The notes under the pieces: model-generated
Told to the model about the DNA's origin: nothing
The model's input: the letters and a program-made list of their open reading frames with translations, nothing else
Databases searched by the model: none
DNA from: Clostridiales bacterium
GTDB taxonomy: Bacteria > Bacillota > Clostridia > Lachnospirales > Lachnospiraceae
Reading direction: 5' to 3'
Assembly: GCA_012839085.1 (NCBI GenBank)
Contig: DUNZ01000113.1
Coordinates: 1-40,897 of the forward strand
DNA length: 40,897 nucleotides
Shown: in pieces, positions 1 to 40,897 of the stretch
How positions within the stretch are numbered: position 1 is the stretch's first letter
Layout: every line of letters starts with the position of its first letter
Position numbers and translations under genes: made by a program

Positions 1-2341
1 CACCACTTTCTGCGGTTATCTTCACTTCTGCTCCAATTCTTTGCAAACGTTCCAATAAATCCACATGGGGATGGCCGTACCTACTTTTCTTTCCACTAGA
101 TATGAATGCAAATTCCGGCCGAACTAGGTTTAGAAATTCTTCGCTGCTTGAGTTACGGGATCCGTGATGGGCTACCTTTAAGACATCATAATCGTTGGCA
201 AATTTTATTGTGAAATTTTGCTGCCAATCTTTTTTTACTTGTTTTGTTATTATCTGACCTTTATTCTTCTTTAACATATCAGTTACTATTTGCTCCCCAT
301 CCTTTTCTAAATCACCAGTTAGAAGCATATCAAAACTGCCATAAGTAATACTAAGAACCGTAGAATAGGCATTACTAGAGCTTGGTATATAATCAAAGGA
401 AGGATGCAGACATGTAATGTATGTATCGCCATCTCGAATCAAATCACCTCTTTGTATATACAGTAAGCATATCCCCTTGTCACTTGCTAGGTCTTCAATG
501 GATTTATAATTTTCATCCTTTTCCTTAATTTTTGGCAATACCAGTCTCTTAATCTTTATCTTTTGATCTATTATTAATTCCTTCAGGCCATTGACATGAT
601 CTGCGTCTCCATGGGTTATGATGGCATAATCAATCTGATCTATCCCCTGTGACAGTAAGAATGGTTGCAGCCGATACTTCCCAACTTTACTCACATCTGT
701 GCTACCCCCATCAATCAAATAAGTGGTTCCTGATTCTGTTTTCATAAAAATAGCTTCTCCCTGCCCAACATCCAACATCCTTATCTCTAATCCAGAATGG
801 GGCTTGGGAAAAATAAGAATACCTAGAGCAAAGAGTAATAGGATAAGTAGGGATTTACACTGGGTACGCTTTGTTAGCCTAACAAATATCATCAGTAAAA
901 TAAGATAGATCAGAATTCGAATCATCTCAGGTTTCCCCACGGTTATGATGCTGATGGGAAGCATTTGAAAAAACTTGCATATTCCTTCGTATAATTTCAA
1001 TATGAAATTTGATCCGCCAATCAAAAACACACCTAAGGGTAAATAGATACATCCAGCTATCCCTGCCAGCAAGGCTGAAATCATCAAGCAGGATACACAG
1101 GGTAGAATCAACAAATTTACAAGAAGACTATAGGTGGGTAATTGATAATAAAAGGTAAGCACCAGGGGCAATGTTAAGATTTGTGCACTGACACTGGTGA
1201 AAAGACCAGATACCAAAAAATTCTTAGAAGGAAACAGATTATTCAAAGTGGGAAGGAAAATGGCTATTCCCAATACTGCACCAAAGGATAATAAAAATCC
1301 TGCATGAAAGATTTGTAGGGGGTTTTGCAAAAGAATTAGTAAGGCACTAAAGGCAGTTGCTGAGAGCATATCATAGCTTTTACCAAAGATAGCCGAAAGA
1401 AGCATAATTATCATCATCATAACTGCACGATTGGTTGATACAGAAAAATTGGTTAGCACTCCATAAGAATAGATGAATAGGATCGATAGAAAGGTAGATG
1501 GAATTAATGGCAACTTTAATTTCTTTAATAACTTAAAGATACATATGCCAATAAGGGATACATGAAGTCCAGAAATTGCTAACACATGGGAAATTCCATT
1601 ATCCTGATATAGCTCTTTGATTTCTTCCTCCAGAAGATATTTTTCACCCAGTAGCATAGCAATGATAGCACCGGATTCTTTCTTGGAAAGTATTGTATCG
1701 TATGTCCCAATTAGTTTTTTCTTTAGTACATCTAAAAGAAAATGAAAATAGGAATATTCTAGGTTAGTAATTGTGATTGATCTTGCTTTTACTTTATAAT
1801 CGATGTTTTCAATCTGATAATATAATTTTTCATTAAATTGTCCGGGATTGGTTGGTATAGAGAATTTTTGAATTGTACCATAGACGGTTATTTCATTACC
1901 AACAAGATATTGATTTTCATCCTTTGAACTACGGATTAAGACATTTTCACATAGATATGGTTCGTTACGGTTCTCGAAATATATTTTATTATTTTTTACA
2001 TAAAGGGTCGTTCCCCATTGGTTATGGACTACCATAGTAATCGTTCCCGTCAGCTTACAATCTGCTTCTTCTTCAAAAGCCCCTTCGATCTCCGGGGTAA
2101 GCAATTGTCCTCTCATCGCAAAAACCCCTAGTAATACCATAAAAGGCAGGAACCAAAGAAAACCATCCTGTCTGGTAATTCGTACTTCTTTCGTTTTAAA
2201 TCTTAAATGGTAGATCACCAAGTAAAATGTTATAAAAAGGATTACTAGAAATGGCACCCAAATCATTTGATACCATGTCAATAGTAATCCCAAGATATAG
2301 GAACCAACGACACAAATCATTGGGCGTTTAATCAAAGACAC
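1..2341 (-). CDS. comEC: ComEC/Rec2 DNA-uptake channel protein, 3' end cut by window edge
   Basis: This frame is open from a GTG at 2341 to the left edge (780 codons plus one base); the ORF track omits it because its stop lies outside. A GGAACGGAAGG-like ribosome site precedes the GTG. The N-terminus has short membrane segments and a soluble DUF4131-like part, followed by a long multi-helix Competence domain around the phrase ISGLHVSLIG. The C-terminal part is a metallo-beta-lactamase-like domain with MLDVGQGEAIF, the metal motif THGDADH and KVAHHGSRNSS. In the family, ComEC forms the inner-membrane channel that carries single-stranded DNA during transformation. Only the last few tens of residues should be missing. 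comEA lies about 3.6 kb upstream on the same strand, separated by a two-component system, so they are not a compact com operon here. No com pilus genes are visible. Confidence 0.93.
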   Translation of the reverse strand, partial: MSLIKRPMICVVGSYILGLLLTWYQMIWVPFLVILFITFYLVIYHLRFKTKEVRITRQDGFLWFLPFMVLLGVFAMRGQLLTPEIEGAFEEEADCKLTGTITMVVHNQWGTTLYVKNNKIYFENRNEPYLCENVLIRSSKDENQYLVGNEITVYGTIQKFSIPTNPGQFNEKLYYQIENIDYKVKARSITITNLEYSYFHFLLDVLKKKLIGTYDTILSKKESGAIIAMLLGEKYLLEEEIKELYQDNGISHVLAISGLHVSLIGICIFKLLKKLKLPLIPSTFLSILFIYSYGVLTNFSVSTNRAVMMMIIMLLSAIFGKSYDMLSATAFSALLILLQNPLQIFHAGFLLSFGAVLGIAIFLPTLNNLFPSKNFLVSGLFTSVSAQILTLPLVLTFYYQLPTYSLLVNLLILPCVSCLMISALLAGIAGCIYLPLGVFLIGGSNFILKLYEGICKFFQMLPISIITVGKPEMIRILIYLILLMIFVRLTKRTQCKSLLILLLFALGILIFPKPHSGLEIRMLDVGQGEAIFMKTESGTTYLIDGGSTDVSKVGKYRLQPFLLSQGIDQIDYAIITHGDADHVNGLKELIIDQKIKIKRLVLPKIKEKDENYKSIEDLASDKGICLLYIQRGDLIRDGDTYITCLHPSFDYIPSSSNAYSTVLSITYGSFDMLLTGDLEKDGEQIVTDMLKKNKGQIITKQVKKDWQQNFTIKFANDYDVLKVAHHGSRNSSSEEFLNLVRPEFAFISSGKKSRYGHPHVDLLERLQRIGAEVKITAESG

Positions 2342-2673
2342 ATCACCTTCCGTTCCTTTTTTCAGTTATAGATAAATTCATAAATACATTTTATAAAACT
2401 CAATAAAATAAGATCATAGTAATATCGAAAATTTCTAATACCAAAATCATGTTTTAAATCATTCTAAAAAATCAATCTTTTCTATTATTCTTCTATATTA
2501 TTCCACTGGTTTTTTCTTGAATTATTCAAAACTATTTTTCTTATATTATCCCATCAAATTATTCTTCTAAGTTATTCTTGCGTGCTGAGGTAAGGCCTTT
2601 ATTTCAAGCCTTGTTACCTACTCATCAGCAAAATATACCAGTAAATAATTCTAGAAAATATTTTAAAATCTTT
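2342..2673. other. AT-rich spacer with irregular ATTATTC repeats
   Basis: This 332-base gap lies between the GerM gene end and the comEC start, both on the minus strand. It contains ATTATTC or close variants near 2484, 2497, 2521, 2544, 2558 and 2571, spaced 13-24 bases apart. A weak bulged hairpin (AGGTA..TACCT) sits near 2587-2620 without a good T-run. No convincing gene is seen; the 61-aa ORF at 2578 overlaps the GerM 3' end and is a shadow. Confidence 0.5.
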
Positions 2674-3600
2674 CTACTCCTCAACCAAATTCAAATTACG
2701 TTCAAAAATCCCATTAAAGTCGATACTTTCGCGGTATTTTTCTTGTACCGCACCATTGATTAAGAATTGAACCTTACTGATTTTTGAATTGGGTAATTCA
2801 ACTAAAGTATTCACCACAGAGTAGATCACCAGTTCATCATTGGTTATATTCGGAACCTTCTCTAAGAATTTTTCATTAAAATCTACATAACAGATTCCTT
2901 CCTTGGTACTAACATTTAATAATGTGGTACCCTCTGGTATGGTGTTATATAAGCCATTTTCTGTCGGTCCATTGATTAATTGCTTGATAACTAGTTCCTC
3001 AATGGAACCGGTTCCAGTATAATGAATATTCGTATCCGTTTCAATCAAGGCATCTCCCTCTTTATTGGCAAAGAACAAGGATACTTTGTAATAGGTTTGG
3101 GTACCAGTACTCTCAAGAAAACGATCTTGTGTCATTAAGCCAACAATACTTCCATCGATATTTTTAAGGGGCTGTCCATTCACGTAAAATTCTACATATT
3201 CAATACCATTGATCTGGCAGAGGGTTTTTACCACGGTAGCTCTACATAGAATTTCTGATATCCCTGTTAAATCATTATAGCTAGTATCAAAATTAATCGT
3301 TAACCGGTCATCTTCATTAAAAACGAATTCTTTTATCTTTACACTATCAGGCAATGCTTTTTTATAGGTTATTTTATCCGGTCCTTTTCTTAAAACATCC
3401 ATCAGCTCATTGACCAGTTCTAAGCGGTTTGTAGTAGTCGTCCGATAGATCTCACTGACAATTTCAAATGTCTTACTATTAATATAGTAAATATTAAAAT
3501 CGATTTCCTTTTCCTCCGCCTGCTTATTTCGATCATTAGAACAAGCGGAAAACAGTATCATAATTATTAGTATGATGGAAATCCCAAAACACTTCTTCAT
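2674..3600 (-). CDS. Lipoprotein with two GerMN domains (GerM-like, sporulation/germination)
   Basis: The predicted protein is 308 aa and begins MKKCFGISIILIIMILFSAC, a lipoprotein signal with Cys after FSA. I moved the start from 3666 to 3600 because AAAGGA is correctly spaced for this ATG and the lipobox then sits about 20 residues in. After a short polar linker two GerMN-type repeats follow, roughly residues 35-160 and 170-290; matching phrases are LTINFDTSYN in the first and CYVDFNEKFLE in the second. B. subtilis GerM is a sporulation lipoprotein with the same two-domain design. Here the gene follows a sensor kinase by 110 bases on the same strand, so it may be an output or co-sensor of that pair. 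The link to sporulation is family knowledge; the link to the kinase is inference from position. Confidence 0.82.
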   Translation of the reverse strand: MKKCFGISIILIIMILFSACSNDRNKQAEEKEIDFNIYYINSKTFEIVSEIYRTTTTNRLELVNELMDVLRKGPDKITYKKALPDSVKIKEFVFNEDDRLTINFDTSYNDLTGISEILCRATVVKTLCQINGIEYVEFYVNGQPLKNIDGSIVGLMTQDRFLESTGTQTYYKVSLFFANKEGDALIETDTNIHYTGTGSIEELVIKQLINGPTENGLYNTIPEGTTLLNVSTKEGICYVDFNEKFLEKVPNITNDELVIYSVVNTLVELPNSKISKVQFLINGAVQEKYRESIDFNGIFERNLNLVEE

Positions 3601-3710
3601 CTTATCCATTCCTTTATTACTTATTTTCACAACCAATTTGTAACCAGGACTATAGCATCGCTTCAATCATCACTCCCCACCCCAATTGACGGCGAGGAAG
3701 TCCAACTTCA

Positions 3711-5183
3711 TTATGCTATATAATTCAAAGGTATTCTTACATTAAAGGTTGTCCCTTCCCCTTCCGTACTATATACCTTGATAGCTCCTCGATGCATCTG
3801 AATTACATTTTTCGTAATTGATAAACCTAATCCGGTACCACCGGTCTCTCTGGAACGGGCCTTATCAACACGGTAAAAACGTTCAAAGATATAATCCTGT
3901 TCTTCTTCTGGAATACCGATTCCAGAATCAGCAATTTTTATAAAGAAGTATTTGTGGTCAGCGTTTAATGAAACTCGTATCCAACCGTCTTCCATATTAT
4001 ACTTGATTGCATTTTCTATTAAATTAGATATGGCCAAGGATAGTTTTACTTCATCTATTTCTGCTATCACAGGGCGAAAGCTTTCAAATATCATTTCAAT
4101 ATTTCGCTTTTTTGCTATTGGACGTAATCTCTTAAGGATCTGCTCTAGAAGCTCATTGATATTGCAACTGGTTATATTCATATCCCCTGCAGTTTTATCT
4201 AGCTTAACCAAGGAGAGTAGGTCATTAATTATTTTATTCTCTCTTTCAATTTCATCGGTTATATCATGCAGAAATTCCCGATACAGTTCCACTGGTGTAT
4301 CCTCCTGGGCAATTAAAGAATCAGCCAATACCTTAATGGAGGTAATCGGGGTTTTTAATTCATGAGACACATTGGAAACAAACTCCTGTCTTGATTTTTC
4401 CAACTTTTGCATCCTGGAAATCATTTTGTTAAATGAATCTGATATTTTTTCAATCTCATAATATCCTTTTATGGATACTTCTTGATCCAGATACCCTTCC
4501 GTTAACTGATCAATGAAATTTACAATGCTTGTTAAAGGTTTTGTTAATTTATTGGAAAAATAAAATGCGCTAACCAATATTAGGGTAGCCAAGCTGGCTA
4601 CAAAGACCATTATCCCCTTTTCCAAACTATCTTTGATCGATTGAATATCCTTGGTAGAAAAATTCATAACAATAACACCCATAACGTCCTTGGTTGTATT
4701 ATGGGTGATTGGATAAGTTAATTTAAGATAATGATTCTTATGATCATGGTTATTATACTTAACATTATTGAAGCTTTGGATTACTTCCGGTGATACCAGA
4801 TATTTTCCTTCTTCAAGAGAGTAGGTATCTTTCACAATAGTTAAGCTATTATTTACAATAATAATCCGTCCATCATATATTTCTGAAATTCGATTGATCT
4901 CCTTATCAATTTCAGGAGCATCACTATTTGCCAATAAATTAGTCGGAAGTAATAAATTCGATAACATATTGGCCTGGCCTTGTAGTTGTTTTACTCGATT
5001 TTCAATTGCTTTATCTTCATAGGTTTTAAGAACAACGTAAGAGAAAAAGGAAAGAGGTACTATACCAATAACGATAAATACCAGCAGCATGTTTAATCTC
5101 ATGCTATTTAATATTTTTAGATTATTCTTGATTCTGGAAAAAATAGCCAACACCCCATTTAGTATGTATATATTTTGGTTCAC
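3711..5183 (-). CDS. Membrane sensor histidine kinase (HAMP-HisKA-HATPase)
   Basis: Counting from the longest frame (490 aa), a transmembrane helix lies at about 33-53, an extracytoplasmic sensor region at 54-190, a second helix at 191-209 and a HAMP linker to about 262. The HisKA box is VSHELKTPITS, giving phospho-acceptor His274. The ATPase has the N-box NLIENAIKYN and the glycine boxes DSGIGIP and GGTGLGLSI. It should autophosphorylate and pass phosphate to the regulator encoded just upstream, whose 3' end it overlaps. The start is unresolved: GTG 5183, GTG 5153 and ATG 5102 are all possible and none has a strong ribosome site. The longest frame is listed. The signal is unknown. Confidence 0.92.
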   Translation of the reverse strand: MNQNIYILNGVLAIFSRIKNNLKILNSMRLNMLLVFIVIGIVPLSFFSYVVLKTYEDKAIENRVKQLQGQANMLSNLLLPTNLLANSDAPEIDKEINRISEIYDGRIIIVNNSLTIVKDTYSLEEGKYLVSPEVIQSFNNVKYNNHDHKNHYLKLTYPITHNTTKDVMGVIVMNFSTKDIQSIKDSLEKGIMVFVASLATLILVSAFYFSNKLTKPLTSIVNFIDQLTEGYLDQEVSIKGYYEIEKISDSFNKMISRMQKLEKSRQEFVSNVSHELKTPITSIKVLADSLIAQEDTPVELYREFLHDITDEIERENKIINDLLSLVKLDKTAGDMNITSCNINELLEQILKRLRPIAKKRNIEMIFESFRPVIAEIDEVKLSLAISNLIENAIKYNMEDGWIRVSLNADHKYFFIKIADSGIGIPEEEQDYIFERFYRVDKARSRETGGTGLGLSITKNVIQMHRGAIKVYSTEGEGTTFNVRIPLNYIA

Positions 5184-5814
5184 TTGGATTGCTTTCTATC
5201 TTTTCCCGCAGTCTCCTAATATGCACATCGACAGTCCGAACATCCCCTGGGTAATCATATCCCCATACGATATTCAATAGATGCTCGCGGCTATATACTT
5301 TATTGGGATTAAATACTAATAACTCTAATAAATCAAATTCTTTTGCTGTAAGATTAACTTCTTTACCAGCAATATAGACCCTACGATTATCACAATCAAT
5401 TTTTAGATCTCCGTAGGATACTGTTTTAGTATCATCGTTATTCTGATTTTTTCCACTGCGGCGCATAATAGCTTTTATCCTAGCTTTAACTTCAAGTATA
5501 TTGAAGGGCTTTGTAATATAATCGTCTGCACCATATTCTAAACCTAAAATCTTATCCATGTCATCACCCTTGGCCGTTAACATGATGATTGGCATAGATG
5601 AAAATTCCCTGATTTGCTGACATACCTCAAATCCAGATAATTTGGGGAGCATTACATCAAGAAGCACCACATCATATTCTTTCTTTTTGGCTGCTTCCAA
5701 TGCTTCTTCACCGTCATAAGCACAGTCAACTTCCATCCCATCCTGCTCTAAGCTGAAGCGGATCCCTTTTACGATTAGTTTTTCATCATCTACTACTAGT
5801 ACTCTCTTTGCCAT
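5122..5814 (-). CDS. OmpR/PhoB-family response regulator
   Basis: The 230-aa protein has a receiver domain (1-120) with acidic pair D9/D10, phospho-acceptor D53 in VVLLDVMLP, T80 and K102, all as expected for an active receiver. A winged-helix output domain follows, with the typical end phrase VDVHIRRLREKIE and WGVGYFF. A GAGGTGAG ribosome site is correctly placed before the ATG. It is the first gene of a likely operon: regulator, kinase (overlapping) and GerM-type lipoprotein. The closest functional analogues are PhoP/ResD/WalR-type regulators, but the sequence does not say which regulon it controls. The short AT-rich upstream gap (5815-5932) presumably holds its promoter. Confidence 0.95.
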   Translation of the reverse strand: MAKRVLVVDDEKLIVKGIRFSLEQDGMEVDCAYDGEEALEAAKKKEYDVVLLDVMLPKLSGFEVCQQIREFSSMPIIMLTAKGDDMDKILGLEYGADDYITKPFNILEVKARIKAIMRRSGKNQNNDDTKTVSYGDLKIDCDNRRVYIAGKEVNLTAKEFDLLELLVFNPNKVYSREHLLNIVWGYDYPGDVRTVDVHIRRLREKIESNPSEPKYIHTKWGVGYFFQNQE

Positions 5815-5932
5815 TTTCTCACCTCATCAAAGTATGGTCAACAAGTTACATTTTATACATAATTTAAATAAAAAAATAATTTTATATTATGATATTATTT
5901 CATTTAAAATATAATTATATATTATGGTTTAT

Positions 5933-6622
5933 TTAATTTATAGTTATATAGGAAGAAATCTGATGAAACAATCCCTCCTTTATGCCCGGAATGTTCATCA
6001 GCTCCTCTATACTTTTAAAATCACCATTGGAATTACGGTATTCAATAATACGGTCTGCTTTTGCCTGCCCAATCCCTGGCAAGGCCATCAAAGTCTCCTT
6101 ATTGGCTTTATTAATATTAATCAAAGAATTGCTTTGGGATGCTTCCTTATTATTTGCCTGATCTCCTTTGACAAAATCAAGAACCGATAAACTTTCCAAC
6201 TCATCCTTTGTAGGAACATATATCCGCTCTCCATCCGATACCATACGTGCCTGATTGAGATAATCCCCTGCTGCATCCTCAGTCAATCCACCTGCCATCT
6301 CAATTAGGTCAACCAATCTGGTATTAACCGCCATCTGGTATACCCCTGGGGCATGAACAGCACCACAGATATGGATATAAATCCCTTGCTCTTTTAGAGT
6401 AATATCTTCATCTCCACTCTGTTTTTTTGCTTCCATGGCTTCCTCAGTGAAATCTTCAGAATGGTTTTGATGATTTTCATCAGAACTATCCTTAGAAGCA
6501 TCATCTAAGGATAGAATTACAGCCTTGGAAGAGTCCCCTCTCCAATAAGTACAACTATAGCAGATTCCTGCTAAAATTATCAAGCTAATGATAGCAGACA
6601 ATTTTATTAAACTTTTTTTCAT
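5933..6622 (-). CDS. comEA: ComEA-like DNA-binding protein (SLBB plus helix-hairpin-helix)
   Basis: The protein is about 229 aa. I prefer the ATG at 6622 to the one at 6628 because GAAGGAAG abuts the latter. An N-terminal hydrophobic anchor (about 20 residues) is followed by a polar acidic linker, an SLBB domain (IYIHICGAVHAPGVYQ, about 85-145) and a C-terminal ComEA helix-hairpin-helix domain (ININKANKETLMALPGIGQ). ComEA binds double-stranded DNA outside the membrane and hands it to ComEC. Cysteines near the anchor do not form a convincing lipobox, so a transmembrane anchor is more likely. The gene is transcribed toward the two-component operon but separated from it by 118 bases. Confidence 0.9.
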   Translation of the reverse strand: MKKSLIKLSAIISLIILAGICYSCTYWRGDSSKAVILSLDDASKDSSDENHQNHSEDFTEEAMEAKKQSGDEDITLKEQGIYIHICGAVHAPGVYQMAVNTRLVDLIEMAGGLTEDAAGDYLNQARMVSDGERIYVPTKDELESLSVLDFVKGDQANNKEASQSNSLININKANKETLMALPGIGQAKADRIIEYRNSNGDFKSIEELMNIPGIKEGLFHQISSYITIN

Positions 6623-6806
6623 AATCATCTTCCTTCTTTAACAAGATCCTATAGATTCTCTATTTGAAAGAGAAGCAAACACATTCTCTTATATTAAATG
6701 AAAGAAGACTTAAAAGTACCCTCAATACTTTTTACTGGATAATATTATTTTACATAATTTATACCCCATTTACAATAGGTATTTCCTCTAAAAAAATTTA
6801 ATAATT

Positions 6807-7247
6807 TCAACATGATTTCCATTTAAAGGTTATAATACCAATTATTATGATAACCATGCCAATTAGTTTTCTCCATTCAAAGGGTACTCGTTCGGAACCA
6901 AAGATACCAAAGACTTCAATCAGGTATGCAATGATTAACTGAGATGTTATGATAAACATATTTGCACGGGCAGGTCCTAACGTATCCACACTTTTAATAA
7001 CCGTATAGGTAATAAAGGCTCCTATAACCCCCCCTAACAACATATATTTATTATCGATTCTAAAAAGTTCTTGAAAACCACTTTGCCTGCCAGTAAAAAT
7101 CCAGGCTCCTAGGCATACCAGTAAAGCCGTAAATTGAACAAAGCTAGCACTTACCCAAATTCCAGTCTGTTTTGTAACACCTGTGTTAAATACCCCTTGT
7201 ATACTCATTAATGCACCTGAAATAATTGCTATAAGAATACCCCACAT
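6807..7247 (-). CDS. YdcZ/DUF606-like small membrane protein (DMT superfamily)
   Basis: The 146-aa protein is almost entirely hydrophobic, with about five membrane helices and conserved phrases such as SIQGVFNTGVTKQTG and GGVIGAFITYTVIKSV. This is the DUF606/YdcZ family, a half-size relative of EamA drug/metabolite transporters; members usually act as homo- or heterodimers. The substrate is unknown. It is alone, 225 bases downstream of argD on the same strand, with a structured-looking element (7283-7342) in the intervening leader. It could read through from the arg operon or have its own promoter; nothing in the gene itself indicates a role in arginine transport. Confidence 0.85.
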   Translation of the reverse strand: MWGILIAIISGALMSIQGVFNTGVTKQTGIWVSASFVQFTALLVCLGAWIFTGRQSGFQELFRIDNKYMLLGGVIGAFITYTVIKSVDTLGPARANMFIITSQLIIAYLIEVFGIFGSERVPFEWRKLIGMVIIIIGIITFKWKSC

Positions 7248-7282
7248 AGTATCAAACCTCTCCTAATATACACTTTCATATT

Positions 7283-7342
7283 TCATGCATGGGTGCGACT
7301 GACCCCGCTCCGCATCATTTTCTGACGGATGTCTGTGCATGA
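7283..7342 (-). other. 60-nt three-way-junction inverted-repeat element, unidentified
   Basis: In an AT-rich spacer, a locally GC-richer block is bounded by perfect 7-base arms TCATGCA and TGCATGA. Between them are two further hairpins: GGGT/ACCC with a 7-base loop (7291-7305), and TCCG..TCA/TGA..CGGA with a 5-base loop and a 2-base bulge (7309-7329). Together they predict a compact three-way junction. It lies 36-95 bases upstream of the ydcZ-like gene on that gene's strand. It may be a cis-acting RNA leader or a REP-like repeat; I do not recognise a named riboswitch. A second hairpin (7379-7397) follows argD and may be a weak terminator. Confidence 0.45.
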
Positions 7343-7472
7343 TAAGTTTATTATTAGCAAAATATACAGGATTTCATACATCTTTTGTTGGAAGATGAAA
7401 GCCTAAATAAATTGCTTTAAATGTATTCGGAAAGGTTATATGAATTCATCAATAATATTTCTTAGGGGATTC

Positions 7473-8669
7473 TTAATCTTGGCCGATATCATTTAATACT
7501 TCTTCCAAGATAGTTATCATTTCATCCACATGCTCTTTTTCAATAATTAGGGGCGGTACAAATCGAATCATATTGCTGCCAGCCGATATCAAGATTAGAC
7601 CCTTATTCAGACAGTTTGCTATGATTTCTTTTACAGGAATATTAAATTCCAGTCCCTGCATAAGCCCAATTCCCCTATGTTCTTTGATACATTTATATTT
7701 TTGAACGATTTCCTCTAATTTTTCACTAAGGTAAGGTGAAATCTGATTTACATGATCCAGAATTTGCTCACTTTCAAATAAATCAAATACTTGACTTACT
7801 GCTGCTGTTACAAAAGGATTTCCCCCATAGGTTGTTCCATGGTCTCCTGGCTCAAAGGCAGATGCCACCTCATCTCTTGCAGCAAAGGCTCCTACAGGCA
7901 AACCACAACCCAAGGCCTTGGCACTGGTCATAATGTCTGGTGTTACACCGAATTTTTGATAAGCAAACATTTCTCCTGTTCGACCCATTCCGCATTGTAT
8001 CTCGTCAAAAATCAGTAACATATCATGTTGGTCACATAATCTTCTAACACCTTCCATAAATTCTTGGGTGGCAGGATGTATTCCGCCTTCTCCTTGAACC
8101 GGTTCCATCAGAATTGCACAGGTATTCTCCTGAATTAACTCCTTCACACTTTGTAAATTATTATATTCTGCAAATACCACACCACCGATTAAAGGTTCAA
8201 AGGCTTCCCTATATTTCTTCGTTCCTGTTACGCTTAAAGCCCCCATACTCCGCCCATGGAAGGAATGATCCATGGAAATGATCTGGCTGTTGGCAATTCC
8301 ATATTTCTTATAGTAATATTTCCTCGCTAATTTAATGGCTCCCTCTATGGCTTCGGTACCACTATTGGTAAAGAAAACCTGGTCCATTCCAGATGCCTTG
8401 GTGAATTTTTCAGCAGCTTCAATGGCCGGAAGATTGTAATAGAGGTTGGATGTATGCAACAACTTATCAATTTGTAATTTCAAGGCATCATTGTATTCCT
8501 TATTGGAATAACCTAAGGCGAAAACTGCAATCCCTGCTCCAAAATCTAGATACTTGTTGCCGTCCACATCATACAAGTATACCCCTTTTCCACGATCAAG
8601 AACTACTGGAAAACGGCTGTATGTGGGCATGAATAGCTGTTCTGCCTGCTCTATATATCGCTTCATCAT
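7473..8669 (-). CDS. argD: Acetylornithine aminotransferase
   Basis: The 398-aa protein is a class-III PLP aminotransferase of normal length. Visible features are the phosphate-binding TNSGTEAIEGA, MDHSFHGR, FDEIQCGMGRTG with PLP-contacting D222, and the Schiff-base lysine K251 in TSAKALGCGLPVGAF. It converts N-acetylglutamate semialdehyde plus glutamate to N-acetylornithine. Its place directly after argJ and argB supports the ArgD assignment over other ornithine or 4-aminobutyrate aminotransferases. The start has an AAAAAGGGG site upstream. It is the last gene of the argJ-argB-argD run, separated from argB by 143 bases. Confidence 0.95.
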   Translation of the reverse strand: MMKRYIEQAEQLFMPTYSRFPVVLDRGKGVYLYDVDGNKYLDFGAGIAVFALGYSNKEYNDALKLQIDKLLHTSNLYYNLPAIEAAEKFTKASGMDQVFFTNSGTEAIEGAIKLARKYYYKKYGIANSQIISMDHSFHGRSMGALSVTGTKKYREAFEPLIGGVVFAEYNNLQSVKELIQENTCAILMEPVQGEGGIHPATQEFMEGVRRLCDQHDMLLIFDEIQCGMGRTGEMFAYQKFGVTPDIMTSAKALGCGLPVGAFAARDEVASAFEPGDHGTTYGGNPFVTAAVSQVFDLFESEQILDHVNQISPYLSEKLEEIVQKYKCIKEHRGIGLMQGLEFNIPVKEIIANCLNKGLILISAGSNMIRFVPPLIIEKEHVDEMITILEEVLNDIGQD

Positions 8670-8812
8670 TATAATGTCCCCTTTTTCTCTAAAATTTTAA
8701 ATTACAAATAAGACTAAGATTATGTTCTTATCTAACATACTTATTCTGGAAAATGTTCTTGCAAAAGAAGTTGCTCAAATCATAAATAAAAAGAAAAAAT
8801 AAATTCTACCGC

Positions 8813-9718
8813 TTATTGAAAATCTACTGCTTCATTATCATAGATACTTTCCCGGTCAATAATGGCGGTTCCAATACCTTTGTTGGTAAAAAACTCTAAC
8901 AAGAGACAATGTTCCATCCTTCCATCGAGAATATGAACTCTTCTAACTCCATTCCTCACGGCATCCACACAATTCTTAAGTTTTGGTAGCATACCACCGC
9001 CAATATAGCCACTGGCTAAAAGCTCATCGGCTTTTTCTAAGGTAAGTACGGAAATTAAACTATTTTTATCATCTGTATCGGCATATACCCCTTCAATATC
9101 CGTTAGAAAGACCAATTTTTCTGCACCAATTGCAGTTGCCACCGCACAGGCTGCATCGTCAGCATTTATATTATAATTACGAAAATCATCATCCAGGCCG
9201 ATGGGTGCTATGATGGGAATAAAATCATTATCAATTAAGGTATTAATTAATTCAACATTTACTTCCTTAATATTTCCCACAAATCCAATATCCTGACCAT
9301 TGACCGTCTTTCTTTCAACTTTTAAGGTAGATCCATCCTTACCACTAATACCAACGGCTCTCACCCCAAGTTTTTCGACCATCTGAACCAGGTTTTTATT
9401 TACTTTCCCCAAAACCATTTCTGCCACTTCCATGGTCAGCTCATCGGTAACTCTTAATCCCTCAACAAATTTTGACTCATGTCCCAGGAGGTTAAGCCAT
9501 TTTGTAATTTCTTTTCCTCCTCCATGGACGATAATTGGCTGCATTCCTACCAATTTTAAAAGGGCAACATCTTTAATCACATTTAATTGTAAATTTTCAT
9601 CCAACATAGCACTTCCGCCGTATTTTACTACCACTTTTTTGTTGTTAAACTTTTGTATGTAAGGTAGAGCCTCAATTAAGGTCTGCGCTTTTATTAGTAT
9701 TTGATCCATTAGCACCAT
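8813..9718 (-). CDS. argB: Acetylglutamate kinase
   Basis: The 301-aa amino-acid kinase contains [29 protein letters not shown] and [15 protein letters not shown]. It phosphorylates N-acetylglutamate with ATP, usually the controlled step of arginine synthesis. About 25 residues precede the first beta strand (an amphipathic stretch around [16 protein letters not shown]); in the family such an N-terminal helix is typical of arginine-inhibited enzymes, so feedback inhibition is likely but inferred. The first ATG has an AAGGAG site eight bases upstream, supporting the full length. argJ ends 59 bases upstream on the same strand. Confidence 0.95.
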
Positions 9719-9777
9719 GGCAATTACTCCTTTTTATATTCAGTTATTAAAAAATCTAAGTTTATATCATGCTTCCA

Positions 9778-10998
9778 TTATGAGCGATAATCCGCATTGA
9801 TTTTGACATAATCATAGGTTAGATCGCAACCCCATGCAGTTGCGGTGGCTGTTCCTGCTTTGATGTCAGCGATGGCTGTTACTTGATTGGAAGATAAAAT
9901 TTTTGTCGCCACCTCTTCCGAGTAATCCGTAGCCATACCGTCTTCTACTAATTTTAAATTACCAATTTCACTCTCAATATAAAGGTCAACCTGATCTGGA
10001 TCAAAGACCACCCCAGAATACCCCATAGCACAAAGAATACGACCCCAATTGGCATCATTTCCAAAAACAGCTGTCTTAACCAGATTGGAGCTTATGATGG
10101 ACTTACTAAGGTTTGCAGCATCCTCCCAGGTTTTCGCTCCAATCACCTTAACTTCTAGTAATTTCGTTGCACCCTCCCCGTCCGCTGCCATTTGCTTTGC
10201 CAAGTCGGTTGTTACCATGTTCAGTGCCTTGCAGAAGGTTTCATAATCTTCATTCTTTTCGGTTATTTCTTCATTACCAGCTAACCCATTGGCCAGTATT
10301 AATAAAGAATCATTGGTGGAGGTATCCCGATCCACAGATACCATATTAAAGGTATGCTTCACATTCTCACTTAATGCTTCCTGTAATAGTTCCTTTGATA
10401 TGGCTAAATCTGTAGTTAGTACCCCTAGCATGGTTGCCATATTAGGGTGAATCATACCGGAACCTTTGGCCATACCACCTATGGTAATTTTCTTGTCACC
10501 AATCATAAAACGAATGGCAGCTTCTTTTGCATAGGTATCCGTTGTCATAATAGCCTCTGCTGCTAATTTACCTGCTTCGTTACCATCTTTCAAACTCTTA
10601 ACTAGGGTAAGCACCCCTTCTTCAATGGTGGTAATGGGTAATTGTTTACCGATTATACCAGTGGAGGCAGTATAAACTGCTTCTGTGGGTATATTAAGGG
10701 CTTTTGCTACCGCCTTTGCCATTCTTTCGTTATTAATATCCCCTTCCATTCCAGTGCAGGCATTGGCGATTCCACTATTTAATACGACTGCCTGAACAAA
10801 AGGACTCTCCTTGGTCACCTGAATATCCCATTTTACTGGAGCTGCTTTAACCATATTGGTTGTAAATGTCCCTGCCCCTTTGGCTGGTACCTGGGAATAT
10901 ACTAGGGCCATATCTTTTCTTTTCTTTTTTATTCCTGCATATATACCAGCTGCCTGAAAACCCTTTGCCGCAGTAACTCCACTATTTATCATCATCAT
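9778..10998 (-). CDS. argJ: Glutamate N-acetyltransferase / amino-acid acetyltransferase
   Basis: The protein is about 406 aa. The track start at 11004 has AAGGAGGT touching the ATG, so the ATG at 10998 with eight-base spacing is preferred. The hallmark self-cleavage site is present as HPNMATMLGVLTTD; cleavage before the Thr makes the alpha and beta chains and exposes the nucleophile. ArgJ moves the acetyl group from N-acetylornithine back to glutamate, giving the cyclic arginine route; some members also use acetyl-CoA. No separate argA is present in the window. It is the first gene of argJ-argB-argD, and argC, its usual partner, is not adjacent. Confidence 0.95.
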   Translation of the reverse strand: MMMINSGVTAAKGFQAAGIYAGIKKKRKDMALVYSQVPAKGAGTFTTNMVKAAPVKWDIQVTKESPFVQAVVLNSGIANACTGMEGDINNERMAKAVAKALNIPTEAVYTASTGIIGKQLPITTIEEGVLTLVKSLKDGNEAGKLAAEAIMTTDTYAKEAAIRFMIGDKKITIGGMAKGSGMIHPNMATMLGVLTTDLAISKELLQEALSENVKHTFNMVSVDRDTSTNDSLLILANGLAGNEEITEKNEDYETFCKALNMVTTDLAKQMAADGEGATKLLEVKVIGAKTWEDAANLSKSIISSNLVKTAVFGNDANWGRILCAMGYSGVVFDPDQVDLYIESEIGNLKLVEDGMATDYSEEVATKILSSNQVTAIADIKAGTATATAWGCDLTYDYVKINADYRS

Positions 10999-11070
10999 AG
11001 TCATTACCTCCTTAATCTATGAAATTATTCGTCTTCCATTTTCAGAATTACTATTTATTAGCTTCCATAC

Positions 11071-11115
11071 TTGAAATTTATTTATAATTATACACATAGA
11101 TTAAAATTTATGCAA
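11071..11115 (-). promoter_or_regulatory. argJ promoter with candidate ArgR/AhrC box
   Basis: Reading the minus strand, TTGCAT (11115-11110), a 17-base spacer and TATAAT (11092-11087) form a good sigma-A promoter about 90 bases before argJ. The -10 lies in TGTATAATTATAAATAAA, which resembles Firmicutes arginine-repressor boxes and recurs at the same spacing before argG. The repressor assignment is inferred. Confidence 0.55.
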
Positions 11116-11154
11116 TACCCTATTTTATTATTTCCCAATAATAATAATTTTAAT

Positions 11155-11778
11155 TTACGAATTCCTTTGATCCTTAAGATCAATTCCCAGTTCTAATAAT
11201 GTTTCATAGATTTTAGCGATAGGAAAACCAACCACATTGTAATAATCCCCGGAGATTTCTTTGATATGGATACCAAACCGCCCCTGTATTCCATAAGCTC
11301 CAGCCTTATCCATGGGCTCACCACTGGCAATATAGTCTTCCATTTGCTTCTTATTTAAAGGTTGTACAGAGACTTTGGTACAAACTGCAAAAGATATATG
11401 CTCTTCTTTTAGCTTCCTATCCTGATCTACAATAATCATGCTAACTCCAGTATATACTTGGTGCACATCATTACTTAACATCCCTAAGATTCTAGCAGCA
11501 TCCTCTTGATCCTTTGGTTTCCCTAAGGCCTGTCCCTGATAAAAGACCATGGTATCTGCACCGATGATTATGATTTTATCCTGGGATTTATTCTGCTCTT
11601 TGATTTGTTTCCAAATATCCACTACTTTTAATTTAGCTAAGGCCTCCACCATACTTGCAGGCTCTTTTTCCTCAACTTCTTCATTTACATTACTGGCCAT
11701 GGCTTCAAAGGGAATTCCCATGGTTTTTAAGATCTCTTTTCTTCTAGGTGATTCCGATGCTAATATGATTCGATACAT
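11155..11778 (-). CDS. maf: Maf-family nucleotide pyrophosphatase
   Basis: The 207-aa protein has the Maf signatures ILASESPRRKEIL at the N-terminus, IIGADTMVF with the catalytic acid, GKPKDQEDAARIL and a C-terminal DYYNVVGFPI. Maf proteins hydrolyse dTTP/UTP or modified nucleotides to monophosphates and are linked to septum inhibition in Bacillus. It lies between the divergent arginine genes, 151 bases upstream of argJ on the same strand, and may be transcribed into the arg operon. The start has AAAGGA nearby. The exact nucleotide preference (YhdE or YceF type) cannot be read safely. Confidence 0.92.
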   Translation of the reverse strand: MYRIILASESPRRKEILKTMGIPFEAMASNVNEEVEEKEPASMVEALAKLKVVDIWKQIKEQNKSQDKIIIIGADTMVFYQGQALGKPKDQEDAARILGMLSNDVHQVYTGVSMIIVDQDRKLKEEHISFAVCTKVSVQPLNKKQMEDYIASGEPMDKAGAYGIQGRFGIHIKEISGDYYNVVGFPIAKIYETLLELGIDLKDQRNS

Positions 11779-11959
11779 AATGACTAGTCCTTTCTTTATT
11801 CTATATGTTTCATATTCATCCTCTGTATTCTGAAGTGATTGTTTCAGTTTTTTGTTATTATATAGTATTTACTCTATGATATCTACTAAAACCTAGCAAT
11901 CGAAGGAGGAATACATCCAGAAGTTAATGAATATTTTTTCATAATTTCAATTTTACCTC

Positions 11960-12000
11960 TTGCATATTAATATATTATATTGTATATTTATAAATAAAAT
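11960..12000 (+). promoter_or_regulatory. argG promoter with candidate ArgR/AhrC box
   Basis: TTGCAT (11960-11965), a 17-base spacer and TATATT (11983-11988) form a sigma-A promoter. The -10 is embedded in TGTATATTTATAAATAAA, differing from the argJ copy at one position and placed at the same distance from TTGCAT. A leader of about 120 bases separates it from argG; it contains an AT-only hairpin near 12050-12090 but no T-box motif. Confidence 0.55.
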
Positions 12001-12115
12001 AAACAATTTTACATAGTAAATTGTTTTGTCGTTATTTTAATATTATAACTAATCGATAATTAATAATTTATTTTTAAGTAATTAATTATTGAAGCATTTT
12101 GAAGGAGGTTATTCT

Positions 12116-13333
12116 ATGAAGGAAAAAGTAATACTTGCTTATTCTGGTGGTCTTGATACTACCGCTATTATTCCCTGGTTGAAGGAAAACTACGATTATG
12201 ATGTTGTTTGTGTTTGTATTGATGTAGGTCAGGGAGATGAACTGGATGGCTTAGAAGAAAGAGCCAAATTATCCGGAGCTACCAAATTATATATAGAAGA
12301 TGTTGTAGAAGAATTTGTAGATGATTATGTAATGCCTTGTGTTAAGGCCAATGCCATTTATGAAAATAAATATCTCCTAGGAACCGCTATGGCTAGACCA
12401 GTGATTGCCAAACGACTTGTTGAAATAGCAAGAAAGGAAGGGGCTACTGCAATTTGCCATGGAGCTACTGGTAAAGGAAATGATCAAGTACGCTTTGAAT
12501 TAACCATTAAAGCTCTAGCACCAGATTTAAAAATCATTGCTCCTTGGAGAATCTGGACCATGACCTCCCGGGAAGAAGAAATTGCATACTGCCAAAAGCA
12601 CGGAATTCACCTTCCTTTTTCAGCAGATAATAGTTACTCCCGTGATCGTAATCTTTGGCACATTAGTCATGAAGGGCTGGAATTAGAGGATCCGGCACAA
12701 GCTCCAGATTATGATCACCTTCTAGTTTTAAGTGTTCCTCCAGAAAAGGCACCGGAGGAGGGAGTTACCATTAGCCTTAGTTTTGACAAAGGAATCCCCA
12801 TTGCACTTAACCAGAAGAAGATGTCACCAACGGAAATCATCAAAGAGTTAAATCAAATTGGTGGAGCCCACGGAATCGGCATTATTGATATTGTGGAAAA
12901 TCGAGTTGTTGGAATGAAATCCCGTGGGGTATATGAAACTCCCGGTGGTACCATTTTAATGGAAGCCCATACCCAATTGGAAGAGTTAATTCTTGACCGG
13001 GCTACCTTAAGTGCAAAAAAAGAAATTAGCAATCGTTTTGCTGATATCGTTTATGAAGGAAAATGGTTTACTCCATTAAGAGAGGCTTACCAGGCCTTTA
13101 TTGATGTCACTCAAGAATACGTGACTGGTGAAGTAATATTAAAACTCTACAAAGGAAATATCATCAAACAGGGAACTACTTCTCCCTACTCCCTATATAA
13201 TGAAAGCATTGCCTCCTTTACCACTGGTGATCTATACGACCATAAGGATGCGGAAGGCTTTATTAATCTCTTTGGTCTTTCCTTAAAGGTAAGAGCCATG
13301 AAGATGGCATCCCTACAAGAGGATAAAAACTAA
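12116..13333 (+). CDS. argG: Argininosuccinate synthase
   Basis: The 405-aa protein starts at ATG 12116 behind a strong GAAGGAGGT; the track's upstream start has no support. It shows the ATP pyrophosphatase loop [15 protein letters not shown], the substrate phrase [14 protein letters not shown] and [13 protein letters not shown]. It joins citrulline and aspartate with ATP to give argininosuccinate. Length and motifs are normal. It is alone on the plus strand, divergent from maf and the argJBD genes; argH, commonly next to argG, is absent from the window. Regulation is probably shared with argJ. A bidirectional terminator follows. Confidence 0.97.
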
Positions 13334-13407
13334 AATGATAAATATAGTTGCACAAAGATAGCAAATTTATCGAGATCACTACAAGAGGATACAAAATAAA
13401 AAGATGA

Positions 13408-13446
13408 AGGCTCAAAGTCAATCTCCTTTCCATTGACTTTGAGCCT
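13408..13446. terminator. Convergent terminator between argG and the hydrolase
   Basis: A perfect 14-bp stem AGGCTCAAAGTCAA/TTGACTTTGAGCCT closes an 11-base loop. On the minus strand it is followed by TCATCTTTTTATTTT, so it suits the minus-strand read-through best; it can also stop argG transcripts. Confidence 0.8.
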
Positions 13447-13483
13447 CTTGATTATCCTAAGCTTTAATCTAGCTTTTTCTTCT

Positions 13484-14380
13484 TTACCCAAGAACCTTCC
13501 CTATAAATTCTTCAATAACTGTCTCATATCCCTTCCTGTTCTTACAGATGCTCTCTGCGTGTTTGGCTTTGGCCACCAGATATAGAGCCTTTTTATCCTT
13601 TTTCACATAGTACATTAATTTGGACATATAGGTAGGTACAAAGTTATCACATTTCCCGTGAATAAATAAAATGGGAGTATCGATCCTACTCACAACCCGG
13701 ATGGGAGATACCTCCTTATACCAAAAGCCTGCACGAAGGAAGGTGAGACAGCTCTCAATGGGAATAAGAAAACTGGGTAGATGATAATATTGCTTTAATT
13801 GATGTCTTAATAAATGTACCAAATCGGAATAAGCACAATCAGCAATGGTTAAATCCACCCTCGGATCAATCCCCAAATGGAGAAGCACCGTAGCCGCCCC
13901 CATGGATTCTCCATGGGTAATAATCTTGCACTCAGTCCCATATTTTTTGATACACCAATCTACAATCCTAGTTAAATCATACTTTTCCTTAAATCCCATG
14001 GTGGTATGAGCCTTACCGCTATAACCATGGTTTCTATGATCGTAGATCAGGGTCGGAATCCCTAGTCTTAAAAATATTTGTGCATATTTTAAGCTGCTAT
14101 ATCTAGAGCATCCAAAGCCATGACAAAGAATTGCAACTTTTCTATCTTTGGAGGAAGCAAAATTCTCCGGCTCTAACAATTCGCAGGAAAGTTTATACCC
14201 AAATTCGGATTGCAAGTAAAATTTATACTTTTTTGTAACATAATAGGCGGCAATATCAAATTTTCCTCCACTTGCTTCTGCTGCAAACGCTTTATCACAG
14301 GCTAATTTCCTAGGTCTTAAGATCATATCTGAAAGACACCATAAAAGTTCAAACAACCATATCCCGACCAATCGATACAT
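13484..14380 (-). CDS. Alpha/beta hydrolase, probably membrane-anchored
   Basis: From the ATG at 14380 (MYRLVGIWLFELLWCLSD) the protein is about 298 aa; the track's start at 14512 has no ribosome site, while a GTGAGAG-like site precedes 14380. The N-terminus is hydrophobic, suggesting a membrane anchor. The hydrolase fold shows the oxyanion phrase ILCHGFGCSRYSS, YDHRNHGYS, the nucleophile elbow THGESMGAAT, an acid region FIHGKCDNFVPT and the C-terminal His in KAKHAE. This resembles the YqkD/serine aminopeptidase-like S33 group. The substrate is unknown. It follows a GDPD gene on the same strand with a 139-base gap, so the two may act together on lipids, which is speculative. Confidence 0.83.
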   Translation of the reverse strand: MYRLVGIWLFELLWCLSDMILRPRKLACDKAFAAEASGGKFDIAAYYVTKKYKFYLQSEFGYKLSCELLEPENFASSKDRKVAILCHGFGCSRYSSLKYAQIFLRLGIPTLIYDHRNHGYSGKAHTTMGFKEKYDLTRIVDWCIKKYGTECKIITHGESMGAATVLLHLGIDPRVDLTIADCAYSDLVHLLRHQLKQYYHLPSFLIPIESCLTFLRAGFWYKEVSPIRVVSRIDTPILFIHGKCDNFVPTYMSKLMYYVKKDKKALYLVAKAKHAESICKNRKGYETVIEEFIGKVLG

Positions 14381-14519
14381 TCTCTCACATCCCATCCAAA
14401 TCAAGTATGCCCTCAAGTATTTGATATTATATGCCATATTAATATGGTTTATAAATAGGATTTTTAATATGCCAATAACCGGCAGTTGATATGGGTTTGA
14501 ATGGGATTGCAAGATTTAT

Positions 14520-15344
14520 CTATTTCTTTTCTGGGATAAAACTATCAAAAATAAAGAGATCAAAATATCCTTGATTATCCTCTAATTGCTCTTGAGACTC
14601 TATGGTCCATGCAAAAGTTTTTGTCCGATATAGTTTTCTACATATCGTAAAGGATAATCCCCTTCGGTAAACATGATGATATGCTATAAAATCTGGTTTG
14701 GTCAGAAAATTTAGGAGCAAATGTTTTAAAATAAAGTATTGTACCTTACTCCCTTTGATTTTTTCCTTAATAAAATCCGTTGATAATTGCCCACGAACTA
14801 CATGGGGAAAATGTTTTTTATACCAAATCAAACCAAAAGGATTAAAAGATTCAATGCAATATAAGCCTTGGTAATTGGCCAATACTTTTGAAACTGCCTC
14901 ACAGGTATGATTGGGTTTCCATGGAATCTTCAATTCAATAATCAAAGGCACCTTTTTATCTACGGTTTCTAAAACTTCTTCTAAAGTCGGAATTTTTTCC
15001 TCTGACCCAAATATTTTATATTTTCTAAGTTCTTGATAGGTAAGTTCTGAAATTTTCTTATTCACCTTGCAAGAACGCTTTAACTTATAATCATGGTGTA
15101 CCACAGGAACCAAATCCTTGGTCAGCTGAACATCCAGCTCAATTCCAAAACCTTTTTCCACAGCGAGGGAAAATGCTGCCAGTGAATTTTCCGGAGCTCT
15201 GGTTTTATTATCATGAAGACCCCGGTGAGCATACAACCATCCATCAAATTTTTCAAGTTGTGGATTCGCTTTTAGCTTTGGCATGATGATTAATAAATAT
15301 AAAACTATCATTATAAGAAAAAACAATACAATTTCAACTAACAT
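14520..15344 (-). CDS. Glycerophosphodiester phosphodiesterase family protein
   Basis: The preferred start is ATG 15344 (GGAG seven bases upstream), giving about 274 aa rather than the 299 aa track entry. An N-terminal membrane helix (MLVEIVLFFLIMIVLYLLII) anchors the protein. The GDPD domain follows with YAHRGLHDN, APENSLAAF, GIELDVQLTKD and VVHHDYKLKR, the expected catalytic His and metal-binding Glu/Asp residues. The enzyme releases glycerol-3-phosphate from deacylated phospholipids or polyglycerolphosphate. It sits between an MFS transporter (105 bases upstream) and a hydrolase on the same strand. Polarity relative to the membrane is not determined. Confidence 0.9.
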   Translation of the reverse strand: MLVEIVLFFLIMIVLYLLIIMPKLKANPQLEKFDGWLYAHRGLHDNKTRAPENSLAAFSLAVEKGFGIELDVQLTKDLVPVVHHDYKLKRSCKVNKKISELTYQELRKYKIFGSEEKIPTLEEVLETVDKKVPLIIELKIPWKPNHTCEAVSKVLANYQGLYCIESFNPFGLIWYKKHFPHVVRGQLSTDFIKEKIKGSKVQYFILKHLLLNFLTKPDFIAYHHVYRRGLSFTICRKLYRTKTFAWTIESQEQLEDNQGYFDLFIFDSFIPEKK

Positions 15345-15449
15345 CTTAGCTCCATTCCAGTCCACAATATCCTTAATCTCTAAAAAGAGATTTCCTTGGT
15401 ACCTTATGAACATTTCCACCTACATCTATTATTAAAAGATTCCATCCTT

Positions 15450-16736
15450 CTAATCCGGAGTATCAAAGTTTTCTATAACACTGCTCTTTTTCAGTGGCTT
15501 TGAATCCCCGTGCTTTACCCTTAGCATGGTGCATAGGGCAGCCAAGGAAAAGAACACCGCATAAGGAAATAAAGTTCGATAGGATACATATTGCAAAAGT
15601 GCTCCAGATAAGATTGGAGTGAAAACTTGTGCTGCCATGGAGAAGGTATAATATAGGCCAGTATATTTTCCAATATCTGCACTCTTACACATCTCTACTA
15701 CCATGGGATAAGAGTTAACATTGATGGAAGCCCATCCAATCCCTGTAGTCGCAAAGATAAGATTCACCAAAGGAGAATACTCTAGGAAGAAGCTACCGCA
15801 TAAAAAGGAAAATCCCATAAGGACAATGCCTCCTATAATTGTTTTCTTTCTTCCTATCTTACTAGAAATATGTCCAATTGGTATGTAACTGATTAAAGCT
15901 GCAACCGTTGCAACGATTAAAAAGTCGGCAAAATCGCCTTCTTGCAAATTCCACACCTGTTGCGAATACCTAGAAAATGCGGTGGTTACCGCATTATATG
16001 CCGTAAACCATAAAAAAACGGAAGCAAGTATAAAATAGAAACTTTTCTTAACCTCAGGGGACATTGATCCTTTTTGGGTTTCAATTACTTCCTCCTCCAC
16101 AAGTTCCGATGGATATTCCTTTGCTATTTGCTCAGATAATTTTTTCTCTCGAATGGTAATCAGAAGTAAAACAACTGCGATAATCATGATAATGGCAACA
16201 GCTATGAAAACTTTTGTGTAACCATTTTTCTTTACTTCCTCATCATTTACCAAAAGGATTACGATTCCTAGGGTATATACCGCACCTAAGGTACCCATAA
16301 GATTGATGATTGCATTTGCCTTACTCCGCAATGGTTTTGGTGTTAAATCTGGCATTAAGGCTACTGCCGGAGACCGATAAAATCCCATGGCTAGTAAAAC
16401 AATTCCTAAAAAGATATAAAACTGAATTAAGTTTGCGTTCCGGTCGGCGATCGGCAAAAATGCCATAGCAATTAAAGCAACCGTGGTTCCTACTAAAATA
16501 AATGGAGTCCGTTTTCCCAGAGGTGTATTAATCTTGTCCGATAAGCGTCCAAAGAAAGGAAGAAGAAACAAAGCTAGTACATTATCCATTGCCATCAAAA
16601 CCCCAATATTCGTTTCCCCCAAGTGAAAGGTGTTTTTCAATATTAATGGAATAATATTGTCATACATTTGCCAAAAAGCACAGATTGAAAAAAACGCCAA
16701 GCCTATAAAAAAAGTCCTCTTATAGTTTAGTTTCAT
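15450..16736 (-). CDS. MFS transporter, SLC45/GPH-like
   Basis: Starting at ATG 16736 behind AGGAGG the protein has 428 aa and about 12 transmembrane helices. The loop FFGRLSDKINTPLGKRTPFI is the MFS motif in the form seen in sucrose/SLC45-like and GPH sugar transporters. A hydrophilic central loop (about residues 200-235) separates the halves. It probably moves a sugar or other small solute by proton symport, but no neighbouring sugar enzyme reveals the substrate. It is first in a run with the GDPD and hydrolase genes, preceded by a terminator of the upstream RNA methyltransferase and a TA-rich promoter region. Confidence 0.85.
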   Translation of the reverse strand: MKLNYKRTFFIGLAFFSICAFWQMYDNIIPLILKNTFHLGETNIGVLMAMDNVLALFLLPFFGRLSDKINTPLGKRTPFILVGTTVALIAMAFLPIADRNANLIQFYIFLGIVLLAMGFYRSPAVALMPDLTPKPLRSKANAIINLMGTLGAVYTLGIVILLVNDEEVKKNGYTKVFIAVAIIMIIAVVLLLITIREKKLSEQIAKEYPSELVEEEVIETQKGSMSPEVKKSFYFILASVFLWFTAYNAVTTAFSRYSQQVWNLQEGDFADFLIVATVAALISYIPIGHISSKIGRKKTIIGGIVLMGFSFLCGSFFLEYSPLVNLIFATTGIGWASINVNSYPMVVEMCKSADIGKYTGLYYTFSMAAQVFTPILSGALLQYVSYRTLFPYAVFFSLAALCTMLRVKHGDSKPLKKSSVIENFDTPD

Positions 16737-16798
16737 ACAACCTCCTCCAGCCTGATCTACAGGCAATTATAATATTTTTATATATTTATATATATAAA

Positions 16799-16836
16799 TT
16801 TAGATGCCAAAAGCCTTCTGGCTTTTAACATCTAAA
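16799..16836 (-). terminator. Terminator overlapping the RNA methyltransferase stop codon
   Basis: TTTAGATG/CATCTAAA and AAAAGCC/GGCTTTT form one long stem with a 4-base loop. The methyltransferase stop codon lies inside the 5' arm on the minus strand. The following sequence is AT-rich rather than a clean T-run, so efficiency is uncertain. Confidence 0.65.
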
Positions 16837-17560
16837 TCTTTGACTTACTGGTAAATACATAGGCAGCAATTCCTACCGCAATGGTTAGATTAAGGGAATC
16901 TACATCCGCAGATTGCGGGATGAAAATACTGGTTCCTACTCCCTTAAAGGAATCATCAAGGCCAGTGGCCTCATTGCCAAATACCAGAGAATACAAATTT
17001 GCTTTTGGACAATCTTGAATGGTCAAACTCTTATCTCCATCTAGCATAAAGGTAAATATCTCATGCTCTTGATACTGCTGCCGATAATCATCAAAAGAAT
17101 CAAAGAGCATAAAATTCATTTTAAATAAAGCCCCCATAGAAGAACGGACCGTTTTAGGGTTAAAGATATCTGCTGCAGGCAGAATAATTGCCAAATCGTA
17201 GATCCCAAAACCCACCGCTGTCCTGATAATGGTTCCCAGATTCCCCATGTTACTGGGATTGACTAATACAATATGAGCCTTGTCAGAACGTAAGGTTTCA
17301 CTATATTTATCAAAAACCCCTGCCACAAAACAATTCTCTTTATCACTGATTTTATTTAATAATTTGTCATTGATTTCATAAGGGATTTTTCTATGGGCAC
17401 ATAGTTTCATTAATTTTTCCTGATCGGTATAAGTAGAATGAATAATCACCTTACGTACTTTTTCTGGTTTTGAAAGAAGCATTTCGTATGTTGGAAATGC
17501 TCCAAGAGTATAGGAATAATCAAAATGTTTCTTATAAGGTTTAATCGCTTGTTCAGACAT
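16832..17560 (-). CDS. SpoU/TrmH-family RNA 2'-O-methyltransferase
   Basis: The 242-aa protein has the three SpoU motifs: NPSNMGNLGTIIRTA (SAM/catalytic), LVFGNEATGL, and IPQSADVDSLNLTIAVGIA at the trefoil-knot end. It should methylate a ribose in tRNA or rRNA; which nucleotide cannot be told. The N-terminal about 90 residues form a substrate-binding part typical of the larger members. It follows the DegV gene by 26 bases on the same strand, indicating co-transcription. A hairpin terminator overlaps its stop. Confidence 0.9.
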   Translation of the reverse strand: MSEQAIKPYKKHFDYSYTLGAFPTYEMLLSKPEKVRKVIIHSTYTDQEKLMKLCAHRKIPYEINDKLLNKISDKENCFVAGVFDKYSETLRSDKAHIVLVNPSNMGNLGTIIRTAVGFGIYDLAIILPAADIFNPKTVRSSMGALFKMNFMLFDSFDDYRQQYQEHEIFTFMLDGDKSLTIQDCPKANLYSLVFGNEATGLDDSFKGVGTSIFIPQSADVDSLNLTIAVGIAAYVFTSKSKI

Positions 17561-17586
17561 AATATGGTTTCACTTCTTTACATTCA

Positions 17587-18459
17587 TTATATTTTTCTTC
17601 CCATAAATACCAAGGCTAACATGCCAGGTCCAGTATGAGATCCAATGACCGGTCCTATTTTTGATATAATAACATCCTTCACTAAATTCTTACTACGGAT
17701 GATCCTTTCCAACTCCATGGCTTGCTGTAGATTATCCCCATGTCCAACGATAACCGTTTGGCTGGCCAAGTCTACTCCTTCTGTTTCCATTTTGGAAATC
17801 AGAAAATCCAACTCTGCTTTTGAGCCACGGATTTTTGATACCACTGTCAGTTTTCCCTCATCATCGGTACTTAATACCGGTCTTATTCTTAAGGCTGTAC
17901 CCACTACAGCTTCAATGGAAGTAACCCTTCCACCTCTTCTTAAGTAATATAAATCTTTTACTGTAAACCAATGACGAGAATATAATCGGTTTTCTTCCAC
18001 CCAAGTCTTAAGTTCATCAATGGATAAACCCTTTTCCTTTTGCAGGGCTGCTTGATATACCAGTAATCCTTCCCCAATTGATGCACATAGAGAATCAATA
18101 CAATAAATGGTTCTATCCGGATATTGCTCTTTTAAATCGTTGATTACTAGCTGAGCCGCATTATATGTACCGCTAAGGCCAGAAGAAAAAGCGATATATA
18201 TTATGTCTTGTCCCTGTTCTAGTATTGGTAGAAAGGTATCGTAAAAAACGGCTGGTGTGATTTGTGTGGTTTGTGAAATTGCCCCATTTTTTAACTTCCC
18301 ATAAAATTCTTCAATGGATAACTCTCTTTCATCTGGGTAATGATTGAAATTAGTTTGATCAATATTAACTCCCATGGGAATTACATGAATCCCATATTCT
18401 TCAATTAAACTCGCAGGTAAATCTAAGGTGGCATCGCTAACAATAACGTAATCTCCCAT
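17587..18459 (-). CDS. DegV-family fatty-acid-binding protein
   Basis: The 290-aa protein matches DegV from end to end: VIVSDATLDLP at the start, SQTTQITPAVF, YIAFSSGLSGTYNAA around the lipid head-group site, LYYLRRGGRVT, and IGPVIGSHTGPGMLALVF at the end. Family members bind a fatty acid and, as FakB, present it to the kinase FakA for phosphorylation. No fakA is in the window, so the exact role is uncertain. AAAGGAG precedes the ATG. It heads a two-gene unit with the RNA methyltransferase. Confidence 0.93.
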   Translation of the reverse strand: MGDYVIVSDATLDLPASLIEEYGIHVIPMGVNIDQTNFNHYPDERELSIEEFYGKLKNGAISQTTQITPAVFYDTFLPILEQGQDIIYIAFSSGLSGTYNAAQLVINDLKEQYPDRTIYCIDSLCASIGEGLLVYQAALQKEKGLSIDELKTWVEENRLYSRHWFTVKDLYYLRRGGRVTSIEAVVGTALRIRPVLSTDDEGKLTVVSKIRGSKAELDFLISKMETEGVDLASQTVIVGHGDNLQQAMELERIIRSKNLVKDVIISKIGPVIGSHTGPGMLALVFMGRKI

Positions 18460-18636
18460 TACTAATCTCCTTTAATCCTTATGATTCCTCAATCTTGGTC
18501 TATTCTAACCTAACCTTTCATGAATCATACTTTTAATAATATTTTACTTGATATAAATATATATTTCAAGTTGCATTGTTCTTCTCTAAATTTATTTTTT
18601 AAGCTTAAGCTAATGCATTCCACCCTTATTCTTCTC

Positions 18637-19566
18637 TTAAATTAGTAATTCCGCCACAATCATAACAAGAGGAATGGTAATAACCGATAGTACCGTGGTG
18701 ACTGCAAACATTTCAGACGCATATAAATAATTCTTTTTATAGCGGATGGAAAAAAGATTAATTGTAGCACCGGTTGGACAGGCTGCCGCTAACACTGAAG
18801 TCAATAAAACTTCTCTTGATAAATCGAATAGACTAAAGATTAGCAACATGACCACCGGTATAAAAATCAATTTTAAAAATGAGATGTAGTAAATTCTTAA
18901 TTTCCCAAGCAATTTAACAAGATTGGCCTGAGCAATGGTAACCCCGGCTACCATCATGGCCAAAGGTGTGTTCATATTTCCAATGTAACTCATGGCTTCC
19001 ACTAGGGTTTCTGGCAACTGAATTCTTAGAACAAATAATAAAAACCCAGAAATAGTGGCAATGACTGAAGGGGACACAAAAGCCTGGACAATTGTCCTCC
19101 GATCCTTTTTTCCTGAGACAGATATCACGCCATGGGTCCATACAAAAAGATTAAAGATAGTCATATAGGCTGTTATATAAAATACCCCTTCACTTCCAAA
19201 AATTCCGTTCACTAAGGGAATCCCAATAAATCCACAGTTTGAATAAATTACAGCAAACCGTTCCAATACCCCGTCTTCTGGTTTATCTTTCTTTCTGATG
19301 ATTCGTTTGGCTATGATAATTGCTAAAACATGAGTTATGGTGGCTAAAAGTAAGGATATGAGCAAACCTTGTAGCAGCGTATCTTCAAACTCCCTTTGAT
19401 AAGAAAGGAAAATCACCAATGGATTCACCAGCATGAGAACCAAATCCGAAAGATATTTGTTCATTTCTTTATTAATCAATTTTATTTTATAACATATCGA
19501 TCCCACAATCATAATAAAAAGCATAATTAAAATCTGATTAAATACAGTAACTGCTGTTGTTGTCAT
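18637..19566 (-). CDS. AEC-family (auxin efflux carrier-like) transporter
   Basis: The 309-aa protein is an integral membrane protein with about ten helices in two halves, including NPLVIFLSYQ, SNCGFIGIPLVNG and AACPTGATINLFS, phrases typical of AEC carriers. Bacterial members transport malate, malonate or other small organic acids; the substrate here is not evident. It stands alone, divergent from the mntP riboswitch region, with 177 bases downstream before the DegV gene. That downstream spacer holds only a loose ATGATTC/GAATCAT inverted repeat. Confidence 0.88.
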   Translation of the reverse strand: MTTTAVTVFNQILIMLFIMIVGSICYKIKLINKEMNKYLSDLVLMLVNPLVIFLSYQREFEDTLLQGLLISLLLATITHVLAIIIAKRIIRKKDKPEDGVLERFAVIYSNCGFIGIPLVNGIFGSEGVFYITAYMTIFNLFVWTHGVISVSGKKDRRTIVQAFVSPSVIATISGFLLFVLRIQLPETLVEAMSYIGNMNTPLAMMVAGVTIAQANLVKLLGKLRIYYISFLKLIFIPVVMLLIFSLFDLSREVLLTSVLAAACPTGATINLFSIRYKKNYLYASEMFAVTTVLSVITIPLVMIVAELLI

Positions 19567-19705
19567 CTTGTCACTTCTCCTCTTTTTATGTAATAAGACT
19601 CCAGTTTATTATGCACTTATTTGTATCTCTTATCAAGTGGAAGTTTTCATTGCCAAAAAGCCTTGATTATATTAATTTATCATGGTAGAATTTAGACAAT
19701 CAAGA

Positions 19706-19734
19706 TTGAACTAAAATTTTTAAAAAACTATTTT
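19706..19734 (+). promoter_or_regulatory. Promoter of the mntP riboswitch transcript
   Basis: TTGAAC (19706-19711), a 17-base AT-rich spacer and TATTTT (19729-19734) are placed about 25 bases before the aptamer's first stem. Confidence 0.5.
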
Positions 19735-19758
19735 TATTGCATAGTTAAATGGTAATTA

Positions 19759-19860
19759 ATGAGGGAGTAGTTTGCATACATTATTGTATATTGTATGTGG
19801 CAAGTCAACATAATGATTCCATCTTCCGGAGTCTGGCTTTCCTTAATGAACGAGACTCAT
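19759..19860 (+). ncRNA. yybP-ykoY manganese riboswitch aptamer
   Basis: The conserved blocks of the yybP-ykoY class are present in order: GAGGGAGTAG at the 5' side, AAGTCAACATA in the middle, and CTTAATGAACGAGACTC at the 3' side. The outer stem P1 pairs ATGAG (19759-19763) with CTCAT (19856-19860). The class binds Mn2+ and usually switches on export genes. The downstream gene is mntP, a classic target, which strongly supports the call. Confidence 0.92.
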
Positions 19861-19897
19861 GTATGGTACTTAACGCCCATACATGAGTTTTATCTTT
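19855..19897 (+). terminator. Riboswitch expression-platform terminator
   Basis: ACTCATGTATGG/CCATACATGAGT form a perfect 12-bp stem followed by TTTATCTTT. The CTCAT used by aptamer stem P1 is part of the 5' arm, so P1 and the terminator exclude each other: Mn2+ binding should hold P1, prevent termination and switch mntP on. Confidence 0.85.
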
Positions 19898-19947
19898 GTA
19901 AATGGTTAATACCATACTGCAATACAAATAGCAGAAAGGAAAACAAG

Positions 19948-20511
19948 ATGGATTTTTTTACAATAGTACTTCTAGCCCTTTGTTTAGCTTCCGATGCTTT
20001 TGCAGTTTCCATCACCAACGGAATGTGTAGCTGTTATATCAATAAGAAAAACGCTCTTGCAACAGCCCTAACCTTTGGATTTTTCCAAGCCCTTATGCCT
20101 CTTCTTGGTTTTATTCTGGGTCAGTCTTTTACAGACCTTGTAGGTCGTTTCCAGCATTGGATCGCATTGTTTTTACTGGGTGCCATCGGAATTAACCTGA
20201 TTGTAGAGGCAATAAAAGAAGGCAAGAACCCAGAAGAAATCAATTGCAGTAAGAATGTATTCACTATAAAAAATCTAGTCCTACAAGGCATAGCAACCAG
20301 TATTGATGCCCTAGCAGCTGGAGTTAGTCTAGCAGTGATGGATATTAACATTTTATACGCCACTGGCCTTATAGGTATCATTACCTTCCTTTGTTGTGCC
20401 ATTGGAATCTATATTGGCAAGAAATTTGGTAACCTCTTAGGTGTCAGAGCCAGATTGGTCGGAGGCTTAATTCTTATAATCATTGGTTTAAAAATATTTA
20501 TTGAGCATTAA
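19948..20511 (+). CDS. mntP: Manganese efflux pump MntP
   Basis: From ATG 19948 (AGAAAGGA upstream) the protein has 187 aa and six predicted helices. LCLASDAFAVSITNGM and IATSIDALAAGVSLAVMD are the paired motifs of MntP, each with a membrane-embedded Asp. It exports Mn2+. The track's longer start at 19795 reads through the riboswitch and is wrong. The riboswitch and terminator upstream give metal-dependent control. The small gap after it (20512-20614) shows no clear terminator, so some read-through to the GNAT gene is possible. Confidence 0.95.
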   Translation: MDFFTIVLLALCLASDAFAVSITNGMCSCYINKKNALATALTFGFFQALMPLLGFILGQSFTDLVGRFQHWIALFLLGAIGINLIVEAIKEGKNPEEINCSKNVFTIKNLVLQGIATSIDALAAGVSLAVMDINILYATGLIGIITFLCCAIGIYIGKKFGNLLGVRARLVGGLILIIIGLKIFIEH

Positions 20512-20614
20512 ATAGCTATATAATTGAGGTCATAAGCGAAACCTATCCTTAAACCTTGATATGAAATCATACTTTCACGAAAGGTTTACAGTTATCACAG
20601 AAAGGAGAACTGAT

Positions 20615-21286
20615 ATGAGCTTTGAACAATGCTTTATTCAACTTCCAAAAATAGAAACCAGTCGATTGCTTCTTCGTCAGATTACGGAGAGTCCTGAGGA
20701 TGGTAGAGATAGTTTGGAGTTTATCAACGATTACAGTGTCTACCGTTTTTGGGGTGTATACGATGAGGCAAATGATACCAATGGACGTCGAAGACCCAAG
20801 AAGAAAATTAAATTAGACTACCATTATAAGGCTACCATGAAGGAGTATAAAGCAAAAAGGGAATTAACCTGGTTAATGGAGTTAAAGGAAACCGGAAAAA
20901 TCATTGGAGAAATTGTTTTATATGATTTTAGATTAAATAAACAAGCTGATATTGGATATCGAATTAATAAAGACTATTGGGGACTAGGATTTGCTCCTGA
21001 GGCAGGACAAGCTGTTCTTAAATTTGCCTTTGAGGTTATGGATTTAGGGCGGCTTCAAATCAGATGTTTTACCAATAATAATGGCTCCATTCGAGTTGCC
21101 CAAAAGCTAGGATTTGTACAAGAAGGACTTATTCGAAAAGGCGCTATCATCAATGTAATTACGGATTATTATATCTTTGGTAAATTAAAAGAAGAATATC
21201 AAGACTCTCCTATACCTGATTCCCAAGCAAAGATCATTCTTCCAGAGGCTTGGAACGAAACGATTATAGAGGATTCTAATAGCTAA
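20615..21286 (+). CDS. GNAT acetyltransferase, RimJ/RimL-like
   Basis: ATG 20615 follows AAAGGAG with good spacing, giving 223 aa; the 54 extra bases of the track start are unsupported. The fold begins with ETSRLLLRQITES and continues through IGEIVLYDF, DIGYRINKDYWGLGFAPEAG (acetyl-CoA loop) and VAQKLGFVQEGLIRKG. This is the Acetyltransf_3 subgroup that modifies protein N-termini or small amines; the substrate is unknown. A lysine/arginine-rich insertion (RRRPKKKIK) lies near residue 50. It is on the plus strand between mntP and a Cof-type phosphatase, with no obvious functional tie. Confidence 0.9.
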   Translation: MSFEQCFIQLPKIETSRLLLRQITESPEDGRDSLEFINDYSVYRFWGVYDEANDTNGRRRPKKKIKLDYHYKATMKEYKAKRELTWLMELKETGKIIGEIVLYDFRLNKQADIGYRINKDYWGLGFAPEAGQAVLKFAFEVMDLGRLQIRCFTNNNGSIRVAQKLGFVQEGLIRKGAIINVITDYYIFGKLKEEYQDSPIPDSQAKIILPEAWNETIIEDSNS

Positions 21287-21399
21287 TCATCACAGTGTAT
21301 CTCCTTGTCAAAATTCATAGATATAAAATTAATTTGAGTAATTAAAAAACAAGGAATAAAGATATGAGGAGTATGATAGGGAAAATATGAGGGATTAAT

Positions 21400-22227
21400 A
21401 TGAAAACACTTTTTATCTCCGATTTGGATGGAACCTTACTTCAACCGGATGCAAAACTATCTCAGTATACAATAAACACGATTAATCAGCTAATCGACAA
21501 GGGAATGTTGTTTACCGTTGCTACGGCCCGGTCGGAGGCTTCCATTAAACATATATTAAAAGACTTGAAAATTACCGTTCCTCTTATTTTAATGAACGGA
21601 GTCTGTACCTATGACTTTGTTAAGCAAAAATATATTAAAATTGAAACTCTTCCAGAAGAAAGCCTTCGAATATTATTGGATATGATTAAAAAATTTAATT
21701 TACAGGGTTTTATCTACACCATTAAGGATGGAGTTTTGGCAACATATTATCAGAAATTGAACTCACAACCCTTAAAATCCTTTTATGAGGAACGAGTAAA
21801 TTTATACAAGAAAGCCTTTTATCAAGTAGAAGATTTCGAGCTTTTAAAGAAGGAACCCATCATTTACTTTACCCTAATGGATCATAAAGAAAAGCTTCTA
21901 GGGGTATACCAATATTTATCTAAAGTTGCAAACTTAAATTGTACCTTTTACAAGGATAATTATTCTCCAGATTATTGGTATTTAGAGGTTTTTAGTAAAT
22001 ATGCTTCTAAGTTCTACGGTACCCAGTACCTCCGCTCCTATCTAGGGGTTGACTCTGTGGTGGCTTTTGGAGATAATTTAAATGATCTGGCTTTATTTGA
22101 AGCCAGTGATATAAAAATTGCAGTATCCAATGGAGCCCATGAGCTTAAAAAGAAAGCGACTCATATCATTGGTAAAAATACGGAAGATGCCGTAGCCAAT
22201 TGGTTATTAGAGAATGCCAATTTATAA
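21400..22227 (+). CDS. Cof-type HAD-IIB sugar-phosphate phosphatase
   Basis: The 275-aa protein shows HAD motif I as FISDLDGTLL, motif II near VATARSE, and motif III/IV VAFGDNLNDLALFEASD, with a C2B cap in between. Cof-like enzymes dephosphorylate sugar phosphates or flavin precursors with broad specificity. No operon partner indicates the natural substrate. The ATG at 21400 follows GAGGGATTA. The next gene (aldo/keto reductase) begins 61 bases later on the same strand, so co-transcription is plausible. Confidence 0.92.
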   Translation: MKTLFISDLDGTLLQPDAKLSQYTINTINQLIDKGMLFTVATARSEASIKHILKDLKITVPLILMNGVCTYDFVKQKYIKIETLPEESLRILLDMIKKFNLQGFIYTIKDGVLATYYQKLNSQPLKSFYEERVNLYKKAFYQVEDFELLKKEPIIYFTLMDHKEKLLGVYQYLSKVANLNCTFYKDNYSPDYWYLEVFSKYASKFYGTQYLRSYLGVDSVVAFGDNLNDLALFEASDIKIAVSNGAHELKKKATHIIGKNTEDAVANWLLENANL

Positions 22228-22288
22228 GCTGGGCATAATAATGGAAACATATTAAATATCTTTTCCACATTTGGAAGGAGGAAGACAT

Positions 22289-23137
22289 ATGAACAGTATC
22301 AGGGATTCTTATGTATTAATGAATGGGGTCAAAATCCCTTGCGTAGGTTTTGGTACCTGGCAACAGCCAAACAATCAGAAAACCGTAGATATTATAAAGA
22401 CCGCAATCGACTGCGGTTACCGACATATCGATACTGCATACGGCTATGGCAATGAGGAATCAGTAGGTAAAGCTGTCCGTGAATGTGGATTGAAAAGAAG
22501 TGAGATTTTTGTCACCAGTAAGCTTGCCAATCCAGATCATGGTTATGAAAGAACCATGGCTGAGTTTGAAAAAACCATGACAAATTTAGATATTGAATAT
22601 CTAGATTTGTACCTAATTCATTGGCCAAGACCCTTAGCTTTTCGTGACAATTGGAAGGAAGTCAATGAAGGTACTTGGAAAGCTTTTGAAGAATTATATG
22701 AGGCCGGAAAGATTAAAGCCATTGGTGTAAGCAACTTTTTAGAGCACCATATGGATGCTCTTTTGGAAACCGCCAAGGTAGCTCCTATGGTAAATCAATT
22801 GGAATTACACCCTCAATATGTCCAAAGAGAAGCGGTTAACTACTGCAAAGACCATAGAATGATTGTAGAGGCCTGGAGTCCCTTAATTAAAGGTAGAATG
22901 GAACACCCGACACTCCTTCGGATTGCAAAAAAATACGGAAAGTCAGTTGCTCAAATTTTACTTAGATGGAGTCTTCAACATGGATTTCTTCCACTACCAA
23001 AGGCTTCTTCTAGAGAACGTATGCTGGAAAATGCAGATATCTTTGATTTCGAGATATCGCAAGAGGATATTGAGGCTATGAAGGAATTAGAGGCTCTTGG
23101 ACGAACCGGAGCTCACCCCGATACTGCAGATTTCTAA
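22289..23137 (+). CDS. Aldo/keto reductase (AKR5-like)
   Basis: ATG 22289 has AAGGAGG upstream, giving 282 aa. The catalytic tetrad is visible: Asp and Tyr in RHIDTAYGYGNE, Lys in VTSKLANPDHG and His in LYLIHWPRP. IGVSNF and the C-terminal LPKASSRERMLENADIFDF are the usual NADPH-binding phrases. It reduces aldehydes or ketones; 2,5-diketogluconate reductase and methylglyoxal reductase are typical annotations, but the substrate is not determined. A 15-bp tandem array and a strong terminator follow directly. Confidence 0.93.
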   Translation: MNSIRDSYVLMNGVKIPCVGFGTWQQPNNQKTVDIIKTAIDCGYRHIDTAYGYGNEESVGKAVRECGLKRSEIFVTSKLANPDHGYERTMAEFEKTMTNLDIEYLDLYLIHWPRPLAFRDNWKEVNEGTWKAFEELYEAGKIKAIGVSNFLEHHMDALLETAKVAPMVNQLELHPQYVQREAVNYCKDHRMIVEAWSPLIKGRMEHPTLLRIAKKYGKSVAQILLRWSLQHGFLPLPKASSRERMLENADIFDFEISQEDIEAMKELEALGRTGAHPDTADF

Positions 23138-23161
23138 TGTCGAAATGATACTTAACAGAAG

Positions 23162-23250
23162 TGATATTTCTATAAACGATTTTTCTATAAAATGATTTTG
23201 CTATTACGATCTTTGCTATAACAATCTTTGCTAAAACAATCTTTGCTATC
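23162..23250. repeat. 15-bp intergenic tandem repeat array
   Basis: One 14-base and five 15-base units run head to tail, with consensus close to ACGATCTTTGCTATA; the last two copies are the most alike. The array fills the gap between the aldo/keto reductase and its terminator. The minus-strand ORF at 23076 merely translates it as AKIVIAKIVIAK and is not a gene. Confidence 0.85.
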
Positions 23251-23252
23251 CC

Positions 23253-23279
23253 AAAAAGCGCTCCTACAGAGCGCTTTTT
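23253..23279. terminator. Bidirectional terminator between aldo/keto reductase and asnA
   Basis: AAAAAGCGCTC/GAGCGCTTTTT is a perfect 11-bp stem with a 5-base loop and T-runs on both strands. It serves two convergent genes. Confidence 0.92.
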
Positions 23280-23323
23280 ATATTTACTAGACATCTAGAG
23301 ATGTTTTCAAATGATATAAAATT

Positions 23324-24331
23324 TTATAAAAGTGGCAATCCTCTCTTTTCTGCTTCTTCTAACACATCATCCGGCCATACGGAGCATTGCACTTCACCGA
23401 TATGAGCTTTTCGCAGATAGAACATACAAATTCTAGATTGACCAATTCCACCTCCTACGGTATAAGGAAGTTCTTTATTTAAAACTGCTTTCTGGAAAGG
23501 TAGGTTGGCACGATCCATGCAATTACTTATTTGCAATTGCTCCATAAGGGAGTCTTCATCAACCCGGATACCCATAGAAGATAATTCCAATGAAATATCC
23601 AACAATGGATAATATACGATAATATCACCATTCAGATTCCAATCATCATAGTCTGGCGCTCTTCCATCATGTGGTTCCCCTGACTTTAAGACTCCACCAA
23701 TTTGCATGATAAATACAGCTCCATGCTCCTTTGCAATCTCATGCTCCCTCTCTTTTGATGATAGGTTTGGATATTTGTCTTCTAGTTCTTGCGAGGATAT
23801 AAATGTAATTTCTTCCGGAAGAATTTCCCCTACATAATCATATATCCCTGAAATATACTTTTCCGTATTCTTAATGGCACGATAAACCTTGCGAACAATG
23901 GATTTTAATGTTTCCTCATTACGTTCGGATTTATCGATAATTTTTTCCCAGTCCCATTGATCCACAAAAAGAGAATGGATATTATCTGTATCTTCATCCC
24001 TACGAATTGCATTCATGTCCGTATAGAGCCCTTCACCATGAGAAAAACCATAGCGTTTTAAAGCTTGTCTTTTCCATTTTGCTAGGGAATGTACAATTTC
24101 AACTACAGCTTCATTTTGTTCTCTAATACCAAAGCTTACTGGTCGCTCCACCCCATTTAGATTATCATTAAGCCCCGTTTCAGGTTTTACAAATAAGGGG
24201 GCAGAAACTCTGACTAAATTTAATTGTTTCGCTAATTCCCTTTCAAAATAATCTTTTACATATTTAATTCCAATCTCTGTTTCTTTAATGTCAATTGCTG
24301 GCTGATAGCCCTCAGGGATAACTAAGTTCAT
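23324..24331 (-). CDS. asnA: Aspartate-ammonia ligase (asparagine synthetase A)
   Basis: ATG 24331 follows GGGAGG, giving 335 aa, the normal AsnA length. The class-II tRNA-synthetase-like fold shows FVKPETGLNDNLNGVERPV, GLYTDMNAIRRDED, SLFVDQWDWEK, PDYDDWNLNGDI and VGGGIGQSRICM. It makes asparagine from aspartate, ammonia and ATP. In Firmicutes asnA is often under a T-box, but I see no GGGTGGTACCGCG-type sequence in the leader. It is a single-gene unit convergent with the aldo/keto reductase. Confidence 0.97.
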   Translation of the reverse strand: MNLVIPEGYQPAIDIKETEIGIKYVKDYFERELAKQLNLVRVSAPLFVKPETGLNDNLNGVERPVSFGIREQNEAVVEIVHSLAKWKRQALKRYGFSHGEGLYTDMNAIRRDEDTDNIHSLFVDQWDWEKIIDKSERNEETLKSIVRKVYRAIKNTEKYISGIYDYVGEILPEEITFISSQELEDKYPNLSSKEREHEIAKEHGAVFIMQIGGVLKSGEPHDGRAPDYDDWNLNGDIIVYYPLLDISLELSSMGIRVDEDSLMEQLQISNCMDRANLPFQKAVLNKELPYTVGGGIGQSRICMFYLRKAHIGEVQCSVWPDDVLEEAEKRGLPLL

Positions 24332-24699
24332 TATCCAACCTCCCATTCATATCGTATCTTCAAGTTTTTATAATGTCATGAGCAAAATGCCTTCATGATA
24401 CTGTTACTCAATCGGAAACTTCAAGCAAGCCCCGGTTTTTCATTCCCTTTTCATCAAATCTAAATAAATACTTAGCATTTACTACTTTCTTTAATTAAAT
24501 AGGATTTTCTCTGAATGAAATGTATGTAGCACATTTTACATTCATATTAATTTTTTGTCAACAATGTACTTTATTTCAAATACACTAATCTCCTATACTC
24601 TTGTTAAAGGAATGTTTCCAAATACACTATATCCAAATATACTATTTCCAAATATACTAATATACTAGGTTCTTATTCCAATCGCTGATAATTAATTAA
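24332..24699. other. asnA upstream spacer, includes a short 15-bp repeat array
   Basis: This 368-base AT-rich gap holds the asnA promoter region (minus strand) and the 3' flank of the small unknown gene. A TCATGA..TCATGA hairpin lies near 24380-24402. No T-box and no ORF with a ribosome site are seen. Confidence 0.5.
24617..24661. repeat. 15-bp tandem repeat, three copies
   Basis: Three adjacent 15-base units with consensus TCCAAATATACTATT are followed by a partial copy. A diverged unit may also lie near 24576. Confidence 0.8.
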
Positions 24700-25020
24700 T
24701 TAATTATTTTGATTTCTTTTTAATTCGTAAATATCATTATAAACCATCATCATAATCTGGAAGACTTCCTCACTGATTAGTCCTCTTTGGAAGGAATACT
24801 CAACCAAAAAGCAAGTGTATGCAACAAATTTAAAATGTCGGAATATCAATTCATAATTTTCTGCTTCATAATATTTCTTAATTATATTCCAACTATAATC
24901 CGTAAGCTCTTTAACCTCTTGATCGGATTGATTGTTTAAAAGTTCTCTCATTTCATCAATTTTGGTTTCTACAAACAAACCCTTTAAATCCGCATCCAAT
25001 TGAGCTAATTCTTCATTCAT
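24700..25020 (-). CDS. Small acidic helical protein, unknown
   Basis: The 106-aa ORF has a strong CAGGAGGA ribosome site eight bases before its ATG, which argues that it is real. I do not recognise the family. It is predicted to be mostly helical, acidic at the N-terminus (DADLKGLFVETKIDEMREL), with an aromatic middle (IFRHFKFVAYTCFLVEYSF) and no signal peptide or membrane anchor. It stands alone between asnA (same strand, 368 bases downstream) and the divergent amidase. Nothing in the context assigns a function. Confidence 0.65.
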   Translation of the reverse strand: MNEELAQLDADLKGLFVETKIDEMRELLNNQSDQEVKELTDYSWNIIKKYYEAENYELIFRHFKFVAYTCFLVEYSFQRGLISEEVFQIMMMVYNDIYELKRNQNN

Positions 25021-25211
25021 TGATTTTTCCTCCTGTTTTAACCTTATCTTTTATTCTTTGTATAACAAATTACAATATGCATTGTTTCACATTTTACCAT
25101 AGGTAGCAAAGAAGGCACAAGGAAAAGAAAAAGAAATCCACAGAAGCCTTTGGTAACAACTAGTTAATACACGAATATGATATTATAGTATGATGGAAAG
25201 GAAGTGTTTCT

Positions 25212-25787
25212 TTGGCTATCAGGATTTTTATAGATCAAGGTCACAATCCTGTTGGCTACCCGAATGCTGGGGCTGTAGGAAACGGTGTGTTTGAATCGGA
25301 TGTTAATTTTCAGGTAGGTATCTACCTTGGAAATTTATTAGATAATGATCCAAGATTTGAAGTGCGTTTGTCTAGACCTACTGCTACCACGGTATTGGGT
25401 ACCAATAATGCAACAAGCCTGGCAACTAGGGTACAAATGGCAAATTCATGGCCTGCCAATTATTTTATCAGTCTCCACTGTAATTCAAATCCGAACCCTG
25501 CAATCAACGGAACGGAAATTTATTTATACCAGTATGGTACTCAAGCGAACTGGATGGCACAGCATATCATGACTTCCATTGTTCAACGAGTAGGGATGAA
25601 AAATAATGGGATTAGGCTGAATCCAACCTTATATGTACTTAGAAGGACTACCATGCCTTCTTTATTAATAGAATTGGGCTATTTATCCAATCCTTCCGAT
25701 GCACAAAAACTAAGAGATAATCAATATCAATTTGCCTATGCCATCTATATTGGTATTTTAAATTATTTTGGATTTGCACCTGTTTGA
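25212..25787 (+). CDS. N-acetylmuramoyl-L-alanine amidase (Amidase_3) without signal peptide
   Basis: The 191-aa protein starts at TTG 25212 behind GGAAAGGAAG and consists of the catalytic domain alone. The zinc ligands are visible: H11 in DQGHNP, E28, and H89 in SLHCNSN; the catalytic Glu is E154 in LIELGYLSN. It cuts the bond between muramic acid and the stem peptide. There is no signal peptide, membrane anchor or cell-wall-binding repeat. In Bacillus, CwlC-type amidases without a signal peptide act in mother-cell lysis late in sporulation; a similar role is possible but inferred. A strong terminator follows. Confidence 0.9.
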   Translation: MAIRIFIDQGHNPVGYPNAGAVGNGVFESDVNFQVGIYLGNLLDNDPRFEVRLSRPTATTVLGTNNATSLATRVQMANSWPANYFISLHCNSNPNPAINGTEIYLYQYGTQANWMAQHIMTSIVQRVGMKNNGIRLNPTLYVLRRTTMPSLLIELGYLSNPSDAQKLRDNQYQFAYAIYIGILNYFGFAPV

Positions 25788-25861
25788 TTCCTTGATATGG
25801 GTGAAGCTCTAGCAGATAATAAGCTGTTATTGGAAGCAGAGTTCAATCTTTACATGATGAT

Positions 25862-25912
25862 AAATAGGGATATGCGTTCCACTAGCTTTGGTGGAACATA
25901 TATCCCTATTTT
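25862..25912. terminator. Bidirectional terminator between amidase and rlmH
   Basis: AAATAGGGATAT/ATATCCCTATTT plus inner GTTCCAC/GTGGAAC form a long, nearly perfect stem with a short loop and T-runs on either side. It separates two convergent units. Confidence 0.88.
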
Positions 25913-25914
25913 AC

Positions 25915-26394
25915 TCATTTATGGTAAGGTTGATTATGATTAATCCGATAGGATCGGTAGATCTGCTCCAATAGAATGACCCTCATTAGTTGGTGAGGAA
26001 AGGTCATTTTGGAAAAACTTAATTGATAGTCCGCCCTACTTAAAACCCCTTGTGATAATCCTAGAGAACCACCTATTATAAATGTGATATGACTATTTCC
26101 CTTTATAGCAAGCTCTGATATCTTTGATGCTAACTCCTCTGAGGACAGCATAGCACCTTCAATCGCAAGAGCAATACAATAGCTATCCGGTTTTAAAGCT
26201 TTTAAAATCCGTTCCCCTTCTTTGTTCTTGATGATTTCTTCTAAAGATGTGCTAGCATTGTCCGGAGTCTTCTCATCTGGTAATTCTATGATTTCCATAT
26301 TGCAATATCTACTGAGTCGCTTGGAATATTCTCCAACTGCTTGAACCAGATATTTTTCTTTTAATTTACCCACACAGATTATTGTTATTTTCAT
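25915..26394 (-). CDS. rlmH: 23S rRNA pseudouridine-1915 N3-methyltransferase RlmH
   Basis: The 159-aa protein is full length for RlmH: ITIICVGKLKEKYL at the start, the SAM-binding knot with FIIGGSLGLS, and FSKMTFPHQLMRVILLEQIYRSYRI at the end. It methylates pseudouridine 1915 in helix 69 of 23S rRNA. Its start overlaps the 3' end of the histidine phosphatase gene by 29 bases, suggesting translational coupling. Confidence 0.97.
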   Translation of the reverse strand: MKITIICVGKLKEKYLVQAVGEYSKRLSRYCNMEIIELPDEKTPDNASTSLEEIIKNKEGERILKALKPDSYCIALAIEGAMLSSEELASKISELAIKGNSHITFIIGGSLGLSQGVLSRADYQLSFSKMTFPHQLMRVILLEQIYRSYRINHNQPYHK

Positions 26395-26950
26395 TTATTT
26401 TTTCTTCCTCTATGGCTTCATTGACATACTGATACAGAACGCCATTTTTTACGATTTTCAGCTTTTCTCCTTTAAACCCTCTTTTTCTTAGTTCTTTTTG
26501 AAAATTGTAAATCATAAAACCATGGCAGACAATTAGAATGTTTTCCTTGGACCAATCAATTCGGTCTAGAAAAGCATTAATCCTTCTTCTGGTACCTTCT
26601 ATGGTCTCTGGTTGGCTTTTTGATTTAAAATACCAGGCTAGCCTACCACAGATATGCCATACCTCAAAGGGTAATTTTAAACGTTCCGTATGTATAAAGG
26701 GGGCATTATCCACTTCCCTTAGTAGTTTATCTATTTTTAAATTACCACTATAAACTTCTTTTGCTGTTGTAATCGCCCTGGGTAAATCACTTACATAACA
26801 GATATCCCATTGGATTCCGTACATTTCAACCTTCTTTTTTATTACTTTTGCTTTTTCATATTTTCTAGACCACTGGCGAAACTCGCCGGAAGTCATCATT
26901 TTCTTATGGGGACAATTTACTTTAAAGTGCCTTAGTAATCCAATTCTCAT
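26366..26950 (-). CDS. Histidine phosphatase (phosphoglycerate-mutase-like) family protein
   Basis: ATG 26950 (MRIGLLRHFKV) is preferred over the track start at 26998 since it places the catalytic motif at the N-terminus and has AAGG upstream; length is about 194 aa. The nucleophile motif is LRHF rather than the usual RHG, a known variation. Further phrases are YVSDLPRAITTAKEV (second Arg), the Glu region FEVWHI, and ILIVCHGFMIYNF with the second catalytic His. It likely removes phosphate from a small molecule, but the substrate is unknown. It is co-transcribed with rlmH. Confidence 0.85.
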   Translation of the reverse strand: MRIGLLRHFKVNCPHKKMMTSGEFRQWSRKYEKAKVIKKKVEMYGIQWDICYVSDLPRAITTAKEVYSGNLKIDKLLREVDNAPFIHTERLKLPFEVWHICGRLAWYFKSKSQPETIEGTRRRINAFLDRIDWSKENILIVCHGFMIYNFQKELRKRGFKGEKLKIVKNGVLYQYVNEAIEEEKINENNNNLCG

Positions 26951-27143
26951 AACCTTATTCCAATCTAATCCTGTGTATTTTATAATTAAACAATCCATCG
27001 TTTAACATGATTATCATTTCAGATTTCACTGATAATATACCCATTTATTATAACGACATTTGATGCTATTTATCAAGCTGTTTTTATATATATTGACATG
27101 TTGAATCAAGATGAAAATCTTAGTCTAATTTCATGATAAATTT

Positions 27144-27211
27144 GATTCTTTTTTCTTGATCAACTAGATTCTTTTTTCTTGATCAATTTATTTTTATTTG
27201 TTGATCAATTA
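27144..27211. repeat. 23-bp imperfect tandem repeat, about three copies
   Basis: Units of the type GATTCTTTTTTCTTGATCAA occur at 27144 and 27167, with a more diverged third unit to about 27211. Each contains the palindrome TTGATCAA. Confidence 0.75.
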
Positions 27212-27448
27212 GATTTTGTTTTCAGTGTGTTTATACATTTTTTCATTCTTCCACCAGATTATTGTATTTGTCGAACTTTTGTAAATATTTGTATAGCTTG
27301 TCATATTTTAGTTCACAATTGACACATTTTTGAACTAAATTGTTCACAAAAAGTCTTTAAACTATCCATATTTTAAACATATATTCTGTTTATAATATAA
27401 ATCAGAAAGTGATTATTTTCACTCTCCTCCTCCCTACATTATAAATTT

Positions 27449-27486
27449 AAAAGAGGTATCTTATCTTTTTGTAAGATACCTCTTTT
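27449..27486. terminator. Strong bidirectional terminator with no adjacent gene
   Basis: AAAAGAGGTATCTTA/TAAGATACCTCTTTT is a perfect 15-bp stem with an 8-base loop and T-runs both ways. On the minus strand it could end read-through from the CorC-like gene; on the plus strand no gene precedes it. Confidence 0.85.
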
Positions 27487-27779
27487 ATGTTGCCTATCTA
27501 TGAGTTTACAATGAGTTTTGGGCTATTTCTTAATTGCTTTTATTTATGGATGTTTTTTATTCATTGGGCTTTGACTCAATGAATTGTATATACTTGTTAA
27601 TTTTTTATTCAGTGGGATTGATTGATCTTGCATATTTTTAAATCGAATTTATAAAATAAACTTTATAATTTTATCACAAACTGGACACATTTTCTCACTA
27701 TACTATTTTTAGATAGTGATAACTCACTTTCTACTCCCACCCATGATACGCTTAATATATCTGTTAGGTGTAAGCGAAA

Positions 27780-28148
27780 GGGGCTGTCGCTTTAACGATT
27801 GTAAAATCATGAAGCGGCAGCTTCCTTTTTGCCTAAAAACAGTCTTTCTTTATTTATGCAAGTTTTAAGTTACAAGGTTCTCACTTTCTTTTAATGCGTA
27901 AAGTTTCTTCCTCAATTTCTTCACGTACTTCATTTTCACTGTATTTCCATAAACTATTTTCGTATCATACAGTTGCTCGCATTCAGCCATTAAATCCGCC
28001 ATTAGCTTTTCCAGATATTTCTCCTGGGTCATAAAGACTGTTAGACATTTCAGCTAGGATACGCTTTGAACATGGAGCAAAATGAATGATTCGAAATCTT
28101 GCAAAGGTTGCATGGTCAGGAGCACTGGCGTCAGTTAAATCCATTCCC
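27780..28148 (-). mobile_element. Relic of an IS1182-like insertion sequence
   Basis: The relic consists of decayed transposase coding sequence on the minus strand and a terminal hairpin. The left boundary has GGGGCTGTCGCTTTAACG, resembling IS1182-type ends; GCTGTCGCTT/AAGCGGCAGC pair and are followed by TTCCTTTTT on the plus strand. The right side is cut off abruptly about 5 bases from the stop of the CorC-like gene, so the other IS end is lost. Confidence 0.6.
27865..28144 (-). pseudogene. Truncated, frameshifted IS1182-family transposase
   Basis: In one frame the sequence reads SAPDHATFARFRIIHFAP followed by AEMSNSLYDPGEISGK, the N-terminal helical part of this transposase family. It then continues in another frame as EKYLEKLMADLMAECEQLY and KMKYVKKLRKKLYAL, normally found further along. 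The DDE catalytic core is missing altogether. The frame switch occurs at about 28011-28021, where the same bases encode both GEISGK and EKYLEK, suggesting an internal deletion at short matching sequences. Non-functional. Confidence 0.7.
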
Positions 28149-28153
28149 TACCT

Positions 28154-29500
28154 TTATTTTTCGTCTATTTCCGTAGCTTCCTCACTTTTCGTAGGCTCTA
28201 TTTTAGTAATTCGAACCTGTTCAATCATTTTATTTCGAGTTTCCAGTATGTCAAATCGATATTCTTCATAGTCTAAGGTTGCCCTCTCTCCATCCTGAGG
28301 AATTCGATCAAGTAATGCAATCAACAAGCCATTTAAGGTCTCAAAATCATCATGTTCGATTGCAATATCTAGCTCATCCTCTAAATCTTCTAAGCTTATG
28401 GAGCCCTTGACAACCACAGAAGATTCCTCCATGGAAAGTATCATTTTTTCTTCATTGTCATACTCATCTTGAATATTACCTACAATCTCCTCCAAGAAGT
28501 CTTCCATGGCCACAAGCCCGGCAGTTTGTCCATACTCATCGATTACAATTGCCATATGAATGTTTTTCTCTTGCATATCATGAAAGAGGATATTTATATT
28601 TTGCGTATCTGGAACAAAGTATGGCTCTCTAGCAATATCCTTTAATTGCTTATCCTTCGAGTCATCTGATATGTAGGCATTAATTACATCCTTAAGATGT
28701 AATATTCCAATAATATTATCTCGATTCTCTTCATATAGAGGATATCTTGAATAATTTTCGGATAACATAAAGCGTAATGCTTCTTCTATCTTCATTTCGG
28801 AATTTATTGCTATGATTTTCTTTTTCGGGGTCATAATATCCTGAGCTTCTTTTTCATCCAACTCAATGATATTTGAAATCATCTCGGCCTCGCCCGCATC
28901 AAATACTCCTCGCTCTTGACCTTCGTTCACCATATAGATTATTTCATCTTCAGTTACTTTTTCCTCTAAGTCTGAGGGTTTAATTCGAAATAGTAGAAGA
29001 AACATATACATTAATTTTTCTATAACCCAAGTAAATGGTTTTAAGATAGACCCTAAAAGGAGAACCAGACCAACCACACCATAGGATACTCGCTGGGCAT
29101 CCTTGATTGCCAGTTTCGATGGAATCACTGTACCAAATAAAGTACATACCAGCACCAGTAATATTGTAAATACAATCAAATACAAGGGGCGCACAATATT
29201 GATATTAAAACCACTATTTTTCACAATCGCTTCAATAGGATCAAGATAATAAGTAAAAAAGATTAAGCCGATTACTACCTGAATACCATTGATTAGTAGT
29301 TCCAGTCCCGTCATATAAGCCCCAGAACTCTCTAATATTTTGAGTAGGGTTATTGACCTTTTGTCGCCTGATTCAGCTTTTTTTCTAATCACATTTTCGT
29401 TTACATTACTTAAAGCAGCCTTTGCAGTTGAAATTATTGCATTAAATAATATCAGGGTCAAAATAATTACCACACCCGATATGGGATTGCCATCTTCCAT
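28154..29500 (-). CDS. CorC/HlyC-type CNNM-CBS membrane protein
   Basis: The 448-aa protein has a DUF21/CNNM membrane domain (about 1-190, several helices), two CBS motifs (IMTPKKKIIAINSEM and the part ending GLVAMEDFLEEIVG) and a C-terminal CorC_HlyC domain (VVKGSISLEDLEDEL, ALLDRIPQDG). Relatives such as MpfA, CorC and PaeA are implicated in Mg2+/Co2+ or polyamine export; old hemolysin names are not functional evidence. It follows mazF by 31 bases and is probably the last gene of the rex-to-corC run. The IS relic begins immediately after its stop. Confidence 0.9.
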   Translation of the reverse strand: MEDGNPISGVVIILTLILFNAIISTAKAALSNVNENVIRKKAESGDKRSITLLKILESSGAYMTGLELLINGIQVVIGLIFFTYYLDPIEAIVKNSGFNINIVRPLYLIVFTILLVLVCTLFGTVIPSKLAIKDAQRVSYGVVGLVLLLGSILKPFTWVIEKLMYMFLLLFRIKPSDLEEKVTEDEIIYMVNEGQERGVFDAGEAEMISNIIELDEKEAQDIMTPKKKIIAINSEMKIEEALRFMLSENYSRYPLYEENRDNIIGILHLKDVINAYISDDSKDKQLKDIAREPYFVPDTQNINILFHDMQEKNIHMAIVIDEYGQTAGLVAMEDFLEEIVGNIQDEYDNEEKMILSMEESSVVVKGSISLEDLEDELDIAIEHDDFETLNGLLIALLDRIPQDGERATLDYEEYRFDILETRNKMIEQVRITKIEPTKSEEATEIDEK

Positions 29501-29531
29501 TGTAAATAACTTCTCCTTCTTTTTTCTGTTT

Positions 29532-29897
29532 TTACCTAAAATATGTATCTAAAGAAAAACTAATGATAAGGGCTTTATCAACTTTCTTTAATACATCTCG
29601 ATCTAAATGACATACTTTTTCCTTTAATCTAGATTTGTCTATGGTTCGCACTTGTTCTAACAAGATGACAGAATCTTTGACAATACCATACTTATCAGCA
29701 TCCAGCTCCACATGGGTAGGAAGCTTGGCCTTATTCATTTTTGATGTAATGGCCGCACAGATCACCGTTGGACTATGCTTATTACCTGTATCATTCTGTA
29801 TGATTAGCACGGGTCTAACGCCACCTTGTTCAGACCCAACTACCGGTCTTAAATCTGCATAAAAGATATCGCCTCTTTTAATAACCACTTTACTCAC
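29532..29897 (-). CDS. mazF: MazF/NdoA-family mRNA interferase
   Basis: The 121-aa protein is the standard length and shows [46 protein letters not shown] and [13 protein letters not shown], matching Bacillus EndoA (NdoA). These toxins cut mRNA at short sequence motifs. It starts with GTG 29897, or GTG 29888 if GGAGT is the ribosome site. In Bacillus the order is alr, antitoxin ndoAI, ndoA. Here only 122 bases lie between alr and mazF, and no antitoxin ORF is found in them. An ACAATAG/CTATTGT hairpin in this gap could be a regulatory site. Confidence 0.93.
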
Positions 29898-30019
29898 ACT
29901 CCAATTTTATGACAATAGTATGTTCGAGACGCATGCATCCTATTGTATGGCTTTAACCTTATTATTGCCATTTTCTTCGTGTGTATTCCATAAAGTGTTA
30001 CGCTTTTATTGGATTCAAG

Positions 30020-31180
30020 TTAATTTAAATAGCAGCGGGGAATTCTCTTTCCCACTGTACATACTAGTTCATAGGGAAAGGAGTGTGACCATTTAGCCAA
30101 TTCTTCCACAGAGATATAAGCATCCTGATCCCTTCCTAATAAAGTAACGGTATCACCTTGCCTTACATCATCGATATCTGTTACATCCACCATAAATTGA
30201 TCCATACAAATCCGACCTATAATCGGAGCATATTGTCCATGGATTATCACTTTGCCTGTATTAGATAAATTTCTTGAATAACCGTCTGCATATCCTACTG
30301 GTATGGTAGCTACCTTGGTTTTTCTTTTTGTCACATAGGTTGCGCCATAACTGATTCCTACGCCAGCTTCTACTTCCTTTACATATATAACATGGGTTTT
30401 TATTTCCAGTGCTGGTATTAACTTGATTCTGTTTTTTAATACCTCATTGGATGGATAGATGCCATAGGATATAATTCCGCATCTTACCATATCAAGATTC
30501 GCTTTGGGGATATCAATAATTCCTGCACTGTTGGAGATATGTTTGATAGGAAAATGTATATTTTCCTTTTCCGTTAATTGGACAAAATCATGATAACGTT
30601 TCCACTGATTTTCTGCATTGGTTTTTTCCATCTCATCTGCACAAGCAAAATGAGAAAATATACCTTCCATCTCAATTCCATCCAACTGCGAAATAACTTT
30701 TATTTCTTCTAGACTTTCTTTTGTATCCGAGAAGCCAATTCGACTCATTCCAGTATCTAATTTAATATGAATTTTAGCTTTTTTTCCTTGTCTTTTTGCT
30801 TCCTCAGATAGAGCCTCTGCCATCTCATATTGGAAAACTGTCTGGGATACGTCGTAAGCCACCACCAATTCATACTGCTCCTTTGGGGTATATCCCAGAA
30901 TCAAGATTGGTTTGGTTATTCCTGCTTCCCTAAGTTCGATTGCCTCTTCAATGATTGCTACACCATAGGCATCAATGCCTTGCCCATCAATTGCTCTAGC
31001 TACAGGAACCGCACCGTGTCCATAGGCGTCGGCTTTTATAATCATCATTAACTTGGTACCATTTTTGAGAAGAGATTTCACTTCTCTTATATTATGACAA
31101 ATTGCTTTTAAATCAACATTTGCCTGAACTCTATAATAATTTATTTTATTCTTAATCCCTAGAATTCGTTCCTCATTCAT
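30020..31180 (-). CDS. alr: Alanine racemase
   Basis: The start is placed at ATG 31180 (MNEERILG), giving about 386 aa; the 25 additional residues of the track entry are unlikely. The PLP lysine is in MIIKADAYGHGA, the second catalytic base in GISYGATYV, and GRICMDQFMVDVTD is conserved. It makes D-alanine for peptidoglycan. Position between nnrDE and mazF matches the conserved Firmicutes acpS-alr-mazF neighbourhood. Confidence 0.96.
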   Translation of the reverse strand: MNEERILGIKNKINYYRVQANVDLKAICHNIREVKSLLKNGTKLMMIIKADAYGHGAVPVARAIDGQGIDAYGVAIIEEAIELREAGITKPILILGYTPKEQYELVVAYDVSQTVFQYEMAEALSEEAKRQGKKAKIHIKLDTGMSRIGFSDTKESLEEIKVISQLDGIEMEGIFSHFACADEMEKTNAENQWKRYHDFVQLTEKENIHFPIKHISNSAGIIDIPKANLDMVRCGIISYGIYPSNEVLKNRIKLIPALEIKTHVIYVKEVEAGVGISYGATYVTKRKTKVATIPVGYADGYSRNLSNTGKVIIHGQYAPIIGRICMDQFMVDVTDIDDVRQGDTVTLLGRDQDAYISVEELAKWSHSFPYELVCTVGKRIPRCYLN

Positions 31181-31336
31181 ACCTATAACAAGCCTTTCAA
31201 GTAAAAAAATCCTCCCAGAATGTAAAAAGTATCTATTTAAAATATATGAGTTCAACTAGTCCTTTATAATAAATGAACCTCACACCACTAAAGTCCCGTC
31301 TTCCTACTTCCAGTCATAATATATCTATTTATTGAT

Positions 31337-32938
31337 CTAATTTAGATGCTGCTTACCCATCGGTTTATAATAATCAAAGACCCTATCCTCCATTAAATTC
31401 AAGGTTTCACCTCTGAAAACATCCCCCAAGGCATCTACGATATCCCCAGCCAACATAGAATAATTACTATGTTTGCTAGCTGCAATATCTCCTGCTAAAC
31501 CATGGATATAAACCCCGAGACAAGAGGCTTCAAAAGCTTCCATCCCTTGAGCATAAAGTCCAGCAATAATTCCCGTTAAAACATCACCACTTCCACCGGT
31601 GGCCATACCATTATTACCAGAAATATTAATGTAAAGCTTGCCTTGTCTACTTACAATGGTTCGAGCATCCTTCATTACATATATTAACTTATTATTATAA
31701 GAACATTCTCTTGCAGTGTCAATGATATTATTGGATATTTCTGATAATTCCCTTTTTAATAACCTAGATAATTCCATAGGATGAGGGGTTAAAATGGCAT
31801 GAGCTTTTAGCAGTTTGGATAGAAAATTTATTCTTTCTTGCCCCAGCAAAGCCTGACGATCCATTTTTTTAGCCAATAGATTCAATCCATCTGCATCAAT
31901 AATCACTGGTACCTTGGCCTCTATAAGGACAAAATCTAAAAGTTTTTCTGTAAAGGCTGTCTGACCAAGTCCAGGGCCAATAATAATCACCGATGCCCAG
32001 GACAAGTTCTCAGCTATCCTCTTCTCCCATTCATCATTGCTTTTACCATAAGCATCATAGGCTTCAAATAAGGCCTCTGATAGCGTTGACTGTAAAATTA
32101 GCCGATTGGAGGAAGAAGTGAGGACTTTCACTAAGCCAGCCCCGGTTCGATATGCTGCCTTTGCTGCTAAGTAAGCAGCTCCTGACATTCCTTCACTCCC
32201 TGCGATCACCAGTACCTTCCCATAGGATCCCTTATGACTATCCTTCTTACGAAGGGGAAGTAGACTTAAGTCTTCCAAACCATAATAAAAAGTATCTAGC
32301 TTAGCCTTTTGTTCCCCATTTATGGGAAAACCGATATCTACTACCTTAATCTCTCCGCAATACTCTGCTCCCGGCAATAAAAGCATACCAATTTTGGCAT
32401 ATCCAAAGGTAATGGTAACATTGGCTTTAACAGCAACATTCATAACTTGGCCATGATCTGCTGATATTCCGGAAGGGATATCAACGGAATAAATCCTTTG
32501 ATTGCCTTGATTCATATTCTTGATGACAGCTTCATAAACTCCTGTCACTGGTCTTGATAAGCCAACCCCAAAAATGGCATCGATAAGGATATCATAATCC
32601 CATATCTGATGACTTTCCACAAAGGGTATCCCAATATTTTTAGCAATGGTTAGCTGAAGCTTAGTCTCCTTGCTTGCCTTGCTTTCATCCCCTAGAAAAA
32701 GAATAGCAACATGATAGCCCTGTAAATACAGAATTCTACCTGCTGCAATTCCATCACCACCATTATTTCCAGGTCCACACACCGCTAATATTCGGTCTCT
32801 CTTATGTAAATCCTTCTTCATATGAGAAACCGTTTCATATGCTGCTCTTTCCATTAAAACCATAGAAGGGATTTTAATCTCTTCTATGGCATAGTCATCG
32901 ATCATTTTCATACTTTTTGAAGTAACTGCGTAATACAT
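31337..32938 (-). CDS. nnr: Bifunctional NAD(P)HX epimerase/dehydratase
   Basis: ATG 32938 follows GTGAGGTG with good spacing, giving about 533 aa. The N-terminal YjeF_N half (about 1-210) has VCGPGNNGGDGIAAGR and SVDIPSGISAD. The C-terminal carbohydrate-kinase-like dehydratase half has GKVLVIAGSEGMSGAAYLA, ILTPHPMELSRLL and GMATGGSGDVLTGIIAGL. Together they repair hydrated NAD(P)H. It starts 12 bases after acpS and is part of the rex-acpS-alr run. Confidence 0.96.
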   Translation of the reverse strand: MYYAVTSKSMKMIDDYAIEEIKIPSMVLMERAAYETVSHMKKDLHKRDRILAVCGPGNNGGDGIAAGRILYLQGYHVAILFLGDESKASKETKLQLTIAKNIGIPFVESHQIWDYDILIDAIFGVGLSRPVTGVYEAVIKNMNQGNQRIYSVDIPSGISADHGQVMNVAVKANVTITFGYAKIGMLLLPGAEYCGEIKVVDIGFPINGEQKAKLDTFYYGLEDLSLLPLRKKDSHKGSYGKVLVIAGSEGMSGAAYLAAKAAYRTGAGLVKVLTSSSNRLILQSTLSEALFEAYDAYGKSNDEWEKRIAENLSWASVIIIGPGLGQTAFTEKLLDFVLIEAKVPVIIDADGLNLLAKKMDRQALLGQERINFLSKLLKAHAILTPHPMELSRLLKRELSEISNNIIDTARECSYNNKLIYVMKDARTIVSRQGKLYINISGNNGMATGGSGDVLTGIIAGLYAQGMEAFEASCLGVYIHGLAGDIAASKHSNYSMLAGDIVDALGDVFRGETLNLMEDRVFDYYKPMGKQHLN

Positions 32939-32950
32939 ACGGCACCTCAC

Positions 32951-33313
32951 TTAGATTGATTCCCCTACTACAAATGCATTGGCATAATCTTTTGTATTGG
33001 ATATAGAAACATGAATTTTATTAATATTCTGAGATTTTGCCAACTCTTTAGCCCCTCCTTTTAAGTTTACATAAGGTTTTCCTAGGTCATCCCTAAGTAC
33101 CTCAATGTCAATGGGGGTAAAGGTTCGAAAACCAGTTCCGAACATTTTGGACACCGCTTCTTTTACAGCAAAATTATCTGCTGCTTTTCGAATATCTTCT
33201 TGAATAATAAGGATTTCCTTTTCTGTAAAATACCTTCGTAGAAATCCTTCTTTTTCACAAGCCTTAGTTACCCGGTCAACTTCAATTAAATCTACCCCAA
33301 TCCCGGTAACCAT
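32951..33313 (-). CDS. acpS: Holo-[acyl-carrier-protein] synthase
   Basis: ATG 33313 (MVTGIGVDLIEVDRV) with AAGGTGG upstream gives 120 aa, the usual AcpS size. GIGVDLIEVDRV carries the Mg2+-binding Asp, and AADNFAVKEAVSKMFGTGF has the Glu/Lys pair. It transfers 4'-phosphopantetheine from CoA to acyl carrier protein. The longer track frame overlaps the coiled-coil gene upstream and is unsupported. Confidence 0.95.
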   Translation of the reverse strand: MVTGIGVDLIEVDRVTKACEKEGFLRRYFTEKEILIIQEDIRKAADNFAVKEAVSKMFGTGFRTFTPIDIEVLRDDLGKPYVNLKGGAKELAKSQNINKIHVSISNTKDYANAFVVGESI

Positions 33314-33335
33314 CTTACCACCTTGTCCTTTCCTG

Positions 33336-33947
33336 TTAGTAATCCTCTTGTTCAGAATCAATCTTCTCCATAACCTGTGGACCAAGCAAATCATGCATAT
33401 AAGTATAAATCTTGGAATTCATAGTTTCCATATCTTGCTTGAAGACGATTTTTTCCTTCAGTTCATTTCTCATCTTCATAATCCAATCAGAAATCTCTTC
33501 AATTTGGACCTTGTTTTTATTCATACGATCATAAAAAATATGGAGACTCTCAATGAGAAGCTCTTCATTGGCCTCCTTTATCTGATATGGTAGATCTGCT
33601 AGCTCTTCCGAAGCATTTTTTATCTTATCATTCAATTCCGTAATAAATTGCTTGTTTCGTTCTAGCTTTCTTTCCCTGGCTTTTCCAAGGTGATCCGAAC
33701 GAATCTCCATATTTTCAACGATTTCATTGATCAACTTGTTTTTTAGCTTTTTCATATCTTTGATATCGTGAACCAGTTTTCCTTGCTGCTTTAATAGCTG
33801 ATTCACTTTAACTTCTAGTGCCTTGATTTCTGCAGTCTTATCTTTTTCTGTAAATATCTCATGCCATCGAGAATCTAGTGTAAGAATGGGGATTTTCCTG
33901 TTCTTGACCAACTGAGCATAGTTTGATTTTTTACTTTTCCTTCCCAT
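33336..33947 (-). CDS. Coiled-coil protein of unknown function between rex and acpS
   Basis: The protein is about 203 aa from ATG 33947 (MGRKSKKSNYAQLVKN), with AAAGG upstream. After a basic N-terminus comes a short motif ILTLDSRWHEIF and then long heptad-rich helices (about residues 40-150) with KLVHDIKDMKKLKNKL, and an acidic C-terminus. No membrane segment or signal peptide. I cannot name the family with certainty. It is tightly packed, 31 bases after rex and 22 bases before acpS, so it is co-transcribed. A structural or envelope-related role is possible but not shown. Confidence 0.8.
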   Translation of the reverse strand: MGRKSKKSNYAQLVKNRKIPILTLDSRWHEIFTEKDKTAEIKALEVKVNQLLKQQGKLVHDIKDMKKLKNKLINEIVENMEIRSDHLGKARERKLERNKQFITELNDKIKNASEELADLPYQIKEANEELLIESLHIFYDRMNKNKVQIEEISDWIMKMRNELKEKIVFKQDMETMNSKIYTYMHDLLGPQVMEKIDSEQEDY

Positions 33948-33978
33948 AAAATACCGGCCTTTCATAGAACCAATAACA

Positions 33979-34629
33979 TTACCCCTCTTTTTTCTTAAGA
34001 TTCTCTTTTACTGATAATCGATAAGAAAGTTTCATAAGACTTTCCGCCAGATGAACATTTTCTACAGTAACATCACTGGGCAAATGTAAGTCTGTTGGGG
34101 CAAAGTTCCATATTCCTTTGATCCCCCAAGATACCAAATCTGCAGCCAATAAAGGAGCACTAGTTTTGGGAACCGTAAGGGCTGCGATGTCAATATCGTT
34201 ATCTTTTATATATTCCTCCATTTGTTCTAGGGGCTGTACTTCTATATCACGTATTTTCGTTCCAATAATCTTAGGATCTATATCAAAGATAGCAACAATC
34301 TGGAATCCACGTCTGGCAAAATCTGTATAGTTTGCCAGGGCTTGTCCCAGGTTACCTGCTCCAATTATTATCACTTTATATTTCCGATCCAGTCCTAATA
34401 TCTTACCTATTTCAGAATGGAGATACTCCACATTATAGCCATATCCCTGTTGACCAAATCCCCCGAAATTATTTAAATCCTGTCTAATCTGTGATGCGGT
34501 AACCTTCATCTTTTCGCTTAATTCTTTAGATGAGATTCTTACAACGTCCTTCTCCAATAAATCGCCTAGATATCTGTAGTATCTTGGTAATCGATTTATA
34601 ACGGCTTTGGAAATTTCTTTCTTACTCAA
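33979..34629 (-). CDS. rex: Redox-sensing transcriptional repressor Rex
   Basis: The 216-aa protein starts at TTG 34629 with GGGGGA upstream. It has an N-terminal winged helix (RLPRYYRYL, ASQIRQDLNNFGGFGQQGYGY) and a Rossmann domain with IIGAGNLGQALANY at about residues 89-101, where NADH/NAD binds. Rex represses fermentation and NADH-oxidising genes until the NADH/NAD ratio rises. It heads the probable run rex, coiled-coil, acpS, nnrDE, alr, mazF, corC. Confidence 0.96.
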   Translation of the reverse strand: MSKKEISKAVINRLPRYYRYLGDLLEKDVVRISSKELSEKMKVTASQIRQDLNNFGGFGQQGYGYNVEYLHSEIGKILGLDRKYKVIIIGAGNLGQALANYTDFARRGFQIVAIFDIDPKIIGTKIRDIEVQPLEQMEEYIKDNDIDIAALTVPKTSAPLLAADLVSWGIKGIWNFAPTDLHLPSDVTVENVHLAESLMKLSYRLSVKENLKKKEG

Positions 34630-34671
34630 TGGTTATCCCCCTTCATAAAATTATAGTTTAATTATATGCAA

Positions 34672-34689
34672 TTGTTAATAATAAGTCAA
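34672..34689 (-). promoter_or_regulatory. Possible degenerate Rex operator upstream of rex
   Basis: TTGTTAATAATAAGTCAA has one perfect half of the clostridial Rex consensus TTGTTAA-N4-TTAACAA; the second half matches only at its CAA end. Its location about 43 bases before rex would suit autoregulation, but the match is weak. Confidence 0.25.
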
Positions 34690-34881
34690 TCTAACTTTCC
34701 TTTACTTGTCCATACTCATATGCTAAAATATATCATTAGTGAAAACTTTTAAACTATACTTATAAGTTATCAAAATATTATTATAAATCAGTATGAAAAC
34801 CCTAACAATACAGGATTTGAATAAAGACAAATTAAGCCACATTTAGTATTATTTAATCATATCAAATAAAGGATGATTTAT

Positions 34882-36861
34882 GTGATTTTATCATGTACAA
34901 ATATAAGCAAGTCATTTGGAACTACACAAATACTGCAATCGGTATCTTTTCATATTAACGAAAGAGAAAAGGCAGCAATTGTGGGTTTGAATGGTGCCGG
35001 AAAATCCACCTTACTTAAAATAATTATGGGAGAGCTTAGTGCTGATGAAGGAGAAGTAATCATAGCTAAGGGTGCTTCCATAGGTTACCTTGCCCAACAT
35101 CAAAACCTTATGTCGGAAAACTCCATCTATGAGGAAATGCTGACGGTAAAAGAGGATGTCATTACTCTGAATAAGAATATTAGAACTTTAGAGCAGGACA
35201 TGAAGCATGCCAAGGGCGAAAAATTAGAACAGATGCTTAATACCTATACCCGTCTGATGCATGAATTTGAGCTTAAAAATGGTTACGCCTATCAGAGTGA
35301 AGTAACAGGAATTTTAAAAGGTCTTGGATTTTCAGAAGATGAATTTGATAAAAAAATTAACACCCTATCTGGAGGTCAAAAAACCAGAATCGCTCTGGGT
35401 AAACTGTTACTGACTAAACCCGATATCATGCTCCTTGATGAGCCTACTAACCATCTGGACTTAATATCCATTGCCTGGCTAGAAGCTTTTTTAATTAATT
35501 ATAATGGCGCTGTTGTAGTAGTTGCTCACGACCGTTATTTTCTTGATAAGGTGGTAAATAAGGTCATCGAAATTGAAAATAGAAAAGCTATAACCTTTGA
35601 TGGTAATTATTCCGATTATGTAAATAAAAAATCCATGCTTCAAAATGCCTTGATGAAGCAGTACTTAAATCAACAACAAGAAATTAAGCGTCAGGAAGAA
35701 GTTATTGCAAAACTTCGTTCCTTTAATCGGGAAAAATCCATCCGCCGAGCTGAGAGCCGAGAAAAACTTCTAAATAAAATAGAACGAATTGAAAAACCAA
35801 TGGAACATACTCCACAAATGCATTTTGAACTTGAGCCTAGGATTATCAGTGGAAATGATGTACTTAGCGTTAGTGGTTTAGCTAAATCCTATGGAGATTT
35901 ACAACTGTTTTCCAATCTAAATTTTGAAATCAAACGGGGAGAAAAAGTCGCAATTATCGGAAACAATGGAACCGGGAAGACCACAATACTGAAAATCATC
36001 AACGGTCAGGTTGAGGCAGATGATGGGGAAATCCGCTTGGGTACTAAGGTACAAATCGGATATTATGACCAGGAACATCAGGTGCTACACCCGGAAAAAA
36101 CCCTCTTTGATGAGTTGCAGGATACCTATCCACATCTGGACAATACCGCTGTTCGAAACATTCTTGCTGCCTTCCTATTTACCGATGATGATGTATTTAA
36201 ACGAATTAAGGATCTTAGCGGTGGAGAACGAGGAAGAGTAGCTTTAGCCAAACTAATGCTCTCCGAGGCAAACCTATTAATTCTGGACGAGCCTACCAAC
36301 CATTTGGACATAGCTTCAAAGGAAATTCTTGAAAATGTTTTAAATAACTATAGTGGTACTGTTTTATATGTATCCCATGACCGTTACTTTATTAATAAAA
36401 CCGCCACACGAATTCTAGATCTCACCGGTCAAACCTTGCTGAATTATATCGGTAACTATGATTATTATTTAGAGAAGAAGCCGGAAGTTGAAGCTGCATA
36501 CCTTGGGGAAAATATGGATCAGACCCAGGCAAGGTCAGGAAAGCCAGGAGACTTTCCCGCCTCATCCCCCTTTGTTTCCTCTACTAGTTCCCCAGCAGAA
36601 CCCAGTGCAAACAAACTTAGTTGGCATCAACAAAAAGAGGAACAAGCAAGGGAAAGAAAGAGAAAAAATGACTTAAGAAAGATTGAGGATGAAATCTCCC
36701 AATTAGAGACTAGAAATGATGAGATTGATATTCTCCTTACAAAAGAAGAGATTTATACCGATGTGGAAAGATTAATTGAACTAAATAATGAAAAGAAAGA
36801 ACTGGAAGCCAGACTAGAAGTCCTACTGGAACAATGGGAACTTCTAGCCGAAGATAATTAG
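34882..36861 (+). CDS. ABC-F family ATP-binding protein (YdiF/Uup-like)
   Basis: GTG 34882 is preferred since AAAGGATG is spaced correctly and family members begin MILSCxNISK. The protein is about 659 aa: ABC1 with Walker A GLNGAGKSTLLK, signature LSGGQKTRIALGK and Walker B IMLLDEPTNHLD; a charged inter-domain linker; ABC2 with GNNGTGKTTILK, LSGGERGRVALAK and LILDEPTNHLD; and a C-terminal coiled coil after a Pro/Ser-rich linker. No membrane domain. ABC-F proteins act on the ribosome; housekeeping members help stalled translation and some protect from antibiotics. Nothing here points specifically to resistance. Confidence 0.94.
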   Translation: MILSCTNISKSFGTTQILQSVSFHINEREKAAIVGLNGAGKSTLLKIIMGELSADEGEVIIAKGASIGYLAQHQNLMSENSIYEEMLTVKEDVITLNKNIRTLEQDMKHAKGEKLEQMLNTYTRLMHEFELKNGYAYQSEVTGILKGLGFSEDEFDKKINTLSGGQKTRIALGKLLLTKPDIMLLDEPTNHLDLISIAWLEAFLINYNGAVVVVAHDRYFLDKVVNKVIEIENRKAITFDGNYSDYVNKKSMLQNALMKQYLNQQQEIKRQEEVIAKLRSFNREKSIRRAESREKLLNKIERIEKPMEHTPQMHFELEPRIISGNDVLSVSGLAKSYGDLQLFSNLNFEIKRGEKVAIIGNNGTGKTTILKIINGQVEADDGEIRLGTKVQIGYYDQEHQVLHPEKTLFDELQDTYPHLDNTAVRNILAAFLFTDDDVFKRIKDLSGGERGRVALAKLMLSEANLLILDEPTNHLDIASKEILENVLNNYSGTVLYVSHDRYFINKTATRILDLTGQTLLNYIGNYDYYLEKKPEVEAAYLGENMDQTQARSGKPGDFPASSPFVSSTSSPAEPSANKLSWHQQKEEQARERKRKNDLRKIEDEISQLETRNDEIDILLTKEEIYTDVERLIELNNEKKELEARLEVLLEQWELLAEDN

Positions 36862-36873
36862 GTTAATCATTCC

Positions 36874-36985
36874 AGCTTTTAAGTTTTAGTACTTAAGATT
36901 AAGTTCTTAAGTTTAAGCTTTTAAGTTTATGCTTTTAAGTTTATGCTTTTAAGTTTATGCTCTTATGTTTAAGCATTTAATTTAA
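36874..36985. repeat. 14-bp tandem repeat, eight copies
   Basis: Eight head-to-tail 14-base units cover exactly 112 bases directly after the ABC-F stop. The consensus is TGCTTTTAAGTTTA; units 5 and 6 are identical, and the outer ones are diverged. No ORF uses the array. Confidence 0.9.
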
Positions 36986-36988
36986 AAG

Positions 36989-37139
36989 GGGTATACAGAT
37001 CATATGCTCCATCTTACCAATAACAAAAACCTTTTATGAATTGTCTTCTTAATAAAATGGATTCATATTGACCGTTTAAGACAAGACAATTCACAACTGG
37101 GGTTTTCTAACGGTGGATTGGAACTATATCTGTATACCC
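36989..37139. repeat. 151-bp nested inverted-repeat element (MITE-like or hairpin RNA)
   Basis: The ends GGGTATACAGAT and ATCTGTATACCC are perfect 12-base inverted repeats. Moving inward, CCAAT/ATTGG, AAAACC/GGTTTT and GAATTGTCTT/AAGACAATTC also pair in order, leaving a loop of about 35 bases. The flanks AAAAG and CTTTT could extend the stem. It lies between two convergent genes (ABC-F and gntR), so it may also act as a terminator. No clear target-site duplication is seen. Confidence 0.65.
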
Positions 37140-37169
37140 ATCTTTTTTGCAACAGGTTTTATACAAATT

Positions 37170-37844
37170 TTATTTGCATAAACCTTGTTCGCTGATATTT
37201 TGTATGGTGTTCATAATATGTTCATGAGCCAGGGCTTCTGCCAATTCTCCATTCTTCTGCTTAATTGCATCAAGAATAGCGGCATGTTCTGCACTGGATT
37301 TTGAAGCCCTTGAAGGCATGGATAAGGTAATCTTTCTTACTCTTTCCACATAATGATGAAAATCGGATAATACATGTTCCAAAATCTTACTGCCCGAAGC
37401 CTTATAAATCAATTCATGGAATTTATTATCTAACTCAACCAATTGTTTCATATGACTTCTTCTAGCATGGAAATCCGAAAGATACAAGACTTCTTCCAAA
37501 GCCTCAATTTGTGCATTGGTGATGTTTTCACAAGCCCATTTTGCACATAAGCCTTCTAAATAGGAACGTATTACATAGATATCTCGAATATCCTTCGATG
37601 TGATTCCTGTAACATAAGCTCCTTTATTCGGTATAATTGTAACCAAACCTTCTAATTCAAGCTGCCTTAATGCTTCTCTGACCGGGGTACGGCTTACTCC
37701 GAGTACCTTTGCTATGGTATTTTCCCTCAGCTCATCATTCTCTTTATATATTCCGGCCAATATATCTTCCCGTATCTTATGAAACACCCTACCCGTTAAA
37801 GAATATTTATCTGCAGCATCTATTTGAAGATACTGTTCTGCCAA
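37170..37844 (-). CDS. GntR-family regulator, FadR (FCD) subgroup
   Basis: The 224-aa protein starts with TTG 37844 behind AAGGAGGG. The winged helix (about 15-80) has VFHKIREDILAGIY, VSRTPVREALRQLELEGLV and NKGAYVTGI; the C-terminal FCD ligand domain (about 88-215) has the metal/ligand residues in LDNKFHELIYKASG and EHAAILDAIKQKN. It begins 12 bases after the isocitrate dehydrogenase stop, so it belongs to the citrate operon. A perfect palindrome at the operon promoter fits FadR-type operators, suggesting autoregulation by an organic-acid ligand (inferred). Confidence 0.92.
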   Translation of the reverse strand: MAEQYLQIDAADKYSLTGRVFHKIREDILAGIYKENDELRENTIAKVLGVSRTPVREALRQLELEGLVTIIPNKGAYVTGITSKDIRDIYVIRSYLEGLCAKWACENITNAQIEALEEVLYLSDFHARRSHMKQLVELDNKFHELIYKASGSKILEHVLSDFHHYVERVRKITLSMPSRASKSSAEHAAILDAIKQKNGELAEALAHEHIMNTIQNISEQGLCK

Positions 37845-37856
37845 GGATGTCCCTCC

Positions 37857-39029
37857 TTAATTATTCATTGCCTCTATGGTTTCCATTAGATAATCGGCAA
37901 ATTCCTCACCAGTTGCACCGGTATCCCTTCCGGTAATCACTAGTTTCTTTTCTGATACTGTACAAATATCTAAAGCTTTGTATAATTGTTCTGCTTCCTT
38001 ATTATATCCAATATGGGACAGAAGCATTGCCCCTGCACGAATCATACTACAAGGGTCAGCATATTTGTCTCTTCCCTCCAGTACCATACGAGGAGCAGAA
38101 CCATGAATCGCTTCAAACATTGCATATTTCTTACCAATATTGGCACTTCCTGCTGTTCCAACACCGCCTTGGAATTCTGCTGCTTCATCCGTAATAATAT
38201 CACCGTAAAGATTGGGAAGAACAACTACTTGGAAGTCTTTCCTTCTCTTCTCATCAACTAATTTCGCAGTCATAATATCGATGTACCAGTCATCGGCTGT
38301 GATATCTGGATACTCTTTCGCAATCTCCCTAAAGATATCCAAGAATTTACCATCGGTGGTCTTAATAATATTGGCCTTAGTAACGGCAGTTACTCTAGTC
38401 TTACCATTGGCTTTAGCAAATTCAAAAGCAGCACGAATGATTCTCTCTGTTCCTTGGCTAGTTACAACGGTAAAGTCAACTCCTAAATCCTCTGTAACAT
38501 GAATTCCCTTGCTACCAACTGCGTAAGCACCTTCGGTATTTTCTCTGTAGAAAGTCCAATCAATACCCTGTTCAGGAATACGAACTGGTCTTACATTGGC
38601 AAATAGATCCAACTCTTTTCTCATGGCAACATTGGCACTCTCTACATTTGGCCAAGGATCCCCTTTTCTTGGTGTTGTGGTAGGTCCTTTTAATATTACA
38701 TGGCACTTTTTGATTTCTTCTAATACTGCCGGTGGAATAGCTGCATTTTCTTCTGCTCTTCGTTCAATGGTTAGACCTTCTATGTTTCTAAAAACAATTC
38801 TTCCGGAAGCCACATCATCCTTAAGAAGATATTTCAAAACTCTTTCTGCTTGGGCTGTGATTGCTGGTCCAATGCCATCTCCACCACAAACGCCGATAAT
38901 AATCTGATCCAAGGACTTATAATCAATAAAATCTCCCTGGGCTTTCATGTTCTCTACTCTTTTCAACTGTTCCTCAAGTAATTGACCAAATCTCTCTTTT
39001 GCTAATTCAATTTTTTCTCTAGAAACCAT
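37857..39029 (-). CDS. Isocitrate dehydrogenase (isocitrate/isopropylmalate family, probably NAD-dependent)
   Basis: ATG 39029 with GGAGGATT upstream gives 390 aa. The family hallmarks are VCGGDGIGPAI, KGPTTTPRKGDP, FYRENTEGAYAV, NLYGDIITDEAAEFQGG and FEAIHGSAPRM. The substrate loop ESANVAMRKE keeps the Ser and Asn seen in isocitrate dehydrogenases, favouring isocitrate over isopropylmalate. It would make 2-oxoglutarate. It lies between a Re-citrate-synthase-like gene and a GntR regulator on the same strand. Cofactor choice is inferred from the family rather than shown. Confidence 0.88.
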   Translation of the reverse strand: MVSREKIELAKERFGQLLEEQLKRVENMKAQGDFIDYKSLDQIIIGVCGGDGIGPAITAQAERVLKYLLKDDVASGRIVFRNIEGLTIERRAEENAAIPPAVLEEIKKCHVILKGPTTTPRKGDPWPNVESANVAMRKELDLFANVRPVRIPEQGIDWTFYRENTEGAYAVGSKGIHVTEDLGVDFTVVTSQGTERIIRAAFEFAKANGKTRVTAVTKANIIKTTDGKFLDIFREIAKEYPDITADDWYIDIMTAKLVDEKRRKDFQVVVLPNLYGDIITDEAAEFQGGVGTAGSANIGKKYAMFEAIHGSAPRMVLEGRDKYADPCSMIRAGAMLLSHIGYNKEAEQLYKALDICTVSEKKLVITGRDTGATGEEFADYLMETIEAMNN

Positions 39030-39178
39030 TACAATCCTCCAATTCATTTACAAGGGTTAGTAAGGCAAAGATCAGCTTTCACTAAAGCACCTTGTTTATT
39101 TGTAGTATCATATTGTCCATTTTCTATTGTATGTATTTCTAATCCTAATGTCAAATCCTAACTGCATAGGAATTAAAT

Positions 39179-40570
39179 TTATACAACTTTTACTCCCAAT
39201 TCCTCTTGTGCCTTCTGGATGACTTCTATTAACTCATCATCGGTGATCACAGTAACCCGGCCATCCTCATATTCCTGATCCACCCAAGCCTTTACATAGG
39301 CCACAAGGGGATGGCTCTTATCCACTGCCCTATCATCCTTTAGTTTATAGAAAGTATTGATCCAGTGGGCGATTCCGGCTAGTCCTGAAGTATTGGATAC
39401 CGCAACCAATACTGGTCTATTTAAAAACTTCTCGGTGTCAAATATATTATAAATCTCTTCATTTTTCAGTAATCCGTCGGCATGGATTCCTGCCCTAGTC
39501 ACATTGAAATTCTTACCAACAAAAGGAGTCCTGGAAGGAAGACGATAGCCGATTTCCTTTTCAAAATACTCCGCTAATTCCGTGATTACAGTCGTATCCA
39601 TACCATCCAAGGTTCCCTTTAATTGAGCATATTCAAAGACCATGGCCTCCAAGGGGGTATTTCCAGTTCTTTCACCAATTCCAAATAAGGAACAATTCAC
39701 TCCAGCGGCTCCATACAACCAAGCAGTGGTAGAATTGGTAACCGCCTTATAAAAATCATTGTGGCCGTGCCATTCTAGCCACTTGGATGGAACACCAGCA
39801 TGGGTGATTAGTCCATAAATAATTCCCTGTACGGAACGAGGAATCACAGCTCCTGAAAAGTTTACCCCATAACCCATGGTATCACAGGCTCTTATTTTTA
39901 CAGGCATCTTGTATTCTTCGCTTAATTTCATCAACTCCGTACAGAAAGGAATGACAAAACCATGAATATCCGATCTTGTGATATCTTCCAAATGACAGCG
40001 AGGGGCAACACCTGTTTCAAGACATTCTTTGATTACGCTTAGGTAATGTTTTAGGGCTTCTTTTCTGGTCATTTTCATTTTATAAAAGATATGGTAGTCG
40101 GAACAGCTAACTAAAATCCCCGTTTCCTTCAAACCAATTTCCTTCACCAATTCAAAATCTTTTTTACTTGCCCTAATCCAGGAGGTTACTTCCGGAAACT
40201 CATATCCTCTCTCCAAACATTGGTATACGGCATCCCGGTCTTTCTTACTGTATAAGAAAAATTCACTCTGACGAATGATTCCTTTTGGCCCACCCAATCG
40301 ATGTAAGTAATCAAAAATGGTTACGATTTGTTCTGTTGTATAGGGAGCTCTGGATTGTTGACCATCCCGGAAGGTGGTATCAGTAATAAAGATATCATCC
40401 GGCATATTGTGGGGGACGATGCGATCATTAAAAGCCACCTTGGGTACTTCATCATAGGGAAACAGATTTCGAAATGTGTTGGGCCGATCCACATCGACCA
40501 GCTGGTAAATTGGCTCCTGTAATTGGAGTAAATTTGTATGTGGGTTAATAAATACTTTTCTCTGCTTCAT
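39179..40570 (-). CDS. Re-citrate synthase-like protein (DRE-TIM family)
   Basis: The 463-aa protein is a DRE-TIM metallolyase with FITDTTFRDGQQSRAPYT, CHLEDITRSDIHGFV, RACDTMGYGVNF, WHGHNDFYKAVTNS and GERTGNTPLEAMVFE. Databases often call these homocitrate or isopropylmalate synthase, but they are close in form to the Re-citrate synthase first described in Clostridium kluyveri. Pairing with isocitrate dehydrogenase supports citrate formation from oxaloacetate and acetyl-CoA. GGAGATG precedes the ATG. The C-terminal regulatory LeuA dimer domain of isopropylmalate synthases is absent. Aconitase is not in the window. Confidence 0.85.
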   Translation of the reverse strand: MKQRKVFINPHTNLLQLQEPIYQLVDVDRPNTFRNLFPYDEVPKVAFNDRIVPHNMPDDIFITDTTFRDGQQSRAPYTTEQIVTIFDYLHRLGGPKGIIRQSEFFLYSKKDRDAVYQCLERGYEFPEVTSWIRASKKDFELVKEIGLKETGILVSCSDYHIFYKMKMTRKEALKHYLSVIKECLETGVAPRCHLEDITRSDIHGFVIPFCTELMKLSEEYKMPVKIRACDTMGYGVNFSGAVIPRSVQGIIYGLITHAGVPSKWLEWHGHNDFYKAVTNSTTAWLYGAAGVNCSLFGIGERTGNTPLEAMVFEYAQLKGTLDGMDTTVITELAEYFEKEIGYRLPSRTPFVGKNFNVTRAGIHADGLLKNEEIYNIFDTEKFLNRPVLVAVSNTSGLAGIAHWINTFYKLKDDRAVDKSHPLVAYVKAWVDQEYEDGRVTVITDDELIEVIQKAQEELGVKVV

Positions 40571-40622
40571 ATGTACATCTCCATTCTACCATGATACTAG
40601 ACGCTAAGGTCAAATTTGTATC

Positions 40623-40651
40623 ATTGTATACAATTATACTTGTATTGTCAA
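40623..40651 (-). promoter_or_regulatory. Citrate operon promoter with overlapping GntR-type operator
   Basis: On the minus strand TTGACA (40651-40646), a 17-base spacer and TACAAT (40628-40623) make a near-consensus sigma-A promoter. The -10 is the right half of a perfect 12-base palindrome ATTGTATACAAT (40623-40634), of the form bound by FadR-type GntR repressors. Start of transcription would be about 45 bases before the citrate synthase ATG. Confidence 0.65.
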
Positions 40652-40667
40652 GTTTAAAATTGAATTA

Positions 40668-40897
40668 TTATATCATAAGCTTACGGCCTATTTTTCCTAT
40701 GCTAATGGAGCTAGCCAAACCAAGGGATATGATGATAGAAGATTTCAGATCCAAGGCTTGTCCTAGATTCTCCCCGTAGGAATTCCCCTTCTCCTCCTCA
40801 TAGGTCACAAGCTTTTCACCGCTAACCTTCTTTTCCGACATGGATAGAAAGGCAGTTAAGGAGATGACCAAACAAATAAATCCAATTTTTAAAACAC
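40668..40897 (-). CDS. C-terminal part of an unknown membrane-associated protein, 5' end outside window
   Basis: The frame is open to the right edge, beyond the TTG start used by the track, giving at least 76 codons. It shows a hydrophobic segment (IGFICLVISLTAFLSMS), a polar acidic loop (about 30 residues) and a second moderately hydrophobic stretch (SSIIISLGLASSISIGKIG) before the stop. This could be a small two-helix membrane protein. I do not recognise the family. The citrate operon begins 97 bases beyond its stop with its own promoter. Confidence 0.45.
   Translation of the reverse strand, partial: VLKIGFICLVISLTAFLSMSEKKVSGEKLVTYEEEKGNSYGENLGQALDLKSSIIISLGLASSISIGKIGRKLMI

Follow-up and report, generated by a model that had tools for sequence, protein, structure and literature searches.

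The window, a stretch of 40,897 nucleotides from a Clostridiales bacterium of the family Lachnospiraceae, carries an operon encoding an HMGL-like synthase, a PF00180 dehydrogenase and a regulator with GntR and FCD domains, in this order (Table 1). A sequence-only reading of the same DNA had described these genes as a three-gene citrate operon ending in a GntR regulator, and the order was confirmed by profile matches to PF00682, PF00180 and PF00392 plus PF07729. The synthase is related to isopropylmalate, homocitrate and citramalate synthases; it matched the HMGL-like family and none of the curated Re-citrate synthase models. Its orthologues in other families share an operon with aconitase and isocitrate dehydrogenase (IDH), and by homology and context the first operon gene is a putative Re-citrate synthase (ReCS). 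For the IDH gene an additional in-frame ATG lies further upstream, at 39047. The genome of the window also encodes a Si-type (PF00285) citrate synthase (contig C216, 16459-17637) and thus possesses both types of citrate synthase. Genes for an ABC-F type ATPase and/or the redox regulator Rex, AcpS and NAD(P)H-hydrate repair are frequent neighbours of the gntR or ReCS locus.

Table 1. Features of the citrate operon and its promoters in the window, and operon variants in related genomes (acn, aconitase gene).
Feature	Position or locus	Strand	Basis or remark
HMGL-like synthase, Re-type citrate synthase (ReCS) by homology and context	39179..40570	-	PF00682
NAD-type isocitrate dehydrogenase (IDH)	37857..39029	-	Profile match, PF00180
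FCD-type GntR regulator, TTG start, last operon gene	37170..37844	-	PF00392 + PF07729
-35 hexamer TTGACA of operon promoter P1	40646..40651	-	Sequence
Candidate 22-bp operator GTATAATTGTATACAATGATAC (consensus GTATnATTGTATACAATnATAC)	40618..40639	-	Per-position conservation, 117 distinct orthologous promoters
Core perfect palindrome ATTGTATACAAT	40623..40634	-	Exact in 54/63 family-sample and 56/60 named sites (sites within one mismatch)
-10 hexamer TACAAT, right half of ATTGTATACAAT	40623..40628	-	Sequence and promoter scan
Promoter-like element P2, TTGACA-N17-TACAAT before IDH-gntR, lacking the left palindrome arm	39126..39154	-	Kept in 15 loci
Conserved neighbourhood beside the citrate branch (ABC-F, Rex, AcpS, NAD(P)H-hydrate repair)	L130-L133, L065, L216, window 31337-36861		
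Four-gene operon ReCS-aconitase-IDH-gntR	L216 1402-6678		
ReCS-acn-IDH-gntR, site ahead	L305, L307, L308, L313, L319		Other families of the order
ReCS-IDH-gntR, site ahead	L320		Other family of the order
Aconitase-IDH-gntR, site ahead with one mismatch	L316		Other family of the order
IDH-gntR, site ahead	L312		Other family of the order
ReCS-gntR followed by an aconitase relative, site ahead	L306, L311		Other family of the order

The operon promoter (P1) has its two hexamers separated by a spacer of 17 bases and was scored as an 11/12 sigma-70 match by the promoter scan. As the sequence-only reading had noticed, its -10 lies inside the perfect palindrome ATTGTATACAAT. On its own the 12-bp palindrome is within chance expectation: the window contains 18 perfect 12-bp palindromes against 14.5 expected from first-order simulation, and matches to ATTGTATACAAT with up to two mismatches occur at the same frequency as in shuffled sequences. 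The single exact copy in the 2.65-Mb assembly is about the chance expectation for one 12-mer, and copies with at most one mismatch number 27 in the assembly versus 30 in the reversed control. Its conservation and its co-occurrence with gntR, however, go far beyond chance. A chance palindrome, an explanation that fits the 12-mer alone, was ruled out by these two features.

Among 117 distinct orthologous promoters, each of the 12 core positions shows at least 97% invariance, a value that is partly built in, as these promoters were chosen for at most one mismatch to the core. The arms, flanks and -35 played no part in this choice. The flanks lengthen the palindrome to 22 bp with the consensus GTATnATTGTATACAATnATAC, which the window matches completely (GTATAATTGTATACAATGATAC). 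TTGACA is placed 17 bp upstream of TACAAT in most of the aligned promoters, and TTGAC with a spacer of 17 or 18 is kept in 59/63 sites of the family sample and 52/60 sites of the named set, both described below. Assuming a transcription start 7 bp past the -10, the operator would reach from about -23 to about -2 and take in the -10 together with the downstream half of a spacer of normal 17-bp length, a placement that is repressor geometry. Operators of FadR-subfamily GntR proteins belong to the GT-N2-AC class and are TKGT/ACMA palindromes with 2-3 nt between GT and AC, and additional half-sites have been reported for GntR regulators (PMC4494728). The core ATTGTATACAAT contains GT-AT-AC, with 2 nt between GT and AC, and outer boxes about 9 nt from the operator centre resemble the additional half-sites.

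We searched 150 genomes of the family, one per genus, for the regulator and the synthase, took regions around every listed synthase match and scored the promoters for the palindrome with at most one mismatch, leaving out L119 and L127, whose contigs begin inside the synthase gene. The prediction set beforehand, that the palindrome occurs only where gntR is present, held: it was found in 54/55 ReCS promoters with gntR in the operon and in 0/10 without it (Fisher 6e-11, promoters counted without phylogenetic correction). In the sole exception, L083, an NADP-type isocitrate dehydrogenase (NADP-ICD) gene precedes the synthase and the site stands before that gene, at the operon start. The gntR label changes 7 times on the synthase tree, with 5 independent pairs on well-supported branches that are all concordant once L083 is scored at the operon start; the sign test gave 0.0625, the lowest p possible with 5 pairs, so that the limit here is the sample and not conflict. 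The promoter of L102, gntR-less in its incomplete assembly, retains a degenerate TTTGTATACACT in the promoter context, as expected for decay after gntR loss. A named set of 80 loci was collected with the regulator as query (including Herbinix, Mobilitalea, Anaerocolumna, Lachnoclostridium, Roseburia, Eubacterium ramulus, Lachnotalea and Petrocella). In this set, which stems partly from the same genomes as the family sample and is not fully independent of it, 60/60 testable synthase-first promoters have the site within one mismatch, 56 of them exactly.

The site precedes whichever gene leads the operon, be it citrate synthase, dehydrogenase, aconitase or gntR. Twelve family genomes have the regulator with no adjacent synthase, and there gntR heads its own transcript; these gntR-first promoters contain the site exactly (8), with one mismatch (2), with two mismatches (1) or not at all (L134). 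The next gene encodes an NADP-type isocitrate dehydrogenase in 10 of the 12 loci and a Si-type citrate synthase follows in three, one example of each being named by model. In L189 the site precedes IDH. It recurs in other families of the order (Table 1), and in another family it is conserved at GntR identities as low as 41-46% (L306, L311, L315). Exceptions to the pairing of regulator and site are L134, L135, where the site has two mismatches, and a number of more remote regulators that lack the site (family f2, L318). Because the site stands before different first genes, it belongs to the regulator-bearing operon and not to one enzyme. The palindrome as a feature of Re-citrate synthase was thus ruled out, since it stays with gntR in the absence of ReCS and is gone where ReCS lacks gntR. 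Of the circuit dedicated to Re-citrate synthase that the sequence-only reading had envisaged, the constancy of the site with the gntR operon stands, but the restriction to this enzyme does not, as NADP-ICD and Si-citrate synthase operons share regulator and site. The four-gene form is widespread, which suggests an ancestral operon for the whole route from oxaloacetate to 2-oxoglutarate; this operon probably also held aconitase, which the lineage of the window would then have lost from it.

A search for promoter plus palindrome in the 150 genomes yielded 53 sites, 51 of them at the citrate operon, and 0 in the reversed control; the remaining two lie at a paralogous FCD-GntR gene (L301) and, as judged by eye, at a MarR-like gene (L302). 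The bare 12-mer occurs in about one to two copies per genome, the background being near one. A wide regulon was ruled out on these counts and, judged from sequence, the regulon looks like a single operon. In the genome of the window, no site within one mismatch was found in the promoter of the Si-citrate synthase gene (C216) or, for the best aconitase match (C56), on its short contig.

The regulator itself consists of an N-terminal GntR winged helix (PF00392, 68.7 bits) and a C-terminal FCD domain (PF07729, 102.4 bits); together with the GT-N2-AC form of the site, this bears out the earlier proposal of a FadR-subgroup GntR protein with a palindrome of fitting shape. Orthologues in the family and named sets are 53-82% identical, and in the family sample identity is 53-73% in most genomes and 43-44% in L120 and L122. 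The AlphaFold model (pLDDT 88.6) resembles solved FCD regulators with a query TM-score of up to 0.78, and the fold matches include PmiR and a VanR with bound citrate. R93, D139, H143, H187 and H209 are invariant in 35 orthologues, and the Asp and three His among them would form the buried metal site of the FCD class. In CitO of Enterococcus faecalis, an FCD-GntR citrate sensor and citrate-dependent activator of citrate fermentation genes that binds at -41 to -65, the citrate and metal residues are Arg97, Asn147, His191 and His213 (PMC4746285). The invariant pocket residues R93, H143, H187 and H209 share this Arg and metal-ligand spacing, so that the leading guess for the effector is a metal-bound small carboxylate, likely one of the pathway's tricarboxylates (citrate, isocitrate or a closely related compound). 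With most FCD repressors the ligand causes release; a ligand tightening the regulator, that is end-product repression, would also suit an operon supplying glutamate.

The likeness to CitO extends to the FCD fold and to the encoding of both regulators in operons for citrate metabolism. CitO, however, acts from upstream on citrate fermentation genes, whereas the present site covers the -10 of an operon for citrate synthesis: it lies at about -23 to -2 and not in the CitO-type position upstream of the -35 (about -41 to -74). The closest solved relative by sequence is PmiR of Pseudomonas aeruginosa (PDB 7xp0/7xp1; E 4.8e-28), also among the best fold matches and 34% identical in the fold alignment, hence related but far from orthologous; it belongs to another organism group, controls other genes and is compared here by protein sequence and fold. 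PmiR is reported to sense 2-methylisocitrate, which would share the tricarboxylate class with the proposed effector. HypR of Streptomyces coelicolor is an FCD repressor with a metal site and binds its own promoter over the -10 (PMC6608401). These features match those proposed for our regulator; HypR differs in its function, the control of hydroxyproline use, and in its motif TACAATGTCAC, which is without clear symmetry.

The Bacillus subtilis GntR, whose gnt operator is ATACTTGTATACAAGTAT and whose effector is gluconate, is an autoregulated FadR-subfamily repressor. Its operator and the present one have a 10-bp core in common, TTGTATACAA; in contrast, the outer arms of the two operators are unlike and B. 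subtilis GntR controls gluconate use. It is grouped with the regulators whose GT/AC spacing is 2 nt (PMC4494728). In L301 (2667-2760), two exact copies of ATTGTATACAAT are located between another FCD-GntR gene, whose product is 32% identical to the operon regulator, and a dihydroxy-acid/6-phosphogluconate dehydratase gene, i.e. in the regulator's own divergent promoter. These copies imply that the core is a class-level site common to other FCD regulators, and operator specificity may rest on the outer arms.

In our view, the palindrome very probably serves as operator for the FCD-type GntR regulator of the same operon, with the operon autogenously repressed and a metal-bound carboxylate as the likely signal. 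A GntR dimer would occupy the stretch from about -23 to about -2 and bar RNA polymerase from the -10, thereby repressing citrate synthase, isocitrate dehydrogenase and the regulator, and the FCD domain would read a metal-bound small carboxylate of the pathway. We infer binding, repression rather than activation and the identity of the effector from these comparisons. The control of all three genes by one site, as first proposed, is retained in part: the P1 operator is linked to gntR, but IDH and gntR may partly use the operator-free promoter-like element P2. The hexamers and 17-bp spacing of P2 are conserved in 15 loci of the Herbinix/Mobilitalea clade, the window included, and its spacer sequence is not. 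TATAAT was also permitted at the -10 in the first scan for P2 and was seen in none of the 15 loci. In the clade of the window, IDH and gntR may therefore be transcribed from P2 as well and so partly escape the control of the site, and the synthase may be the only one of the three genes that waits for the effector.

As CitO is an activator that binds upstream, homology leaves the sign of regulation unfixed, and neither does conservation give the sign. The regulator could thus bind the palindrome as an activator or dual regulator and not as a steric repressor, which we consider unlikely: the site overlies the -10 and the downstream half of the 17-bp spacer, whereas CitO binds at -41 to -65 (PMC4746285), and HypR, with its -10 site, is a repressor (PMC6608401). 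Ownership of the site by another transcription factor, with gntR merely co-occurring, is very improbable. Rex, for example, is encoded close by in the window and in several relatives, but in L065 ReCS still adjoins Rex, as near the operon of the window, and IDH, gntR and the palindrome are missing together; moreover, the site has the GT-N2-AC form of the FadR subfamily (PMC4494728) and is found in two exact copies in the divergent promoter of the other FCD-GntR gene of L301. That strong constraint on a TTGACA/TACAAT promoter explains the conservation and the palindrome is incidental, as P2 with its TTGACA-N17-TACAAT but no palindrome might suggest, is scarcely credible. In P1, ATTGTA in the spacer and the GTAT/ATAC arms beyond the -10 are conserved as well, the palindrome disappears from ReCS promoters that lack gntR, and the site shifts with the first gene of the gntR operon, whichever this is. 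P2 does show that the -10 half alone is no proof of operator function, and the conserved C of the -10, which P2 shares, was dropped as an operator-specific sign.

The proposed autogenous repression of this operon through the palindrome is of a known kind, as autoregulated FCD-GntR operons have been described, while the regulation of the half TCA branch, the route to glutamate, in strict anaerobes using Re-citrate synthase appears undescribed. In the literature searched, no GntR regulator was linked to Re-citrate synthase control, an absence that is weak evidence for subscription papers, which were mostly outside the search; the operator string returned nothing or unrelated matches only. A large comparative study of GntR motifs included one clostridial FadR-type regulator out of 634 (PMC4494728). 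The evidence is about evenly balanced on the wider proposal that one dedicated FCD-GntR sensor runs the anaerobic branch from citrate to 2-oxoglutarate (glutamate) across several families of the order. Such a sensor would stay while the enzymes swap (citrate synthase of the Re or Si type, isocitrate dehydrogenase using NAD or NADP, aconitase inside the operon or outside it), read a pathway tricarboxylate through its metal centre and bind an operator embedded in the -10 of the leading promoter. The 22-bp operator is conserved in cultured species of the gut and in cultured plant fermenters (Roseburia, Eubacterium ramulus, Lachnoclostridium phytofermentans, Anaerocolumna and Herbinix), so that the prediction can be tested directly in laboratory strains and the motif is ready to be used in annotation.

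Finally, GntR relatives 67-69% identical to the regulator are encoded away from citrate genes in L176 (5923) and L188 (5921), where the -10 site is altered to AGTGTATACAAT; a similar locus, L174, is without a close match to the site. L176 and L188 possibly represent recruitment of the regulator to a new locus with a matching change of the operator.
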